The notes beneath the pieces were generated by a model. That model saw nothing but the letters and a program-made list of their open reading frames with translations, ran no database searches and was not told the origin of the DNA. A stretch of 64,000 nucleotides of DNA from Streptomyces atratus. GTDB taxonomy: Bacteria; Actinomycetota; Actinomycetes; Streptomycetales; Streptomycetaceae. The stretch lies in the NCBI RefSeq assembly GCF_014648655.1, contig NZ_BMRN01000003.1, positions 266,335 to 330,334 of the forward strand. Reading direction: 5' to 3'. The position numbers were made by a program, and so were the translations under genes. Of this stretch, positions 1 to 64,000 are shown in pieces (position 1 is the stretch's first letter; every line of letters starts with the position of its first letter).

Positions 1-181
1 GATCGCCGGCATCAAGCGAATCTCGAAGCCGGGTCTGCGTGTATACGCAAAGTCCACCAACCTGCCGAAGGTCCTCGGCGGCCTGGGCGTGGCGATCATC
101 TCCACGTCCCACGGTCTCCTGACCGGCCAGCAGGCCAGCAAGAAGGGCGTAGGTGGGGAAGTCCTCGCCTACGTCTGGTAG
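1..181 (+). CDS. rpsH: 30S ribosomal protein S8 (3' part)
   Basis: The last 59 codons of rpsH are present; the 5' part lies outside the window. S8 binds helix 21 of 16S rRNA in the small-subunit platform and, in enteric bacteria, represses the spc operon. The visible C-terminus carries the S8 signature region ([12 protein letters not shown] followed by GGEVLAYVW) and ends in the usual Tyr-Val-Trp. It is followed 21 bases later by rplF in the standard spc order. The identification is firm. Confidence 0.95.
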
Positions 182-202
182 TCGGGAACGGAGGAATAGC
201 TC

Positions 203-742
203 ATGTCGCGAATCGGCAAGCTCCCCATCCAGGTTCCCGCCGGTGTGGACGTCACCATCGATGGCCGCACGGTCGCGGTGAAGGGCCCCAAGGGCACCCT
301 CTCGCACACCGTTGCGTCGCCGATCGAGGTCACCAAGGGTGAGGACGGCGTCCTGAACGTCGTCCGCCCGAACGACGAGCGTCAGAACAAGGCCCTTCAC
401 GGCCTGTCCCGCACGCTGGTGGCGAACATGATCACCGGTGTGACCCAGGGATACACCAAGGCGCTCGAGATCAGTGGTGTCGGTTACCGCGTCCAGGCGA
501 AGGGCTCCAACCTGGAGTTCGCCCTGGGCTACAGCCACCCGATCCTGATCGAGGCCCCGGAGGGCATCACCTTCAAGGTGGAGTCCCCCACGAAGTTCTC
601 CGTCGAGGGCATCGACAAGCAGAAGGTCGGCGAGACCGCGGCCAAGATCCGCAAGCTGCGGAAGCCTGACCCGTACAAGGCCAAGGGCGTCAAGTACGCC
701 GGCGAGGTCATCCGCCGCAAGGTCGGAAAGGCTGGTAAGTAG
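203..742 (+). CDS. rplF: 50S ribosomal protein L6
   Basis: A 179-residue L6, which binds 23S rRNA near the sarcin-ricin loop and the factor-binding region. The start is [15 protein letters not shown], the canonical L6 N-terminus, preceded by GGAGG. The C-terminal L6 signature [14 protein letters not shown] is present near residues 151-164. Length fits the family. It sits between rpsH and rplR, with only two bases separating it from rplR, so the genes are almost certainly co-transcribed and translationally coupled. Confidence 0.98.
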
Positions 743-744
743 CG

Positions 745-1128
745 ATGGCATACGGCGTAAAGATCGCCAAGGGCGACGCATACAAGCGTGCCGCCCTCAA
801 GCGTCGCCACATCCGCGTCCGCAAGCACATCTCCGGTTCGCCGGAGCGTCCCCGCTTGGTCGTGACGCGATCCAACCGCCACATGGTCGCTCAGGTGATC
901 GACGACATCGCGGGCCACACGCTCGCCTCGGCGTCGACCCTGGACGTGTCCATCCGTGGTGGCGAGGGTGACAAGAGCGCCCAGGCCAAGCAGGTCGGCG
1001 CCCTGGTCGCCGAGCGCGCCAAGGCTGCAGGCGTCGAGGCCGTCGTGTTTGACCGCGGTGGCAACCAGTACGCCGGGCGGATTGCCGCTCTGGCTGACGC
1101 CGCCCGTGAAGCCGGGCTGAAGTTCTAA
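745..1128 (+). CDS. rplR: 50S ribosomal protein L18
   Basis: A 127-residue L18, the 5S rRNA-binding protein of the central protuberance. It has the Arg/Lys-rich N-terminus, the segment [20 protein letters not shown] and the C-terminal [20 protein letters not shown] typical of L18. It starts two bases after the rplF stop codon and is followed by rpsE after 47 bases. Nothing unusual. Confidence 0.98.
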
Positions 1129-1175
1129 GCCCCGGTTCCTACGCACAGCGGACGTAACAGAGAGAGGTAAATCCA

Positions 1176-1781
1176 ATGGCTGGACCCCAGCGCCGCGGAA
1201 GCGGTGCCGGTGGCGGCGAGCGGCGGGACCGGAAGGGCCGTGACGGCGGCGCAGCTGCCGCCGAGAAGACCGCGTACGTTGAGCGCGTTGTCGCGATCAA
1301 CCGCGTCGCCAAGGTTGTGAAGGGTGGTCGTCGCTTCAGCTTCACCGCGCTGGTCGTGGTGGGCGATGGTGACGGCACCGTCGGTGTCGGTTACGGCAAG
1401 GCCAAGGAAGTTCCCGCGGCCATTGCCAAGGGCGTGGAAGAAGCCAAGAAGAACTTCTTCAAGGTTCCGCGTATCCAGGGCACCATTCCTCACCCGATCC
1501 AGGGCGAGAAGGCTGCGGGCGTCGTCCTGCTGAAGCCTGCTTCCCCCGGTACCGGTGTTATCGCCGGTGGCCCGGTGCGCGCCGTTCTGGAGTGCGCCGG
1601 CGTTCACGACATCCTGTCGAAGTCGCTGGGCTCCGACAACGCGATCAACATCGTGCACGCGACCGTGGCGGCCCTCAAGGGCCTGCAGCGTCCCGAGGAG
1701 ATCGCGGCTCGCCGTGGTCTGCCCCTCGAGGACGTCGCCCCCGCGGCTCTGCTTCGTGCACGTGCGGGAGCGGGTGCGTAA
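1176..1781 (+). CDS. rpsE: 30S ribosomal protein S5
   Basis: A 201-residue S5, which lines the mRNA entry channel and contributes to decoding fidelity. A Gly/Arg-rich N-terminal tail of about 35 residues, common in actinomycetes, precedes the S5 N-domain ([20 protein letters not shown]) and the C-terminal S5 fold ([20 protein letters not shown] and later [12 protein letters not shown]). The start ATG follows AGAGAGG. Its TAA stop shares one base with the rpmD ATG, so the two genes are probably translationally coupled. Confidence 0.98.
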
Positions 1782-1963
1782 TGGCTCGCCTCAAGATCAC
1801 GCAGACGAAGTCGTACATCGGCAGCAAGCAGAACCACCGCGACACCCTGCGTTCGCTCGGGCTCAAGCGCCTGAACGACGTGGTTGTCAAGGAGGACCGT
1901 CCCGAGTTCCGCGGCATGGCTCACACCGTCCGCCACCTCGTGACGGTTGAGGAGGTCGACTGA
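1781..1963 (+). CDS. rpmD: 50S ribosomal protein L30
   Basis: A 60-residue L30. The protein begins [14 protein letters not shown] and contains the L30 signature ([20 protein letters not shown]) and the C-terminal [12 protein letters not shown]. The ATG overlaps the last base of the rpsE stop codon, and one base separates its own stop from the rplO start. The size is exactly that of bacterial L30. Confidence 0.96.
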
Positions 1964-1964
1964 C

Positions 1965-2420
1965 ATGGCGGAGAACAAGCCGCTGAAGGCCCACGACCTC
2001 CGGCCTGCCCCGGGCGCCAAGACCGCCAAGACCCGTGTGGGTCGTGGTGAGGCGTCCAAGGGTAAGACCGCTGGTCGTGGTACCAAGGGCACGAAGGCCC
2101 GCTACCAGGTTCCGGAGCGCTTCGAGGGTGGGCAGATGCCCCTCCACATGCGTCTCCCGAAGCTCAAGGGCTTCAAGAACCCGTTCCGCACCGAGTACCA
2201 GGTCGTGAACCTGGACAAGCTCGCGACGCTCTACCCCGAGGGTGGAGAGGTCACCGTGGCCGACCTGGTCGCCAAGGGTGCGGTGCGCAACAACCACCTC
2301 GTCAAGGTCCTCGGACAGGGCGAGATCTCCGTGGCACTGCAGGTTTCGGTTGACGCCGTCTCCGGCTCCGCCAAGGAGAAGATTGCCGCCGCCGGCGGCA
2401 CCGTCACCGAGCTCGTCTGA
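1965..2420 (+). CDS. rplO: 50S ribosomal protein L15
   Basis: A 151-residue L15, a late assembly protein of the large subunit. The start [20 protein letters not shown] is chosen because it lies one base after the rpmD stop and matches the actinobacterial L15 N-terminus; an in-frame codon further upstream would run into rpmD. The Gly/Arg/Lys-rich region ([19 protein letters not shown]) and the C-terminal domain ([17 protein letters not shown]) are typical. A strong hairpin follows the gene. Confidence 0.97.
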
Positions 2421-2445
2421 GACAACTCGATGGCCTGAACATCCG

Positions 2446-2479
2446 ACCGGGGATGCCTCTTATTTGGGGCATCCCCGGT
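2446..2479 (+). terminator. hairpin between rplO and secY
   Basis: ACCGGGGATGCC (2446-2457) pairs perfectly with GGCATCCCCGGT (2468-2479) around a 10-base loop. There is no U-tract, as is usual for Streptomyces terminators. It may end or attenuate the spc transcript before secY. The 156 bases between it and secY could then hold a secY promoter, but I could not recognise one. Confidence 0.8.
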
Positions 2480-2635
2480 TGGTCGTTCCTAGGTGGGCAT
2501 GGTCGCCGGTAAGGTGGCGTGCGTTGTTGTGTGGTAACCCCTCGGGCACCCGCCCGGGGACTTTTGACTGTTACGTATTCGTCGATCCTCAAGACCGTCA
2601 CCTCTTCGCATTGCGCGGGGGTCGCAGGAGGCACC

Positions 2636-3955
2636 GTGCTCACCGCGTTCGCCCGGGCGTTCAAGACGCCCGACCTGCGCAAGAAGCTGCTCTTCACGCT
2701 CGGCATCATCGTGATCTACCGGCTCGGGGCACACATCCCCGTACCGGGAGTGAGCTACGAGAACGTCCAGACCTGTGTTGATCAGGCCAGCAAGGGCAAC
2801 AACAGCCTCTTCGGCCTGGTGAACATGTTCAGCGGTGGTGCACTGCTGCAGATCACGATCTTCGCGCTCGGCATCATGCCGTACATCACGGCCAGCATCA
2901 TTCTTCAGCTGCTGACCGTGGTGATTCCCCGACTCGAGGCGCTCAAGAAGGAGGGGCAGTCCGGCCAGGCCAAGATCACGCAGTACACGCGTTATCTGAC
3001 CGTCGCGCTCGCGATCCTCCAGGGCACCGGCCTGGTGGCCACGGCCACCAGTGGCGCGCTGTTCAGCGGCTGCCCGGTCGCCGACCAGATCGTTCCGAAC
3101 CAGTCGATCTTCACGACCATCGTCATGGTGATCACGATGACCGCGGGTACCGCGGCCGTCATGTGGCTCGGTGAGCTCATCACCGACCGCGGCATCGGCA
3201 ACGGCATGTCGATCCTGATGTTCATCTCGATCGCCGCCAGCTTCCCCGGTGCCCTGTGGGCCATCAAGACCAGCGGCAAGCTGGCCGACGGCTGGATCGA
3301 GTTCGGCACCGTCATCCTGATCGGCTTCGTGATGGTGGGCCTCGTCGTCTTCGTCGAGCAGGCCCAGCGCCGTATCCCGGTGCAGTACGCGAAGCGCATG
3401 ATCGGCCGCAGGTCGTACGGCGGTACGTCGACGTACATTCCGCTGAAGGTGAATCAGGCGGGTGTGATTCCCGTCATCTTCGCTTCTTCGCTGCTCTACA
3501 TCCCGGCCCTGATCGTCCAGTTCTCCAACTCCACTGCGGGCTGGGCGACCTGGATCAAGGACAACTTCGTCAAGGGCGACCACCCGTACTACATCACGGC
3601 GTACTTCCTGTTGATCGTCTTCTTCGCCTTCTTCTATGTGGCGATTTCGTTCAACCCCGAGGAAGTCGCCGACAACATGAAGAAGTATGGTGGCTTCATC
3701 CCGGGTATCCGGGCTGGTCGACCTACTGCCGAGTACCTGAGCTACGTGCTCAACAGGATCACTTGGCCGGGCTCGCTGTACTTGGGTCTGATCGCTCTTG
3801 TGCCGACGATGGCGTTGGCCGGCTTCGGTGGTGCGAACGCCAACTTCCCGTTCGGCGGGACGAGCATCCTGATTATCGTGGGTGTGGGGCTGGAGACCGT
3901 GAAGCAGATCGAGAGTCAGCTCCAGCAGCGCAATTACGAAGGGTTCCTCCGCTGA
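2636..3955 (+). CDS. secY: preprotein translocase subunit SecY
   Basis: SecY is the channel-forming subunit of the Sec translocon in the cytoplasmic membrane. The GTG start at 2636 has GGAGG six bases upstream and gives [20 protein letters not shown], the normal actinobacterial N-terminus; length is 439 residues. Ten hydrophobic segments can be traced. The SecY signature regions are present ([15 protein letters not shown] near residue 20; [20 protein letters not shown]; then [20 protein letters not shown]). The stop overlaps the adk ATG (TGATG), so secY and adk are coupled. Confidence 0.98.
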
Positions 3956-4611
3956 TGCGAATCGTCCTCGTCGGGCCGCCCGGTGCCGGCAAGGGAACGC
4001 AGGCTGCGTACCTTGCCAAGAACCTGTCGATTCCGCAGATCTCCACGGGCGATCTCTTCCGTGCCAACATCAGCCAGGGCACCGACCTTGGCAAGCAGGC
4101 CCGCGCCTTCATGGACGCCGGGCAGTTGGTGCCGGACGAGGTCACCATCGGGATGGCCAAGGACCGCATGTCCCAGCCGGACGCCGAGAACGGCTTCCTG
4201 CTGGACGGCTTCCCGCGAAATGTGGGTCAGGCCGAGGCTCTTGACGCCATGCTCAAGGACGAGGGCACCAAGCTGGACGCGGTCCTGGACCTGGAGGTCC
4301 CCGAGGACGAGGTGGTCAAGCGCATCGCCGGCCGCCGGATCTGCCGGAACGACGGCTCGCACGTCTTCCACGTGACGTACAACCCGCCGAAGACCGAGGG
4401 CGTCTGCGACACCTGCGGCGGCGAGCTGTACCAGCGTGACGACGACACCGAGGACACGGTTCGTACTCGGCTGGAGGTCTACCACACGCAGACCGAGCCG
4501 ATCATCGACTACTACCGGGCCCAGAACCTGGTGGTCACCATCTCCGCGCTCGGCAAGGTCACCGATGTGACCGAGCGGGCGATGGAGGCTCTCAAGTCCG
4601 CCAAGGGCTGA
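3955..4611 (+). CDS. adk: adenylate kinase
   Basis: Adenylate kinase converts ATP + AMP to 2 ADP in the cytoplasm. This 218-residue protein opens with the P-loop [10 protein letters not shown] (residues 7-16). It has the AMP-binding region [10 protein letters not shown], the DGFPRN motif and a long-type LID containing a CDTC pair. The LID has only three of the four Cys of classical zinc-binding LIDs; Asp or His may supply the other ligand. The ATG overlaps the secY stop, the standard actinobacterial arrangement. Confidence 0.97.
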
Positions 4612-4634
4612 GAGGAAACCCCGCAGTACTTGTG

Positions 4635-4672
4635 CAGTCGGCCGCGGCGTCCATGGGCGCCGCGGCCGACTG
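4635..4672 (+). terminator. terminator between adk and map
   Basis: A perfect 15-bp stem, CAGTCGGCCGCGGCG (4635-4649) with CGCCGCGGCCGACTG (4658-4672), has an 8-base loop and is followed by TTT. It should end most secY-adk transcription, so map probably has its own promoter in the 70 bases that follow. Confidence 0.85.
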
Positions 4673-4745
4673 TTTGCGCCGTATCGTTGAGTACGGCCGC
4701 AGCCGTCACCGTTCTATGCAGTCCGATGCAGAGAGGCGCCGTGCA

Positions 4746-5588
4746 ATGGTGCAGATCAAGACCCCCGAGCAGATCGCGAAGATGCGTGAGGCGGGGCTGG
4801 TGGTCGCTGCCATTCACGCGGCCACCCGCGAGGCAGCGGTCCCCGGCGCCACCACGCTGGACCTTGACCGGGTCGCCCGCAAGGTGATCGCCGATCACGG
4901 TGCGAAGTCGAACTTCCTCGGGTACGGCGGGTTCCCCGCGACCATCTGCACCTCGGTCAATGAGGTCGTCGTCCATGGCATCCCGGACGACAAGACCGTC
5001 CTCAAGGACGGCGACATCATCTCCATCGACGCCGGCGCGATCGTCGACGGCTGGCACGGTGACGCCGCATACACGGCCTTCGTGGGCACCGGTCACGCTC
5101 CGGAGCTGGTCGAGCTCTCCCGGGTCACCGAGGAGTCCATGTGGGCCGGTATCGCCGCGATGAAGGTGAACAACCGCCTCGTCGACATCTCGAAGGCGAT
5201 CGAGTCCTACATCCGCCGCCAGCCCCGCCCCGCCACCGGTAAGTACGGGATCATCGAGGACTACGGCGGCCACGGCATCGGTACCGAGATGCACATGGAC
5301 CCGCACCTGCTGAACTATGTCGCCCGCAAGCGCGGCAAGGGCATCAAGCTCGTGCCCGGCGTCTGCCTGGCCATCGAGCCGATGGTCTCGCTCGGTACGG
5401 CGCAGACCGAGGTGCTCCAGGACGACTGGACCGTGATCACGACGGACGGCACCTGGTCCTCCCACTGGGAGCACTCGATCGCCCTCACCGAGCAGGGCCC
5501 GCTGGTCCTGACGGCCCCCGACTGCGGCAAGGCGAAGCTGGCCCAGTACGGGATCGAGGCGGCGCCGGACCCTTCCCCGAGGTCTTGA
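4746..5588 (+). CDS. map: methionine aminopeptidase, type I
   Basis: Removes the initiator Met from nascent proteins. The ATG at 4746 gives MVQIKTPEQIAKMREAG, the usual N-terminus; in-frame codons back to 4632 are possible but less likely. The metal ligands are recognisable: Asp in ISIDAGAIVDGWHGDAAY, His in GGHGIGTEMH, Glu in CLAIEPMVS and Glu in SSHWEHSIALT. Length is 280 residues. The last dozen codons (GIEAAPDPSPRS) and the stop codon belong to the first unit of a 158-bp tandem repeat that continues downstream, so the C-terminus may vary between strains. Confidence 0.96.
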   Translation: MVQIKTPEQIAKMREAGLVVAAIHAATREAAVPGATTLDLDRVARKVIADHGAKSNFLGYGGFPATICTSVNEVVVHGIPDDKTVLKDGDIISIDAGAIVDGWHGDAAYTAFVGTGHAPELVELSRVTEESMWAGIAAMKVNNRLVDISKAIESYIRRQPRPATGKYGIIEDYGGHGIGTEMHMDPHLLNYVARKRGKGIKLVPGVCLAIEPMVSLGTAQTEVLQDDWTVITTDGTWSSHWEHSIALTEQGPLVLTAPDCGKAKLAQYGIEAAPDPSPRS

Positions 5589-5925
5589 GGACCGGGGGAG
5601 GCCCCACCGGCTGATCACTGTCCCGGCGGGTGGAGTCCGCCGCGGCCGGCCGAAGCTTGTGAGGCGCCCTGGCGCCGAGCCCGTGAGGGCTGTGTGGGGG
5701 TGGGGCCGGGATCGAGGCGGCGCCGGACCCTTCCCCGAGGTCTTGAGGACCGGGGGAGGCCCCACCGGCTGATCACTGTCCCGGCGGGCGGAGTCCGCCG
5801 CGGCCGGCCGAAGCTTGTGAGGCGCCCTGGCGCCGAGCCCGCGAGGGCTGTGGGGGGGTGGGGCCGGGATCGAGGCGGCGCCGGACCCTTTCCCCAGGGT
5901 CTTAAGGACCAGGGGAGGCCCCATA
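5550..5925 (+). repeat. 158-bp tandem repeat, about 2.4 copies
   Basis: Units start at GGGATCGAGGCGGCGCCGGA at 5550, 5708 and 5866, so the period is exactly 158 bp. The first two copies are nearly identical and the third stops near 5925. Copy 1 begins inside the map coding sequence and includes its stop codon. Each unit carries a hairpin, CCCCGaGGTC with GACCGGGG around TTGAG, that could act as a terminator, plus a short GGCGCC...GGCGCC repeat. The 515-base map-infA gap holds this array and then a short AT-richer leader; I see no other gene in it. Confidence 0.95.
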
Positions 5926-6103
5926 GGCCGATTTGACCCCCTTGGGCAGGTCTAAGGATCTCCTGGGGTGGGCAAACTTGACGGATTCGTCTTTTGGGGT
6001 CCGCTGACGTAGACTGACGCGTCGGCTCTCGTGCATCAGTGTGTCCACATGTCCACATGCGATGCCGGAAGTCGATCAAGGTAGCCGATTCGAAAGGCGA
6101 AGC

Positions 6104-6325
6104 GTGGCCAAGAAGCAAGGTGCCATCGAAATTGAGGGCACCGTGATCGAGTCCCTCCCGAACGCCATGTTCAAGGTGGAACTCCAGAACGGTCACAAGG
6201 TCCTCGCGCACATCAGCGGCAAGATGCGGATGCACTACATCCGAATCCTTCCGGATGACCGGGTCGTCGTGGAGCTCTCTCCGTACGACCTGACGCGTGG
6301 CCGGATCGTCTACCGCTACAAGTAG
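6104..6325 (+). CDS. infA: translation initiation factor IF-1
   Basis: IF-1 occupies the ribosomal A site during initiation. The GTG at 6104, preceded by GAAAGGCGA, gives a protein of exactly 73 residues after in-frame upstream codons are excluded. It begins [20 protein letters not shown] and carries the OB-fold core ([20 protein letters not shown], then [17 protein letters not shown]). A possible -10 (TAGACT, 6010-6015) lies upstream. rpmJ follows after 60 bases. Confidence 0.97.
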
Positions 6326-6385
6326 ATCTTGCCCGCACCTCGCTTCGGCGTGGTGATGGCACTGACCCGGAGAACCTGACATCCC

Positions 6386-6499
6386 ATGAAGGTCAAGCCG
6401 AGCGTCAAGAAGATCTGCGACAAGTGCAAGGTGATCCGCCGTCACGGTCGGGTCATGGTCATCTGCGACAACCTGCGCCACAAGCAGCGCCAGGGCTGA
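6386..6499 (+). CDS. rpmJ: 50S ribosomal protein L36, zinc-binding form
   Basis: A 37-residue L36 starting [20 protein letters not shown]. Cys11, Cys14, Cys27 and His32 form the zinc-binding (C+) pattern. Streptomyces genomes usually also carry a zinc-independent paralogue used under zinc starvation. The start follows CCCGGAGAACC. It sits in the normal infA-rpmJ-rpsM order. A 194-base gap to rpsM has no further gene that I can see. Confidence 0.96.
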
Positions 6500-6693
6500 C
6501 GCACGACCCCCTGCATCTCGCAGCACTTCGCGCGACGCACGTAATACGTACATACGCAGAGTCCGTCCAAGCTTCGGCTGACGACACCTCCGGCGGGGGC
6601 CGGGGACCCGGGCGTACCACCTCTCGTCATGAGAGGTCGGCGATCGGGAGTGGCGCTGCGGAAGACCCCCGAAATAACAACTGGAGCCATTGA

Positions 6694-7074
6694 ATGGCAC
6701 GCGTTTCAGGTGTTGACATCCCGCGCGAAAAGCGCGTGGAGGTTGCCCTCACCTACGTCTTCGGTATCGGGCGCACCCGGTCCAAGGAGATTCTCGCCAC
6801 CACTGGCGTGAACCCGAACACCCGCGTTCGTGACCTGGCCGAAGAGGACCTGGTCAAGATCCGCGAGTACGTGGACGCCAACCTCCGCACCGAGGGTGAC
6901 CTCCGTCGCGAGATCCAGGCCGACATCCGCCGCAAGGTCGAGATCGGCTGCTACCAGGGCCTGCGTCACCGCCGCGGCCTGCCGGTCCACGGCCAGCGCA
7001 CCAGCACGAACGCTCGTACCCGCAAGGGCCCGCGTCGCGCGATCGCCGGTAAGAAGAAGCCGGGCAAGAAGTAG
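6694..7074 (+). CDS. rpsM: 30S ribosomal protein S13
   Basis: A 126-residue S13 of the 30S head, contacting the P-site tRNA and the B1 bridges. It begins [20 protein letters not shown] and carries the C-terminal signature [19 protein letters not shown]. The Lys-rich tail KKKPGKK is normal. ACTGGAG precedes the ATG. rpsK follows after 105 bases. Confidence 0.98.
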
Positions 7075-7179
7075 TCCTCAGCGGACGCACTGCGGGCACC
7101 CGGGCCACCGGCCATCCGCAGCAACCAGCGGTCTTCGCTGTAGGACCGATCACCTCCCCTCTCCATCTGGAGTCAAGAC

Positions 7180-7584
7180 ATGCCCCCCAAGGGTCGTCAG
7201 GGCGCAGCCAAGAAGGTGCGTCGCAAGGAAAAGAAGAACGTCGCTCACGGCCACGCGCACATCAAGAGCACGTTCAACAACACGATCGTCTCGATCACGG
7301 ACCCCTCGGGCAACGTGATCTCCTGGGCCTCCGCCGGCCACGTCGGCTTCAAGGGCTCGCGCAAGTCCACCCCCTTCGCCGCGCAGATGGCCGCCGAGTC
7401 GGCCGCCCGCCGCGCGCAGGAGCACGGCATGCGCAAGGTTGACGTCTTCGTCAAGGGTCCGGGCTCCGGCCGCGAGACCGCGATCCGTTCGCTCCAGGCC
7501 ACCGGCCTGGAGGTCGGTTCGATCCAGGACGTCACCCCCACTCCGCACAACGGATGCCGGCCGCCCAAGCGTCGCCGCGTCTGA
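7180..7584 (+). CDS. rpsK: 30S ribosomal protein S11
   Basis: A 134-residue S11 of the 30S platform. It has the basic N-terminus, the [20 protein letters not shown] segment and the C-terminal [16 protein letters not shown] signature. It is the usual neighbour of rpsM. Here rpsD follows after 31 bases. Confidence 0.98.
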
Positions 7585-7615
7585 TTCCGTCTGAAGCAAC
7601 GGAGACAACTGGAAA

Positions 7616-8242
7616 ATGGCGCGATACACCGGGGCCGACTGCAAGCGTTGCCGTCGGGAGAAGCAGAAGCTGTTCCTCAAGGGCAGCAAGTGCGAGAGCG
7701 CGAAGTGCCCGATCGAGATCCGTCCTTACCCCCCGGGTGAGCACGGACGCGGGCGCACCAAGGAAAGCGAGTACCTTCTTCAGCTTCGTGAGAAGCAGAA
7801 GTGCTCGCGGATCTACGGTGTTCTTGAACGACAGTTCGTGAACTACTACAAGGAAGCGAACCAGAAGACCGGCAAGACCGGTGAGAACCTTCTGCGCATC
7901 CTTGAGACCCGCCTCGACAACGTGGTCTACCGGGCAGGCTTCGCCAAGTCCCGCGACCACGCCCGTCAGCTGGTGCGTCACGGACACATCGCCGTGAACG
8001 GCACGAAGACCGACATTCCGTCGGCCCGCGTCGCTGTGAACGACGTCATCGAGGTTCGTCAGAAGTCCAAGGCCCTGACCCCCTTCCAGGTGGCCCAGGC
8101 CGAGGCCGGCGAGCGCACCGTACCGGCGTGGCTCGAAGCCGTGCCGTCGACGATGCGGATCCTCGTGCACTCCCTGCCCGAGCGCCAGGTGATCGACACC
8201 CAGGTGCAGGAGCAGCTGATCGTCGAGCTCTACTCCAAGTAG
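7616..8242 (+). CDS. rpsD: 30S ribosomal protein S4, cysteine-rich (C+) form
   Basis: A 208-residue S4, a primary 16S rRNA binder. The N-terminus carries four Cys (CKRC near residue 9 and CESAKC near 31), the zinc-binding C+ pattern. The [12 protein letters not shown] motif and the S4 RNA-binding domain ([20 protein letters not shown]) follow. Its place between rpsK and rpoA is the ancestral alpha-operon position seen in mycobacteria. In S. coelicolor, as I recall, rpsK is followed directly by rpoA and the annotated rpsD lies elsewhere and lacks the Cys cluster, so a second copy may exist in this genome. Confidence 0.97.
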
Positions 8243-8349
8243 TAGCTCGTGGGTCCGGGCGGTACGGCTCTTTCGGGTCGTGCCGCCCGTACCCTTGTCA
8301 GTATCTGGGGGCGTCAAATAGTGGGCGCCCACGACTGAAGGAACGCAAC

Positions 8350-9372
8350 ATGCTTATCGCTCAGCGTCCGTCGCTGACCGAAGAGGTCGTTGACGAGTTC
8401 CGCTCCCGGTTCGTCATCGAGCCGCTGGAGCCGGGCTTCGGCTACACCCTCGGCAACTCTCTTCGCCGTACGCTCCTCTCCTCGATCCCCGGCGCTGCTG
8501 TCACCAGCATCCGGATCGACGGTGTCCTGCACGAGTTCACCACCGTGCCGGGCGTCAAGGAGGACGTCACCGACCTCATCCTCAACATCAAGCAGCTGGT
8601 CGTCTCCTCGGAGCACGACGAGCCGGTCGTGATGTACCTGCGCAAGCAGGGTCCCGGCCTGGTCACCGCTGCTGACATCGCCCCGCCGGCCGGTGTCGAG
8701 GTCCACAACCCGGACCTGGTCATGGCCACGCTGAACGGCAAGGGCAAGCTGGAGATGGAGCTGACCGTCGAGCGCGGTCGCGGCTACGTCTCCGCCGTCC
8801 AGAACAAGCAGGTGGGCCAGGAGATCGGCCGTATCCCGGTCGACTCCATCTACTCGCCGGTGCTCAAGGTCACGTACAAGGTCGAGGCGACCCGTGTCGA
8901 GCAGCGCACCGACTTCGACAAGCTGATCGTCGACGTCGAGACCAAGCAGGCCATGCGTCCCCGTGACGCCATGGCTTCGGCCGGTAAGACCCTGGTCGAG
9001 CTGTTCGGTCTGGCGCGCGAGCTCAACATCGACGCCGAGGGCATCGACATGGGCCCGTCCCCGACGGACGCCGCGCTCGCTGCCGATCTGGCGCTGCCGA
9101 TCGAGGAGCTCGAGCTCACGGTCCGTTCGTACAACTGCCTCAAGCGCGAGGGCATCCACTCCGTGGGTGAGCTCGTGGCTCGTTCCGAGGCCGACCTGCT
9201 CGACATCCGCAACTTCGGTGCGAAGTCGATCGACGAGGTCAAGGCGAAGCTGGCCGGTATGGGCCTGGCGCTCAAGGACAGCCCGCCCGGATTCGACCCG
9301 ACGGCCGCGGCCGACGCGTTCGGCGCGGATGACGACGCGGACGCCGGTTTCGTGGAGACCGAGCAGTACTGA
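8350..9372 (+). CDS. rpoA: RNA polymerase alpha subunit
   Basis: 340 residues, the exact size of Streptomyces RpoA. The start ATG at 8350 gives [20 protein letters not shown]. The N-terminal dimerisation domain contains [19 protein letters not shown]. The C-terminal domain, which contacts UP elements and activators, contains [20 protein letters not shown] and the helix-hairpin-helix [16 protein letters not shown]. An acidic tail follows. A 193-base gap then leads to rplQ. Confidence 0.99.
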
Positions 9373-9433
9373 TTCGCCTCCGGCTGGGGTGCCCGGGTTC
9401 TGCGGGTGCCCCGGACCGGGGTGAGGGCCTTCT

Positions 9434-9454
9434 GTCCTCGATCGCCGGACGGAC
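9434..9454 (-). repeat. dispersed intergenic repeat, copy 1
   Basis: On the minus strand the sequence reads GTCCGTCCGGCGATCGAGGA followed by C. Related 20-mers occur at 37028 and 52321. The GCCCGTCCGGCGATTGAGGA type of sequence is, from general knowledge, very common between Streptomyces genes. It lies in the rpoA-rplQ gap. Confidence 0.65.
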
Positions 9455-9565
9455 TTGATTTCGATCGAGATCCTGGTCGGCTCTTGATCTTCCGTGCGGC
9501 GTCCGCCGTGCGGGAACTGACACCGGTACCTGATACGGCCGGTGCAGCACACAAGGAGAAAAACC

Positions 9566-10069
9566 ATGCCGAAGCCCGCCAAGGGTGCCCGTCTGGGCGG
9601 CAGCGCTGCGCACGAGAAGCTTCTTCTCATCAACCTTGCGAAGTCGCTGTTCGAGCACGGCCGCATCACCACGACCGAGGCCAAGGCCCGCCGCCTGCGT
9701 CCGGTCGCCGAGCGCTTCATCACCAAGGCGAAGAAGGGCGACATCCACAACCGTCGCCTGGTGCTGCAGTCGATCACGGACAAGAGCATCGTGCACACGC
9801 TCTTCACCGAGATCGCCCCGCGGTACGAGAACCGCCCCGGTGGTTACACCCGCATCACCAAGATCGGCAACCGTCGTGGCGACAACGCCCCGATGGCCGT
9901 CATCGAGCTGGTCGAGGCGCTGACCGTGGCCCAGCAGGCCACCGGTGAGGCCGAGGCCGCGACCAAGCGTGCGGTCAAGGAAGACGCCCTCAAGAAGGAC
10001 GAGGCTCCGGCCGAGGTCGTCGAGGACGCCAAGCCGGCCGAGGCCGACGCGGAGTCCAAGGACGCCTGA
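9566..10069 (+). CDS. rplQ: 50S ribosomal protein L17
   Basis: L17 lies near the polypeptide exit tunnel. The ATG at 9566 follows AAGGAG and gives [20 protein letters not shown], the family N-terminus. The L17 core ([20 protein letters not shown]) and [20 protein letters not shown] are present. The protein is 167 residues, longer than E. coli L17 because of an Ala/Glu/Lys-rich tail of about 45 residues, as in other actinomycetes. A terminator follows. Confidence 0.98.
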
Positions 10070-10087
10070 GCGTTCTGAGACCACTGG

Positions 10088-10125
10088 ACGGGCCCGCATC
10101 ACCCTTCGGGGCGGTGCGGGCCCGT
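10088..10125 (+). terminator. terminator of the alpha operon
   Basis: ACGGGCCCGC (from 10088) pairs with GCGGGCCCGT (to 10125), with a short inner CACC/GGTG extension. T residues follow. It lies 18 bases after rplQ and should separate it from truA. Confidence 0.88.
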
Positions 10126-10156
10126 TCCGTATGTACTGGCAGAAAAGGATCCTTCG

Positions 10157-11020
10157 GTGAGTGACGAGGTAGAGCCCGGCTTCGTACGGGTGCGGCTGGA
10201 CCTGGCGTACGACGGCAAGGACTTCTCCGGCTGGGCCAAGCAGACCGGCAGGCGGACCGTCCAGGGGGAGATCGAGGACGCGCTGCGGACCGTGACGCGG
10301 TCCTCGCGGACGTACGACCTGACCGTCGCCGGGCGCACCGATGCCGGGGTGCACGCCCGGGGGCAGGTCGCCCATGTCGATCTGCCGGACGAGGTGTGGG
10401 CCGAGCACGCGGACAAGCTGCTGCGGCGGATGGCCGGACGGATGGCGCCCGATGTGCGGATCTGGCGGATCGCCGAGGCGCCCGCCGGGTTCAATGCCCG
10501 GTTCTCGGCGCTGTGGCGGCGTTACGCGTACCGTGTCGCCGATCGCCCCGGTGGGGTGGATCCGCTGTTGCGGGGGCATGTGCTGTGGCACGACCGGCCA
10601 TTGGACGTCGACGCCATGAACGAGGCGGCGGCCCGGATGGTCGGGGAGCACGACTTCGCCGCGTACTGCAAGAAGCGCGAGGGTGCGACGACCATCCGTA
10701 CGCTGCAGAAGCTGAGTTGGGTGCGGGACGAGGCGTCCGGGATCACGACGGCGACCGTGCAGGCCGACGCGTTCTGCCACAACATGGTGCGGGCGCTGAT
10801 CGGGGCCGCGCTGTTCGTCGGCGACGGGCGCCGCCCGGCCGAGTGGCCCGCACAGGTGCTGGCGGCACGGCTGCGGGACCCCGGCGTGCATGTGGTCCGC
10901 CCCCATGGGCTGACGCTGGAGGAAGTGGCCTACCCGGCCGATGAGTTGCTGGCCGCCCGCTCCAAGGAGGCGCGCAATGTGCGCACGCTCCCCGGAGCCG
11001 GTGGTGAGGGCTGCTGCTGA
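10157..11020 (+). CDS. truA: tRNA pseudouridine(38-40) synthase
   Basis: TruA isomerises U38-U40 in the anticodon stem-loop. The 287-residue protein starts at GTG and begins [20 protein letters not shown]. The catalytic Asp lies in the family motif [16 protein letters not shown] (near residue 59). The second conserved region (DFAAYCKKR) and the C-terminal NMVRALIGA are present. It keeps the usual actinomycete position after rplQ, but a terminator lies between them. Confidence 0.97.
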
Positions 11021-11135
11021 GACCCGGTGACGGGCCTGTCCCCTGCGCTGACCCTGTCGTGGTCCGCCTTTCAGGGCGACGACCCGTCCATGGACGAGGA
11101 CTCCCCTCCGTTGTCGGCGTCCCCTCCGCGCTGGG

Positions 11136-11990
11136 TCAGCCGACGGGTGCGGTGGCCGCCGCCGATGCCTGGAGCTCGCCGCGGTGGCGGATCTGACGGA
11201 ACGTGAAGTTCGTCAGGTCGTCACCGGTGGCGAAGGCGTTCTGGTCGGCCTTGGTGATGTTCTTGCCGCTGGTGAATCCGCTGATGGCGAAGTAGGCGTA
11301 GCGGCCGTAGGAGTTGGCGGTACGGCGGCAGACCGATCCGGCGGGGCAGAAGGCCGGCACACCCGCGCCGCTCAGCGTGGCGATGCTGCCGCTCGACTGC
11401 TGGGCCGCCTTCTTCGCCTGGGCTTCCGTCTCGAAGACCGCGAGGCCGACGGTGACGGCGACGCCGTCCTTGCTGTACGTGGCCCGGATGACCTGGTCGC
11501 AGCCGTTGTTGACGAGGATCGAGCCGAGCGCGCCCTTGGTGGTGGCGGCGCAGTTCTTCGTCTGCTGCGTCGCGCCCTTGGCGTAGACGCGGTCGCCCAT
11601 CGTCAGCTTCCTGCCGGGGAAGAACGCGTCGACGGTGATCGGCGCCTTGTCCTTCTTGACATCGGATATGTAGTCCTTCGGGTCCGGCGGGGGCAGTGGT
11701 GCCACCGAGGAGAAGGACGGTTCGGGCTCGGCGGTGTTGGTCGGCAGGTCGCTCGGTGCCGGCAGCTCGCTCGCGTTCTTGCCGGAGCCGGTGGAGCTGT
11801 TGCCTTTGTTGGTCGAGATGACCGCCGTCGCCACGATGGCGCCGACCGCCGCGGTGGCGAGCACGCCGCCGCCGATCATCAGCCACTTCTTGCGGCGGCT
11901 GCGCGCGGCGGACTCGTCGGCCAGCGCTGCCCAGTCCGGAGTCTGTGTGCCCCCGGGCCCCCAGGAGGGCCCCCCTTGCCCAAAGCTCAT
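11136..11990 (-). CDS. membrane-anchored hypothetical protein
   Basis: I do not recognise the family. The start MSFGQGGPSWGPGGTQTPDW at 11990 is preferred to an upstream codon at 12059, which would overlap the divergent ABC-F gene. The 284-residue protein has a cytoplasmic N-terminus ending in RSRRKK, one membrane span (about residues 36-57) and a Ser/Thr/Pro-rich linker. The external C-terminal domain contains paired Cys (KNCAAT, NNGCDQ, AFCPAGSVC) that could form disulfides. It is divergent from the ABC-F gene. Confidence 0.85.
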   Translation of the reverse strand: MSFGQGGPSWGPGGTQTPDWAALADESAARSRRKKWLMIGGGVLATAAVGAIVATAVISTNKGNSSTGSGKNASELPAPSDLPTNTAEPEPSFSSVAPLPPPDPKDYISDVKKDKAPITVDAFFPGRKLTMGDRVYAKGATQQTKNCAATTKGALGSILVNNGCDQVIRATYSKDGVAVTVGLAVFETEAQAKKAAQQSSGSIATLSGAGVPAFCPAGSVCRRTANSYGRYAYFAISGFTSGKNITKADQNAFATGDDLTNFTFRQIRHRGELQASAAATAPVG

Positions 11991-12057
11991 GCGGCGAATC
12001 CTAGACGGAACATAATCCGGTTGGGCCAGGGCTTCGCGGCCCGTGACAATGCTGTGC

Positions 12058-13677
12058 ATGGGACATCTTGAAGCAGGCCATCTGGAGTACTACCTACCGG
12101 ACGGGCGGGTGCTGCTCGGCGATGCTTCGTTCCGGGTCGCGGACGGGGCCGTGGTCGCCCTCGTGGGGGCTAACGGCGCCGGGAAGACCACGTTGCTGAG
12201 GCTGCTCGCCGGGGAGCTCCAGCCGCACGGCGGCTCCGTGTCGGTGAGCGGCGGGCTCGGGGTGATGCAGCAGTTCGTGGGCTCCGTGCGGGACGACCGT
12301 ACCGTCCGGGATCTGCTGGTCTCCGTCGCCCAGCCCCGTATCCGGGAAGCGGCTCTGGCGGTCGACAAGGCCGAGGAACTGATCCTCACCGTCGACGACG
12401 AGGCCGCGCAGATGAAGTACGCGCAGGCCCTGAGCGACTGGGCGGAGGCCCGCGGGTACGAGGCCGAGACGGTGTGGGACATGTGCACCACGGCCGCGCT
12501 CGGCATCCCGTACGAGAAGGCGCAGTGGCGAGAGGTGCGCACGCTGTCCGGCGGTGAGCAGAAGCGGCTGGTGCTGGAGGCACTGCTGCGCGGGCCGGAC
12601 GAGGTACTGCTGCTCGACGAGCCGGACAACTATCTCGACGTCCCCGGAAAGCGGTGGCTGGAGGGGAAGCTGAAGGAGACCCGCAAGACGGTCCTCTTCG
12701 TCTCCCACGACCGGGAGCTGCTGTCCAGGGCCGCCGAGAAGATCGTCAGCGTCGAGCCGAGCCCGGCGGGCAGCGACGTGTGGGTGCACGGCGCCGGTTT
12801 CGATACGTACCACCAGGCCCGCAAGGACCGGTTCGCGCGGTTCGAGGAGCTGCTGCGGCGCTGGGAGGAGGAGCACGCCCGGCTGAAGGCGCTGGTCCAC
12901 CGGCTGCGGCAGCAGGCGGCGATCAGCCCCGACATGGCGTCGCGCTACCGGGCGATGCAGACCCGCTTCAAGAAGTTCGAGGACGCGGGACCCCCGCCGG
13001 AGCCGCCGCGCGAGCAGGACATCAAGATGCGGCTGCGCGGTGGCCGGACCGGCGTACGGGCGGTGACCTGCAAGGGGCTGGAGCTGACCGGGCTCATGAA
13101 GCCGTTCGACCTGGAGATCTTCTACGGGGAGCGGGTCGCCGTCCTCGGCTCGAACGGCTCCGGGAAGTCGCACTTCCTGCGGCTGCTCGCGGGCGAGCCG
13201 GTGGCGCACACGGGGGAGTGGAAGCTCGGGGCGCGTGTCGTGCCGGGTCACTTCGCCCAGACGCACGCCCATCCGGAGCTGCTGGGCCACACGCTCGTCG
13301 AGATCCTGTGGACCGAGCACGCCAAGGACCGCGGCGGGGCGATGTCCGTGCTGCGGCGGTACGAGCTGGAGCGGCAGGGGGACCAGCCGTTCGAGAAGCT
13401 GTCCGGCGGGCAGCAGGCGCGGTTCCAGATCCTGCTCCTGGAGCTGGCCGGTACGACGGCACTGCTGCTGGACGAGCCGACGGACAACCTGGACCTGGAG
13501 TCGGCGGAGGCCCTGCAGGACGGTCTTGAGGTGTACGAGGGGACGGTGATGGCCGTCACGCACGACCGCTGGTTCGCAAAGTCCTTCGACCGGTATCTGG
13601 TGTTCGGCTCGGACGGCGTCGTACGGGAGACGAGGGAGCCGGTGTGGGACGAGCGGAGGGTGGAGCGGGTGCGGTGA
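12058..13677 (+). CDS. ABC-F family ATPase
   Basis: A 539-residue soluble protein with two ABC domains and no membrane span. Domain 1 has Walker A GANGAGKTT (residues 37-45), signature LSGGEQKR and Walker B LLLLDEPDNYLD. Domain 2 has GSNGSGKSH, LSGGQQAR and LLLDEPTDNLD. ABC-F proteins act on the ribosome (translation rescue, or antibiotic resistance in the ARE group). Walker A of the second domain has GKSH instead of GKST/GKTT, a departure from the usual Thr/Ser. The start could also be ATG at 12049. No resistance role can be read from sequence alone. Confidence 0.93.
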   Translation: MGHLEAGHLEYYLPDGRVLLGDASFRVADGAVVALVGANGAGKTTLLRLLAGELQPHGGSVSVSGGLGVMQQFVGSVRDDRTVRDLLVSVAQPRIREAALAVDKAEELILTVDDEAAQMKYAQALSDWAEARGYEAETVWDMCTTAALGIPYEKAQWREVRTLSGGEQKRLVLEALLRGPDEVLLLDEPDNYLDVPGKRWLEGKLKETRKTVLFVSHDRELLSRAAEKIVSVEPSPAGSDVWVHGAGFDTYHQARKDRFARFEELLRRWEEEHARLKALVHRLRQQAAISPDMASRYRAMQTRFKKFEDAGPPPEPPREQDIKMRLRGGRTGVRAVTCKGLELTGLMKPFDLEIFYGERVAVLGSNGSGKSHFLRLLAGEPVAHTGEWKLGARVVPGHFAQTHAHPELLGHTLVEILWTEHAKDRGGAMSVLRRYELERQGDQPFEKLSGGQQARFQILLLELAGTTALLLDEPTDNLDLESAEALQDGLEVYEGTVMAVTHDRWFAKSFDRYLVFGSDGVVRETREPVWDERRVERVR

Positions 13678-13772
13678 GGGGGCGGTGGGGGCGCCGGGGC
13701 GGCGCTCACCCGTCCGGGTGAGCGCTGCGCGAAGGGCCGACGTGTCCGATGCCGTGTGCATAGCGTGGCCGC

Positions 13773-14663
13773 ATGGTCAGCTCATCACACGAGGCGATGC
13801 ACCGGATCTTCCAGGAGGATCCCGGAGTCTTCGCTCGGACCTTCCGCACGCTGGGGCTTCCCTTCCCGGAACCCGTCGCGGTGTCCCTCATGCCCACCGA
13901 TCTCACCGAGATCCAGCCACTCGAAAGACGGGTGGACACCCTTCTGCGGATCGACGCGGCGGAAGGTGACAGCTATCTGCTGGCTGTGGAGGCGCAGGGC
14001 AAGAAGGACCGGGGCAAACCCGGCAGCTGGGCCTACTACGTGGCTCACCTCTACGCGAAGTATCGGCTTCCTCCTCTGCTCCTGGTGACGTGCCAGGACA
14101 GGGCCACGGCCGAGTGGGCGGCCGAGACGGTGGCCATCGGTCCCACGACATGGCCGACACTGTCGCTCCGCCCGTTGGTGCTCGGGCCGCACAATGTGCC
14201 CGTCTTCACCGACCCGGACGCTGCCGCCAGAGACATTCCCCTCGCCACGCTCTCGGCCATCACGCATGGTAAGGATCCGAATGCGGGTGCCATACTGAAG
14301 GCGTTGGCTGCCGCGCTGCAGACCGTTGACGACGACACGGCGATGATCTTCGCCGAACTCACCGAACTCGGCCTGGGCTCTGCTCCGGCCGCACAGATCT
14401 GGAGGGATCTGATGTCTGTCGACCTCTCTTTCTTCCGCTCGGAGACGTCTGAGCGGCTGCGGTCCGAGGGACGTGCCGAGGGGCGTGCCGAGGGGCGTGC
14501 CGAGGACATTCTGCGGATTCTGTCCAAGCGCGGAGTCGCGGTGTCGGAGCAGGTGCGGGAGCGGATCGTTTCGTGTGGTGATCTGGATGTGTTGAGCGAC
14601 TGGCTCGACCGGTCGTTGACCGCCGAGGTCGCCGAGGACCTGTTCGCGGCGGCCGAGGCCTGA
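13773..14663 (+). CDS. PD-(D/E)XK nuclease-like (Rpn/transposase-associated) protein
   Basis: A 296-residue protein of a type abundant in Streptomyces, usually annotated as hypothetical. The N-terminal half has a PD-(D/E)XK-like core: Asp55 in RRVDTLLRID, then Glu73-x-Gln75-x-Lys77 in LLAVEAQGKKD. This resembles the Rpn/YhgA families of recombination-promoting nucleases. The C-terminal part has a GRAE triple repeat followed by a helical tail (DILRILSKRGV, then ISCGDLDVLSDWLDRSL-like segments) seen in these proteins. It lies alone between the ABC-F gene and rplM. Nuclease activity is inference. Confidence 0.82.
   Translation: MVSSSHEAMHRIFQEDPGVFARTFRTLGLPFPEPVAVSLMPTDLTEIQPLERRVDTLLRIDAAEGDSYLLAVEAQGKKDRGKPGSWAYYVAHLYAKYRLPPLLLVTCQDRATAEWAAETVAIGPTTWPTLSLRPLVLGPHNVPVFTDPDAAARDIPLATLSAITHGKDPNAGAILKALAAALQTVDDDTAMIFAELTELGLGSAPAAQIWRDLMSVDLSFFRSETSERLRSEGRAEGRAEGRAEDILRILSKRGVAVSEQVRERIVSCGDLDVLSDWLDRSLTAEVAEDLFAAAEA
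14469..14504 (+). repeat. 12-bp coding tandem repeat (GRAE x3)
   Basis: Three head-to-tail units of GGRCGTGCCGAG at 14469, 14481 and 14493 encode Gly-Arg-Ala-Glu three times in the PD-(D/E)XK-like gene. The unit length keeps the frame, so copy number can change without breaking the gene. Confidence 0.9.
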
Positions 14664-14743
14664 CTTCGAGGCGCCTGAACGCCGGGCTTCGGGGCGGCCG
14701 GAAGCCTGGCAGGGTTGAGCGGGAGCGGTAGGGCTGACGCGTT

Positions 14744-14773
14744 TTGACCCGTCCCGGGCGGGGCGGGTATTGT
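14744..14773 (+). promoter_or_regulatory. candidate promoter of rplM-rpsI
   Basis: TTGACC (14744-14749) and TATTGT (14768-14773) are separated by 18 bases, resembling an HrdB-type promoter. It would give a 5' leader of about 180 bases before the rplM GTG. The rest of the 295-base gap shows no gene. Confidence 0.5.
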
Positions 14774-14958
14774 CGGGGGTTGTTATACGTATCGGCTTCG
14801 TCGTTCTCACGCGAAGAGCCCTTACGTAGGTTCTCTGGAGCAGTTACCAGTGGCTCGCATACGGACAGCGTTCCCGGCATTGTGGGCCCCAGCTGCATGA
14901 TCGCTTCAGGGGTGCCATGTGTCTGGACCTCATCCACTGAAGAAGCGAAGGCTACGAA

Positions 14959-15402
14959 GTGCGTACGTACAGCCCCAAGCCCGGCGATGTGACGCGCCAG
15001 TGGCACATCATTGACGCGCAGGACATCGTCCTGGGTCGTCTGGCCACCACGGCTGCGAACCTCCTCCGCGGCAAGCACAAGGCGATTTACGCCCCCCACA
15101 TGGACATGGGCGACTTCGTCATCATCATCAACGCCGAGAAGGTTCACCTCTCCGGCAACAAGAAGACCCAGAAGATGGCGTACCGCCACTCCGGGTTCCC
15201 GGGTGGTCTCCGCTCCGTCCGTTACGACGAGCTGCTCGCCAAGAGCCCCGAGAAGGCTGTCGAGAAGGCCATCAAGGGCATGATCCCCAAGAACAGCCTG
15301 GGCCGTCAGATGCTCTCGAAGCTCAAGGTCTACGCGGGCGACCAGCACCCGCACGCTGCTCAGCAGCCGGTCCCGTTCGAGATCACCCAGGTCGCGCAGT
15401 AG
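14959..15402 (+). CDS. rplM: 50S ribosomal protein L13
   Basis: A 147-residue L13, an early assembly protein of the large subunit. The GTG at 14959 gives [20 protein letters not shown]. The core ([20 protein letters not shown]) and the signature [20 protein letters not shown] match the family. rpsI follows after 44 bases, as in most bacteria. Upstream lies a long leader that could hold autoregulatory structure. Confidence 0.98.
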
Positions 15403-15446
15403 TTCCGGCCTCCCCCTAAGACCAAAAGAAAGATCTGAGGAGAATC

Positions 15447-15974
15447 GTGGCCGAGACCACTGTTGAGAACCCCGTCGAGGGCACCGAGGGCGAAGAGGTT
15501 TTCGCCGAGGTGACCACCTTCGAGTCCGAGGTTCCCGTCGAGGGCGAGTACACCAGCGAGTCGCTGGCTTCCCGCTTCGGCGACCCGCAGCCCGCCGCCG
15601 GCCTTGGCCGTCGGAAGAACGCCATCGCCCGCGTCCGGATCGTTCCGGGCACCGGCAAGTGGAAGATCAACGGTCGCACCCTTGAGGACTACTTCCCCAA
15701 CAAGGTGCACCAGCAGGAAGTCAACGAGCCCTTCAAGGTGCTCGAGCTCGACAGCCGTTACGACGTCATCGCCCGCATCTCGGGTGGCGGCGTCTCGGGT
15801 CAGGCCGGCGCCCTGCGCCTCGGTGTGGCCCGTGCGCTGAACGAGGCGGACGTGGACAACAACCGCGCCCCGCTGAAGAAGGCCGGCTTCCTCTCCCGCG
15901 ACGACCGTGCGGTCGAGCGCAAGAAGGCCGGTCTCAAGAAGGCCCGTAAGGCCCCGCAGTACAGCAAGCGCTAA
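15447..15974 (+). CDS. rpsI: 30S ribosomal protein S9
   Basis: A 175-residue S9 with the acidic N-terminal extension (about 45 residues) normal in actinomycetes. The S9 fold then begins at [20 protein letters not shown]. The signature [19 protein letters not shown] is present. The tail ends APQYSKR, placing the terminal Arg near the P-site tRNA anticodon. The GTG start follows GAGGAG. A terminator follows the gene. Confidence 0.98.
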
Positions 15975-16001
15975 ATCGCCTGCTCATTTGCTTTACACGT
16001 T

Positions 16002-16035
16002 CGCCCCGGCGGCACACCTTGTGCTTGCCGGGGCG
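16002..16035 (+). terminator. terminator of rplM-rpsI
   Basis: CGCCCCGGC (from 16002) pairs with GCCGGGGCG (to 16035) around a 16-base loop and is followed by TTCGT. It lies 28 bases after rpsI. Confidence 0.8.
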
Positions 16036-16202
16036 TTCGTCTATCGGCACCCTCGGGCGTATAACGGCATAAGACGTTCATACGCTTTCATACGCAGCGT
16101 TGTGTTGCGTTGCCCGGCGACGGACGCGCCGCGTTGTACGCATCGTGTTGCCGTGTTGCGTTGGTTTGGTTTGCGGTTTCGGAGCATCTTCGGAGGACAC
16201 CA

Positions 16203-17561
16203 GTGGGACGACTCTTCGGCACGGACGGTGTGCGCGGTGTCGCCAATGCGGATCTGACGGCTGAGCTGGCGCTCGGTCTCTCGGTCGCTGCGGCGCATGT
16301 ACTTGCCGAGGCGGGCACCTTTGAGGGGCATCGGCCGACAGCCGTGGTGGGACGCGACCCACGTGCGTCCGGAGAGTTCCTGGAGGCCGCCGTCGTGGCA
16401 GGCCTCGCCAGTGCGGGCGTGGACGTCCTGCGGGTCGGTGTGCTGCCCACCCCTGCGGTGGCGTACCTCACCGGCGCGCTGGGCGCCGACCTCGGTGTGA
16501 TGCTCTCCGCCAGCCACAACGCCATGCCGGACAACGGTGTCAAGTTCTTCGCCCGTGGCGGTCACAAGCTCGCCGACGAGCTGGAGGACCGGATCGAGAC
16601 GGTCTACGAGCAGCACCGCACCGGTGAGCCCTGGGCACGCCCGACGGGCGCCGGGGTGGGCCGGGTCACCGACTACGCCGAGGGCTTCGACCGGTACGTC
16701 GCCCATCTCATCGCCGTCCTCCCGAACCGGCTCGACGGGCTGAAGGTCGTCCTCGACGAGGCGCACGGCGCGGCCTCCCGGGTCTCGCCCGAGGCCTTCG
16801 CGCGGGCCGGTGCCGAGGTGATCACGATCGGTGCCGATCCGGACGGTCTGAACATCAACGACGGCTGCGGCTCCACCCATCTGGATCTGCTGAAGGCCGC
16901 AGTCGTCGAGCACGGCGCCGACCTCGGCATCGCGCACGACGGCGACGCCGACCGCTGCCTCGCCGTGGACGCCACGGGCGCGGAGGTCGACGGCGACCAG
17001 ATCCTGGCCGTGCTCGCCCTCGCCATGCGCGAGGCCGGGCAGCTGCGCAAGGACACCGTGGTCGGCACGGTCATGTCCAACCTCGGCTTCAAGATCGCGA
17101 TGGAGCGGGAGGGCATCCAGCTCGTCCAGACCGCCGTCGGCGACCGGTACGTACTGGAGTCGATGAAGGCCGAGGGCTTCGCGCTGGGCGGCGAGCAGTC
17201 CGGCCATGTCATCGTCCTGGACCACGCCACGACCGGCGACGGCACGCTGACCGGCCTGATGCTGGCGGCCCGGGTCGCGGCCACCGGCCGTACGCTCGCC
17301 GAGCTGGCCGGGGTCATGCAGCGGCTGCCCCAGCTGCTGATCAACGTCCCCGACGTCGACAAGTCCCGGGTCGGGACCTCCCCGGAGCTGGCCGCGGCGG
17401 TCGCCGAGGCCGAGCGCGAGCTGGGCTCCACCGGGCGCGTACTGCTGCGCCAGTCGGGCACGGAGCCGCTGGTACGGGTCATGGTCGAGGCGGCCGACAT
17501 CGACCAGGCACGGGCGGTCGCCGAGCGGCTGGCCGATGTGGTGAAGTCCGCACTCGGTTAG
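16203..17561 (+). CDS. glmM: phosphoglucosamine mutase
   Basis: GlmM converts glucosamine-6-P to glucosamine-1-P on the way to UDP-GlcNAc. The GTG at 16203, behind GGAGGACACCA, gives 452 residues beginning [20 protein letters not shown]. The phosphoserine loop SASHN places the active-site Ser at residue 104. The Mg-binding loop HDGDADRC and the phosphate-binding [12 protein letters not shown] are present. The next pathway partner, glmS, lies 12 kb downstream. Its stop overlaps the convergent DUF389 gene by four bases. Confidence 0.98.
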
Positions 17562-18634
17562 TCGCGCTCGGCCGGCCTGTAGTCGGCTGGGCCGGAGGTG
17601 GCCGGTGCGGGCTCGGCAGGTCCCGGCCCGGCCGGGCCGTTCGCCGGACGGGACCGGTCGGGCCGGCCGCGCCGCCCGCTGTCCGCGGACGGGCTCGGGA
17701 TGCAGCCCGTCCGGCGGCGGTGCGCCGCCCACAGGATCTTCTGGACCAGCAGCGTCAACGTCCCCGCGACCACGATGCCGCCGAGGTTCGCCAGCAGCTG
17801 GGCCGTGGAGCCCGACATCTGGCTGTAGTCGCTGTAACTGAACGCCACCGCCGCGTTGGCCGCGGCCGGCACGGTGGTCACCGAGATGGCGACCCCGATC
17901 AGCGCACCGGACTTCGCCGAGGTGAGCGAGAGCGTCCCGGCGATCCCGGCCAGGAACGCCACCACGAACGACATCGCGTCCGGCTTCCAGATGAACGCGG
18001 TGTTGGGCCGGGCCGCCTCGATCATCGGGCGGTTGAACAGCCCGAAGACGTCCATCAGCCAGGCGAACCCGGCGGTCAGTATCATCGCGACGGCGAAGCC
18101 GCCGATCAGCGCCACGAGTGACCGCCACACCAGCCGCGGAGCGCGCTGCACCAGGGCCGTGGAGATCCCGGCCAGCGGCCCGAACTCCGGACCGACCGCC
18201 ATCGCGCCCACGATCAGGATCGCGTTGTCGAGCATCACACCGCAGGCGGCGAGCATCGTCGCGACCGCGAGGAACGCCACATAGGTGACGCTGAACGTCG
18301 ACTCCTCGTGGGTCGCCTCCGCCAGCTCCTCCCACAGCACCGCGTCCGCGCCCTCGCCCGGCGCCTCCTCCTCGGCCTTGTCGGCGTGCGCGGAGAGCGT
18401 CAGGTCCATGTTCTCGACGGTGATCGAACCGGACTTGTCGATGCCGAGCCTGCGCAGCGCGCCGATCAGCTCGTCGCCCGCCTCGCGGGCCACATCGCAC
18501 AGCACCATGTCGCCCGCCGGGTCACGGGCGACCCCGGACATCACCACGAGATGCGTCGTACCGACGGTGCTCTCCAGCAGGTGCACCACCTCGTCCGTAC
18601 GGTCGGTGGGGACGATCAGGCGCAGATGCAGCAC
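17558..18634 (-). CDS. DUF389 membrane protein
   Basis: A 358-residue protein of the DUF389 family (function unknown). An N-terminal soluble domain of about 110 residues ([20 protein letters not shown]) precedes about five to six membrane spans. These include the well-conserved [20 protein letters not shown] and [14 protein letters not shown] segments. The C-terminal 50 residues are Pro/Ala/Gly/Arg-rich and of low complexity. It ends four bases inside the convergent glmM gene and follows coaA on the same strand after 27 bases. Confidence 0.9.
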
Positions 18635-18661
18635 GCGGCCACTCCCAGGAGTCTCGGAGAA

Positions 18662-19657
18662 TCAGAGTTTGCGCAGGGACAGCCGCTGGACCTTGTGGTC
18701 CGGCCCCTTGCGCAGCACCAGAGTGGCACGGCCCCGGGTGGGCGCGACATTCTCCACCAGGTTGGGCTTGTTGATGGTCCTCCACATCGTCGCCGCGTAC
18801 TCCATGGCCTCCTCCTCGGAGACCTGGGTGTACTTGCGGAAGTACGAGAACGGGTTCTGGAACGCCGTCTCGCGCAGTTTCCGGAACCGGTTGAGATACC
18901 AGGCCTCGATGTCCTCGGTCCGCGCGTCCACGTACACACTGAAGTCGAAGTAGTCGGCGAGCCCGACCCTGGTCCGCCCGTCCTTGCCGGGCAGCGCGGG
19001 CTGAAGCACGTTGAGCCCCTCGACGATCAGGATGTCGGGGCGACGTACGGTGAGCCGCTCGCCCGGCACGATGTCGTAGATCAGGTGCGAGTAGACGGGC
19101 GCCGTCACTTCGTCCTTGCCGGCCTTGATGTCGGCGACGAAACGGGTCAGGGCACGCCGGTCGTACGACTCGGGGAACCCCTTGCGCGACATCAGTCCCC
19201 GCGACCGGAGCTCCTCCATCGGCAGCAGGAACCCGTCCGTGGTGACGAGCTCCACCCGGGGATGCTCGGGCCAGCGGGCCAGCAGCGCCTGGAGGATACG
19301 GGCGCTGGTGGACTTGCCGACCGCGACACTGCCCGCGACCCCTATGACGAACGGGGTGCCCCGCTGCGCGCCGTGCCCGTTGCCCGCCTCCCCGAGGAAG
19401 GTGTTCAGGGCGCCGCGCAGGCCCGAGGTGGCCTGGACATACAGGTTGAGGAGCCGGGAGAGCGGCAGGTAGACGTCCCGTACCTCATCGAGGTCGATGA
19501 CGTCCCCGAGCCCGCGCAGCTGCTCCACCTCGGCGGCGGTCAGCGGCAGCGGAGTCTTGTCGCGCAGGGCGCTCCACTCGGCGCGCGACAGGTCGACGTA
19601 CGGCGTCGACGCGTGCTCGGTGCGTCGGTGGGTGCTCCGTGGCGGCGAAGTGATCAC
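18662..19657 (-). CDS. coaA: type I pantothenate kinase
   Basis: CoaA phosphorylates pantothenate, the first committed step to coenzyme A. The 331-residue protein has the P-loop [12 protein letters not shown] (about residues 105-116), the [10 protein letters not shown] segment, the substrate-site [11 protein letters not shown] and IVEGLNVLQ. All match prokaryotic type I kinases. The start lies next to an accessory region at 19658-29205 on its upstream side. Confidence 0.97.
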
Positions 19658-19743
19658 GTGTTCATTGTTGCGGGAGTTTCAACGGAGTGGGGGGTGTGGT
19701 CGGTCACGTGGGGGCGGTGCTCGTTCCGGGGTGCCGGTGGCGA

Positions 19744-19950
19744 TTACGGCTGGGTGTCCGCTTTCCTGAGCACACAGACTTCTCCGCTGTCGGAGTCACC
19801 GATGAAGGTCCACAGGAGGGCGGAATCGGGCTTGCCCCTGGCCGTGGCCCGCGCTTCGGTGGACGGGGCGGAGGCGGCCCGGGAGCCGGCTGAGAAGGCC
19901 GGAGGTCCCAGGGCGGGCGTGGTGGTGCGGCCGGCCTCTCCACTGGACAT
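19744..19950 (-). CDS. small hypothetical protein
   Basis: A 68-codon frame with strongly biased G/C third positions. A possible ribosome site (GGGGTGAG) lies 5 bases before ATG. The N-terminal half is Ala/Thr/Ser-rich and the C-terminus reads LLWTFIGDSDSGEVCVLRKA. I do not recognise it. It could be the remnant of a longer gene, since neighbouring frames show similar composition. Apart from it and the hairpin at 20034, the 438-base stretch between coaA and 20096 holds nothing I can identify. Confidence 0.4.
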   Translation of the reverse strand: MSSGEAGRTTTPALGPPAFSAGSRAASAPSTEARATARGKPDSALLWTFIGDSDSGEVCVLRKADTQP

Positions 19951-20033
19951 GCGGGCTCACCCCCGAGTGCTGGGCCGGCGGGCCGACATCCGGCAGCGAC
20001 GTGATGCGCCCGCTGGTACCTGCCGCTGTCGGT

Positions 20034-20072
20034 GGGGCCGGTGTCCGCACCCCTGTGGCGGACACCGGCCCC
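20034..20072 (-). terminator. terminator after the ECF sigma operon
   Basis: A perfect 15-bp stem, GGGGCCGGTGTCCGC (20034-20048) with GCGGACACCGGCCCC (20058-20072), has a 9-base loop. It lies 24 bases past the end of the minus-strand CU044_5270 gene. Confidence 0.88.
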
Positions 20073-20095
20073 GGTTCGCGGCTACCGGTGGCGTC

Positions 20096-21076
20096 TCAGG
20101 GCTTTTCGCCCTTGGCGTCGACGACGGCGGCCTCGACCCGGGCTTCGCTCATCTTGATCTGCCCGGCCTTGAACTTCTCCGACGGAAACTTCACCTTGCC
20201 CGCGGAGGACGTGTACACGTAGTCCTCGCTGACCACGAAGCGCATCCCGGCGTAGCTGAAGTCGTGCGGGTCGAGGAGGATCTCCCGCTGTTCGTGGCTG
20301 CCGTCCTCCTTCCGGGTGATGGCAATGACCTCGCGTCCGGCGGCGTCCTTCACCAGGTGATCGGTGACGTGGACACCGGGGACGGTGGCCAGGGCGCGGT
20401 AGATACGGGCGAGGGCGGCCGGTGCGATCGGGTACGCCTCGACCATCAGACCCATCGCGCGAAAGCTGTGCTGGGCCTCGGCCTCGGGCGGGCTCTCGGC
20501 GGTGTTGCCGGTCGGGTAGAACGAGCGGACCTTCGCAAGCAGCCGTGCGGGGTCGTCGGGCAGCTCATTGGCGGCCCGGTAGACCTGACGGGACGTGCGG
20601 TAGTCGTCGTCCTTCCCGGTCTTGGCCGCGGCGGAGTTGTCGTACGGGACCCAGTTGTCGGGGACGTACGTGAAGCGGCCGGCGGCCGAGCCGTTCTGGG
20701 ACGGCTGGGCCATCACCGTCTTCGTGTAGATCCACTGGTCGTCGCGCGGCTCCGGGGCCGCCTGCTGCTTCTCCAGCACGTCGGCGGCCCGGTTCAGCAC
20801 CTCGGCCGGGCTGCTCAGCCGCAGGGTTCCGGTGGTCGCAGCGGGCCCTGAGCGGTCGGGGGCGGCGGCATCGACGAGCTGGGTGCCGAGCACGGCAGCC
20901 ACGGTGATCGCCGCTGCCGCACCGATCGAGGCGATCCGCCAGTCCGCCTTCAGCCGGCGGACACGGCGGCCCGAAGCGACGGTCTCTGTAAGTCGCATCC
21001 GGCCCGGGGCGAGTGCGGAACGGTCAGGGACAGGCGCGTCCGCGCGCAGCTCCCGCAGCTGGGTCATTTCGTCCAT
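20096..21076 (-). CDS. CU044_5270 family protein, sigma-factor partner
   Basis: A 326-residue protein of the actinobacterial CU044_5270 family, usually encoded just behind an ECF sigma factor. An N-terminal cytoplasmic stretch of about 46 residues precedes one membrane span (IASIGAAAAITVAAVLGTQL). A large outer domain follows with QWIYTKTVMAQPSQN and later ALATVPGVHVTDHLVKDAAG. The topology is that of a membrane-anchored regulator, so an anti-sigma or signal-sensing role is plausible but unproven. Its start lies 13 bases inside the sigma gene, indicating coupling. Confidence 0.85.
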   Translation of the reverse strand: MDEMTQLRELRADAPVPDRSALAPGRMRLTETVASGRRVRRLKADWRIASIGAAAAITVAAVLGTQLVDAAAPDRSGPAATTGTLRLSSPAEVLNRAADVLEKQQAAPEPRDDQWIYTKTVMAQPSQNGSAAGRFTYVPDNWVPYDNSAAAKTGKDDDYRTSRQVYRAANELPDDPARLLAKVRSFYPTGNTAESPPEAEAQHSFRAMGLMVEAYPIAPAALARIYRALATVPGVHVTDHLVKDAAGREVIAITRKEDGSHEQREILLDPHDFSYAGMRFVVSEDYVYTSSAGKVKFPSEKFKAGQIKMSEARVEAAVVDAKGEKP

Positions 21077-21699
21077 GACGGGGTCAGCTCCATGACGTCG
21101 GGCGTGAACGAGGGATCCATGTCGAGCGCCTCACGGACCTTGCGGCGGGCGCGATTGAGCCGGGACCGCACGGTGCCGAGCGGGATGCCCAGCGCCTCGG
21201 CGACCTCCTGGTACCCGAAGTCGGCCCAGGCGACGAGCAGCAGCACATGGCGGTCGCCGGGGGAGAGCGAGGCGAGCGCCCCGGCCAGCGGCGCCTGCGC
21301 GGCGATCCGGTCGTCGGAACGGTCGCTCCAGGACGCGGCCACCGGGTCCTGACCGGTACGGGCCAGGGCCCGCAGCCCCCTTTCCTCGCTGCGCCGCTGC
21401 TTGCCGATGAGGTTCGCGGCGATGCCGTACAGCCAGGGGCGGGCGTTGCGATGCGTGCGGTCGTAACGGCGCCGGGAGCGGAAGGCGATGAGAAAGGTCT
21501 CCGCCGTGATGTCGTCCGCCGCGCCCTCCCCGAGGCGGCGGGCGACATAGCGGTGGATGTCCGGGGCGTGGCGGTCGTAGAGCCCGGCGAAGATCTCGGG
21601 ATGCTCCAGCGACTGTGCGACGACCTCGGCATCGTCGTCGGGGCTGGCTGGTGGTCCGGTCACATCGGCTCCTGGGGGCTCGGCGGATGAGCGTGTCAT
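21064..21699 (-). CDS. ECF RNA polymerase sigma factor
   Basis: Region 2 is seen in IFAGLYDRHAPDIHRYVARR, ITAETFLIAFRSRRRYD and ARPWLYGIAANLIG. Region 4 is seen in LLVAWADFGYQEVAEALGIP with the helix-turn-helix GTVRSRLNRARRKVREAL. From the chosen ATG at 21699 the length is 211 residues; an in-frame codon at 21732 would add 11. The gene overlaps the CU044_5270 gene by 13 bases and lies 30 bases behind a small membrane-protein gene, so the three may form one operon. Confidence 0.92.
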   Translation of the reverse strand: MTRSSAEPPGADVTGPPASPDDDAEVVAQSLEHPEIFAGLYDRHAPDIHRYVARRLGEGAADDITAETFLIAFRSRRRYDRTHRNARPWLYGIAANLIGKQRRSEERGLRALARTGQDPVAASWSDRSDDRIAAQAPLAGALASLSPGDRHVLLLVAWADFGYQEVAEALGIPLGTVRSRLNRARRKVREALDMDPSFTPDVMELTPSWTK

Positions 21700-21728
21700 C
21701 CCTTGTTGCCCGCAGGGCGCGGAAAGGT

Positions 21729-21956
21729 TCACAGGATTTCGGAGTGCCTTGGCGCGAGGACTCCGGTGCGCCGGTCCGGTGCCATGTCGGTGCCGACCGG
21801 TCGCGGGCCGTCGGCACCACGGACGAGGGGGCAGCCGTCCCGCTTGTCGCGGCCCCTGCGCAGGGCGATGAGCAGGACCAGCGGCGAGACGATCAGCAGC
21901 CGGATCAGGATGATCGTGACCGCGTCCGGGTTCGGTTCCTCCAGCTCCATGAGCAT
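21729..21956 (-). CDS. small single-span membrane protein
   Basis: A 75-residue protein starting MLMELEEPNPDAVTIILIRL, with one membrane span (about residues 12-30) and an Arg-rich cytoplasmic side (LRRGRDKRDGC). GGGAGG lies 12 bases before the ATG, with a second ATG six bases further in. No family recognised. It precedes the ECF sigma gene on the same strand and is divergent from the secreted hydrolase gene. Confidence 0.6.
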   Translation of the reverse strand: MLMELEEPNPDAVTIILIRLLIVSPLVLLIALRRGRDKRDGCPLVRGADGPRPVGTDMAPDRRTGVLAPRHSEIL

Positions 21957-22115
21957 GGCCTCACGCCTCCCGCCTTCACCCGACGGTGGCACTCGACGCG
22001 GCCTGAACCGCGCCCGGTCCAGGAGGCCCTCACCCATCCGGTGAGGGCCTCCTTGTTACGTGCCCGTCATGTGCCCATGGAGGCGCGATCACGCGGGGCC
22101 GGAACAGTGCCACGC

Positions 22116-23630
22116 ATGAACACGAGCATGCGCGTGAACATGAACATGAACCCGAACAGGAACCCGAACACGAGACGGCGGGTTCTCTCCGTACTCCTGG
22201 CCCTGTCCGCCTCCACGGCCCTGGCCGTCCCCGGCGCGGCCGCCGCCCCGGAGCCGTCCGGCGCCACCGCCCCTGCCTCGCCGATCAGTTGGGGCGCCTG
22301 CCCCAAGGGCGATCCGCCCTACCCCGACCCCAGCCCGAAGGCGCAGTGCGCGACGGTCGAGGTGCCGGTGGACTGGTCGAAGCCGAAAGGCCCGAAGACC
22401 GGCATCTTCGTCGCCCGGTACCGGGCCACCGACCCCGCGCGGCGGATCGGTGTCCTGATGTCGAACCCCGGCGGCCCCGGGGTGCCCGGGGCCGATGACG
22501 CGCTGTACGCGGACGACCCCGTCGGGGGCTACTCCCCGGCCATGCTCCGCCGCTTCGACGTGATCGGCTTCGACCCGCGCGGTATCGGCCGCAGCCAGGG
22601 CGCCCGGTGCGACGAGACGATCCTCGGCTCGATCCCGGCCCGCCCCCACGACGCGGCCGAATTCGAGCGACTGCGCACCCTGAACGGCCGGCTGGCGGCC
22701 AGCTGCCTCAAGCGGACGGGCCCGCTCGCGGCCCATATGGACGGCGAGAGCGTCGCCCGCGACATGGACGCGATCCGCGCCGCCCTCGGCGAACGCCGGA
22801 TCAGTTTCCTCGGCCATTCCTACGGCACCTTCCTCGGCGAGCGATACGCGCGCCTGTTCCCGGGGAACCTCCGCGCGCTGGCCCTCGACAGCGCGATGGA
22901 CCCGGACCGGCCGGACGCCGAGCGCTACCTCACCGACAGCAGCGTCACCCTTGACAACACCCTGAAACGGCTCGCGGACTGGTGCGTGAAGGACGCGGCC
23001 TGCGCGCTGAAGGGCCAGGATCTGACGGCCGTCACCGACCGGCTGTTCGCCCGCGCCGACGCAGGCACACTTCGCGAGCCGGGCCCGAACGGACCGACGC
23101 GGACCACGGTCGACGCCGACCGGCTGTCCGACTTCCTCACCGACCGACTCCGCGTCTGGGCGCCGGAGAGTGCGGCGCAGCAGTTGGCCGCCCTGCAGAC
23201 CGGAAAGGGCGAGGTCCAGTGGTCCGGCGGCAGCGATGACCTCGCCACGCGACTCGTGCTGTGCCGGGACTACGACTTCCGCATCCGCGACTACGCCCAG
23301 TACCGGGCCATCCGCGAGCGGGTCGCGAAGGCCGCCCCGCACGTGCGCCACAGCAGTCAGGCCCTGGACTTCGTCCTCGGCTGCCAGGGCTGGACCATGC
23401 CGCCGAAACCCCGGCCCGCCCAGGCCGAGGGCGGCCTCCCGCCCGTCCTCGTGGTCAACGCCACCCACGACCTGGCGACCCCCCTGGTGGGCGCGCGCCG
23501 TATGGCGCACGCCTTCCCGGAAGCATCCCTGTTCACGATGGACGTCGTGGGCCACTGGCTCTACCGCCGGGGCTCCTCGGAGGCCGCGATGCGGGTGATC
23601 GACACCTACCTGACCAGCCGCAAGGGCTGA
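22116..23630 (+). CDS. secreted alpha/beta hydrolase, S33/tripeptidyl aminopeptidase type
   Basis: A 504-residue exported hydrolase. The N-terminus has an unusual Asn/Met-rich stretch (MNTSMRVNMNMNPNRNPN), then RRR and a signal-peptide core ending in VPGAAAAPEP. The catalytic triad is visible: Ser in FLGHSYGTFLG, Asp in NATHDLATP and His in VVGHWLYRRG. The oxyanion region SNPGGPGVPG fits the SlpD/SlpE/TAP family, which removes tripeptides from protein N-termini outside the cell. It stands alone and divergent from the sigma operon. Confidence 0.88.
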   Translation: MNTSMRVNMNMNPNRNPNTRRRVLSVLLALSASTALAVPGAAAAPEPSGATAPASPISWGACPKGDPPYPDPSPKAQCATVEVPVDWSKPKGPKTGIFVARYRATDPARRIGVLMSNPGGPGVPGADDALYADDPVGGYSPAMLRRFDVIGFDPRGIGRSQGARCDETILGSIPARPHDAAEFERLRTLNGRLAASCLKRTGPLAAHMDGESVARDMDAIRAALGERRISFLGHSYGTFLGERYARLFPGNLRALALDSAMDPDRPDAERYLTDSSVTLDNTLKRLADWCVKDAACALKGQDLTAVTDRLFARADAGTLREPGPNGPTRTTVDADRLSDFLTDRLRVWAPESAAQQLAALQTGKGEVQWSGGSDDLATRLVLCRDYDFRIRDYAQYRAIRERVAKAAPHVRHSSQALDFVLGCQGWTMPPKPRPAQAEGGLPPVLVVNATHDLATPLVGARRMAHAFPEASLFTMDVVGHWLYRRGSSEAAMRVIDTYLTSRKG

Positions 23631-23717
23631 ACCGGAAGGGGTGCGGCGTCGCGGTCGCAGTGGACTTCGATCAGGAGGCCGACGACCGTCCGTGAACCGC
23701 GCGTGGCCACCCGGTGG

Positions 23718-24602
23718 CTACTCCATGAGCGGCGGCCCGCCCGCTTCCCCGCAGTCGCGGCAGTTGCCGGGGGCGGGGGAGCGGAAGGCGCGGTCGCAGC
23801 GGTCACAGTTCTGGAGGGGGGTGGGCTGGTGAACGGGGACGCGCGGCGGTGGGAGGAGGTGGGTGAGGCGGTGGCGGAGGAGTTTGGCGGGGCATTTGAG
23901 GGGGTGGGGGAGGTTGGTGGTGAGTGCGTGGCGGAGGGCGGTGGGTGTGGCGCCGCGTTCGAACCAGGTGGCTACGGCGGGGGCGAGGTGGTGGACGTCG
24001 CTCTCGGTGAGGGTGAGTTGGGGTGTGTGGTGGTGGAGGTCGGTGAGGAGGGTGAGGGCGGCGTGCTGGTGTTGGGGGAGGGGGTTGCGGGGCTGGGGAA
24101 GCGGTGGGGGCGGGGGTTTGGGCGCGGTGGGGGCGGGGATGCAGGGTGGTTCTGCTGGCTGGGGGTCGGGTGCCGGGGCCGGGTGGGCGGGCTTGGGGCG
24201 TCGTTTGGGTGCGGGGACAGGGCGGGTGTTGGTGGAGCCCGGCTGGTTGTAGGAGCAGGTGCGGGTGATGACGCGGCCGTCGGGGAGGCGTTCGCGGGTG
24301 CGTTTCAGGTAGCCGTGGGCTTCCAGTTCGCGCAGTGCGGCGGCGATGCGGGCCTCGCTGTCCGGGAAGCGTTCGGTGAGGGGTTTGATCCCGATCTTCG
24401 TTCCGGCGGGGAGCGACTGGATGTGGGTGGCGAGGCCGATCGCGAGGAGGGAGAGCTCGCGGTGCTGGGCGAGGTGGTTGCCGACGACCGTGAAGTGGCT
24501 GGTGTGGCGGGAGTTGATGTGTACGACACCGGATGACGGCGTGGCGTCCCCGCGAACGGGAGACGGGGCGCGCGAGGGCGCGCTAATCTGCTGGGTATCC
24601 AT
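23718..24602 (-). CDS. helix-turn-helix protein with C-terminal Cys motif
   Basis: The start MDTQQISAPSRAPSPVRGDA at 24602 follows AGGAAGAAG; upstream in-frame codons read through the promoter region. The 294-residue protein has an N-terminal winged-helix-like region (HFTVVGNHLAQHRELSLLAI, then TERFPDSEARIAAALREL and GYLKRTRERLPDGRVITRT). A Pro-rich linker, a second helical domain and a C-terminal CDRC-x(11)-CRDC zinc-ribbon-like motif follow. Such proteins recur in Streptomyces, often beside whiJ-like genes; their role is not known to me. Confidence 0.82.
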   Translation of the reverse strand: MDTQQISAPSRAPSPVRGDATPSSGVVHINSRHTSHFTVVGNHLAQHRELSLLAIGLATHIQSLPAGTKIGIKPLTERFPDSEARIAAALRELEAHGYLKRTRERLPDGRVITRTCSYNQPGSTNTRPVPAPKRRPKPAHPAPAPDPQPAEPPCIPAPTAPKPPPPPLPQPRNPLPQHQHAALTLLTDLHHHTPQLTLTESDVHHLAPAVATWFERGATPTALRHALTTNLPHPLKCPAKLLRHRLTHLLPPPRVPVHQPTPLQNCDRCDRAFRSPAPGNCRDCGEAGGPPLME

Positions 24603-24739
24603 CGGGAAGGCTCTTCTTCCTCGGTGGTCAGGCCCTCGATCGGGATTGAGAGTCCCGGCCGGGGGCCGACGCATGTCTGGGGTTGTGGGGGCGAGCATAT
24701 GCCTGCCAACCGGGCGAAAACCCAGCTGAGTTGGCGATC

Positions 24740-24755
24740 TCACCCGTGTGGGTGA
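24740..24755. repeat. short inverted repeat upstream of the HTH gene
   Basis: TCACCC (24740-24745) and GGGTGA (24750-24755) flank GTGT. It lies 138 bases upstream of the minus-strand HTH gene start, inside a 299-base gap without any gene, and could be an operator. Confidence 0.4.
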
Positions 24756-24825
24756 TGGGGCCCGTGTGTGCCCTGCGTGAGGCCGGGGTAGGGGGTGGGG
24801 TTGGGTTGGGAGGTTTCTTCTCTTC

Positions 24826-24844
24826 AAAGCCTTAAAAGCTTTTT
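24826..24844. other. AT-rich palindromic element
   Basis: AAAGC-CTTAAAA-GCTTT (24826-24842) contains the perfect palindrome AAAAGCTTTT (24834-24843) and runs into five T residues. It is a striking AT island in GC-rich sequence. It could be the promoter/operator of the minus-strand HTH gene or a terminator. Confidence 0.5.
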
Positions 24845-24901
24845 ACGTCGGGGCCCGCCGGGTCGCGGTTCACCGGGACGTGACACACCGGGTCGCGACT
24901 G

Positions 24902-25321
24902 TCACGATCCGGTGAGGGCCACTTCCGCCCAGACGGTCTTGCGGGGGAAGGGGCCGACCTGCACGCCCCACCGGATGGCGATCGCCTCGACGAGCAACAG
25001 CCCGCGTCCCGCCTCGGAGTCGTCGTTCCGCTCCGGGAGGCGGGGCAGCACGTCCCCGCGAGCGTCGGCGACCTCGATACGGAGCGTGTCCCCGGTGACG
25101 GTCAGCATGATGCGGAAGTCCCGCCCCGGCACGTACCCGTGCAGCGCGGCGTTGGACGCCAGCTCGGCGATGACATGCCCGGCGTCCTCCAGAGGCAGCC
25201 CCCAGGCGCGGAGTTGCTCGGTCGCGAGGAGCCTGGCGAGTCGGGCACCCCGACGGGTGGCGGAGAGCTGCACGGCGAACTCGCCGTTGCGGGCACGCGG
25301 TTGGGTGATTTCTCGGTTCAC
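24902..25321 (-). CDS. ATP-binding (HATPase_c) protein, RsbW/AbaA-like
   Basis: A 139-residue single-domain GHKL ATPase resembling anti-sigma/serine kinases. The N box is in VIAELASNAALHGYVPG and the G1-like motif in IEVADARGDVLP. The G2 region is SEAGRGLLLVEAIAIRWGVQ. It is transcribed divergently from an XRE-DUF5753 gene followed by a DUF397 gene, the arrangement of the WhiJ/AbaA-type loci of Streptomyces development and antibiotic control. The target protein is unknown. Confidence 0.9.
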   Translation of the reverse strand: MNREITQPRARNGEFAVQLSATRRGARLARLLATEQLRAWGLPLEDAGHVIAELASNAALHGYVPGRDFRIMLTVTGDTLRIEVADARGDVLPRLPERNDDSEAGRGLLLVEAIAIRWGVQVGPFPRKTVWAEVALTGS

Positions 25322-25373
25322 GTCACTCAGCGTGGCCGGAGATGCCTACTCTGAACAGTAATGACGTGCGTAC

Positions 25374-25388
25374 GGACAGTGACTGTCC
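25374..25388. promoter_or_regulatory. candidate operator of the WhiJ-like regulator
   Basis: GGACAGT-G-ACTGTCC is a perfect 7-1-7 palindrome in the 144-base region between the ATPase start (25321) and the XRE start (25466). A further TCTGTCC half-site follows near 25412. This is a likely binding site for the XRE protein, but that is inference. Confidence 0.55.
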
Positions 25389-25465
25389 AGCGGTTGTACG
25401 GGTCTGTCCATCCGGTACGGCGTCGAGCGCGAATCGGTGCGGGCACGGGTGGAGGCGGGTGTCGT

Positions 25466-26338
25466 ATGGCGGACGAGGACAACCGGGGCAACGGAGACAA
25501 CACGGCGGACGGCCCTGACTGGGAGTTCGACGTCGAGGACGACTCGGGCGCGGTGATCGCGGCGGTCGGCCGGCAGATCCGGTTGTGGCGTGAGGCGGCC
25601 GGCCTGCGTGCGGCGGAACTGGGCACTGCGATCGGCTACGGGGAGAACCAGGTCTACAAGGTGGAGGCCGGGAAGCGTATCCCCAAGCCGGAGTTCCTGG
25701 ACAAGGCGGACGAGGTCCTGGGTGCGGGCGGCAAGATCGCCGCGATGAAGCAGGACGTGGCGGAGGCGCGGTACCCGAAGAAGGTCCGTGACGTAGCGAA
25801 GTTGGAGGCGGGTGCGGTCGAGATGGGCGCGTACGCCAGCGATGTTGTGGACGGCCTCCTACAGACGGAGGAGTACGCCCGCGCCTTGTACAGGGAGAGG
25901 CGTCCCCTGTACACCGAGGACCAGATGGATCGCCTGGTTGCCGGGCGCATGGCGCGCCAGTCGGTTTTCGAGCGACGCCCTGCCCCGCTGCTGACGTTCG
26001 TCCAGGAAGAGGCGACGCTGAGGCGGCCGACCGGAGGCAAAATGGTGTTGCGCAGGCAGCTCGAACACCTGCTAGAGCTGAGCGCGTTGAGGCATGTCGA
26101 GATCCAGGTCATGCCGACGGATACGGAGGAGCATGCGGGGCTGGCCGGCTCGCACCGGGTGCTTAAGCTGAGTGATGGAACGGCTGTGGGGCTCAACGAG
26201 GTTCAGCTCACCAGCCGACTGATCGCTGATCCGAAGGAAGTCCAGATCCTTGAGATGCGGTACGGCCTGGTCCGATCCCAGGCGCTCACGCCTCGGTTGT
26301 CGCGGATCTTCATCACGAAACTGCTGGGAGAGACATGA
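25466..26338 (+). CDS. XRE-family regulator with DUF5753 domain (WhiJ-like)
   Basis: The ATG at 25466 follows GGAGG by 10 bases and gives MADEDNRGNGDNTADGPDWE, an acidic N-terminus. The helix-turn-helix lies in VGRQIRLWREAAGLRAAELG and GENQVYKVEAGKRIPKPEFL. The C-terminal half is the DUF5753 domain (YASDVVDGLLQTEEYARALY, then RQSVFERRPAPLLTFVQEEA and HVEIQVMPTDTEEHAGLAG). Length is 290 residues. The last four bases overlap the DUF397 gene (ATGA), so the two are co-translated. Homologues pair with specific DUF397 proteins. Confidence 0.92.
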   Translation: MADEDNRGNGDNTADGPDWEFDVEDDSGAVIAAVGRQIRLWREAAGLRAAELGTAIGYGENQVYKVEAGKRIPKPEFLDKADEVLGAGGKIAAMKQDVAEARYPKKVRDVAKLEAGAVEMGAYASDVVDGLLQTEEYARALYRERRPLYTEDQMDRLVAGRMARQSVFERRPAPLLTFVQEEATLRRPTGGKMVLRRQLEHLLELSALRHVEIQVMPTDTEEHAGLAGSHRVLKLSDGTAVGLNEVQLTSRLIADPKEVQILEMRYGLVRSQALTPRLSRIFITKLLGET

Positions 26339-26541
26339 GTGCCAAGCCCTTGGCCGGGGAGCTGCCCGGGCTGACGTGGTTCAAGAGCAGCTACAGCACC
26401 AACGATGGCCCTTCCTGCGTCGAGGTCGCGGAGACCGCGAGCACCATCCACGTACGCGACTCCAAGAACATCCCCGGCCCGCACCTCGGCTTCACGCCGG
26501 ACGCGTGGGCGGAGTTCGTCACGTACGCCTCCAGCAACTGA
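26335..26541 (+). CDS. DUF397 small protein
   Basis: A 68-residue DUF397 protein. LTWFKSSYSTNDGPSCVEVA and VRDSKNIPGPHLGFTPDAWA are the hallmark segments. DUF397 partners modulate the XRE-DUF5753 regulator encoded immediately upstream, and the start overlaps that gene by four bases. A strong terminator follows. Confidence 0.93.
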   Translation: MSAKPLAGELPGLTWFKSSYSTNDGPSCVEVAETASTIHVRDSKNIPGPHLGFTPDAWAEFVTYASSN

Positions 26542-26560
26542 CCACCGCGCCCACGAACGC

Positions 26561-26597
26561 CCGCCCCGTTCCCCTTCCTCCTGGGGGAGCGGGGCGG
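26561..26597 (+). terminator. terminator of the WhiJ-like operon
   Basis: CCGCCCCG-T-TCCCC (from 26561) pairs with GGGGGA-GCGGGGCGG (to 26597), giving 13 of 14 possible pairs with a short loop. It lies 20 bases after the DUF397 stop. Confidence 0.85.
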
Positions 26598-26676
26598 TCA
26601 CGTTGCCGACCGTCAGTGGTCGCCTCCACAGCGGGTGGATGCGGCGACCGTGGGTGGGATCGGCTCGTGGTTCGAG

Positions 26677-27276
26677 TCAGCCGGCCCGGAGCAGGGCGTG
26701 CAGCTCGGCGGTGTCGATGATGTGGGCCCGTGAGGGGAAAACTTGATGGAGCAGGACGTTGTGGACTTCGGTGTCCGGGTCGGCGACGCCGTCGGACAGG
26801 ACGTAGAGCTGGTAGTCGCGGTCGGCCGCGTCGATGACGGTGGACAGGACGACGCCGCTGGTACTGATGCCGGAGACGACCAGAGTGGTGATGCCGCGCT
26901 CGCGCAGCTGCTGGTCGAGGTCGGTGGTGGACATGCCGCCGTAGCGGATCTTGCGCACGACGATGTCGCCGTCCTGGGGAGCCAGGCGCTCGTGGATGGC
27001 AGCGGCAGGGTCCTCGTGGTGCATGACGCGGTGTCGGGCCAGTGGGGCGAAGGACTTGTTGATGGCCGGGATCGCGTCCCAGTCGGCCTCGGTGAAGCCG
27101 ACGCGTACGTAGGCGATGGTGCCGCCGTTTGCACGGACGTCGGCGATGGCCCCTTCCACGCGACCGAGCAGGGCTTCGCAGTCCCCGCCTTCGGACAGAA
27201 GGGCCAGGATCGCGGGCTGGTAGTCCATGACGAGAAGAGCGATGTGCGCGGGGTCAAGTGCGGGGGCAGTGCTCAC
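26677..27276 (-). CDS. isochorismatase-like hydrolase lacking the catalytic Cys
   Basis: A 199-residue member of the cysteine-hydrolase/isochorismatase fold. Asp18 (LLVMDYQ) and Lys109 (VVRKIRYGG) of the usual Asp-Lys-Cys triad are present. The motif that normally carries Cys reads GISTSGVVLST, placing Val142 at the nucleophile position. A GVVLST subgroup exists in other bacteria, so this may be a distinct activity rather than decay. It follows the MFS gene on the opposite-reading side of the same accessory block; substrate unknown. Confidence 0.87.
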   Translation of the reverse strand: MSTAPALDPAHIALLVMDYQPAILALLSEGGDCEALLGRVEGAIADVRANGGTIAYVRVGFTEADWDAIPAINKSFAPLARHRVMHHEDPAAAIHERLAPQDGDIVVRKIRYGGMSTTDLDQQLRERGITTLVVSGISTSGVVLSTVIDAADRDYQLYVLSDGVADPDTEVHNVLLHQVFPSRAHIIDTAELHALLRAG

Positions 27277-27375
27277 GCGGGTGTTCTCCTTGCTGGTGGT
27301 GTGCCTGGTCGACGCGGACGCGTACCGGCGCGGACCAGCTGCGGCCTGCGGGCTTCAGCGGCGAGTTGCGGGGTG

Positions 27376-28620
27376 TCATGAGCGGCTACGGGGCAGTTCC
27401 GGCTCGTGCTGCGACGTCTGGTCGTGTCGGGGAAGCAGGAGCGGGGTGGTCAGGATGAGCAGTCCCGCGACCATGAGAGCGGTGCGTGGGCCGGTGACGT
27501 CGGCGAGCAGTCCGCCGAGCGCGGTGAGGACGGCGATGGACGCCTGCTGGCCGATCGACCAGGCCGACAGGGTGCGGGCGACGAGATGCTTGGGGGTGTG
27601 TTCGAGCCGGTAGGTGGCGAGCACCGGGGTGTACAGGCTCATGTTGACGATGATCGCCAGCTCGACAGCTATCACGGTGACGAGGCCGACGACGCCGGGA
27701 CGGACGAAGGCCAGGCCGATCAGCCAGATGGCGCGCAGGGTGCCGACGGTCCGGAAGACCCAGTGCCGGCCGTAGCGGGCCACGACACGGCGGGCCAGCC
27801 GCGAGCCGATGAGTCCGCCGACGCAGGGAGCGGCGAAGGCGAGGCCGTACTGCCAGGGCGGGAACCCGAGCCGGCGAAGCAGGAGCACAGCCAGCAGCGG
27901 CTCGGTGGCCATGATCAGACCGGCGACGAGCATTTGGTTGAGGTAGAGCGCCCGCAAGCCGGGATGACCCATGATGTGTCGCCAGCCGTCAAGCAATGCG
28001 CCCGCCCGGGCCGGGCTTCTGTCGGTCGGTTGCGGCGCTTCTTCTCGGCCGCGGATCGCGGTGAGACACAGCGCGGAGAGCAGGTAGCTGAGTGCGTCGA
28101 CCACCACGGTGATGACCGGCCCGAACAGGCCGATCGCCGCCCCGCCCAGCGGTGGCCCGACTGCGATGGAGCTCCAGTTCGTGGACTCGAACCGCGCGTT
28201 GGCCACGAGCAGGTCATCCGGCCGGACGAGGGCCTTGAGGTAGGCGCCGCTCGCCGCGTTGAAGGCGATCTTGGCTGCGGCGACCACGGCCGAGATCACG
28301 AGCAGCTGGACGAAACTGAGCAAACCGAAGGCGTAGGCGACCGGGACCGTCGCCATGACCGCGAACCGGGTCAGGTCCGTCGCGATCATGACCAGGCGCT
28401 TGCGCCGGAACTCCACCCACGGCGCGAGTGGCACCGCGATCAGCGCGCCCACCGCAGGCCCCACCGCGGACAGCGCGGACACCTCGGCGGGGCCGGCATG
28501 CAACGCCAGCACGGCGATCAGCGGCAATGCCCCGAACCCCAGCCCGGACCCATAAGCGCTCACCGCATATGCCGCCCACAGCCAGCCGAACTGCCGGCCC
28601 AACGGTGTCCTGCCCACCAT
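27376..28620 (-). CDS. MFS transporter, EntS/macrolide-efflux type
   Basis: The ATG at 28620 follows AAGGGGG and gives MVGRTPLGRQFGWLWAAYAV; length is 414 residues with about 12 membrane spans. The MFS loop motif appears as APWVEFRRKRLVMIATDLTR. The sequence most resembles MFS_3 proteins that export siderophores or macrolides (NMSLYTPVLATYRLEHTPKH, with a following AWSIGQQ). It is divergent from a broken LysR gene that probably once controlled it. It lies 99 bases upstream of the isochorismatase-like gene on the same strand. The substrate cannot be told from sequence. Confidence 0.88.
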   Translation of the reverse strand: MVGRTPLGRQFGWLWAAYAVSAYGSGLGFGALPLIAVLALHAGPAEVSALSAVGPAVGALIAVPLAPWVEFRRKRLVMIATDLTRFAVMATVPVAYAFGLLSFVQLLVISAVVAAAKIAFNAASGAYLKALVRPDDLLVANARFESTNWSSIAVGPPLGGAAIGLFGPVITVVVDALSYLLSALCLTAIRGREEAPQPTDRSPARAGALLDGWRHIMGHPGLRALYLNQMLVAGLIMATEPLLAVLLLRRLGFPPWQYGLAFAAPCVGGLIGSRLARRVVARYGRHWVFRTVGTLRAIWLIGLAFVRPGVVGLVTVIAVELAIIVNMSLYTPVLATYRLEHTPKHLVARTLSAWSIGQQASIAVLTALGGLLADVTGPRTALMVAGLLILTTPLLLPRHDQTSQHEPELPRSRS

Positions 28621-28759
28621 GCTCGGCGCGCCCCCTTGATGTCCCACCCGAACAATCCGACATTGACCGGTGAGAGCTAAGCGAGCAGCACAACAGCAGG
28701 TCAAACAACTGCACTGCCAGTCATTCACAACCATCGGTTGTTCACTCAGGTGGATCGGT

Positions 28760-29205
28760 GTGGATCTCGAAGCAGTCCGTACCTTCGTCGCCGTCGCGGA
28801 AGCGGGCCGGTTCCAGAAAGCCGCCGCCGACCTGTCGATCGCCCAGCAGGCTGTCTCCAAGCGCATTGCCGCGCTGGAGCGCAACCTCGGCGTGCGGTTG
28901 TTCACCCGCGCCCCGCGTCGAGCTCACCATCGTGGGGCAGGCATTCCTGCCCCACGCCCGCGAGCTGCTGCGCGTCGCCGAGCGCGCGGTCGCGTCCGTG
29001 CGCCCCGGCCGCCGTCCGCTGCGCGTCGACGTGATCGCCTCGCGCCGCGCGGCGTCGGGCCTGATGCGCGGCTTCCACCTCGCGCGCCCGTCTGCCCGCA
29101 CTCGCTCCTCTGGCGCCGCGACAACCCCCACCCAGCGCCGGCCACCCTCCACGCCCACCTCGCCGCCACAGCGGCCGGCCACGACGCCGCCGGGACCTGG
29201 GCGGC
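28760..29205 (+). pseudogene. LysR-family regulator, frameshifted and internally deleted
   Basis: The GTG at 28760 begins an intact LysR helix-turn-helix (VDLEAVRTFVAVAEAGRFQK, then AQQAVSKRIAALERNLGVRL). Near 28915-28922 the frame shifts; the family sequence resumes in another frame as VELTIVGQAFLPHARELLRV and SGLMRGFH. Near 29085 it jumps, back in the first frame, to a LysR C-terminus (PHSLLWRRDNPHP and GTWAA). About 130 residues of the effector domain are missing. Divergence from the MFS gene suggests its former target. Confidence 0.8.
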
Positions 29206-29374
29206 TGCCGGACGGGTTGCAGCCGGCGGGGTGCGGTGGCTTCGGACGGTGTGCCGGTGCGGAGGGTGGGTGTGGGCCTTGTCCTCGATTTCCGGAGGGG
29301 CTCGATTTTCTGCCGCCCCGTTCACCTTCTGCGACGATGCCAAGAAGAGGGGCGGGCGACAGGAAGGGAACGGT

Positions 29375-31222
29375 ATGTGCGGAATCGTCGGATACGTCGG
29401 TGGGCAGTCGGCGCAGGACGTCGTTGTCGCGGGTCTCAAGCGCCTCGAATACCGGGGTTACGACTCGGCGGGAATCGCCGTCCTCGCGGACGGTGGGCTG
29501 GCCGCCGCGAAGAAGGCCGGGAAGCTCGTCAATCTGGAGAAGACGCTGGCCGAGGAGCCGCTTCCGGCCGGGACCACCGGGATCGGGCACACCCGCTGGG
29601 CCACTCACGGCGCCCCCACCGACGCCAATGCCCACCCGCACCTCGACAATGCGGGCCGCGTCGCCGTCGTGCACAACGGGATCATCGAGAACTTCGCCGT
29701 CCTGCGCGCCGAACTCGCCGAGCGCGGCCACGATCTGGCCTCCGAGACCGACACCGAGGTCGTCGCCCATCTCCTCGCCGAGGCGTTCTCGTCCTGTGCC
29801 GACCTGGCGGAGGCGATGCGGCAGGTCTGCCGGCAGCTGGAGGGCGCCTTCACCCTCGTCGCCGTGCACGCGGACGCGCCCGACGCGGTGGTCGGGGCCC
29901 GGCGCAACTCGCCGCTCGTGGTGGGGGTGGGGGAGGACGAGTCGTTCCTGGCCTCCGACGTGGCCGCGTTCATCGCGCACACCCGCTCCGCGATCGAGCT
30001 GGGGCAGGACCAGGTGGTGGAGCTGCGCCGGGAAGGTGTCACCGTCACCGACTTCGACGGGCGGCCCGCCGAGGTCCGTAAGTACCACGTGGACTGGGAC
30101 GTCTCCGCCGCCGAGAAGGGCGGCCACGACTACTTCATGCTCAAGGAGATCGCCGAACAGCCCAAGGCCGTCGCCGACACGCTCCTCGGGCGGATCGACG
30201 GCGCGGGCCGGCTCCACCTCGACGAGGTACGGATCACGCCCCGCGAGCTCCGGGAGGTCGACAAGGTCGTCATCGTCGCCTGCGGTACCGCGTTCCACGC
30301 AGGGATGATCGCCAAGTACGCCATCGAGCACTGGACCAGGATTCCCTGCGAGACCGAGCTGGCCAGCGAGTTCCGCTACCGCGACCCGATCCTCGACCAC
30401 CGCACCCTCGTCGTCGCGATCTCCCAGTCCGGCGAGACGATGGACACCCTGATGGCCCTGCGGCACGCCCGCGAACAGGGCGCGAAGGTCCTCGCCATCT
30501 GCAACACGAACGGCTCCACCATCCCGCGGGAGTCCGATGCCGTGCTCTACACGCACGCCGGGCCCGAAGTCGCCGTCGCCTCCACCAAGGCGTTTCTCAC
30601 CCAGCTCGTCGCCTGCTACCTCGTCGCCCTGTATCTCGGACAGATCTGCGGTACGAAGTGGGGAGACGAGATCCGGACCGTCATCCGCCAGCTCTCCGAG
30701 ATCTCCGGGGCGGTCGAACGGGTCCTTGCGACCATGGAACCCGTACGCGCACTCGCCCGCTCCCTCGCCGACCACGACACCGTGCTCTTCCTGGGCCGCC
30801 ATGTCGGCTATCCCGTAGCCCTGGAAGGCGCGTTGAAGCTCAAGGAACTCGCGTACATGCACGCCGAGGGTTTCGCCGCCGGTGAGCTCAAGCACGGGCC
30901 GATCGCGCTCATCGAGGACGATCTGCCGGTCGTCGTGGTCGTGCCCTCACCGCGCGGCCGGTCGGTGCTGCACGACAAGATCGTGTCGAACATCCAGGAG
31001 ATCCGGGCCCGCGGCGCCCGCACCATCGTCATTGCCGAGGAGGGCGACGAGGCGGTCGTCCCGTACGCCGACCATCTGATCCGGATTCCCGTTACGCCTA
31101 CGCTGCTTCAGCCGCTGGTGTCGACCGTGCCGCTGCAGGTGTTCGCCTGCGAACTGGCGACGGCCCGCGGCAACGACGTGGACCAGCCGCGCAATCTGGC
31201 GAAGTCCGTGACCGTGGAGTAG
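29375..31222 (+). CDS. glmS: glutamine-fructose-6-phosphate aminotransferase
   Basis: GlmS makes glucosamine-6-P from fructose-6-P and glutamine for cell-wall synthesis. The 615-residue protein starts [20 protein letters not shown], which places the catalytic Cys at residue 2 after Met removal. The glutaminase motifs [18 protein letters not shown] and [14 protein letters not shown] are intact. The two SIS domains ([30 protein letters not shown]) and the terminal [11 protein letters not shown] are intact too. The start follows AGGAAGGG. It is followed by acpS after 20 bases. Confidence 0.98.
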
Positions 31223-31242
31223 CGAGCAGTGAAGGAACACGC

Positions 31243-31611
31243 GTGATCATCGGGGTCGGGATCGATGTGGCCGAGATTGAACGGTTCGACGCGGCGCTGG
31301 AGCGTACGCCGCAGATGGCCGACCGGCTCTTCCTGAAGAGTGAGTTGCTGCTGCCCAGCGGCGAGCGGCGCGGTATCGCCTCGCTCGCCGCGCGGTTCGC
31401 CGCGAAGGAAGCCCTCGCGAAGGCGCTCGGCGCGCCGAGCGGCCTGCTGTGGACGGATGCCGAGGTGTACGTCGAGGACAGCGGGCAGCCCCGGCTGCGG
31501 GTGATCGGCACGGTTGCCGCGCGCGCGGCCGAGCTGGGCGTACGGCACTGGCATGTGTCGCTGAGCCACGACGCGGGGGTGGCGTCGGCCGTGGTGATCG
31601 CGGAGGGTTGA
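31243..31611 (+). CDS. acpS: holo-[acyl-carrier-protein] synthase
   Basis: AcpS transfers phosphopantetheine from CoA to ACP serine. The 122-residue protein starts at GTG with [20 protein letters not shown]; the Mg-binding Asp lies in [10 protein letters not shown] and Glu in [13 protein letters not shown]. The C-terminal [20 protein letters not shown] is typical. It sits between glmS and nnrD, 4 bases before the latter, as in other streptomycetes. Confidence 0.96.
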
Positions 31612-31615
31612 GCAC

Positions 31616-33076
31616 ATGCGTACTGCGTACAGCGTTGAGACCGTACGGGCCGCCGAACGGGCCCTGATGGCCAAACTCCCCGAGGGCGCCCTGATGCAGC
31701 GCGCCGCGGCGGGGCTCGCGGCGGCCTGCGCCGATGTGCTGCGGCGGCGCGGCCGGGTGTACGGGTCCCGGGTCGTCCTGCTCGTCGGCAGCGGCGACAA
31801 CGGGGGCGACGCGCTGTACGCGGGTGCCCGGCTGGCCCGCCGCGGCGCGGGCGTGCGCGCCGTGCTCACCTCCCCGGGGCGCGCCCATGAGGGCGGGCTC
31901 GCGGCGCTGCTCGCGGCGGGCGGGCGCGTGGCCGAGGGGGACGCGGCGACGAGCGCCTGGGGCGGACACATCGATCTCGTCGTGGACGGGATCACCGGCA
32001 TCGGCGGGCGCGGGGGGCTGCGCGCGGAGGCCGCCGAGCTGGTGCGGGCCTTCGAGGCGACCGGTGCGGCCTTCGTCGCCGTCGATCTGCCCAGCGGGGT
32101 CGAGGCCGACACCGGCGAGGTGCTCGGCGACGCGGTGCGTGCCGACGCGACCGTCACCTTCGGTACGTACAAGCCGGGGCTGATCATCGACCCGGCCGCC
32201 GGCCTGGCGGGCGCGCTGCACCTCGTCGACATCGGGCTCGGGCCCGAGCTGCCCGACGTACCCGACCTGGAAGCCTTGCAGTACGCGGACGTCGCCGCAC
32301 TCCTGCCGGTTCCCAGCAGCGAGAGCGACAAGTACCGGCGTGGTGTCGTCGGCATCGTCGCCGGTTCGGCGCGGTACCCGGGGGCGGCGGTGCTGGCCGT
32401 CTCCGGGGCGCTGCGGGGCGGTGCCGGAGCCGTGCGGTATGTCGGTCCCGGCGCCGGCGCGGTGATCGCCAGCCATCCGGAGACGCTGGTCCACGCGGGG
32501 CCGCCGTCGAAGGCGGGGCGGGTGCAGGCATGGGTCGTCGGGCCCGGACTCGGTGACGGTACGGAGGCCGTCGAGGCGGTCCGTGGCGTGCTGGCCGCGG
32601 ACGTTCCGGTGCTCGTCGACGCGGACGGGCTGCGGCTGCTCGACGCCACCGCCGTACGCTCGCGCACCGCGCCGACCGTCCTCACCCCGCACGCCGGTGA
32701 GGCCGCAGCCCTGCTCGGCGTCCCGCGCGAGGAGGTCGAGGCGGGGCGGCTCGCCGCCGTACGGGAACTGGCCGCCCGCTACCGCGCCACGGTCCTGCTC
32801 AAGGGGTCGACGACCCTGGTCGCCACCGACACCGGAGACACCCCCGTACGGGTCAACTCGACCGGCACCGCCTGGCTGGCCACGGCCGGGAGCGGCGACG
32901 TCCTCTCCGGCCTGACCGGCTCCCTGCTGGCCGCGGGCCTCGCCCCGCGCGACGCCGCGTCCGTCGGCGCGTACCTGCACGGCCTGGCCGCCCGCCACGC
33001 CTCGAACGGCGCTCCCGTCGCCGCGCAGGACGTCGCCGAGGCGATGTCGGCGGCATGGCGCGACGTACGGGCCTGA
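31616..33076 (+). CDS. nnrD: bifunctional NAD(P)H-hydrate epimerase / dehydratase
   Basis: Repairs hydrated NAD(P)H. The N-terminal YjeF-N epimerase domain (about 1-215) has VLLVGSGDNGGDALYAG and VDLPSGVEADTGEVLG. The C-terminal ribokinase-like dehydratase domain has VVGPGLGDG, VLTPHAGEAAALLGV and the active-site region STGTAWLATAGSGDVLSGLT. Length is 486 residues. It starts 4 bases after acpS. Confidence 0.95.
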   Translation: MRTAYSVETVRAAERALMAKLPEGALMQRAAAGLAAACADVLRRRGRVYGSRVVLLVGSGDNGGDALYAGARLARRGAGVRAVLTSPGRAHEGGLAALLAAGGRVAEGDAATSAWGGHIDLVVDGITGIGGRGGLRAEAAELVRAFEATGAAFVAVDLPSGVEADTGEVLGDAVRADATVTFGTYKPGLIIDPAAGLAGALHLVDIGLGPELPDVPDLEALQYADVAALLPVPSSESDKYRRGVVGIVAGSARYPGAAVLAVSGALRGGAGAVRYVGPGAGAVIASHPETLVHAGPPSKAGRVQAWVVGPGLGDGTEAVEAVRGVLAADVPVLVDADGLRLLDATAVRSRTAPTVLTPHAGEAAALLGVPREEVEAGRLAAVRELAARYRATVLLKGSTTLVATDTGDTPVRVNSTGTAWLATAGSGDVLSGLTGSLLAAGLAPRDAASVGAYLHGLAARHASNGAPVAAQDVAEAMSAAWRDVRA

Positions 33077-33137
33077 GTGATCCTGGGCGCAGGCAGGCGC
33101 CGACACGGGCTGACAGGGGTCGACAGGAGGGCCGATC

Positions 33138-33524
33138 ATGGGCAGCAGCAGCGATGTGCGTGTACGCCGGGTGTACGACCCGCCGGAGGACGGCGACGGC
33201 ACCCGCGTCCTCGTCGACCGGCTCTGGCCGCGCGGCGTGGCCAAGGACCGGGCCGGGATCGACAAGTGGCTCAAGGACGTCACCCCGTCGAACGAGCTGC
33301 GCGCCTGGTACCACGAGGACCGCACGGGCACCCGCTACGACGACTTCGTCGACCGCTACCGGGCCGAGCTGGCCGACCCCGCCCACACGGCGGCCGTCGG
33401 GGAGCTGGTGGAACTGGTCCGCGCGGGCGGGCCGGTGACGCTGGTCACGGCGGTCAAGGACGTACCGCACAGCCATGTCCCGGTCCTCGTCGACCATCTG
33501 GAACACGAGCTGCGCCGTCACTGA
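33138..33524 (+). CDS. DUF488 family protein
   Basis: A 128-residue member of DUF488 (function unknown). Hallmarks are RRVYDPPEDGDGTRVLVDRLW-PRG near the N-terminus, LKDVTPSNELRAWYHED and VTLVTAVKDVPHSHVPVLVD. The ATG follows GGAGGGCCGATC. It lies between nnrD and alr, where no function follows from context. Confidence 0.9.
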   Translation: MGSSSDVRVRRVYDPPEDGDGTRVLVDRLWPRGVAKDRAGIDKWLKDVTPSNELRAWYHEDRTGTRYDDFVDRYRAELADPAHTAAVGELVELVRAGGPVTLVTAVKDVPHSHVPVLVDHLEHELRRH

Positions 33525-33622
33525 GGTGTACACACCCAGCACGGCGGGCGACCCCGGCTGCGGGGCCCTTCCCGGCCCGCCGCCCGAGGGTCCTGTCGTA
33601 CGCCTCTGAGAGACTGGGCGCG

Positions 33623-34777
33623 ATGAACGAGACAGCGTCCTTGAGAGCCCGTGCCGAGATCGACCTCGCCGCATTGCGCGCCAACGTGCGTGTACTTCGC
33701 GCGCGGGCGGCCGGCGCGCAACTCATGGCCGTCGTCAAATCCGATGCGTACGGGCACGGGGCGGTGCCCTGCGCCCGGGCCGCGCTGGAGGCCGGGGCGA
33801 CCTGGCTGGGCACCGCGACGCCGCAGGAGGCGCTCGCCCTGCGGGCTGCCGGACTCGGCGGCCGGGTGATGTGCTGGCTGTGGACGCCGGGCGGCCCCTG
33901 GCGCGAGGCGATCGAGGCCGACATCGACGTGTCGGTGAGCGGGATGTGGGCCCTGCGCGAGGTCGTGGCCGCGGCCACTGAGGCCGGCATTCCGGCCCGT
34001 GTCCAGCTCAAGGCCGACACCGGCCTCGGGCGCAACGGCTGCCAGCCCGCCGACTGGCCGGAGCTGGTCGCCGCCGCCCGCGCCGCCGAGGACGCGGGCA
34101 CTGTCAGGATCACCGGCCTCTGGTCCCACTTCGCCTGCGCCGACGAGCCCGGCCACCCCTCCATCGCCGCCCAGCTGAACCTGTTCCGGGACATGGTCGC
34201 GTACGCGGAGAAGGAGGGCGTCGACCCCGAGGTGCGCCACATCGCCAACTCCCCGGCGACGCTGACGATCCCCGAGGCGCACTTCGACCTCGTACGGACC
34301 GGGATCGCCATGTACGGCATCTCGCCCAGCCCCGAGCTGGGCACCCCGGCCGACTTCGGGCTGCGCCCCGTCATGAGGCTCGTCGCGTCGGTCGCCCTGG
34401 TCAAGCGGGTGCCGGCCGGTCACGGGGTCAGTTACGGACACCACTACACGACCTCCGCCGAGACCACCCTGGGCCTGGTTCCGGTCGGCTATGCGGACGG
34501 CATCCCGCGCCATGCCTCCGGCCGTGCACCCGTCCTGGTCGGCGGTGTGCGGCGGCGGATCGCGGGCCGGGTGGCCATGGACCAGTTCGTCGTCGACCTC
34601 GACGGGGACGAGACCGAGGTGGGCACCGAGGCGGTGCTCTTCGGCCCGGGGGACCGGGGCGAGCCGAGCGCCGAGGACTGGGCTCAGGCCTGCGACACGA
34701 TCGCGTACGAGATCGTCACCCGGATCAGCAGCCGTGTTCCGCGCGTCCATCTGAATGGCACCCCGGCCGAGTCCTGA
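33623..34777 (+). CDS. alr: alanine racemase
   Basis: PLP-dependent conversion of L-Ala to D-Ala for peptidoglycan. The start MNETASLRARAEIDLAALRA gives 384 residues. Lys39 in MAVVKSDAYGHG forms the PLP Schiff base. The catalytic Tyr lies in the segment GHGVSYGHHYTT and the phosphate-binding region in HIANSPATL. The C-terminal beta domain has GLVPVGYADGIPRHASGR and VAMDQFVVDL. An alpha/beta hydrolase gene and tsaE follow. Confidence 0.97.
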   Translation: MNETASLRARAEIDLAALRANVRVLRARAAGAQLMAVVKSDAYGHGAVPCARAALEAGATWLGTATPQEALALRAAGLGGRVMCWLWTPGGPWREAIEADIDVSVSGMWALREVVAAATEAGIPARVQLKADTGLGRNGCQPADWPELVAAARAAEDAGTVRITGLWSHFACADEPGHPSIAAQLNLFRDMVAYAEKEGVDPEVRHIANSPATLTIPEAHFDLVRTGIAMYGISPSPELGTPADFGLRPVMRLVASVALVKRVPAGHGVSYGHHYTTSAETTLGLVPVGYADGIPRHASGRAPVLVGGVRRRIAGRVAMDQFVVDLDGDETEVGTEAVLFGPGDRGEPSAEDWAQACDTIAYEIVTRISSRVPRVHLNGTPAES

Positions 34778-34870
34778 CCGATCAAGCGCCCCTGACCAGG
34801 CACGATCTGAGCACGACCGGAACAGACCAGCCCTGACCTGACGGATACGACCGACGAGGAGCGCGGCACG

Positions 34871-36145
34871 GTGAGCGAGATCGGTGCGGGGGACGCGGTG
34901 ACGACGGCCGCTACGGCGGTCGGCTGGCGCCGGGCAGGGATCGCCGGAGCCGCCATAGGTGTGATCGCGGCAGGTGCGGCCGCCGGCGTCGCGGTCGAGC
35001 GGCTGACCGTGGGCCGCGGCATGCGCAGAAGGGCGAGGCTGGCGCTGGACGCCTCGGGGCCGTACGGCTCGCTGCGCGGGCTGCCGGGCCGGGCCGCGGC
35101 CGACGACGGCACCGAGCTGTACTACGAGGTCGACGAGGTCGAACCGGACGGCGGTTCGGGGGCCGCCGGGGGCGGCGAAAGCGGTACCGGCGCCTCCGGT
35201 ACCGCCACGGGGGCCGGTACGCGCCGCCGTCGGCTCTTCGGCCGCAAGGCACCCGCGCCCGTCACCGTCGTCTTCAGCCACGGCTACTGCCTGAGCCAGG
35301 ACTCCTGGCACTTCCAGCGGGCGGCGCTGCGCGGCCTGGTCCGCACCGTCCACTGGGACCAGCGCAGCCACGGCCGCTCGGAGCGGGGCCGGGCACAGGC
35401 GGACGGGGTGACGGTCGGCATCGACCAGCTCGGCCGTGATCTGAAGGCGGTCATCGACGCGGCCGCCCCGGAGGGTCGGCTGGTGCTGGTCGGGCACTCG
35501 ATGGGCGGCATGACGATGATGGCGCTCGCCGAGCAGTACCCCCAGCTCATCCGGGACCGGGTCGCCGCCGTCGCCTTCGTCGGCACATCGAGCGGAAAGC
35601 TCGGCGAGGTCACTTTCGGGCTGCCGATCGCGGGCGTGAACGCCGTGCGGCGGGTGCTGCCCGGGGTGCTCAAGGCGCTCGGCTCCCAGGCCGAGCTGGT
35701 GGAACGGGGTCGGCGGGCGACCGCCGACCTCTTCGCCGGGCTGATCAAGCGGTACTCGTTCGGTTCGCGGGACGTGGACCCGGCGGTCGAGCGGTTCGCC
35801 GAGCGGCTCATCGAATCCACCCCGATCGATGTGGTCGCCGAGTTCTACCCGGCCTTCACCGAACACGACAAGAGCCACGTCCTGCCCGCCTTCCGTGACC
35901 TCCCGGTGCTGATCCTGGCGGGCGACAAGGACCTGGTGACGCCCAGCTCGCACAGCGAGGCCATCGCGGACCATCTGCCGGACGCGGAGCTGGTCATCGT
36001 CCCGGACGCGGGTCATCTGGTCATGCTGGAACACCCGGAAACGGTGACGGACCGGCTGGCGGACCTGCTGGTACGCGTCGGCGCGGTGCCGGCAGCGGCT
36101 AACGTTGGCGGGCATGGAAGCACCGCACAACAGCCTGGCGGCTGA
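34871..36145 (+). CDS. membrane-associated alpha/beta hydrolase
   Basis: A 424-residue hydrolase with a GTG start. One membrane span lies at about residues 23-43 (AGIAGAAIGVIAAGAAAGVA). A Gly/Ser/Thr-rich low-complexity insert follows at about 93-120. The hydrolase fold has the Ser elbow LVGHSMGGMT, Asp in AGDKDLVTP and His in PDAGHLVMLE. This gene regularly sits between alr and tsaE in streptomycetes. The 3' end overlaps tsaE by 32 bases. Substrate unknown. Confidence 0.9.
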   Translation: MSEIGAGDAVTTAATAVGWRRAGIAGAAIGVIAAGAAAGVAVERLTVGRGMRRRARLALDASGPYGSLRGLPGRAAADDGTELYYEVDEVEPDGGSGAAGGGESGTGASGTATGAGTRRRRLFGRKAPAPVTVVFSHGYCLSQDSWHFQRAALRGLVRTVHWDQRSHGRSERGRAQADGVTVGIDQLGRDLKAVIDAAAPEGRLVLVGHSMGGMTMMALAEQYPQLIRDRVAAVAFVGTSSGKLGEVTFGLPIAGVNAVRRVLPGVLKALGSQAELVERGRRATADLFAGLIKRYSFGSRDVDPAVERFAERLIESTPIDVVAEFYPAFTEHDKSHVLPAFRDLPVLILAGDKDLVTPSSHSEAIADHLPDAELVIVPDAGHLVMLEHPETVTDRLADLLVRVGAVPAAANVGGHGSTAQQPGG

Positions 36146-36662
36146 GGTGGACGAGAGCGCCGCGCCGGGCACCGTCACCGTGAGCCTCGCCGTCGAGTCC
36201 CCCGAACAGATGCAGGCCCTCGGCCGTCGGATCGCGGGTGTACTGCGCCCCGGCGACCTCGTGATGCTCACCGGTGAGCTCGGCGCCGGAAAGACGACGC
36301 TGACCCGGGGGCTCGGCGAGGGCCTCGGGGTGCGCGGCGCCGTCACCTCTCCCACCTTCGTGATCGCCCGCGTCCACCCGTCGCTGACCGGCGGTCCCGC
36401 GCTGGTCCACGTCGACGCGTACCGCCTCGGCGGCGGGCTGGACGAGATGGAGGACCTGGACCTCGATGTGTCGCTGCCGGAGTCGGTGGTGGTCGTGGAA
36501 TGGGGCGACGGCAAGGTCGAGGAGCTGTCCGAGGACCGGCTCCAGGTGGTGATCCACCGGGCGGTCGGCGACACGGACGACGAACGGCGCACGGTCACGC
36601 TGATCGGGATCGGGGCACGCTGGGCGGGGCTGCGGGGGGCACGAGGGACGCTGGAGGGCTGA
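36114..36662 (+). CDS. tsaE: tRNA t6A biosynthesis ATPase TsaE
   Basis: TsaE is the ATPase that recycles the TsaB-TsaD complex making t6A37 in ANN-decoding tRNAs. The P-loop GELGAGKTTLTRGLGEGLG, SPTFVIARVH and the Trp-containing VVVVEWGDGKVEELS are family marks. The ATG at 36114 (182 residues) lies inside the preceding hydrolase gene; a TTG at 36105 is an alternative. tsaB and tsaD are encoded 1-2 kb downstream. Confidence 0.95.
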   Translation: MEAPHNSLAAEVDESAAPGTVTVSLAVESPEQMQALGRRIAGVLRPGDLVMLTGELGAGKTTLTRGLGEGLGVRGAVTSPTFVIARVHPSLTGGPALVHVDAYRLGGGLDEMEDLDLDVSLPESVVVVEWGDGKVEELSEDRLQVVIHRAVGDTDDERRTVTLIGIGARWAGLRGARGTLEG

Positions 36663-36744
36663 GCGCGGAGTGCGCTTTCCGACAGCGTGTCGGCAAATTG
36701 TTGCGCCGGGCGGGGCGGGCGTGGTCACATGGATGGCGAGAGCG

Positions 36745-36762
36745 GGTTAGGTCCGCCTAACC
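36745..36762. promoter_or_regulatory. inverted repeat before a small gene
   Basis: GGTTAGG (36745-36751) and CCTAACC (36756-36762) flank TCCG. The element lies 31 bases before the small gene at 36794 and may be an operator or part of its promoter. It recalls iron-box half-sites but does not fit their spacing. Confidence 0.5.
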
Positions 36763-36793
36763 ACGCCTTCCACCGGAGCCTCGGGAGGCATCC

Positions 36794-36973
36794 ATGACGA
36801 CGTCCGCCGAACGTGAAGTGCCGCCGCCGCCATCGATGAGAGACCTGCTGGCGGCTTGCGCCGCGGCCACGGCGGTCTCGACGCCGCCGCCGTCCACGGA
36901 CCGGGCTCCGGCCGTTGTCCCGCCCTCCGGCGCCGACCACGCCGAGTCCGCCCCGGAGCGACGGGCAGGCTGA
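36794..36973 (+). CDS. small Pro/Ala-rich protein
   Basis: A 59-residue protein with GGGAGG seven bases before the ATG. It begins MTTSAEREVPPPPSMRDLLA; a short helical segment (MRDLLAACAAATAVS) is followed by Pro-rich sequence. There is no membrane span or known domain. It lies alone between tsaE and the minus-strand L,D-transpeptidase-like gene, behind the inverted repeat at 36745. Confidence 0.6.
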   Translation: MTTSAEREVPPPPSMRDLLAACAAATAVSTPPPSTDRAPAVVPPSGADHAESAPERRAG

Positions 36974-37027
36974 ACGGACGCGCGGTGACGCGGCGCGGGG
37001 TACGCAAGCCGTGTGGCCGGACTTCAA

Positions 37028-37050
37028 GCCCGTCCGGCGATTGGGGAGAC
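37028..37050 (+). repeat. dispersed intergenic repeat, copy 2
   Basis: GCCCGTCCGGCGATTGGGGA is close to the copies at 9434 and 52321. It lies just outside the 3' end of the minus-strand L,D-transpeptidase-like gene. Confidence 0.6.
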
Positions 37051-37058
37051 CCCCGGGG

Positions 37059-37646
37059 TCACGGGACGACGACCACCTTCGTGCGCACCGTTGCGAACTG
37101 CCACATCGCATCCCCGTCGGCCCGGGACATCCGCACGCCGCCCGTCTTCAGCGACGGGTCCGGGCTCTCCATCGAGCCGTCCACTGCCGCGCTGAATCCC
37201 ACGGCCACGCCGTCCGCCATCGCGAACCGCACCACGTGCTCGATCGTCACGCCGTCCGAGCCCCTGCTGGCGGGCCCCGAGCGCGTACCGACCTGGTACG
37301 TCCCGGGCTGCGGACTCAGCGTGCTCGGCATGACCTCGAAGGTCCTGGCCACATCCCCGGTCGCGTCGACGAGCCACACCTGACGGTCCTCCAGGGCGTA
37401 CACCACACGCTTCCCGGAACCGGAGGCGGCAGGGAGCGCGGCCGGAGGCTTCTCGGCCTTGGGCTTGGGCTTGTCATGGCCGGCGGCAGGGGCGCTGCTG
37501 GAAACCTTCGGCTTGGGGGCGGCGACGGAGTCGGGGGCGTTCGCCGATGCCTGGTAGGCCAGGAAACCGACCGCGGCGAGAGCCGCCGCAGTGAGCCCGG
37601 CCACGATTCCCGAGCTGCCCCTAGCCACCGTGCGCGCCCCTTTCAC
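37059..37646 (-). CDS. L,D-transpeptidase-like exported protein without catalytic Cys
   Basis: A 195-residue exported protein: N-terminal membrane/signal segment (GIVAGLTAAALAAVGFLAYQ), then an Ala/Pro/Lys linker, then a YkuD-like domain. That domain has VVYALEDRQVWLVDATGDVA and ends TGGVRMSRADGDAMW-QFATVRTKVVV. In active L,D-transpeptidases the same site reads HGCIRM; here the His is Thr and the Cys is Gly, so cross-linking activity is unlikely. The GTG start follows no clear ribosome site. It may bind peptidoglycan or another ligand. Confidence 0.85.
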   Translation of the reverse strand: MKGARTVARGSSGIVAGLTAAALAAVGFLAYQASANAPDSVAAPKPKVSSSAPAAGHDKPKPKAEKPPAALPAASGSGKRVVYALEDRQVWLVDATGDVARTFEVMPSTLSPQPGTYQVGTRSGPASRGSDGVTIEHVVRFAMADGVAVGFSAAVDGSMESPDPSLKTGGVRMSRADGDAMWQFATVRTKVVVVP

Positions 37647-37773
37647 TTCTGTATGTAGTACAAGCGTTTACGTCGTACCCGCGTGTACACGGTGACGGTA
37701 GCAGCCGGGGCCGGTCGTACCAGGACGCCGTACGGGAGGCCGTGCCCGGTCGGAGGAGCCGTAGGCTGTTTGC

Positions 37774-38436
37774 GTGCTCTTGCTCGCCGTGGATACCGCC
37801 ACCCCCGCCGTCACCGTCGCCCTTCACGACGGGACCTCCGTCGTCGCCGAGTCCGGCCAGGTCGACGCCCGAAGGCACGGGGAGCTGCTGCTGCCCGCCG
37901 TCGACCGGGTCCTCGCCGAGGCCGGGGTGAAACTCGACGCCGTGACGGACGTGGTCGTGGGCGTCGGCCCCGGACCGTACACCGGGCTGCGGGTCGGCCT
38001 GGTCACGGCCGCGACCTTCGGCTCCGCGCTCTCCGTACCCGTGCACGGGCTGTGCACCCTGGACTCTCTCGCGTACGCCGCCGGACAGGACGGACTGGAA
38101 GGCCCGTTCGCCGTCGCGACGGACGCCCGCCGCAAGGAGGTCTACTGGGCGAGGTACGAGGACTTCCGCACACGCGCCACGGAGCCCGCCGTCGACCGGC
38201 CCGCCGACATCGCCGAGCAGCTCGCCGGACTTCCCGTCGTCGGGGCGGGCGCGGTGCTCTACCCCGAGGCGTTCCCCGACGCCCGGGGCCCGGAGCACGT
38301 CCGTGCAGGTGCGCTGGCAGCCCTCGCCGCCGAGCGTCTCGCCGCGGGCGCGGAACTGCTGCCGCCGCAGCCGCTCTACCTCCGCAGGCCCGACGCGCAG
38401 GTCCCGAAGAACTACAAGGTGGTCACCCCGAAGTGA
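37774..38436 (+). CDS. tsaB: tRNA t6A biosynthesis protein TsaB
   Basis: TsaB is the dimerisation partner of TsaD in t6A synthesis. The 220-residue protein starts at GTG with MLLLAVDTATPAVTVALHDG. It has VVVGVGPGPYTGLRVGLVTA and the ASKHA fold, but lacks the metal-binding His pair of TsaD. Its TGA overlaps the rimI GTG (GTGA), so translation is coupled. Confidence 0.96.
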   Translation: MLLLAVDTATPAVTVALHDGTSVVAESGQVDARRHGELLLPAVDRVLAEAGVKLDAVTDVVVGVGPGPYTGLRVGLVTAATFGSALSVPVHGLCTLDSLAYAAGQDGLEGPFAVATDARRKEVYWARYEDFRTRATEPAVDRPADIAEQLAGLPVVGAGAVLYPEAFPDARGPEHVRAGALAALAAERLAAGAELLPPQPLYLRRPDAQVPKNYKVVTPK

Positions 38437-38954
38437 CGACCATGACTGCCGTACTGCGCGAGATGCGCTGGTGGGACATCGATCCGGTGCTGGAGCTCGA
38501 ACACGAGCTGTTTCCGGACGACGCCTGGTCGGCCGGCATGTTCTGGTCCGAGCTGGCGCACTCCCGCGGCCCTCGGGCCACCCGCCGCTACGTCGTCGCC
38601 GAGGACCCCGCCACCGGCCGGATCGTCGGCTACGCCGGACTCGCCGCGGCCGGTGACCTCGCCGACGTACAGACGATCGGTGTCACCCGCGACCACTGGG
38701 GCGGCGGCCTCGGCTCCGAGCTCCTGTCCGATCTGCTGAAGCACGCCACGGCCTTCGAGTGCGCCGAGGTGCTCCTCGAGGTCCGCGTCGACAACACCCG
38801 GGCGCAGAAGCTGTACGAACGCTTCGGCTTCGAACCGATCGGCTTCCGACGCGGCTACTACCAGCCGGGCAACATCGACGCACTCGTCATGCGCCTCCAC
38901 GTCCACGAACACGATCACGTACAAGAGCTCGTACAGGAAACAGAGACTGACTGA
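38433..38954 (+). CDS. rimI: ribosomal protein S18-alanine N-acetyltransferase
   Basis: A 173-residue GNAT enzyme. The acetyl-CoA loop is [15 protein letters not shown] and the conserved tail is [26 protein letters not shown]. The start is taken as GTG overlapping the tsaB stop; ATG at 38442 is an alternative three codons in. It lies between tsaB and tsaD, as in most actinomycetes. The last base of its stop is shared with the tsaD ATG. Confidence 0.95.
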
Positions 38955-40054
38955 TGGCTGACGAACCGCTCGTACTCGGCATCGAGACCTCCTGCGACGA
39001 GACCGGCGTCGGCATCGTCCGCGGTACGACGCTGCTCGCCGACGCCGTCGCGTCCAGCGTCGACACGCACGCCCGCTACGGCGGCGTCGTCCCCGAGATC
39101 GCCTCCCGCGCGCACCTGGAGGCCATGGTCCCCACCATCGAGCGCGCCCTGAAGGAGGCCGGGATCAGCGCCCGTGACCTCGACGGCATCTCCGTCACCG
39201 CGGGTCCCGGGCTCGCGGGTGCGCTGCTCGTCGGCGTCTCGGCGGCGAAGGCGTACGCGTACGCGCTGAACAAGCCGCTCTACGGGGTCAACCACCTCGC
39301 CTCGCACATCTGCGTCGACCAGCTGGAGCACGGCCCGCTGCCCGAGCCGACGATGGCGCTGCTGGTCAGCGGCGGCCACTCCTCGCTGCTGCTCGCACCG
39401 GACATCACCAATGACGTACGGCCGCTGGGTGCGACCATCGACGACGCGGCGGGCGAGGCCTTCGACAAGATCGCCCGGGTGCTGAACCTCGGCTTCCCCG
39501 GAGGTCCGGTCATCGACCGGCTGGCGAAGGAGGGCGACCCGAAGGCGATCGCGTTCCCGCGCGGTCTGAGCGGCTCGCGCGACCCCGCGTACGACTTCTC
39601 CTTCTCCGGCCTGAAGACCTCGGTGGCCCGCTGGATCGAGGCCAAGCGTGCGGCGGGCGAAGAGGTGCCGGTACGGGATGTGGCCGCGTCCTTCCAGGAG
39701 GCCGTGGTGGATGTGCTCACCCGGAAGGCCGTCCGGGCCTGCAAGGACGAGGGCGTCGACCATCTGATGGTCGGCGGCGGTGTCGCGGCCAACTCGCGGC
39801 TGCGGGCGCTGGCCGAGGAACGGTGCGAGCGCGCCGGCATCCGGCTGCGGGTGCCGCGGCCGGGGCTCTGCACGGACAACGGGGCGATGGTCGCGGCGCT
39901 GGGGGCGGAGATGGTGGCCCGGGGCAGGCCGGCGTCGGACCTGGAGCTGTCCGCGGACTCGTCGCTGCCGGTGACCGACACCCATGTCCCCGGTGCCCAC
40001 GCGCATGACCACGACCATGTGCACGAGATCAGCAAGGACAACCTCTACTCATGA
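38954..40054 (+). CDS. tsaD: tRNA N6-adenosine threonylcarbamoyltransferase TsaD
   Basis: The catalytic subunit that transfers threonylcarbamoyl to A37. It has [15 protein letters not shown], the metal-binding His pair in [21 protein letters not shown] and the terminal [15 protein letters not shown]. The length is 366 residues because of a His-rich tail ([10 protein letters not shown]) beyond the family core. The tail is unusual and may bind metal. The last four bases overlap the next gene (ATGA). Confidence 0.97.
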
Positions 40055-40422
40055 GCGGTACGACCGTTGCGCTGATGTGGGAGGCCCGCGCCGCCGACGG
40101 CAGGGGCCTCGAACTCCTGGAGTGGGCGCGCGCCCGTTCGGCCGAGCTGGCCCGCGAGCCGCTGCGCCGCGAGCTGCTGCGCGCCCCGCAGGACCGGGTC
40201 CTGGTCATCACCTGGTGGGAGGGGGCGTACGGCGACGAGCTGCCCGAGCTCCCCGAACCGGACGCCGAGCTGATCACTCGTCCGGTGCACCGCTGGCGTT
40301 TCGAGTCCCTGGGGGCCGTCGAGTCCCTCGACCGAGTCGAGCCGCGGAGTCCTGGGGAATCTCCGGCCCCGGGAAGTCCCCGGCCCCCGGAAGTCCCTGG
40401 CCCCGGGAAGTTCCTCGGCTGA
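40051..40422 (+). CDS. small hypothetical protein behind tsaD
   Basis: The first 85 residues ([20 protein letters not shown] to [13 protein letters not shown]) have normal codon bias and are probably a real gene co-translated with tsaD through an ATGA overlap. Trp-rich segments ([20 protein letters not shown]) suggest a compact fold; no family recognised. The remaining 38 residues are low complexity (Pro/Gly/Ser), come partly from a 17-bp tandem repeat, and overlap the convergent TetR gene by 149 bases. The native end may be earlier. Confidence 0.75.
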
Positions 40423-41128
40423 TCAGCCCCTCGATGATCGCGTCGAGTTCCTCCGCCACCTCGTAGTCGGCGGCGTACTCGCGCCACCGGTCCTTGATCT
40501 CCGTCAGCCGGGGCAGCGCGGCCGCGTCCTCCTCGGTGATCATCTCGGGGAAGTACGGCCTGCTCGGCGGGTTCTCCGCGCGGCGCTCGGCCGCCCTGCG
40601 GAAGACCAGGTCGCCGTAGACGTAACTCCAGATCGTCCGGTACGCGCGTACCGCCCGGGTGGGGGAGAGGCCGCAGGCGAGCGCGGAGCCGATGATCTCC
40701 TCGACCATCCACAGCGCGTTCCTGTCGGTGAGCTCGCCCAGCGCCAGGATGTCCAGCACCCAGGGGATCTGCTCCAGGATGCCGTGCATGTGCACCGCCA
40801 CCGCGAGCAGCCGCTCGCGCGGGTCCTCGGGCAGTTCGGGGCGAGGGAAGGCGGCCGCGGTGCCCGACAGGGTGAGCATCAGCAGCTCGTCCTTGTCCTG
40901 CACATAGTGGTACAGCGCCATCGGCGTGGAGCCGAGTTCCTTCGCCACCCGCCGCATGCTCAGGGCGTCCAGGCCCTCTTCCTCGATGATGCGGCGCGCG
41001 GTGGCGACCATCGCGTCCGGGTCGAGCCTGCGCGGCCGCCCGACGGACCGTTTCGCCGCCGTTCGCTTCTTCGCCGTTCCTGACGCCTTTTCTGTCCCTG
41101 ACACCCGGGCATTGTCTCCCGTTCCCAT
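40274..41128 (-). CDS. TetR-family transcriptional regulator
   Basis: The N-terminus is basic (KKRTAAKRSVGRPRRLD); the HTH is ARRIIEEEGLDALSMRRVAK-ELG followed by TPMALYHYVQDKDELLMLTL. A TetR_C-like ligand domain follows. After [10 protein letters not shown] about 48 extra residues ([20 protein letters not shown] and on) read antisense to the convergent gene and look acquired. It is divergent from an MFS transporter. The palindrome CTATACGCGTATAG between the two is its likely operator, so it probably represses the transporter until a ligand binds. Confidence 0.92.
   Translation of the reverse strand: MGTGDNARVSGTEKASGTAKKRTAAKRSVGRPRRLDPDAMVATARRIIEEEGLDALSMRRVAKELGSTPMALYHYVQDKDELLMLTLSGTAAAFPRPELPEDPRERLLAVAVHMHGILEQIPWVLDILALGELTDRNALWMVEEIIGSALACGLSPTRAVRAYRTIWSYVYGDLVFRRAAERRAENPPSRPYFPEMITEEDAAALPRLTEIKDRWREYAADYEVAEELDAIIEGLISRGTSRGQGLPGAGDFPGPEIPQDSAARLGRGTRRPPGTRNASGAPDE
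40363..40413 (+). repeat. 17-bp tandem repeat, three copies
   Basis: CCGGCCCCGGGAAGTCC and two close variants begin at 40363, 40380 and 40397. It lies in the region where the gene at 40051 and the TetR gene overlap. Because 17 is not a multiple of three, each added copy shifts both reading frames. Confidence 0.9.
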
Positions 41129-41165
41129 GCGTCCGTCTCTTCCCCGGTCCTCGCGGGGCTAATTT

Positions 41166-41179
41166 CTATACGCGTATAG
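41166..41179. promoter_or_regulatory. TetR operator candidate
   Basis: CTATACGCGTATAG is a perfect 14-bp palindrome centred in the 90 bases between the divergent tetR (41128) and MFS (41219) starts. The right half TATAGT could also serve as a -10 element for the MFS gene. Confidence 0.75.
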
Positions 41180-41218
41180 TAATGGCTCGACCGAGTGACC
41201 GCGAGGGAAGGGGAAGTC

Positions 41219-42703
41219 ATGAACGACCAGTCACAGCACGCGCGTTGGCTACTGGTGGTGGCTCTCGTCGTGCAGTTCATGGTGGCGTTGGACATGTCCG
41301 TGGTGAACGTCGCGCTGCCGGACATGCGCCGCGATCTCGGCTTCACCCCGGAGGGGCTCCTCTGGGTGGTGAACGCCTATGCGCTGGCGTTCGGCGGGCT
41401 GTTGATGCTCGGCGGGCGTCTCGCCGACCTGATCGGCGGCAGCCGGGTCCTGACGGCGGGCCTGGTGCTGTTCGGCGCGGCGAGCCTGGCCGGGGGACTC
41501 GCGTGGTCGCCCGGTGGGCTGATCGCCGCACGGGCGGCGCAGGGGATCGGCGCGGCCGCGCTCGCCCCGGTCGCTTTCGCCCTGATCGCCATCGCCTTCC
41601 CGGCCGGGCCCGCCCGCTCCCGCGCCCTGGGGCTGTGGGGCATGGCGGGTGCGGCGGGCGGCGCGGTGGGCGTGCTCGCCGGCGGGGTGCTCACCGATGC
41701 GGCGAGCTGGCGTGCGGTGATGCTGGTGAATGTGCCGATCGTGGTGTTCGCGCTGGTGGGAGCCGTACGCTCCGGGCTGGAGAGCCGTCCCGCCCGGACC
41801 GGCGCCCGGCTCGATGTGGCCGGAGCGCTGCTGGCCACCGCCGGTACGGCACTGCTGGTCCTCGGGCTCGTACGCACATCTACCCACCCATGGGGGTCGG
41901 CCCGGACGCTGAGCACGCTCGGTGCCGCCGTGCTCCTGCTGGTCGTCTTCGCCGCCGTCGAGCTGCGGGCCGGGACTCCGCTGCTGCGTCTCGGTCTGCT
42001 GAAGGGGAGGCCGGTCCTGACCGCGAATCTCTTCTGCCTGCTGCTGAGCTCGGGGCAGTTCGCCGCGTTCTACTTCGCCTCGCTCTACATGCAGCAGGTG
42101 CTCGGCTACGGGCCGACCGCCGCCGGTGCCGCGTTCGTGCCGTTCTCGGTGGGCGTCGTCGCGGGCTCGGTCGTCGCCACCCGTACGGTCGCGGCGCTCG
42201 GCACCCGGCGGCTGCTGGCGGCGGGCGGTGCTCTTGCCGCGCTCGGCCTCGCCGGGTTCGCGGCGACGGCGCAGGCGGACGGCAGCTTCCTGTACTCGAT
42301 CCTCGGCCCGTCCCTGGTGTGCGGCGCCGGCATCGGGATGTGCTTCGTACCGCTCGGCACCGCGGCCACGACCGGCGTCGCATCCGACGAGACGGGGATG
42401 GCCTCCGGGCTGCTGAACAGCGCCCGCCAGGTCGGCGGATCGCTGGGGCTCGCGGTCCTGGTCACCGTCGCCACCCAGGTCACCGGCGACGGGCGCCGAC
42501 CGGCCGATCTGGCGGCGGGGTACGCGGCGGCGTTCTGGGTCTGCGCGGGGCTGCTCGCGGCGGCGGCGCTGGTGGCCCTGGTGCTGCTCCCGGCACCGGA
42601 ACGGACCGCTGCGGTGGCCGCCCCGGTGGCCGCTCCGGAAGATTCTCAGAAGAATTCCGGTGGAGCTGTCGATCCGGCCGTCTCCCGTTCGACGCAAGGG
42701 TGA
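41219..42703 (+). CDS. MFS drug transporter, DHA2 (14-span) type
   Basis: A 494-residue exporter. The ATG at 41219 follows GGGAAGGGGAAG; an upstream in-frame codon at 41195 is less likely. MVALDMSVVNVALPDMRRDL is the usual first span of DHA2 proteins. GGRLADLIGGSRVLTAG is the motif A loop and MLVNVPIVVFALVG lies in the middle. About 14 spans can be counted. It is probably repressed by the divergent TetR. Substrate not predictable. Confidence 0.93.
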   Translation: MNDQSQHARWLLVVALVVQFMVALDMSVVNVALPDMRRDLGFTPEGLLWVVNAYALAFGGLLMLGGRLADLIGGSRVLTAGLVLFGAASLAGGLAWSPGGLIAARAAQGIGAAALAPVAFALIAIAFPAGPARSRALGLWGMAGAAGGAVGVLAGGVLTDAASWRAVMLVNVPIVVFALVGAVRSGLESRPARTGARLDVAGALLATAGTALLVLGLVRTSTHPWGSARTLSTLGAAVLLLVVFAAVELRAGTPLLRLGLLKGRPVLTANLFCLLLSSGQFAAFYFASLYMQQVLGYGPTAAGAAFVPFSVGVVAGSVVATRTVAALGTRRLLAAGGALAALGLAGFAATAQADGSFLYSILGPSLVCGAGIGMCFVPLGTAATTGVASDETGMASGLLNSARQVGGSLGLAVLVTVATQVTGDGRRPADLAAGYAAAFWVCAGLLAAAALVALVLLPAPERTAAVAAPVAAPEDSQKNSGGAVDPAVSRSTQG

Positions 42704-42744
42704 GAGGCGGGGAAGGACCCCGCCCTTCCGACCGAGGAGTCACC

Positions 42745-43110
42745 ATGCCCCGCTTCATGTCGCTGATCCGCATCGACGAGCAGAACCTCCCCTCCGAGAA
42801 CCCGGGCCCAGAGTTCGACAAGCGCATGGGCGCTCTGTTCGAGGAGATCACCAAGGCCGGGGTCATGCTGGAGACGGCCGGGCTCACACCGACCGCGCAG
42901 GGCACGAGGGTCACCTGGTCCGGCGGCAAGCTCAGCTGTACCGACGGTCCCTTCACCGAGACCAAGGAGGTCGTCGGCGGCTACGCCATCCTCCAGGCCA
43001 AGGACAAGGCCGAGGCCCTGGAATGGACCAAGCGGTTCCTGCAGATCCACCCGGCGAACTGGACCGTCACCTCCGAGGTCCGCCAGATCGACGAGGCCAC
43101 GGGTCTCTGA
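42745..43110 (+). CDS. YCII/DGPF-domain protein
   Basis: A 121-residue DGPF protein with the namesake motif in KLSCTDGPFTETKEVVGGYA. The start MPRFMSLIRIDEQNLPSENP follows GAGGAG. DGPF proteins are the regular genomic partners of ECF42-type sigma factors, and such a sigma gene follows here. Their biochemical role is unsettled. Confidence 0.94.
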   Translation: MPRFMSLIRIDEQNLPSENPGPEFDKRMGALFEEITKAGVMLETAGLTPTAQGTRVTWSGGKLSCTDGPFTETKEVVGGYAILQAKDKAEALEWTKRFLQIHPANWTVTSEVRQIDEATGL

Positions 43111-43151
43111 CCGGTCGCGCTTGCCGCTTCCCGGCACGGCTGCTCTGATGA

Positions 43152-44423
43152 GTGACCGTGACGGCAGCAAGCGCGAGGACGGCGGTCGAAGCGGTCTTCA
43201 GGATCGAGTCCGCGCGGATCATCGCAGGTGTCACCCGCATCGTGCGGGACGTGGGCATCGCCGAGGAACTCGCGCAGGACGCCCTGGTGGCCGCGCTGGA
43301 ACAGTGGCCGGAGTCAGGTGTCCCGGACCGGCCGGGCGCCTGGCTCATGGCCACCGCCAGACACCGCGCGATCGATCTCGTACGCCGCAAGGAGACCTAC
43401 GCGCGCAAGCTGGCCGAGGTCGGGCGGGCCCTGGAGGACGTGCCGCCGCCCGAACCCGCCGAAGCGGACGACATCGACGACGACGTGCTCCGGCTGATCT
43501 TCACCGCCTGCCATCCGGTGCTCTCCACCGCGGCCCGGATCGCCCTCACCCTGCGGCTGCTCGGCGGGCTCACCACCGATGAGATCGCCCGCGCGTTCCT
43601 GGCCCCCGAACCGACCGTGGCCCAGCGCATCGTCCGGGCGAAACGGACCCTGGGCCGGGAGGGCGTCCCCTTCGAGGTGCCCTGCGGACCCGAGCGCGCC
43701 GCCCGCCTCGATTCCGTGCTCGAAGTCATCTATCTGATCTTCAACGAGGGGTATGCGGCGACCGCGGGCGACGACTGGCTGCGCCCGGCGCTGTGCGAGG
43801 ACGCGCTGCGGCTGGCCCGGGTGCTCGCGGGCCTGATGGAGCAGGAGCCCGAGGTCCACGGCCTGGTCGCACTGCTGGAACTCCAGGCCTCGCGCACCGC
43901 CGCCAGGACCGGGCCGGACGGTGCGCCGGTGCTGCTCGCCGACCAGAACCGGGCCCGCTGGGACCACCTGCTGATCCGGCGTGGTGTCGCGGCCCTGGAG
44001 CGGGCCGTGGCCGCGACCGAGGAGGGCGCCGGTCTCGGCCCGTACGCCCTGCAGGCCGCGATCGCCGCGTGCCACGCCCGGGCGGTGACGTACGAGGAAA
44101 CGGACTGGACGACCATCGCCGCCCTCTACGACCGCCTCGCCGTGATCGCACCGTCCCCGGTCGTCGAGCTCAACCGGGCCGTGGCGGTCTCGATGGCGCA
44201 GGGCCCGGCGGCCGGCCTCGCCCTGGTCGACGCGCTGGCCGGCGACCCGGCGCTCAAGGACTACCACCTGCTGCCCAGCGTCCGTGGCGATCTGCTGGCC
44301 AGGACGGGCCGTACGGACGAGGCGCGGGCGGAGTTCGTACGGGCGGCCGGACTGACCCGGAACGAACGGGAACGCGCGATGCTCCTGGACCGCGCGGCAC
44401 TTCAGGGCCGCGCCGACCGATGA
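43152..44423 (+). CDS. ECF42-type sigma factor with C-terminal extension
   Basis: A 423-residue SigJ/ECF42-like factor. Region 2 includes RIVRDVGIAEELAQDALVAA and PGAWLMATARHRAIDLVRRK. Region 4 includes TLRLLGGLTTDEIARAFLAP and PTVAQRIVRAKRTL. The long C-terminus (VLEVIYLIFNEGYAATAGDD and repeats like AVAVSMAQGPAAGLALVDAL) is the TPR-like domain thought to control such factors. Two GTG codons (43152, 43158) can start it. It lies between a DGPF gene and a VOC gene. Confidence 0.93.
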   Translation: MTVTAASARTAVEAVFRIESARIIAGVTRIVRDVGIAEELAQDALVAALEQWPESGVPDRPGAWLMATARHRAIDLVRRKETYARKLAEVGRALEDVPPPEPAEADDIDDDVLRLIFTACHPVLSTAARIALTLRLLGGLTTDEIARAFLAPEPTVAQRIVRAKRTLGREGVPFEVPCGPERAARLDSVLEVIYLIFNEGYAATAGDDWLRPALCEDALRLARVLAGLMEQEPEVHGLVALLELQASRTAARTGPDGAPVLLADQNRARWDHLLIRRGVAALERAVAATEEGAGLGPYALQAAIAACHARAVTYEETDWTTIAALYDRLAVIAPSPVVELNRAVAVSMAQGPAAGLALVDALAGDPALKDYHLLPSVRGDLLARTGRTDEARAEFVRAAGLTRNERERAMLLDRAALQGRADR

Positions 44424-44500
44424 GTTCCGGGTGCCGGACCCGTCTACCCCGCACAGGCTTCGGCACCATCCGACTCCGCGCCACCCGACAGGAGCAGACC

Positions 44501-44965
44501 ATGCAGAAGATCAAGACCTTTCTGTGGTTCGACAACCAGGCCGAGGAAGCCGCGCATCACTACATCTCCGTCTTCGGCGGCGACTCGAAGGTGCTGAACA
44601 CGACGTACTACAACGAGGCGGGGCCGGGCGGGACGGGCAAGGTCATGACCGTCGACTTCCGGCTGGCCGGCCAGGAGTACATCGCGCTCAACGGCGGCCC
44701 GCAGTTCCCCTTCACCGAGGCGATCTCGCTCTCCGTGGACTGTGCGTCGCAGGAAGAGGTGGACACCCTGTGGTCCAGGCTCACCGAGGGCGGCGAAGAG
44801 GGGCAGTGCGGCTGGCTCAAGGACAAGTACGGCCTGTCCTGGCAACTCGTTCCGCGGGGGCTGAGCGAGGCGCTGTCCGACCCGGACCCGGCGAAGGCCG
44901 AACGGGCGATGAAGGCGATGCTCGGCATGAGGAAGCTGGACATCGAGGCGCTGCGCAACGCCTGA
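44501..44965 (+). CDS. VOC-family protein (PhnB/3-dmu-9_3-mt type)
   Basis: A 154-residue protein beginning MQKIKTFLWFDNQAEEAAHH. It has EYIALNGGPQFPFTEAISLS and the C-terminal DKYGLSWQLVPRGLSEAL, typical of the PhnB-like VOC family. Such genes often accompany ECF42 sigma factors and DGPF proteins. Ribosome site AGGAG. The ligand is unknown. Confidence 0.92.
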   Translation: MQKIKTFLWFDNQAEEAAHHYISVFGGDSKVLNTTYYNEAGPGGTGKVMTVDFRLAGQEYIALNGGPQFPFTEAISLSVDCASQEEVDTLWSRLTEGGEEGQCGWLKDKYGLSWQLVPRGLSEALSDPDPAKAERAMKAMLGMRKLDIEALRNA

Positions 44966-44984
44966 GCCCCGCCTCCCGGCCCCG

Positions 44985-45605
44985 TCAGGGCACGGCGACG
45001 CCCAGCGAATAGGCCGCCATCGGCTTTGGCGCGCCCTTCCCGTAGAACACGTCGAGAGCGACGATCGTGAACCCTGCGGCCGTCAGCATGTCGGCGATCC
45101 GCCGGGTCAGATGGCACCCGGCGAAGAGCCGCCGCTCCAGAGGATCGAGGCGGCGTTGCCAGCGGCGTACGTTCTCGTCCTCCTCCGGCGCCAGCCCGTG
45201 CTCCAGGAAGTGCAGGGCCGCACCGGGTTTGAGGACCCGCCGCACCTCGCGCAGCGCCGCATCGGCGTCGGGGATGGTGCACAGCGTCCACGTGGACAGG
45301 GCGCCGTCGAAGGTGTTGTCCCCGAACGGCAGGTACTGACTGTCCAGACCGGCGCGCCGCACCAGGGGGCGCCCCGCGTCGATCCGCTCGCGGGCCAGCT
45401 TCCAGCCGAGATCGGACGGCTCGACCGCGGCCACGTCGGTGACGGCCTCCGGGTAGAACGGAACGTTGTGCCCGGAGCCGAATCCGATCTCGATGATCTC
45501 GCCGTACAGGCCCTCGCAGACCCGCCGCCGCAGCGGTTCGACTGCCCCTGTCCCGCCGACGGAATCGGCGATCCGAGGCACGATCCGTTCGGCATAGAAC
45601 CCCAT
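44985..45605 (-). CDS. class I SAM-dependent methyltransferase
   Basis: A 206-residue enzyme. The start MGFYAERIVPRIADSVGGTG at 45605 follows GAGGTTCGCC on its strand. The SAM site is IIEIGFGSGHNVPFYP (motif I). Later LPFGDNTFDGALSTWTLCTI and LREVRRVLKPGAALHFLEHG are ubiE-like (Methyltransf_11). The substrate cannot be told. It faces the plus-strand VOC gene and is divergent from the membrane protein at 45702. Confidence 0.9.
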   Translation of the reverse strand: MGFYAERIVPRIADSVGGTGAVEPLRRRVCEGLYGEIIEIGFGSGHNVPFYPEAVTDVAAVEPSDLGWKLARERIDAGRPLVRRAGLDSQYLPFGDNTFDGALSTWTLCTIPDADAALREVRRVLKPGAALHFLEHGLAPEEDENVRRWQRRLDPLERRLFAGCHLTRRIADMLTAAGFTIVALDVFYGKGAPKPMAAYSLGVAVP

Positions 45606-45701
45606 GGCGAACCTCCGTGTGTTCCTCTCCAGCATGGCACCCCGGCGGCCCCGACGCACCGTGCCGTCCACAGGGGACGCACGGTCGATAAGGTCTGGCC
45701 C

Positions 45702-46367
45702 ATGTTCAGCCGCGCACAACTGCCGCCGCCCCCACCGCCCGTGGAGATACGTACCTGGCCCGACCGTGAGGCGCTGCTCACCGACCGGGCCGTGGTGCTC
45801 GGGGAGTTGGTGAAGATGCATGTCTCACCGGGGCGGCTGGTGGCGCTGTGGCTGTGGGGAGCGCTCTGTGCGGTGGGCTGGTCGCTGGTGGGCGCGGCGC
45901 TCATCACGTTCGAGGAGACGTACGACATCTTCAGCGCCCTCCTCGGCGTTATCGTCGCCGTCATGGGCGCCTGCTGCGCGGTGCCGGCGATCGTCTTCGT
46001 CGTCATCGGCCTGCGCCGCGACCAGAAGATCCGCCGACTGCTCGGCGCCTGGGGCCAGTTGGACCGCGATCCGGTACGGGACGTGCAGTTGCGGATGCCG
46101 GGCGTCAGCCTCGTCTGGCTGCTGATGTCCTTCACGCTGTGCGCACTCGGGCTGTACGCGTGCATCGCCGTCCCGGCGACCGCCGAGGCGGCCCAGGACA
46201 GTTTCGGGCTGGTCGCTCTGGTCACGGGACTCGGGATGACCGGCTGGAACATCGGGCTGATCGGCATCATCAAGGCCTTCGCGCACCGCCGTTGGGTGCT
46301 GCGGGTACTGATCGGGGCGCCTGCTCCGGAGCCGCTGTTCTCCGTCGGGGGCGGCGCGCACCGCTGA
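45702..46367 (+). CDS. four-span hypothetical membrane protein
   Basis: A 221-residue protein. A Pro-rich N-terminus (MFSRAQLPPPPPPVEIRTWP) is followed by two hairpins of membrane spans (about 45-67, 75-100, 128-150, 165-190), separated by a basic cytoplasmic loop (GLRRDQKIRRLLGAWGQLDR). I do not recognise the family. GATAAGG lies before the ATG. It is followed by another small membrane-protein gene after 53 bases. Confidence 0.8.
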   Translation: MFSRAQLPPPPPPVEIRTWPDREALLTDRAVVLGELVKMHVSPGRLVALWLWGALCAVGWSLVGAALITFEETYDIFSALLGVIVAVMGACCAVPAIVFVVIGLRRDQKIRRLLGAWGQLDRDPVRDVQLRMPGVSLVWLLMSFTLCALGLYACIAVPATAEAAQDSFGLVALVTGLGMTGWNIGLIGIIKAFAHRRWVLRVLIGAPAPEPLFSVGGGAHR

Positions 46368-46420
46368 CCCCGGACCTATCCTGACCGGATACATGAGTCA
46401 CGCAGGGGGAGGAGTGTCAC

Positions 46421-46786
46421 ATGGAGTGGTACTGGTGGGTGCTCATCATCTTCTGGACGGGCGGCTTCGGATGGGCCGTCGACAACCTCCGTACCGCGCT
46501 GCGCAACCGGCACACCCGCAAGCTGGAGCTGCTGGAGGCGGCCAAGCAGGAGCGGCTGGCCGTCGAAGCGGCCCACAAGCCGCCGGAGCCGGTCTGCGGC
46601 TGCACGCACCATCTCGCCAAGCACGACAAGCAGGGCAAGTGCCATGAGCGGGTCGAGGTGCCGACCGCCTGGGACGAGTCCAAGAAGCCGGTCCGCTTCG
46701 AGTCGGGGCAGTGCAACTGCCAGCAGTACGTGGGGCCTCAGCCGCTCTCGCAGGTGTACGCCGAGGACCTGACCGACCTGGCCTGA
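46421..46786 (+). CDS. membrane-anchored Cys/His-rich small protein
   Basis: A 121-residue protein. An N-terminal membrane span (WYWWVLIIFWTGGFGWAVDN) is followed by a basic amphipathic helix. A cytoplasmic Cys/His cluster then follows: CGCTHHLAKHDKQGKC near residues 59-74 and CNCQQY near residue 100. The pattern CxC...HH...H...C...CxC suggests bound metal. The start follows GGAGGAGTGTCAC. It is not a family I can name; probably conserved in streptomycetes. Confidence 0.82.
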   Translation: MEWYWWVLIIFWTGGFGWAVDNLRTALRNRHTRKLELLEAAKQERLAVEAAHKPPEPVCGCTHHLAKHDKQGKCHERVEVPTAWDESKKPVRFESGQCNCQQYVGPQPLSQVYAEDLTDLA

Positions 46787-46802
46787 TGGCCGCCCCCGCC
46801 GG

Positions 46803-48068
46803 TCAGGCGGGTCCGGTCAGCGGGTGGCCGAGCAGCATCGTCGGGGCTCCGGCCACCCGGGTGAGGAAGACCGTCGCGGCGTTCGGTCCCTGGAGCTTCA
46901 TCCTGCGGCGCAGCTCCTCCGGTTCGACGGCCGAGCCGCGCTTCTTCACCGTCAGGACGCCGACCTTCCGCTCCCGCAGCAGCGCCTTGAGCTTCTTCAT
47001 GTTGAACGGCAGCCGGTCGGTGATCTCGTACCCGGTGGTGTACGGGGAGTCGTACGGCTGGTCGCTCGTGACGTACGCGATGGTCTCGTCGACCAGTCGG
47101 CCGTCGCACCGCGCCACGATGTCGGCGACCAGATGGGCGCGGATGACGGCGCCGTCCGGCTCGTACAGATAGCGGCCGACCGGGCCGACGGGCGGGGCGG
47201 GCAGCGGAGCCGCGGACCACAGGGTGGCGCCGGCGGGAAGCACGGTGGCGCGGTAGGAACCGGCCGCGAAGCCTTCGCCGAACCAGAGCACCGCCTCCTT
47301 CACATCACCGCCGTCCGAGATCCACTCGGCCTCCGCCTGCGCCGGGATCGCCTCGTGCGGGATGCCGGGGGCGATCTTCAGCGCGGCACGGGGCGCCTCG
47401 AGCGCGGCGCCGGTCGCCCAGGAGAGCGGCGGTGAGTACGCCTCGGGGTCGAAGATCCTGCCCCTGCCGCCGCGCCGGGCCGGGTCGACGAAGACCGCGT
47501 CGTAGGGCGAGGTGTCGATCTCGGTGACATCGGCGCACCGCACCTCGATCAGCTCGTCCAGGCCGAGCGCGGCGGCGTTGGCGCGGGCCACCTCGGCGGT
47601 CAGCGGGTCGCGGTCCACTGCGAGGACGGAGATGCCCGCCCGTGCGAGCGCGATCGCGTCGCCGCCGATCCCGCAGCAGAGATCGGCGACGCTCCGCACC
47701 CCGCCCGCCGCCACGAACCGCTGTGCGCGATGGGTGGCCACCGACGTACGCGTCGCCTGCTCGACGCCGTTCGGTGTGAAGAACATCCGGTACGCGTCCT
47801 CGGTACCGAATTTCGCCACCGCCCGCTGCCGCAGCCGCGCCTGCCCCAGCGCCGCCGAGACCAGCGAGGCCGGGTGGGTGCGGCGCAGCCGGGTGGCGGT
47901 GGCGAGCTCCTGGGCGGGGTCGTACGACCGCAGCCCGTCCAGGAGCGCCGCGCCCTCGGGGGTGCGCAGGGCCATGAAAGCGGCGAGGGGGTCGGACGGG
48001 TCGGGGGCGTCGGACCTGTCGTCGGCGTCGGACGGGTCGTTCGGGGCGAAGGCGTTCACGCGCCCCAT
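46803..48068 (-). CDS. class I SAM methyltransferase, THUMP-like C-terminus
   Basis: A 421-residue protein. An N-terminal helical domain precedes the SAM motif ADLCCGIGGDAIALARAGIS, the acidic SVLAVDRDPLTAEVARANAA and VFVDPARRGGRGR. The C-terminal domain (FNMKKLKALLRERKVGVLTV-KKRG) matches the THUMP-like domain of RNA-type methyltransferases. The start MGRVNAFAPNDPSDADDRSD at 48068 is preferred to one 54 bases upstream. RNA is the likely target. Confidence 0.88.
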   Translation of the reverse strand: MGRVNAFAPNDPSDADDRSDAPDPSDPLAAFMALRTPEGAALLDGLRSYDPAQELATATRLRRTHPASLVSAALGQARLRQRAVAKFGTEDAYRMFFTPNGVEQATRTSVATHRAQRFVAAGGVRSVADLCCGIGGDAIALARAGISVLAVDRDPLTAEVARANAAALGLDELIEVRCADVTEIDTSPYDAVFVDPARRGGRGRIFDPEAYSPPLSWATGAALEAPRAALKIAPGIPHEAIPAQAEAEWISDGGDVKEAVLWFGEGFAAGSYRATVLPAGATLWSAAPLPAPPVGPVGRYLYEPDGAVIRAHLVADIVARCDGRLVDETIAYVTSDQPYDSPYTTGYEITDRLPFNMKKLKALLRERKVGVLTVKKRGSAVEPEELRRRMKLQGPNAATVFLTRVAGAPTMLLGHPLTGPA

Positions 48069-48183
48069 TGTGAGCCAGCCGGGTTGACCGGCGGGCCCGG
48101 TGGCGGTGTCGGGCCGGGGCACCCCTCACGTGCTGGCAGGATGCGACGCCATGCAACTTGTACGACAAAAGGAAAAATTAACC

Positions 48184-49170
48184 ATGAAAAGGAGCGGATC
48201 GGTCATGTCCGGACCGGGGGGCGGGCGGGGCTCCAGCACGCATCGGCCGGCCTGCGCGGTCCTGGCCGCACTCCTGGTCGCCGCGGTCTGCTCCGGCTGC
48301 GCCTGGCGGGCCGGCGGCCGGTCCGCCGACGGCGACGAGCACCGGGCCCGGCCTGCCGCCGGACCGCCGGGCGCCCCCGGACCGGGCCCCGGACAGCTTG
48401 CCGGCCGGGGAGGCGCACCCGCCGGGTCCCGTGAGAACGCGAGGTTCGGCCCGGCCGTACGGGCAGCCCTCGCCAAGAAGTGGGGGCTGGACAGGCCACC
48501 GCTGATCGCACCCCCGCCGCCCGCCGTGAAGCCGCACATCACCACCCGCGAGGGGTTCGAGGTCAACGGCGGCGACGACTCGCTGCCGCCGGTCTTCACC
48601 ACCGTCCCGACCAAGGACCGGGTCGTCTTCCTGACGATGGACGACGGTGACGAGAAGGATCCCGAACTGCTGCAGATGATGGACGAGCTGGACATCCCGT
48701 ACAGCGCGTTCCTCAGCGACTACCTGGTGCGCGACAGCTACGGGTACTTCCTGGAGATGCAGCGGCTGGGTGTCGGCCTCAACAACCACACGCTCAACCA
48801 CCCCTACCTGCCCGGACTCTCGTACAGCGAGCAGAAGAGCGAGATCTGCGACCAGCAGGCCGTCATCGAGGAGCAGTACGGGCAGCGGCCCACCCTCTTC
48901 CGCCCGCCGTACGGCAACTACAACGCGGACACGCTCCGCATCGCGAAGTCCTGCGGTATCAAGGCCGTACCGCTCTGGAACGCGGAGGCGTTCCCGGACC
49001 ACATGAAGTGGCGCGAGGCGGACCAGGACCTGCACCCCGGCGACATCATCCTCACGCACTTCCGGGGCCGGAAGGACTGGGGCGGCAGCATGGCCGACAT
49101 GGTCCGGGCAGTCATGAAGACCATCACGGACAAGGGGTACGCCGTGGCCCGGCTGGAGGACTACGTATGA
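48184..49170 (+). CDS. polysaccharide deacetylase family lipoprotein
   Basis: A NodB-type deacetylase of 328 residues. The N-terminus has a signal peptide ending in a lipobox-like AAVCSGC, suggesting membrane anchoring. The NodB motifs are recognisable: TMDDGDEKDPELL, the His pair in NNHTLNHPYLPG, RPPYGNYNADT and LHPGDIILTHFRG. The start ATG at 48184 follows an A-rich ribosome site (AAAAGGAAAAA). A start at 48151 would add 11 residues and a rare TTA codon. It overlaps the next lipoprotein gene by four bases (ATGA). Confidence 0.9.
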   Translation: MKRSGSVMSGPGGGRGSSTHRPACAVLAALLVAAVCSGCAWRAGGRSADGDEHRARPAAGPPGAPGPGPGQLAGRGGAPAGSRENARFGPAVRAALAKKWGLDRPPLIAPPPPAVKPHITTREGFEVNGGDDSLPPVFTTVPTKDRVVFLTMDDGDEKDPELLQMMDELDIPYSAFLSDYLVRDSYGYFLEMQRLGVGLNNHTLNHPYLPGLSYSEQKSEICDQQAVIEEQYGQRPTLFRPPYGNYNADTLRIAKSCGIKAVPLWNAEAFPDHMKWREADQDLHPGDIILTHFRGRKDWGGSMADMVRAVMKTITDKGYAVARLEDYV

Positions 49171-49499
49171 GAAGGGTGCATCGGCTGCTCGCCGGACTGC
49201 TGACCGCCGGTGCGCTCCTGGGCGTCACCGCCGGGTGCGCACAGTCGGTGGACCCGATCGAACGGCTGGGCCGCAAGGCCGCACAGAAGGTGACCCGCCC
49301 GAAGCCGGCCCCCGCGGCGGGCCCGCAGGCGCATCCGCACGGCGATCACGGGGCGCAGGGGTCGCTGGTCGTCATCGCCTGCCCTCAGCCGCCGGAGTCC
49401 AGGCACTCGCGGTTGTCGCCACCGCTGAGGCACTGGTGGCCGGACCGGCCGGGATCGTCCGGAGGAGCGGAGGCCGGCGCCGGGTGCGAGCGGCGGTAG
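49167..49499 (+). CDS. small lipoprotein behind the deacetylase
   Basis: A signal peptide MRRVHRLLAGLLTAGALLGV ends in the lipobox VTAGC. A short basic stretch (ERLGRKAAQKVTRPKP) and His/Ala-rich sequence follow. The 110-residue length includes about 35 low-confidence residues that overlap the convergent membrane-protein gene by 115 bases. The ATGA overlap with the deacetylase suggests a shared role at the cell surface; function unknown. Confidence 0.72.
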   Translation: MRRVHRLLAGLLTAGALLGVTAGCAQSVDPIERLGRKAAQKVTRPKPAPAAGPQAHPHGDHGAQGSLVVIACPQPPESRHSRLSPPLRHWWPDRPGSSGGAEAGAGCERR

Positions 49500-49858
49500 T
49501 CCTCGTGCCCGACCTGCACCGCCGCCACGCACAGCAGGAGCGCGACCGGGATCTGGATCGCCCCCGCCCAGGGCCGGTTCTCGCGGATCAGCACCACGGC
49601 GATCAGCGCGACCGCCGCCGCGATCCCGCCGAAGACGAGGACGGGCGTCCAGTCCATCGGCGGCGGGCCCGTCGTCTCCGAAGCACCGGGGTCCCACCGC
49701 GACAGGGCCAGGGAGTAGGCGGCGACCGCGCAGATCAGCCCCTCCAGGAGCACCAGCAGCAGACCCAGCACCACATCGAGACAGCCGTTCATGGCGCGCG
49801 AGCCGTGCCGGGGCCGCGGGGCCCGCGGAGTCGACTGCCGGTACGGAGATTCGGTCAT
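49385..49858 (-). CDS. three-span hypothetical membrane protein
   Basis: A 157-residue protein starting MTESPYRQSTPRAPRPRHGS, with membrane spans at LDVVLGLLLVLLEGLICAVA, VLVFGGIAAAVALIAVVLI and IQIPVALLLCVAAVQVG. The C-terminal 35 residues (SHPAPASAPPDDPGRSGHQC and on) overlap the convergent lipoprotein gene. No family recognised. It is divergent from groES. Confidence 0.75.
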   Translation of the reverse strand: MTESPYRQSTPRAPRPRHGSRAMNGCLDVVLGLLLVLLEGLICAVAAYSLALSRWDPGASETTGPPPMDWTPVLVFGGIAAAVALIAVVLIRENRPWAGAIQIPVALLLCVAAVQVGHEDYRRSHPAPASAPPDDPGRSGHQCLSGGDNRECLDSGG

Positions 49859-49997
49859 GTTCACACGGTCGTACGGAACGCCGCGGTCCGTACGGCCGTT
49901 GTCCCAGTGTTGTCCGGACTGTTGTCCGGGTGGTACCCCGGCCGGCGCGTGGTGCACGGCGGGAGCGGGGTGCCGAAGGACGCCACGACCGCGTGAA

Positions 49998-50024
49998 TTG
50001 GCACTCCGCTTGACCGAGTGCTAA
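49998..50024. promoter_or_regulatory. CIRCE operator 1 (HrcA)
   Basis: TTGGCACTC - nine bases - GAGTGCTAA matches the CIRCE consensus (TTAGCACTC-N9-GAGTGCTAA) with one change. It overlaps the -35 region of the groES promoter, so HrcA binding would block transcription. Confidence 0.93.
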
Positions 50025-50037
50025 TCCCGGTCATAGT
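50010..50037 (+). promoter_or_regulatory. groES-groEL promoter
   Basis: TTGACC (50010-50015) and CATAGT (50032-50037) are 16 bases apart. The -35 lies inside CIRCE 1, and CIRCE 2 lies just downstream of the probable transcription start. This is the arrangement of HrcA-repressed heat-shock operons. Confidence 0.7.
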
Positions 50038-50044
50038 CTCGGTG

Positions 50045-50071
50045 CTGGCACTCAGCACTGGAGAGTGCCAG
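50045..50071. promoter_or_regulatory. CIRCE operator 2 (HrcA)
   Basis: CTGGCACTC - nine bases - GAGTGCCAG is a perfect 9-bp inverted repeat with the CIRCE core GCACTC/GAGTGC. It lies in the 5' leader of groES. Confidence 0.92.
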
Positions 50072-50176
50072 CAGTACTGTGCGACTGGCAGGTCCGGCAC
50101 CCGCGACGACGGATCCACCTGGTCGCCATCCAAAGACTCTTAACCCCGTGAGATCTCCGAAGGGGGAGACCGGATC

Positions 50177-50485
50177 GTGTCGACCGCCAGCACCAAGGTT
50201 GCGATCAAGCCGCTCGAGGACCGCATTGTGGTCCAGCCGCTCGACGCCGAGCAGACCACGGCCTCCGGCCTGGTCATTCCGGACACCGCCAAGGAGAAGC
50301 CCCAGGAGGGCGTCGTCCTGGCCGTGGGCCCGGGCCGCTTCGAGAACGGCGAGCGCCTTCCGCTCGACGTCAAGACCGGCGACGTCGTGCTGTACAGCAA
50401 GTACGGCGGCACCGAGGTGAAGTACAACGGCGAGGAGTACCTCGTCCTCTCGGCTCGCGACGTTCTCGCGATCATCGAGAAGTAA
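50177..50485 (+). CDS. groES: co-chaperonin GroES
   Basis: The 102-residue GroES, the heptameric lid of GroEL. It begins [20 protein letters not shown] and carries the mobile-loop region [20 protein letters not shown] and the C-terminal [13 protein letters not shown]. It is read from a start after GGGGGAGACC. groEL1 follows after 99 bases. Confidence 0.98.
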
Positions 50486-50566
50486 TTCACCCACGTTTGC
50501 TTATGTTCTGCGCCCCTGGCCCCCTGCGAACAACCAGCCGGGCGGTCGGGGGCGCAGTTCGTTTGA

Positions 50567-52210
<1,644 letters not shown>

Positions 52211-52230
52211 CGTGTAGCTCTGCTCAGCCG

Positions 52231-52269
52231 CTGAGGCCCGGTACCCCGAGGAGGGGTACCGGGCCTCAG
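52231..52269 (+). terminator. groEL terminator
   Basis: A perfect 17-bp stem, CTGAGGCCCGGTACCCC (52231-52247) with GGGGTACCGGGCCTCAG (52253-52269), has a 5-base loop. It lies 20 bases after the groEL stop. Confidence 0.93.
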
Positions 52270-52320
52270 CACGTGCGGCCGAATCGAGCACGCCCGCGCG
52301 GTGATCGAGGGCATCTTTCA

Positions 52321-52365
52321 GCCCGTCCGGTGATTGAGGACCGGGGTCCGGGGGCGGAGCCCCCG
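52321..52365. repeat. dispersed intergenic repeat, copy 3, with hairpin
   Basis: GCCCGTCCGGTGATTGAGGA is followed by the hairpin CGGGGGC-GGA-GCCCCCG (52349-52365). The hairpin abuts the stop codon of the minus-strand hydroxyacid dehydrogenase and may be its terminator. Confidence 0.6.
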
Positions 52366-53394
52366 TCACGCCGAGCGCGGCAGCGCCCCCGCCCGGACCG
52401 GGTCCGCGAAGGGCAGGCCGGCCGCGAACCGCTCCATCTCGTCCAGTGCCTGGTCGGCCATCCGGTGCAGCTCATCGCCCAGCGAACCTGCGACATGCGG
52501 AGTGAGCAGCACATTCGGAAGGTCGTACAACGGCGAGTGCGCAGGCGGAAGTTCGGGCTCCGTCACATCCAGCACCGCGTGCAGCCGCCCGGTGGTCAGC
52601 TCGTGCAGCAGCGCCTCCTCGTCGATCAGCGATCCTCGCGCCGTGTTGATCAGCGTCACCCCGGTCGCCATGGCCGACAACTGCGCGGCGCCGATCATGT
52701 GGTGCGTTTCCGGGAGCTGCGGCGCGTGCACCGATACGACCGAGCTGCTCGCGCACAGCTCGTCGAGCGAGGTGAGCCGTACACCGAGCCGCGCAGCCTC
52801 CGGGCCGTCCACGTACGGGTCGTACAGCAGGACGTCCAGGTCGAAGGGGCGCAGCAGCTCGATCACACGCCGGCCGATGCGGGAGGCGCCGACGATGCCG
52901 ACCGTTCGGCGGTAGTTGCCGGAGCCGTCGAGCTCAGCGAGCCAGTCGTGGTCGGCGCGCAGGGCGCGATAGCGATCCGCGGAGTGCAGGATGCGCTTGC
53001 CCGCGAAGAGGATCGCGGCGAGCGTGAATTCGGCGACCGGCAGCGCGTTGGCCCCGGCCGCCGAGGTGACGGCGATCCCGCGCTCCCAGCAGGCGTCCGT
53101 GATGTGGTGCTTCACGGAACCCGCCGCGTGCACCACGGCCCGCAGCCGGGGGGCGGCCGCCAGCACCTCGGCGGTGAGCGGCGTCGCACCCCAGCAGGTG
53201 AACAGCACCTCGGCATCGGCGAGCGCGGCGGCCACCTCGGGCGTCGGGTCGGCCAGGTCGTGGGCGACGAGGTGCGGATCGGTACGGGTGAGGGTGGCCA
53301 GCCGGGTGCGGTGGCGGTCGGCGAGGAGGCGTCCGGCGATGCCGGGGCCCATCGCGAGCAGGGCCGTCGGCCGGTTGTCAGTGGCGTGGGGCAT
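52366..53394 (-). CDS. D-isomer 2-hydroxyacid dehydrogenase
   Basis: A 342-residue NAD-dependent dehydrogenase. The Rossmann motif is VGIVGASRIGRRVIELL. The catalytic Arg lies in INTARGSLIDEEALL, Glu in VLDVTEPELPPAHSPL and His in LLTPHVAGSLGDE. The ATG at 53394 is preferred; an alternative GTG at 53433 would overlap the permease stop. It is the last gene of the sugar ABC operon, so it may act on a 2-keto or hydroxy acid derived from the imported sugar. Substrate unknown. Confidence 0.9.
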   Translation of the reverse strand: MPHATDNRPTALLAMGPGIAGRLLADRHRTRLATLTRTDPHLVAHDLADPTPEVAAALADAEVLFTCWGATPLTAEVLAAAPRLRAVVHAAGSVKHHITDACWERGIAVTSAAGANALPVAEFTLAAILFAGKRILHSADRYRALRADHDWLAELDGSGNYRRTVGIVGASRIGRRVIELLRPFDLDVLLYDPYVDGPEAARLGVRLTSLDELCASSSVVSVHAPQLPETHHMIGAAQLSAMATGVTLINTARGSLIDEEALLHELTTGRLHAVLDVTEPELPPAHSPLYDLPNVLLTPHVAGSLGDELHRMADQALDEMERFAAGLPFADPVRAGALPRSA

Positions 53395-53429
53395 GGTGGA
53401 ACTCGTACTCCTCAGGTCTCGCGTGAGAG

Positions 53430-54284
53430 TCACTTGACGCTGCCGGCGGTCAGACCGGCCTTCCAGTGCCGCTGCAGCGAGACGAAGGCGACGATCAGGG
53501 GGATGACGGCGAGGAGGGAGCCGGTGACGACGAGCGGATAGAAGCTCGGCTCGCCGTGGGTGTTGGTGTTCCAGGAGTACAGACCGAGGCTCAGCGGGAA
53601 GAGCTTGCGGTCCGAGAGCATCACGAGGGGGAGGAAGAAGTTGTTCCAGATCGCGGTGAACTGGAAGAGGAAGACGGTCACGAAGCCCGGCATGACCATG
53701 CGCAGTCCGATGGACCAGAAGACGCGCAGCTCGCCGGCCCCGTCGATACGGGCGGCCTCCAGGGCCTCGTTCGGTATGTAGCCGGTGCTGAACACCCGGG
53801 CGAGATACACGCCGAACGGATTGACGAGCACCGGGATCAGCACGGACCAGTATGTGTTGACCAGGCCGGTCTTCGAGGCCAGGAGATACATCGGCAGCGC
53901 GAGTGCGGTGGTGGGGACGAGCACGCCCATCAGCACGAGGCCGAACAGCTTCTCCTTGCCCCGGAATTCGTACTTGTCGAAGGCGTACCCCGCGGCGACA
54001 CAGATCAGCGAACAGACGATCGCCCCGCCGCCCGCGTAGAAGAGGCTGTTGAGGTACCAGCGGAAGTAGATGCCGTCGCCGTAGGAGGCCAGGTTCGACA
54101 GGTTCTCGCCGAGGTTGAAGTCCTCGAAGGAGAACGCGTTGCCCGCGAGCAGCCCGCCGGTGTCCTTCGTGGCGGCGGTGACCAGCCAGACGAGGGGGAA
54201 GAGCATGTAGACGACGGCGAGCAGGAGGAAGCCGTTGACGGCGGTCTTCGACATCCAGCGGCCGCGGGAGGCGGGGGAGTTCAT
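53430..54284 (-). CDS. sugar ABC transporter permease, MalG type
   Basis: A 284-residue inner-membrane permease of the carbohydrate uptake transporter 1 family. It has six spans (AVNGFLLLAVVYMLFPLVWL first). The EAA loop that contacts the ATPase reads EALEAARIDGAGELRVFWSI-GLRMVMPG. Its ATG overlaps the stop of the preceding permease gene by four bases (ATGA). No ATPase gene lies in the operon; a shared MsiK-type ATPase is usual in Streptomyces. Confidence 0.93.
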   Translation of the reverse strand: MNSPASRGRWMSKTAVNGFLLLAVVYMLFPLVWLVTAATKDTGGLLAGNAFSFEDFNLGENLSNLASYGDGIYFRWYLNSLFYAGGGAIVCSLICVAAGYAFDKYEFRGKEKLFGLVLMGVLVPTTALALPMYLLASKTGLVNTYWSVLIPVLVNPFGVYLARVFSTGYIPNEALEAARIDGAGELRVFWSIGLRMVMPGFVTVFLFQFTAIWNNFFLPLVMLSDRKLFPLSLGLYSWNTNTHGEPSFYPLVVTGSLLAVIPLIVAFVSLQRHWKAGLTAGSVK

Positions 54285-55174
54285 GCTTTCTTGCCCTTCC
54301 GGCCGGTGAAGCGGGTGACGACGAAGGACAGCAGCGCGGCCGTGAGCGCCAGCAGGATGGAGGCGGCCGCGGCGAGACCGTAGTCGTTGCGTTCGAAGGC
54401 CGCGGTGTACGCGTACATGTTCGGCGTCCAGGTGGAGGAGACGGCGGAACCCGTCCCCTTGTTGAGGATCAGCGGCTCGGTGAACAGCTGGAGCGAGCCG
54501 ATGACCGTGAACAGCGCGACCATCACGACCGAGGCGCGGATCAACGGGACCTTGATGCTGAGCGCGGTGCGCCAGGCACCGGCTCCGTCGACCGTGGCTG
54601 CTTCGAGTACGGAGCGGTCGATGGCCTGCAACGCGGCGTAGAAGATCACCATGTTGTAGCCGAGCCACTCCCACAGGGCGATGTTGACGACGGAGGGGAG
54701 GGCGCCTTCGGGCGAGAAGAAGTCGAAGCCGATGCCGCCGGACTCCATGGCGCTGACCACCGGGCTGAGCTGGGGCGTGTAGAGGTAGACCCAGATCAGC
54801 GCGGCGATGATGCCGGGCACGGCGTGCGGCAGGAAGAGCGCGAGCTGGAAGAACCGGCGGGCGCGGGCCAGCGTGGAGTCCAGCAGCAGGGCGAGGGCGA
54901 GGGCCCCGATGAGCAGCAGCGGAATGTAGAAGAGGCAGTATCCGAGGAGTACGCCGAAGCCCTCGCGGAATGCCCGGTCGCCCAGGGCCGCCGTGTAGTT
55001 GTCGAGTCCGCTGAAGACGGTCTCGGTGCCGCCGAAGCCCAGGCCGGACTGTTTCTCGGTGAACAGGCTGAGCCAGACCGCGTATCCGATCGGCAGCACC
55101 ATGGCCACGGTGAACAGTACGAAGAAGGGCCCCAGCAGGATGGCGGCGGCTCTGGTCGTCCGGGCGCGTTTCAT
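54281..55174 (-). CDS. sugar ABC transporter permease, MalF type
   Basis: A 297-residue permease beginning MKRARTTRAAAILLGPFFVL, with about six spans. The EAA loop is VLEAATVDGAGAWRTALSIK-VPLIR. It overlaps both neighbours (the binding-protein stop by one base and the next permease by four), so the transport genes are one translational unit. Confidence 0.93.
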   Translation of the reverse strand: MKRARTTRAAAILLGPFFVLFTVAMVLPIGYAVWLSLFTEKQSGLGFGGTETVFSGLDNYTAALGDRAFREGFGVLLGYCLFYIPLLLIGALALALLLDSTLARARRFFQLALFLPHAVPGIIAALIWVYLYTPQLSPVVSAMESGGIGFDFFSPEGALPSVVNIALWEWLGYNMVIFYAALQAIDRSVLEAATVDGAGAWRTALSIKVPLIRASVVMVALFTVIGSLQLFTEPLILNKGTGSAVSSTWTPNMYAYTAAFERNDYGLAAAASILLALTAALLSFVVTRFTGRKGKKA

Positions 55175-56502
55175 CAGCCTGCGTCCTCGACCTTCAGACC
55201 GCGCTTCTTCAGCTCGGCGACCGTGGCGTCGTGCCCGGCCTTCACCGCTTCCTTGATGGTGGTGCCGCCGCTCGCGACCTTGCCGAACTGGTCCTTCATG
55301 GTGGTGTTCGTGGTGCCGGTCGTCGGGCCCCAGTTCCAGTTCGGGCCGATCGATGTCGCGGCGCCCTCGAACACCTGGTAGATGTCCTCGCCGCCGTAGA
55401 AGCCGGCGTCGAAGGACTTCTTGGCCACCGGGCGCAGCGCCGCCGCGGCCGGGAAGGCGCTCGACGTGCCGGACTCGATGCGGGCCTTGATGCCTTCCTC
55501 GGTGGTCGACATCCAGGTGGCGAACTCGACCGCGGCCTCGGCCTTCTTGCTGGTCTTCGTCACCGCGAAGGTGGAGCCGCCGAGCATGCCGCTGGCCGGC
55601 TTGCCGTCCCAGCTGGGCATCGGGGCGACGGCCCACTTGCCGCTCTGCTCGGGCAGCGTGCCCTTGAGGACGCCCGCGCCCCAGGCGGCGCCGAGGTAGC
55701 CGACGGTGCCGCCGTTCTTCAGGGAGTTGGTCCACTCGGGGCTGAACGAGGCGTTGGCGCGGATCAGGTCGTCGTCGAGCAGGCCCTGCCAGTAGTCGGC
55801 GACCTTGTTGGTGGCCGCGTCGGCCGTGCTGACCTTCCAGGTGTCGCCCTCGGGCTTGTACCACTGGGCGCCGGCCTGCCAGGCCATCGCCTGGAACGTG
55901 GTCGGGTCATCGGGGAAGAAGGTGCCGATACGGGCCTTCTTGTCGGCCTTCTTGATCTTCTCGGCGGCCTTGCGGAACTCGTCCCAGGTCTTGGGGACCT
56001 CGACGCCGTACTTCTCGAACAGGTCCTTGCGGTAGTAGAAGGACTGCGGCGAGGCGTCGAACGGGACGGCCCAGTTCTTGCCGCCGAGCGTCGTCAGCTC
56101 GACCGCCTGCGGCAGCAGCTTCTTCTTGATGTCGTCGGTGAAGTACTGGCCGATGTCCTGGAGCGCGCCCTGACTGACGTACTCCGGAAGCTGCGGGTAC
56201 TCGATGGAGACCAGGTCGGGGGCGTTGCCCGCCTTCACCGCGTTGGAGATCTTGGCGTAGCCGCCCGCGTTGCCGGACGGGATCTCCTCGTACACCACCT
56301 TGATGTTCTTGTGCGAGGCGTTGAACGCGTCAACGACCTCCTTGGACCCCTTGGCCCAGCCCCAGAAGGTGATGCTGACGGGCTTCCCGTCGCTTCCGGC
56401 GGCGGCACTGTCGTCGCCGCTGCCGCCACAGGCCGTGAGAACGGCGAGGGCGGTGGCGGCGCCGACTACGGCGAGGGACGTTCTGCTCGAACTGCGGCTC
56501 AC
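55174..56502 (-). CDS. sugar ABC transporter substrate-binding lipoprotein
   Basis: A 442-residue solute-binding protein. The GTG at 56502 with CAGGAG seven bases upstream gives VSRSSSRTSLAVVGAATALA and a lipobox LTAC (Cys near residue 27). The domain starts VSITFWGWAKGSKEVVDAFN and has APDLVSIEYPQLPEYVSQGA, typical of family-1 sugar binding proteins. A promoter (56545-56573) and a TGATCGAA site lie upstream. The ligand is not predictable, but the nearby beta-helix protein hints at plant or fungal polysaccharide products. Confidence 0.93.
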   Translation of the reverse strand: MSRSSSRTSLAVVGAATALAVLTACGGSGDDSAAAGSDGKPVSITFWGWAKGSKEVVDAFNASHKNIKVVYEEIPSGNAGGYAKISNAVKAGNAPDLVSIEYPQLPEYVSQGALQDIGQYFTDDIKKKLLPQAVELTTLGGKNWAVPFDASPQSFYYRKDLFEKYGVEVPKTWDEFRKAAEKIKKADKKARIGTFFPDDPTTFQAMAWQAGAQWYKPEGDTWKVSTADAATNKVADYWQGLLDDDLIRANASFSPEWTNSLKNGGTVGYLGAAWGAGVLKGTLPEQSGKWAVAPMPSWDGKPASGMLGGSTFAVTKTSKKAEAAVEFATWMSTTEEGIKARIESGTSSAFPAAAALRPVAKKSFDAGFYGGEDIYQVFEGAATSIGPNWNWGPTTGTTNTTMKDQFGKVASGGTTIKEAVKAGHDATVAELKKRGLKVEDAG

Positions 56503-56544
56503 AGCGAGGCTCCTGAACAGGCGACGACATTGGCGTTGGCCGTG

Positions 56545-56573
56545 ATCCTTGGACCAGCCGTGACTGAAGTCAA
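56545..56573 (-). promoter_or_regulatory. promoter of the sugar ABC operon
   Basis: On the minus strand TTGACT (56573-56568) and AAGGAT (56550-56545) are separated by 17 bases, 43 bases before the GTG start. Confidence 0.6.
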
Positions 56574-56587
56574 GAGCGAAAGAGCGA

Positions 56588-56606
56588 TTGATCGAAAAAA
56601 GATCAA
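56588..56606. promoter_or_regulatory. operator candidate of the ABC operon
   Basis: TTGATC-GAAAAAA-GATCAA is an inverted repeat with the TGATCGAA core also seen three times before the beta-helix gene. It lies just upstream of the -35 of the ABC operon. Confidence 0.65.
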
Positions 56607-56706
56607 ATAAGTTACGTACGGAAGTGGGCGGAATGCCCCCGTGGAAGGGGGTCGTGAGGCCGCGAGAACGCCTGCTCCAAGCGGGCTTCACCGCCTGCTT
56701 CACTGC

Positions 56707-57792
56707 CTACGAGAAGGGTGCTCCGCACGAGTCCCGGACCCGCAGCTGCGGGAGCAGCGTCAGATGACGCCGGGGCGTGTCCGTGTCCTGGCCGAGCCGC
56801 TCCACCAGCAGTTCCGTCGCATGACGGCCCACTTCGCGCTTGGGTGGTGCCACCGCCGTGAGCGGGATGTCCGCGAGGGCCGCCACCTCGTCGTCGTACG
56901 CGATCAGCGCCAGATCGTCCGGCACCCGTACACCCAGCTCGGCCAGGCGCTGCACCACCTGGATCGCGTCCACGTCGTTGTGGATCAGCGCCGCCGTCGC
57001 CACCCCCGAGCGGACCGCCTCACGCAGCGCCTGCACGGCCTGTTCGAACGCGTCCGGGGCGAGTTCGGCCGGTACGGAATCGATCACGTCCTGCGGTGCG
57101 CGCAGCCTGAGCACGGCCAGGGCCTCCTCGTACCCGGACCGCACCGCGACGGCGGTCGGGGAGTCCGCCCGGGCCATCAGCAACGGCGCCCCGTGCCCGA
57201 GATCCACCAGGTGGCGTACGGCGAGCAGCACCCCGTGCGCATGGTCCGAGCAGACCCGGTCCAGGCCGTCCAGCGGGGAGCCCGCGGTGGGCCTGCGCTC
57301 CAGCAGGACGGTCGGCACGGGCAGCGAGGCGATCCAGCCGCCGAACGCGGCGGGGTCGCCGGGGTGCTGCCAGCCCGGCGCGACCAGCAACCCCTCGGCG
57401 CCCGCGGAGAGCAGGCCCTCGGTGCGGGCGTGGTCCTCCTGCGGCCGGTAGTCGGAGATCCGCAGGATCAGCCGGGCACCCGCCCTGGCCGCGGCCTCGT
57501 GTGCCCCACGGATGACCTCGGCGAAGTAGTAGGTCGACGAGGGCGCGAGCATGCCGAGGACCAGGCCGGTGCCGGTGCCGCCGGGCCCTGCGGCACCGGC
57601 TGCGTCCTGCGGCCAGGACACCGAGCCGTGCACCCGGTCGAGCAGGCCCCGGCCGGCCAGCTCTTCCACGTCCCGGCGCACCGTGACGGGCGATACCCCC
57701 AGCTGCGAGGCCAGATCCGAGACCCGGGCCGAGCCCCGTTCCTGTACCAGCCCCAGCAGGCGGTCATGACGTTCAGCAGCACTTTCGCGCAC
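56707..57792 (-). CDS. DeoR-type HTH / LacI-type sensor transcriptional regulator
   Basis: A 361-residue regulator with an N-terminal DeoR-type winged helix (RHDRLLGLVQERGSARVSDL, then LGVSPVTVRRDVEELAGRGL). A LacI-like periplasmic-binding domain follows (LGMLAPSSTYYFAEVIRGAH, later ALIHNDVDAIQVVQRLAELG and DDLALIAYDDEVAALADIPL). It lies between the ABC operon and the divergent beta-helix gene, and probably represses both through TGATCGAA sites until a sugar binds. The fusion of these two domain types is typical of a small actinobacterial group. Confidence 0.92.
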   Translation of the reverse strand: MRESAAERHDRLLGLVQERGSARVSDLASQLGVSPVTVRRDVEELAGRGLLDRVHGSVSWPQDAAGAAGPGGTGTGLVLGMLAPSSTYYFAEVIRGAHEAAARAGARLILRISDYRPQEDHARTEGLLSAGAEGLLVAPGWQHPGDPAAFGGWIASLPVPTVLLERRPTAGSPLDGLDRVCSDHAHGVLLAVRHLVDLGHGAPLLMARADSPTAVAVRSGYEEALAVLRLRAPQDVIDSVPAELAPDAFEQAVQALREAVRSGVATAALIHNDVDAIQVVQRLAELGVRVPDDLALIAYDDEVAALADIPLTAVAPPKREVGRHATELLVERLGQDTDTPRRHLTLLPQLRVRDSCGAPFS

Positions 57793-57871
57793 GGCAGCAG
57801 TCCCCTCGCAGTGTGTGGCCCGGCCCCCGGCCCGGCCGGTGCCGGGGCCGTTGTCCGACCCTAGACCAACG

Positions 57872-57926
57872 TGATCGAACGATGGGAGTTTCGATCATTC
57901 AAACGCAATCCATTGACGTTCGATCA
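57872..57926. promoter_or_regulatory. cluster of three TGATCGAA/TTCGATCA sites
   Basis: TGATCGAA (57872-57879), TTTCGATCA (57889-57897) and TTCGATCA (57919-57926). The first two form an inverted repeat and the third covers the spacer of the beta-helix promoter. A site of the same type lies before the ABC operon. Confidence 0.7.
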
Positions 57927-57941
57927 ATCCGAGTCCAGGAT
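57913..57941 (+). promoter_or_regulatory. promoter of the beta-helix gene
   Basis: TTGACG (57913-57918) and CAGGAT (57936-57941) are 17 bases apart, resembling an HrdB promoter. One TTCGATCA site sits directly after the -35, a position suited to repression. Confidence 0.6.
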
Positions 57942-57990
57942 TCCGGCGATGCCGACTCGTCCCGCCCCTGACTGTTCGTACGGAGGAATT

Positions 57991-59535
57991 GTGAGACATC
58001 GCGTCACTGCTGCGACGCTCGCGGCCCTGACGGCCGCCGCCGGTCTGACTGTCGCCGGCCAGAGTGCCGCACAGGCCGCACCCACCGGCCGTACCTTCCA
58101 CGTCGACTGCACAGCCGCCCCGGCCGGCGCCACCGGCAGCAAGCAGCACCCCTGGACCACGCTCGCCGAGGCCAACGCGCACACCTACGGCCCCGGCGAC
58201 CGGCTGCTCTTCAAACGCGGCGCCACCTGCTCCGGCACCCTCGCCCCCAAGGGCACCGGCTCCGCCCGCGCACCGTTCACCATCGCCGACTACGGCAACG
58301 GCCCGGCCCGCGCCAAGCTGGACGGCGCGGGCGCCCACGATGTCGTGCTGCTCTCCAACATGCAGTACGTGCACCTCAAGGCCCTGGAGATCACCAACGC
58401 CGACAACCCCGGCAGCGAGCGCAACGGCGTCCGCCTCCGCCTCACCGACTACGGCACCGCCCGCGGCTTCGACATCTCCGGCCTCTACATCCACGATGTG
58501 CGCGGCGGCGACTACAAGACGGTGTCCGGCTCCAGCGCGATCCACATCGCGGTCGAGGGCAGGACGAAGGCGAGCCGGTACGACGGCCTGGACATCGGGC
58601 ACAACCGCATCGAGGACGTCGACCGCGAGGGCATCTACTTCAAATCGACCTTCTCCAAGCGTGATCTGGTGGGCCAGCAGCAGGACCCGAACGTCTACCC
58701 GGGGGAGTGGACGCCGAGCACCGGAGTCCGCATCCACCACAACACGCTGAAGTCCCTGGCCGGCGACGGCATGAAGCTCGACACCACCAGCGGTGCCCGC
58801 GTCGACCACAACCGGGTCGACGGCTTCCAGCTGCGCTCGCCCTCCGCCAACGCGGGCATCTGGACCTTCAACACCGACGACACGACCGTCGAGTACAACG
58901 AGGTCTCGGGCGGCGGCAACACCCACGACGGGATGTCCTTCGACGCCGACGGCGCCTCGCGGAACACGGTCTTCCAGTACAACTACAGCCACGACAACAA
59001 GGGTGGCTTCCTGCTGATCTGCCCGTACAGCGGCGCCAAGACCATCGGCACGGTCGCCCGCTACAACGTCAGCCGCAACGACGGCGCCCGCCTGATCCAG
59101 AACTGCTGGGGCCCGATCCTGGGCACCGAGATCTACAACAACACTTTCCACAACAAGGAGCAGATCCCCGGCTACCTCGTCCAGGACGACGCAGGCAGCC
59201 CCGCCACCACCCAGCACGAACTGTCCATCCGCAACAACATCTTCGTGAGCGAGGGCACCGGCGGCTACGCCTTCAAGAACCCGACGCCCGGACTCTCCTT
59301 CGACCACAACGCCTTCTACGGCATCGACATGACCCGTCCCGACCCCGGCGGCATCACGGCCGATCCGAAGCTCCGGCCCGACTTCCGGCTCGGTGCGGGC
59401 TCGCCCGCCCTCGCCGCCGGAGCCGTCATCGAGAACAACGGCGGCAAGGACTACTTCGGCAACGAGCTGAAGCCCGGCGCCCCCAACATCGGCGCCTACG
59501 CGGGACGCGGGGTGAGGCAACCGCCCACCCGGTAA
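57991..59535 (+). CDS. secreted right-handed parallel beta-helix protein
   Basis: The GTG at 57991, six bases after GGAGG, gives 514 residues and a signal peptide (VRHRVTAATLAALTAAAGLT ending SAAQAAPTG). The body shows repeating Asn/Asp/Gly-rich turns of a beta-helix (YIHDVRGGDYKTVSGSSAIH, GVRIHHNTLKSLAGDGMKLD, FNTDDTTVEYNEVSGGGNTH and more). Such folds are found in pectate lyases and related polysaccharide lyases or hydrolases, so extracellular cleavage of a polysaccharide is likely. The exact family and substrate cannot be fixed. It is divergent from the regulator of the sugar ABC operon. Confidence 0.88.
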   Translation: MRHRVTAATLAALTAAAGLTVAGQSAAQAAPTGRTFHVDCTAAPAGATGSKQHPWTTLAEANAHTYGPGDRLLFKRGATCSGTLAPKGTGSARAPFTIADYGNGPARAKLDGAGAHDVVLLSNMQYVHLKALEITNADNPGSERNGVRLRLTDYGTARGFDISGLYIHDVRGGDYKTVSGSSAIHIAVEGRTKASRYDGLDIGHNRIEDVDREGIYFKSTFSKRDLVGQQQDPNVYPGEWTPSTGVRIHHNTLKSLAGDGMKLDTTSGARVDHNRVDGFQLRSPSANAGIWTFNTDDTTVEYNEVSGGGNTHDGMSFDADGASRNTVFQYNYSHDNKGGFLLICPYSGAKTIGTVARYNVSRNDGARLIQNCWGPILGTEIYNNTFHNKEQIPGYLVQDDAGSPATTQHELSIRNNIFVSEGTGGYAFKNPTPGLSFDHNAFYGIDMTRPDPGGITADPKLRPDFRLGAGSPALAAGAVIENNGGKDYFGNELKPGAPNIGAYAGRGVRQPPTR

Positions 59536-59540
59536 CCCAC

Positions 59541-60314
59541 TCACTGCGGCCCGTACTTGCGGCCTGTCTTGGAGGTGACCCCTCCGAGCAGGCCGCGCGG
59601 CGTCACCTTCACGAGCCCCATCAATGCCTTGTACCGCGGGTCCGGGATCGAGACCGACTTACCGCGTGCCAGGTCCGCCAGGGCCGCCGCCACCAGCTTG
59701 TCCGCGTCGAGCCACATCCAGCCAGGGATGTTGCCGGTCCCCATCCCGGCCCGTTCGTGGAACTCGGTCCGTACGAAGCCGGGGCACAGTGCCATCAGCC
59801 GAACCCCCGAACCGGCCAGGTCCTTCGCCGCACCCTGGGTGAACTGCACGACCCAGGCCTTGGACGCGCCGTACGTCCCGCGCGGCACGAACGCCGCCAC
59901 CGAGGCCACGTTGACGACCCCGCCCCGCCCGCGCTCCCGCATCCCGGCCGCGGCCGCCGAGGTCAGCCGCAGCACCGCCTCGCAGTGCACCTTCAGCATG
60001 TTCAGCTCATCGGCCATGGGCACATCCAGATAGCGGCCCTTGTTGCCGAACCCGGCATTGTTGACCAGCAGGTCGACCGGCTGGTGACGGTCCGTCAACC
60101 GGGCTTCGACCGCGGCGATCCCCTTGTCCTCGGACAGGTCGGCCGTCAGCACCTCGGCCTCGATGCCGTGCCGGTCGTGCAGTTCGGTCGCCTGCTCGCG
60201 CAGCCGCTCGGTGTTGCGCGCCACCAGCACCAGGTTGTGCCCATCGGCCGCGAGCCGCCGCGCGAATGCGGCTCCGATCCCTGCGGTCGCGCCCGTAATC
60301 AGTGCAGTCGTCAT
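59541..60314 (-). CDS. short-chain dehydrogenase/reductase
   Basis: A 257-residue SDR. The NAD(P) motif is ALITGATAGIGAAFARRLAA, followed by LVNNAGFGNKGRY; the catalytic Tyr and Lys lie in TYGASKAWVVQF. RLMALCPGFVRTEFHERAGM fits the classical SDR group. The ATG at 60314 follows a clear gap from the next gene. Its 3' end lies 6 bases from the convergent beta-helix gene. Substrate unknown. Confidence 0.92.
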   Translation of the reverse strand: MTTALITGATAGIGAAFARRLAADGHNLVLVARNTERLREQATELHDRHGIEAEVLTADLSEDKGIAAVEARLTDRHQPVDLLVNNAGFGNKGRYLDVPMADELNMLKVHCEAVLRLTSAAAAGMRERGRGGVVNVASVAAFVPRGTYGASKAWVVQFTQGAAKDLAGSGVRLMALCPGFVRTEFHERAGMGTGNIPGWMWLDADKLVAAALADLARGKSVSIPDPRYKALMGLVKVTPRGLLGGVTSKTGRKYGPQ

Positions 60315-60349
60315 ACGCGGCACGTTAGTGCCTGTCCGGCACGCCGCGA

Positions 60350-61033
60350 TCAGTCGTCCGCCGCCGCCTTCTCCACGTACTTCAGAGCGGCACGCAGCGA
60401 CTCGGGATGCAGCGCGTCCCGCGCCGGGAGCAGCTTCGGGAGCAGCTCCCGACGCGTCGTCGAGGCCAGGAAGTCCAGCTTCACGGTGACGTCGTGGTCC
60501 GGCCGGTGCACGATCTCGACCGGGTCCCCGGATCGGATCTCGCCCGGCTCGATCACCCGCAGGTAGGCACCCGGGGCAGCCGCCTGTGTGAACCGCTTGA
60601 CCCAGCGCTTCTCGTCGAGATGGCCGGCGAACGTACGGCAGGGAATCCGGCTCGACGTGACCTCCAGGACCAGGTCGGGACCGATCCGCCAGCGCTCGCC
60701 GATCTTCGCGCCGCTCACGTCCAGACCGCTGGTCGTCAGGTTCTCGCCGAACGTGCCATTGGCCAGCGGGCGGCCGAGCTCCCGCTCCCAGACGTCGAGT
60801 TCCTCGCGGGCGAATGCGTACACGGCCTGGTCGGAGCCGCCGTGATGGCGCAGATCGCACACCGTGTCCCCGGCCAGGCCGCTGCCGCCGGTGCCCTTGG
60901 GGCCGGGGTCGGTGACGCGTACGGGGCCGTCGGCCGGCTGCTTGTCGATCCCGGTCGCGCCGCCGGGGGCGTCGGTGCAGTCGACGACCTTGGGCCGTCC
61001 CACATTCACAGTCAGCAGCTTCATCGGCTTCAT
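60350..61033 (-). CDS. MOSC-domain protein
   Basis: A 227-residue MOSC protein (molybdenum cofactor sulfurase C-terminal domain). MKLLTVNVGRPKVVDCTDAP at the start, GDTVCDLRHHGGSDQAVYAF, and TFGENLTTSGLDVSGAKIGE are typical of the YiiM-like group. The conserved Cys lies in SSRIPCRTFAGHL. ATG at 61033 or 61024. It lies beside the SDR gene on the same strand and divergent from a LysR gene. Confidence 0.92.
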   Translation of the reverse strand: MKPMKLLTVNVGRPKVVDCTDAPGGATGIDKQPADGPVRVTDPGPKGTGGSGLAGDTVCDLRHHGGSDQAVYAFAREELDVWERELGRPLANGTFGENLTTSGLDVSGAKIGERWRIGPDLVLEVTSSRIPCRTFAGHLDEKRWVKRFTQAAAPGAYLRVIEPGEIRSGDPVEIVHRPDHDVTVKLDFLASTTRRELLPKLLPARDALHPESLRAALKYVEKAAADD

Positions 61034-61111
61034 ACGGAGAACGCTAACCACTCCACCCCCAAAGATGTGCGCCAATAACTCGCACGCAACCCAAGAATCG
61101 CTTATGTTTGA

Positions 61112-62005
61112 GTGGTGATCGAAGCCCGTCATCTCCGTGTCCTGCGCGCCGTGGCCGCCACCGGCTCGTTCTCCGCCGCCGCCCGCGAACTGGGCTGCAC
61201 CCAGCCAGCGGTCAGTCAGCAGATGAAGGCCCTGGAAGCCTCTGCGGGAACCACCCTGCTGATCCGTACGGGACGCGAGATGCGGCTCACCCAGGCGGGC
61301 GAGGCTCTTGTCCGGCACGCCTCCGGAATCCTCGCCGGGCTCACCGCCGCCGAGGAGGAGGTCGCCGCGATCGCCGGGCTGCGGGCCGGCAGGGTCCGGC
61401 TCGTCTCGTTCCCCAGCGGCAGTTCCACGCTGGTCCCCGGCGCCCTCGCGGCGCTGCGCGCGGCCCACCCCGGCACCCGGGTCTCCCTGGTCGAGGCCGA
61501 GCCGCCGCGCTCGGTCGAGATGCTGCGAGAGGGCGACTGCGACATCGCACTGACGTTCCGTTACGGCGCCTCCGGCGCGGAGTGGGACGACCTGGTCGTA
61601 CGCCCGCTGCTCACCGACCGGCTGATCGGCCTGGTCCCCGAGGGGCACCGGCTGGCCGGTTCGGCCGCCGTCGGCATTGCGCAGCTGGCCGACGAGTCGT
61701 GGATCGCGGGCTGCCCGCGCTGCCGCCGCCAGCTGGTGGAAGTCTGCGAGGAGTCCGGCTTCACGCCCCGGATCGACTTCGCGACCGACGACTACCCGGC
61801 AGTGATCGGCCTGGTCGGTGCCGGTCTGGGGGTCGCCGTACTGCCGGAGCTGGCGATCGAGTCGGTACGCCCCAAGGGGGCCCGCACGGTGACGGTGGAG
61901 CCGGCCATCGAGCGCGAGATCGTCGCCCTGACCCTGCCGGACCTGGCCCAGGTGCCGGCAGTGGCGGCCACCCTCGACCAGCTGTCCCTGGCGGCCGCCC
62001 GCTGA
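61112..62005 (+). CDS. LysR-family transcriptional regulator
   Basis: A 297-residue LysR protein. The HTH is HLRVLRAVAATGSFSAAARE-LGCTQPAVSQQ and the effector-binding domain has VRLVSFPSGSSTLVPGALAA and GAGLGVAVLPELAIESVR. Consecutive GTG codons at 61112 and 61115 can start it. It is divergent from the MOSC gene, whose expression it may control; the 78-base gap between them probably holds its site. Unlike the LysR pseudogene at 28760 this copy is intact. Confidence 0.93.
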   Translation: MVIEARHLRVLRAVAATGSFSAAARELGCTQPAVSQQMKALEASAGTTLLIRTGREMRLTQAGEALVRHASGILAGLTAAEEEVAAIAGLRAGRVRLVSFPSGSSTLVPGALAALRAAHPGTRVSLVEAEPPRSVEMLREGDCDIALTFRYGASGAEWDDLVVRPLLTDRLIGLVPEGHRLAGSAAVGIAQLADESWIAGCPRCRRQLVEVCEESGFTPRIDFATDDYPAVIGLVGAGLGVAVLPELAIESVRPKGARTVTVEPAIEREIVALTLPDLAQVPAVAATLDQLSLAAAR

Positions 62006-62092
62006 ACTGGGCCTGCCTGTGGCCCGGCCCCCCTCGGTGGCCGGGTGAAATGCGGAAACGTTTTTGTATTTGTTGTGCCGGGTGGGGTGGGA

Positions 62093-62428
62093 TCAGCCGT
62101 GTCCCGACGGGGACGGAAGGCCCGACGGCGCCGCTGCCGCGATCAGCCGGTTGCGGGCCCGTCCCATGAGCTCCTCGCGTTCGTCCTCGGTCAGTCCGCC
62201 CCATACTCCGTAGGGCTCTCGTACCGCCAGTGCGTGTGCTGCGCACTCGGCGCGTACCGGGCATCGCATACAGACCTCTTTCGCCGAGTTCTCGCGGGCG
62301 CTCCGTGCCGCCCCGCGTTCACCCTCCGGGTGGAAGAACAGCGAGCTGTCGACCCCGCGGCAGGCCGCCAACAGCTGCCAGTCCCACAGATCGGCGTTGG
62401 GTCCGGGAAGCCGGGAGAAATCTGCCAT
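62093..62428 (-). CDS. whiD: WhiD, WhiB-like iron-sulfur developmental regulator
   Basis: WhiD is needed for the last stage of spore maturation in Streptomyces and binds a [4Fe-4S] cluster. The 111-residue protein starts MADFSRLPGPNADLWDWQLL. Cys23, Cys53, Cys56 and Cys62 (CMRC and AEC) are the known cluster ligands. The GVWGGLTEDEREELMGRARN turn and basic C-terminus follow. It is divergent from bldM, with a 413-base intergenic region that holds a long AT-rich inverted repeat 70 bases from its start. The match to S. coelicolor WhiD is from memory and looks near identical. Confidence 0.97.
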   Translation of the reverse strand: MADFSRLPGPNADLWDWQLLAACRGVDSSLFFHPEGERGAARSARENSAKEVCMRCPVRAECAAHALAVREPYGVWGGLTEDEREELMGRARNRLIAAAAPSGLPSPSGHG

Positions 62429-62497
62429 TGCTTGTCCCCTCGAAACCATGCTGAGTCGGAATCGTCGTTGTCGTCCGTTGTTGACCGTGCCCATGAC

Positions 62498-62528
62498 ATT
62501 TACATCTACGGTGTAAGTAGATGTAAAT
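62498..62528. promoter_or_regulatory. long AT-rich inverted repeat upstream of whiD
   Basis: ATTTACATCTAC (62498-62509) and GTAGATGTAAAT (62517-62528) are perfect 12-bp arms around GGTGTAA. It lies 70 bases upstream of the whiD ATG in a very AT-rich patch. It may be an operator for whiD or a 5' leader hairpin. Confidence 0.9.
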
Positions 62529-62690
62529 ATGACTGATTGCGAATCTAGCCACAGACACCAGTAAAAGGGAAGAAAACCCGCCAAATAGGGCATACCTTCA
62601 CGTGAAGTTTCGGTTGACGGTTGGATGATCCGTGCCGCTCTCCTCCGTGCACGGGTCCTCACGTAGAGTGCCGAACCCGGCCGTCCGACC

Positions 62691-62718
62691 CGTAACTCTT
62701 TCGAGTGACCATCGTTGA
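62691..62718 (+). promoter_or_regulatory. sigma-BldN promoter of bldM
   Basis: CGTAAC (62691-62696) and CGTTGA (62713-62718) with a 16-base spacer match, from memory, the sigma-BldN promoter defined at bldM p1 in S. coelicolor. It lies about 120 bases upstream of the bldM ATG, giving a long leader. Confidence 0.85.
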
Positions 62719-62841
62719 GAGGGCGGAGGCGGTTGACAGAAAAAGCGATCGGGCAGATGTCCGAGAGCGTCAACCGCTCAGGTGACGACTTGTAACAGCC
62801 TGGAGGCTCAAGGTGACGCGCATCAGCTGCGGAGGACGGTC

Positions 62842-63453
62842 ATGACATCCGTCCTCGTCTGCGACGACTCCCCGCTTGCCCGAGAAGCGCTCCGTCGCGC
62901 GGTCGCGACCGTGCCCGGCGTCGAGCGTGTGACGACGGCGGCCAACGGCGAGGAAGTCCTCCGCCGCTGGGGCGCCGACCGTTCGGATCTGATTCTGATG
63001 GACGTACGCATGCCCGGTCTGGGGGGTGTGGAGACGGTCCGGCGGCTGCTCTCCGCCGACCCCGGCGCCAGGATCATCATGCTGACCGTCGCCGAGGACC
63101 TGGACGGTGTCGCGCTCGCGGTCGCCGCCGGTGCCCGCGGCTATCTGCACAAGGACGCCTCCCGTGCGGAGCTGCGGGCCACCGTCACCCAGGCGCTGGC
63201 CGATCCGACGTGGCGGCTCGCCCCCCGTCGGCTGCGGTCGGCCGAGATGGGTGCGGCGCCGACGCTCACCGCGCGTGAGATCCAGGTGCTCGAAGGAATG
63301 AGCCACGGCCGCTCGAACGCCGAGATCGGCCGTGAGCTGTTCCTCTCCGAGGACACGGTGAAGACGCACGCCAGGCGTCTGTTCAAGAAGCTCGGCGCTT
63401 CGGACCGGGCGCACGCCGTGGCGCTCGGCTTCCGCTGGGGCCTGGTCCGCTGA
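62842..63453 (+). CDS. bldM: BldM, orphan response regulator of aerial development
   Basis: BldM is a NarL/FixJ-type regulator that controls aerial hyphae and sporulation genes, as a homodimer or with WhiI. The ATG at 62842 follows GGAGG. The 203 residues begin MTSVLVCDDSPLAREALRRA; the receiver domain has Asp54 in LILMDVRMPGLGG. The LuxR HTH is LTAREIQVLEGMSHGRSNAE-IGRELFLSEDTVKTHARRLF. In S. coelicolor Asp54 is not required, so this is an atypical regulator. No kinase gene is adjacent. It is divergent from whiD, with shbA downstream. Confidence 0.97.
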   Translation: MTSVLVCDDSPLAREALRRAVATVPGVERVTTAANGEEVLRRWGADRSDLILMDVRMPGLGGVETVRRLLSADPGARIIMLTVAEDLDGVALAVAAGARGYLHKDASRAELRATVTQALADPTWRLAPRRLRSAEMGAAPTLTAREIQVLEGMSHGRSNAEIGRELFLSEDTVKTHARRLFKKLGASDRAHAVALGFRWGLVR

Positions 63454-63480
63454 GGACCGGCCATGGCCGGCAGTCGATCG

Positions 63481-63512
63481 ATTCCCCGTCCGCACACCGG
63501 CGGACGGGGAAT
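63481..63512 (+). terminator. terminator after bldM
   Basis: A perfect 13-bp stem, ATTCCCCGTCCGC (63481-63493) with GCGGACGGGGAAT (63500-63512), has a 6-base loop and lies 27 bases after the bldM stop. Between it and the next gene there is a second smaller GC-rich hairpin. Confidence 0.9.
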
Positions 63513-63659
63513 GCGACCGACGTGCGCGAGGCGGGCTCCGCCCCGCCGGTGGCGCCCTCCGCGCCGGCGGTATGTGACGCTTCCCGGCCGATGCCGCATC
63601 CTTGAGATGTGGAGTTCCTCGGGAACGATTCGGTCGAGCGGAAGGGGAGGGCGCAGGAC

Positions 63660-64000
63660 ATGACTTCCGGCGCACCCGCTCATAACGCTTCGGTGCACAA
63701 CTACGGACGCGGCGGCACGGATGACGCGGCTCCGAGGCACCATGGTCCGATGCGCGACGACGAGACGACGGTGATCGGTGCACTGGTGCACCGTGCTGTC
63801 GAGGGCGACGCGCAGGCCACCCATGATCTGCTGGCCCATGTCCACCCCCTCGCGCTGCGCTACTGCAGGTCCCGGCTGAACCGGCTGCCCGGTGATGCTC
63901 GCCACTTCGTGGAGGACCTGGCGCAGGAGGTCTGTGTCGCGGTGCTGATGGCGCTGCCGCGCTACAAGGACACCGGCAGACCCTTCGAAGCCTTTGTCTT
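63660..64000 (+). CDS. shbA: ShbA-like sigma factor (5' part)
   Basis: The first 113 codons of a sigma factor cut by the window end. It begins MTSGAPAHNASVHNYGRGGT and reaches sigma region 2 (LALRYCRSRLNRLPGDARHF, then VEDLAQEVCVAVLMALPRYK). An in-frame ATG at 63750 is an alternative. Its place after bldM matches, from memory, the shbA position in Streptomyces; ShbA directs transcription of the principal sigma gene hrdB. The name rests on position and the visible half only. Confidence 0.85.
   Translation, partial: MTSGAPAHNASVHNYGRGGTDDAAPRHHGPMRDDETTVIGALVHRAVEGDAQATHDLLAHVHPLALRYCRSRLNRLPGDARHFVEDLAQEVCVAVLMALPRYKDTGRPFEAFV

Follow-up and report, generated by a model that had tools for sequence, protein, structure and literature searches.

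What is the role of the perfect, AT-rich inverted repeat that lies upstream of whiD, a sporulation gene, in Streptomyces atratus? We analyzed a window of 64,000 nucleotides of this genome, in which the repeat occupies part of the 413-bp gap between whiD and the divergent gene bldM. Its two arms, ATTTACATCTAC (62498-62509) and GTAGATGTAAAT (62517-62528), are 100% complementary and flank the spacer GGTGTAA, and it ends 70 nt before the ATG that starts whiD at 62428 on the minus strand (MADFSRLPGPNADLWDWQ...). A first-pass annotation had given exactly this geometry and had also held that a chance origin was very unlikely. The expectations bear this out: a first-order Markov model of the gap predicts 0.0007 repeats with arms of at least 12 bp and 0.014 with arms of at least 9 bp. 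The GC-content of the gap as a whole is 55%, not 70%, because it consists of promoter DNA. Seven repeats with arms of at least 12 bp occur in the whole window, that of whiD being the sole AT-rich one, and 20 simulated windows yielded none with arms of at least 12 bp and an AT-content of at least 60%. The repeat is therefore real and exceeds what chance would produce in this gap. The coordinates of the features are given in Table 1.

Table 1. Features of the whiD-bldM region, numbered from the first nucleotide of the window.
Feature	Position	Strand	Basis
whiD coding sequence, WhiB-like, CX2CX5C	62093..62428	-	Divergent from bldM, as in S. coelicolor (PMC5845573)
Perfect inverted repeat, 12-bp arms, 7-bp spacer (62510-62516)	62498..62528		Direct reading and conservation
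Conserved core, 9-bp dyad TACATCTAC/GTAGATGTA	62501-62525		Direct reading and conservation
Right arm, read along whiD as GTAGATGTAAAT; GTAGATGTACGG in relatives	62498..62509	-	Alignment of relatives
Left arm, read along whiD as ATTTACATCTAC; final 3 bases of the predicted -10 and putative discriminator/start region, part of AGTCATATTTnCATCT	62517..62528	-	Tree changes and information content
Predicted whiD -10 hexamer, CATATT	62526..62531	-	Conservation and spacing to the -35
TTGCGAA, sequence and relative position of S. venezuelae MtrA site III	62537..62543	+	PMC13189361 and spacing match
Predicted whiD -35 position, CTGTGG; TTGTCC, TTGAGG or TTGAGA in other genera	62549..62554	-	Alignment
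bldM, divergent response-regulator gene	62842..63453	+	Profile matches and synteny

The product of the divergent gene gave NarL-type response-regulator matches that were all below the curated cut-off, and its identity as bldM is deduced from its synteny with whiD. The same divergent arrangement is found in S. coelicolor (PMC5845573). A GC-rich inverted repeat of 13 bp (63481-63512) directly follows the bldM stop codon and is likely a terminator hairpin. The longest inverted repeat of the window is a perfect one of 18 bp with a 5-nt loop (52230-52270). A second perfect palindrome, CTTCACGTGAAG (62596-62607), is present in the whiD-bldM gap; it is absent from relatives such as L031 and L120 and is probably specific to the species or its clade.

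We gathered the DNA upstream of whiD in Streptomyces (g1) and in 16 further genera of the same family. Anchoring on TCATATTT or a close variant of it succeeded for 161 distinct blocks, of which 127 belong to g1 and 34 to 14 other genera. In the whiD sense, the consensus of the genus is CTAGATTCGCAATgAGTCATATTTnCATCTnCTTAGAnCGTAGATGTACGGTC. Its information content is close to 2 bits from AGT to CATCT except at n, ranges from 0.9 to 1.7 in the right arm and CGGTC, and falls to 0.1-0.9 beyond. The left arm (whiD sense) is embedded in AGTCATATTTnCATCT, a block that is essentially invariant in 126 Streptomyces and reaches 2.0 bits at nearly every position. Outside Streptomyces (34 rows), the AGTCATATTT part of this block is mostly retained, including in rows that lack the right arm. 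The right arm (GTAGATGTACGGTC, whiD sense) is more loosely conserved than the left, and the conservation on this side extends past the symmetry into CGGTC. As for the symmetry itself, arms of 12 bp were found in the present species only among the 126 Streptomyces. The outer 3 bp of the symmetry are species-specific, as relatives read CGG where the present species reads AAT. In 34 of the 126 Streptomyces the arms are 9-10 bp long, and this core has been lost in half of the genus. All seven sampled members of the sister genus g7 possess arms of 9-11 bp (9-10 bp in six of them and 11 bp in L173), including members with unrelated upstream sequence. Two relatives, L057 and L096, carry small duplications or insertions within the repeat (GTATTAGAGAGTGGGTGTA and GTAGATGTCAGTAGATGT), which are consistent with replication slippage at the dyad. 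Based on this comparison of 161 whiD upstream regions, the half-sequences and not the palindrome are what is conserved. Of the element that the first-pass annotation proposed to look for upstream of whiD in other Streptomyces, the half-sequences are thus kept but the 12-bp symmetry is not.

The conservation pattern points to a promoter. CATATT is invariant in the 126 Streptomyces and retained in most of the other genera sampled. A TTG-type hexamer is located 17 nt upstream of CATATT in 18 of the 34 non-Streptomyces rows (8 of 14 genera) and 18 nt upstream in five further rows from four genera. Together, 23 of the 34 rows present TTG at one of these two distances and nearly none at other spacings, and this spacing holds in genera whose upstream DNA is otherwise different. 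The Streptomyces hexamer at this position, CTGTGG, is a weak -35. We infer that CATATT is the -10 of a sigma70-type whiD promoter with its start near 62518-62520; the repeat would then extend from the -10 to about +20 of whiD. A single whiD start at -188 has been reported in S. venezuelae (PMC13189361); mapped onto relatives, it precedes the predicted start by about 70 nt. These two starts conflict, and either whiD possesses two promoters or its main -10 is an element other than CATATT. A mis-annotated whiD start codon in S. venezuelae was considered as the origin of the -188 value and rejected, as relatives present no in-frame start codon near +75. The WhiA motif GACAC was observed at the upstream edge of the predicted -35 (62554-62558, plus strand), where 100 of the 127 Streptomyces rows read GTGTC.

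The first-pass annotation had offered a leader hairpin of the whiD mRNA as one function for the repeat. Under such a model, the transcript would carry the stem-loop at its 5' end or close to it, and the structure would protect the message or tune its translation. The repeat does fold strongly (-14.9 kcal/mol, z -6.5), and the whole stem would lie within the leader if the -188 start applies in the present species. However, the median energy for the genus is only -6.7, the left arm would be partly untranscribed if CATATT is the -10, and an Rfam search returned no match. We counted the changes in each arm on a tree built without the repeat itself. Nearly all of them fall in the right arm, with 5-17 changes per position against 0-6 in the left arm, where six of the ten stem positions (the -10 boundary itself and five positions beyond it) have not changed at all. 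Losses of pairing are about as frequent as right-arm changes, most of which are uncompensated. An independent-pairs test yielded too few contrasts. A clade of 61 species, which the tree traces to one origin (support 82), reads TTCATCTCC on the left, and this leaves two positions unpaired. In this clade, position 2 nevertheless keeps its right-arm partner and position 8 mostly does so, with the pairing base G in one sub-clade. Right-arm mean information is 1.61 bits in this clade and 1.55 bits in the other. Because the right arm keeps its sequence with or without pairing, selection acts on sequence and not on pairing. The mismatches counted over all rows and pairs also speak against the hairpin: T.G/G.T (62) is not the main class (T.C/C.T, 188; T.T, 104). 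Pair-preserving double changes do exist: CTCC/GGAG in one clade, A-T to G-C in L113 and L100 of g1, and two in L148 of g16. With these few restored pairs (L148, L100, L113), an earlier structural or dyad role is possible, but compensatory change has not upheld the pairing. Altogether, the 12-bp form is restricted to one species, the core is lost in half of the genus and the arm changes are mostly uncompensated; on these grounds selection does not preserve symmetry itself. This argues most strongly against the hairpin, which we consider possible but disfavored and, overall, unlikely.

The same loss of symmetry bears on a second possibility, a symmetric operator at which a dedicated dimeric repressor or activator would read the palindrome as such, through CTACT-N5-AGTAG half-sites 10 bp apart. 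The location of the repeat, over the predicted start site, is the classical one for a repressor, and the dyad of 9-10 bp recurs in 34 of 126 Streptomyces and in six of seven g7 members (11 bp in the seventh), some of them with unrelated upstream sequence. Yet half of the genus lacks the symmetry although whiD and the half-sequences remain. Across the 9.8-Mb genome, the exact repeat occurs once and no other copy was found with up to two mismatches, so such a protein would have a single target. Allowing up to three mismatches yielded four extra sites, against four with a reversed control pattern, which is the chance level; genome-wide searches for the repeat or its core gave nothing above chance. 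The lack of a second copy fits the expectation for a promoter-specific element. Moreover, the motif is absent among the Streptomyces developmental regulators that we reviewed. Taken together, this makes a dedicated palindrome reader quite improbable.

The arms might also be unrelated conserved pieces whose symmetry is incidental, one being the -10 and start of whiD and the other the upstream portion of bldM P4, a minor promoter, or some other site. Their independent evolution, the species-specific outer 3 bp and the conservation that runs beyond the symmetry into CGGTC are all compatible with this idea. However, a 9-10 bp dyad common to the sister genus, together with several pair-preserving double changes, exceeds the expectation of 0.014 for arms of at least 9 bp, and we find this explanation hard to credit.

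Several developmental regulators are known to bind this region. In S. venezuelae, MtrA has five sites between bldM and whiD (PMC13189361), and we assigned the listed sequences to the listed positions via the published spacings. These spacings (80/27/120/105) match L031, L034 and L039 exactly, so that in these genomes MtrA site III would adjoin the repeat and site IV (TGTCTAA) would form its center. The S. venezuelae sites III and IV (PMC13189361) would therefore share a DNA block with the repeat in near relatives. The predicted site III abuts the repeat and is retained in the present species and in 113 of the 127 Streptomyces rows. Site IV is not kept: the present species reads TGTAAGT, without C4, and T1 and C4 are both retained in just 29 of the 127 Streptomyces. 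MtrA reads 7-bp half-sites or direct repeats (PMC13189361), whereas the repeat is a palindrome. Further upstream, CTCACGTAGAGTGCCGAA (62658-62675, plus strand) is strongly conserved across Streptomyces and holds a degenerate BldD-like box and TGCCGAA, which corresponds, by the order published for S. venezuelae, to MtrA site II.

In both S. coelicolor and S. venezuelae, whiD is repressed directly by BldC, which binds upstream of it (PMC5859096, PMC6428758), and whiD was upregulated by a log2 value of 6.89 in the bldC mutant at one time point (PMC6428758, PMC5859096). Like the BldC operators of whiI and smeA (PMC5859096), the repeat is AT-rich promoter DNA of a developmental gene. BldC sites are, however, head-to-tail direct repeats, AATT(N3-4)(C/G) (PMC5859096), and such an array is not demonstrated in the repeat; these sites are not predictable from sequence (PMC6428758). 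BldD also binds the whiD-bldM region (PMC13189361, PMC6428758), and its consensus was not found at the repeat. None of MtrA, BldC and BldD is known to read this palindrome. BldM, the regulator encoded by the neighboring gene, does recognize palindromic DNA at its group I sites (TCACcCgnncGgGTGA; PMC4125116), but this site differs from the repeat in sequence and spacing. Sequence comparison revealed no resemblance of the repeat to the group I or group II motifs, and we rejected it as a BldM site.

On balance, we favor the interpretation that the repeat is part of the whiD core promoter and start region, overlaid by a loosely dyadic operator. The promoter, start and bound protein that we infer would be arranged as follows. 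With CATATT (62531-62526) as the -10, the left arm (whiD sense) would contain the last bases of the -10 together with the start region, and the right arm would cover about +10 to +20. One or more transcriptional repressors would read this DNA as two half-sequences and block RNA polymerase at the start site, which may hold whiD silent until sporulation. The best candidate for this role is BldC, and MtrA would bind within the same block. A drift of three bases in the present species would then have extended an inherited dyad of 9 bp to a perfect one of 12 bp. The operator of a developmental regulator proposed in the first-pass annotation agrees with this interpretation as to location, on the predicted whiD core promoter and in a region that MtrA, BldC and BldD are reported to bind, but not as to symmetry, which is not conserved.

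Alternatively, a developmental repressor that reads the palindrome at a single target, or a stem-loop at the 5' end of the mRNA, could be dedicated to whiD in part of the genus. We regard this as very unlikely; if true, the way in which the last white gene is kept silent would vary between species. More generally, whiD is a late white gene, divergent from bldM, whose control is poorly mapped. Our comparison fixes a strongly conserved core of 16 bp and a predicted whiD promoter at a defined place, with published MtrA sites falling on the conserved core, and it predicts which bases to mutate. It also shows that a perfect palindrome, however striking, can be an addition peculiar to one species on an otherwise ordinary promoter.
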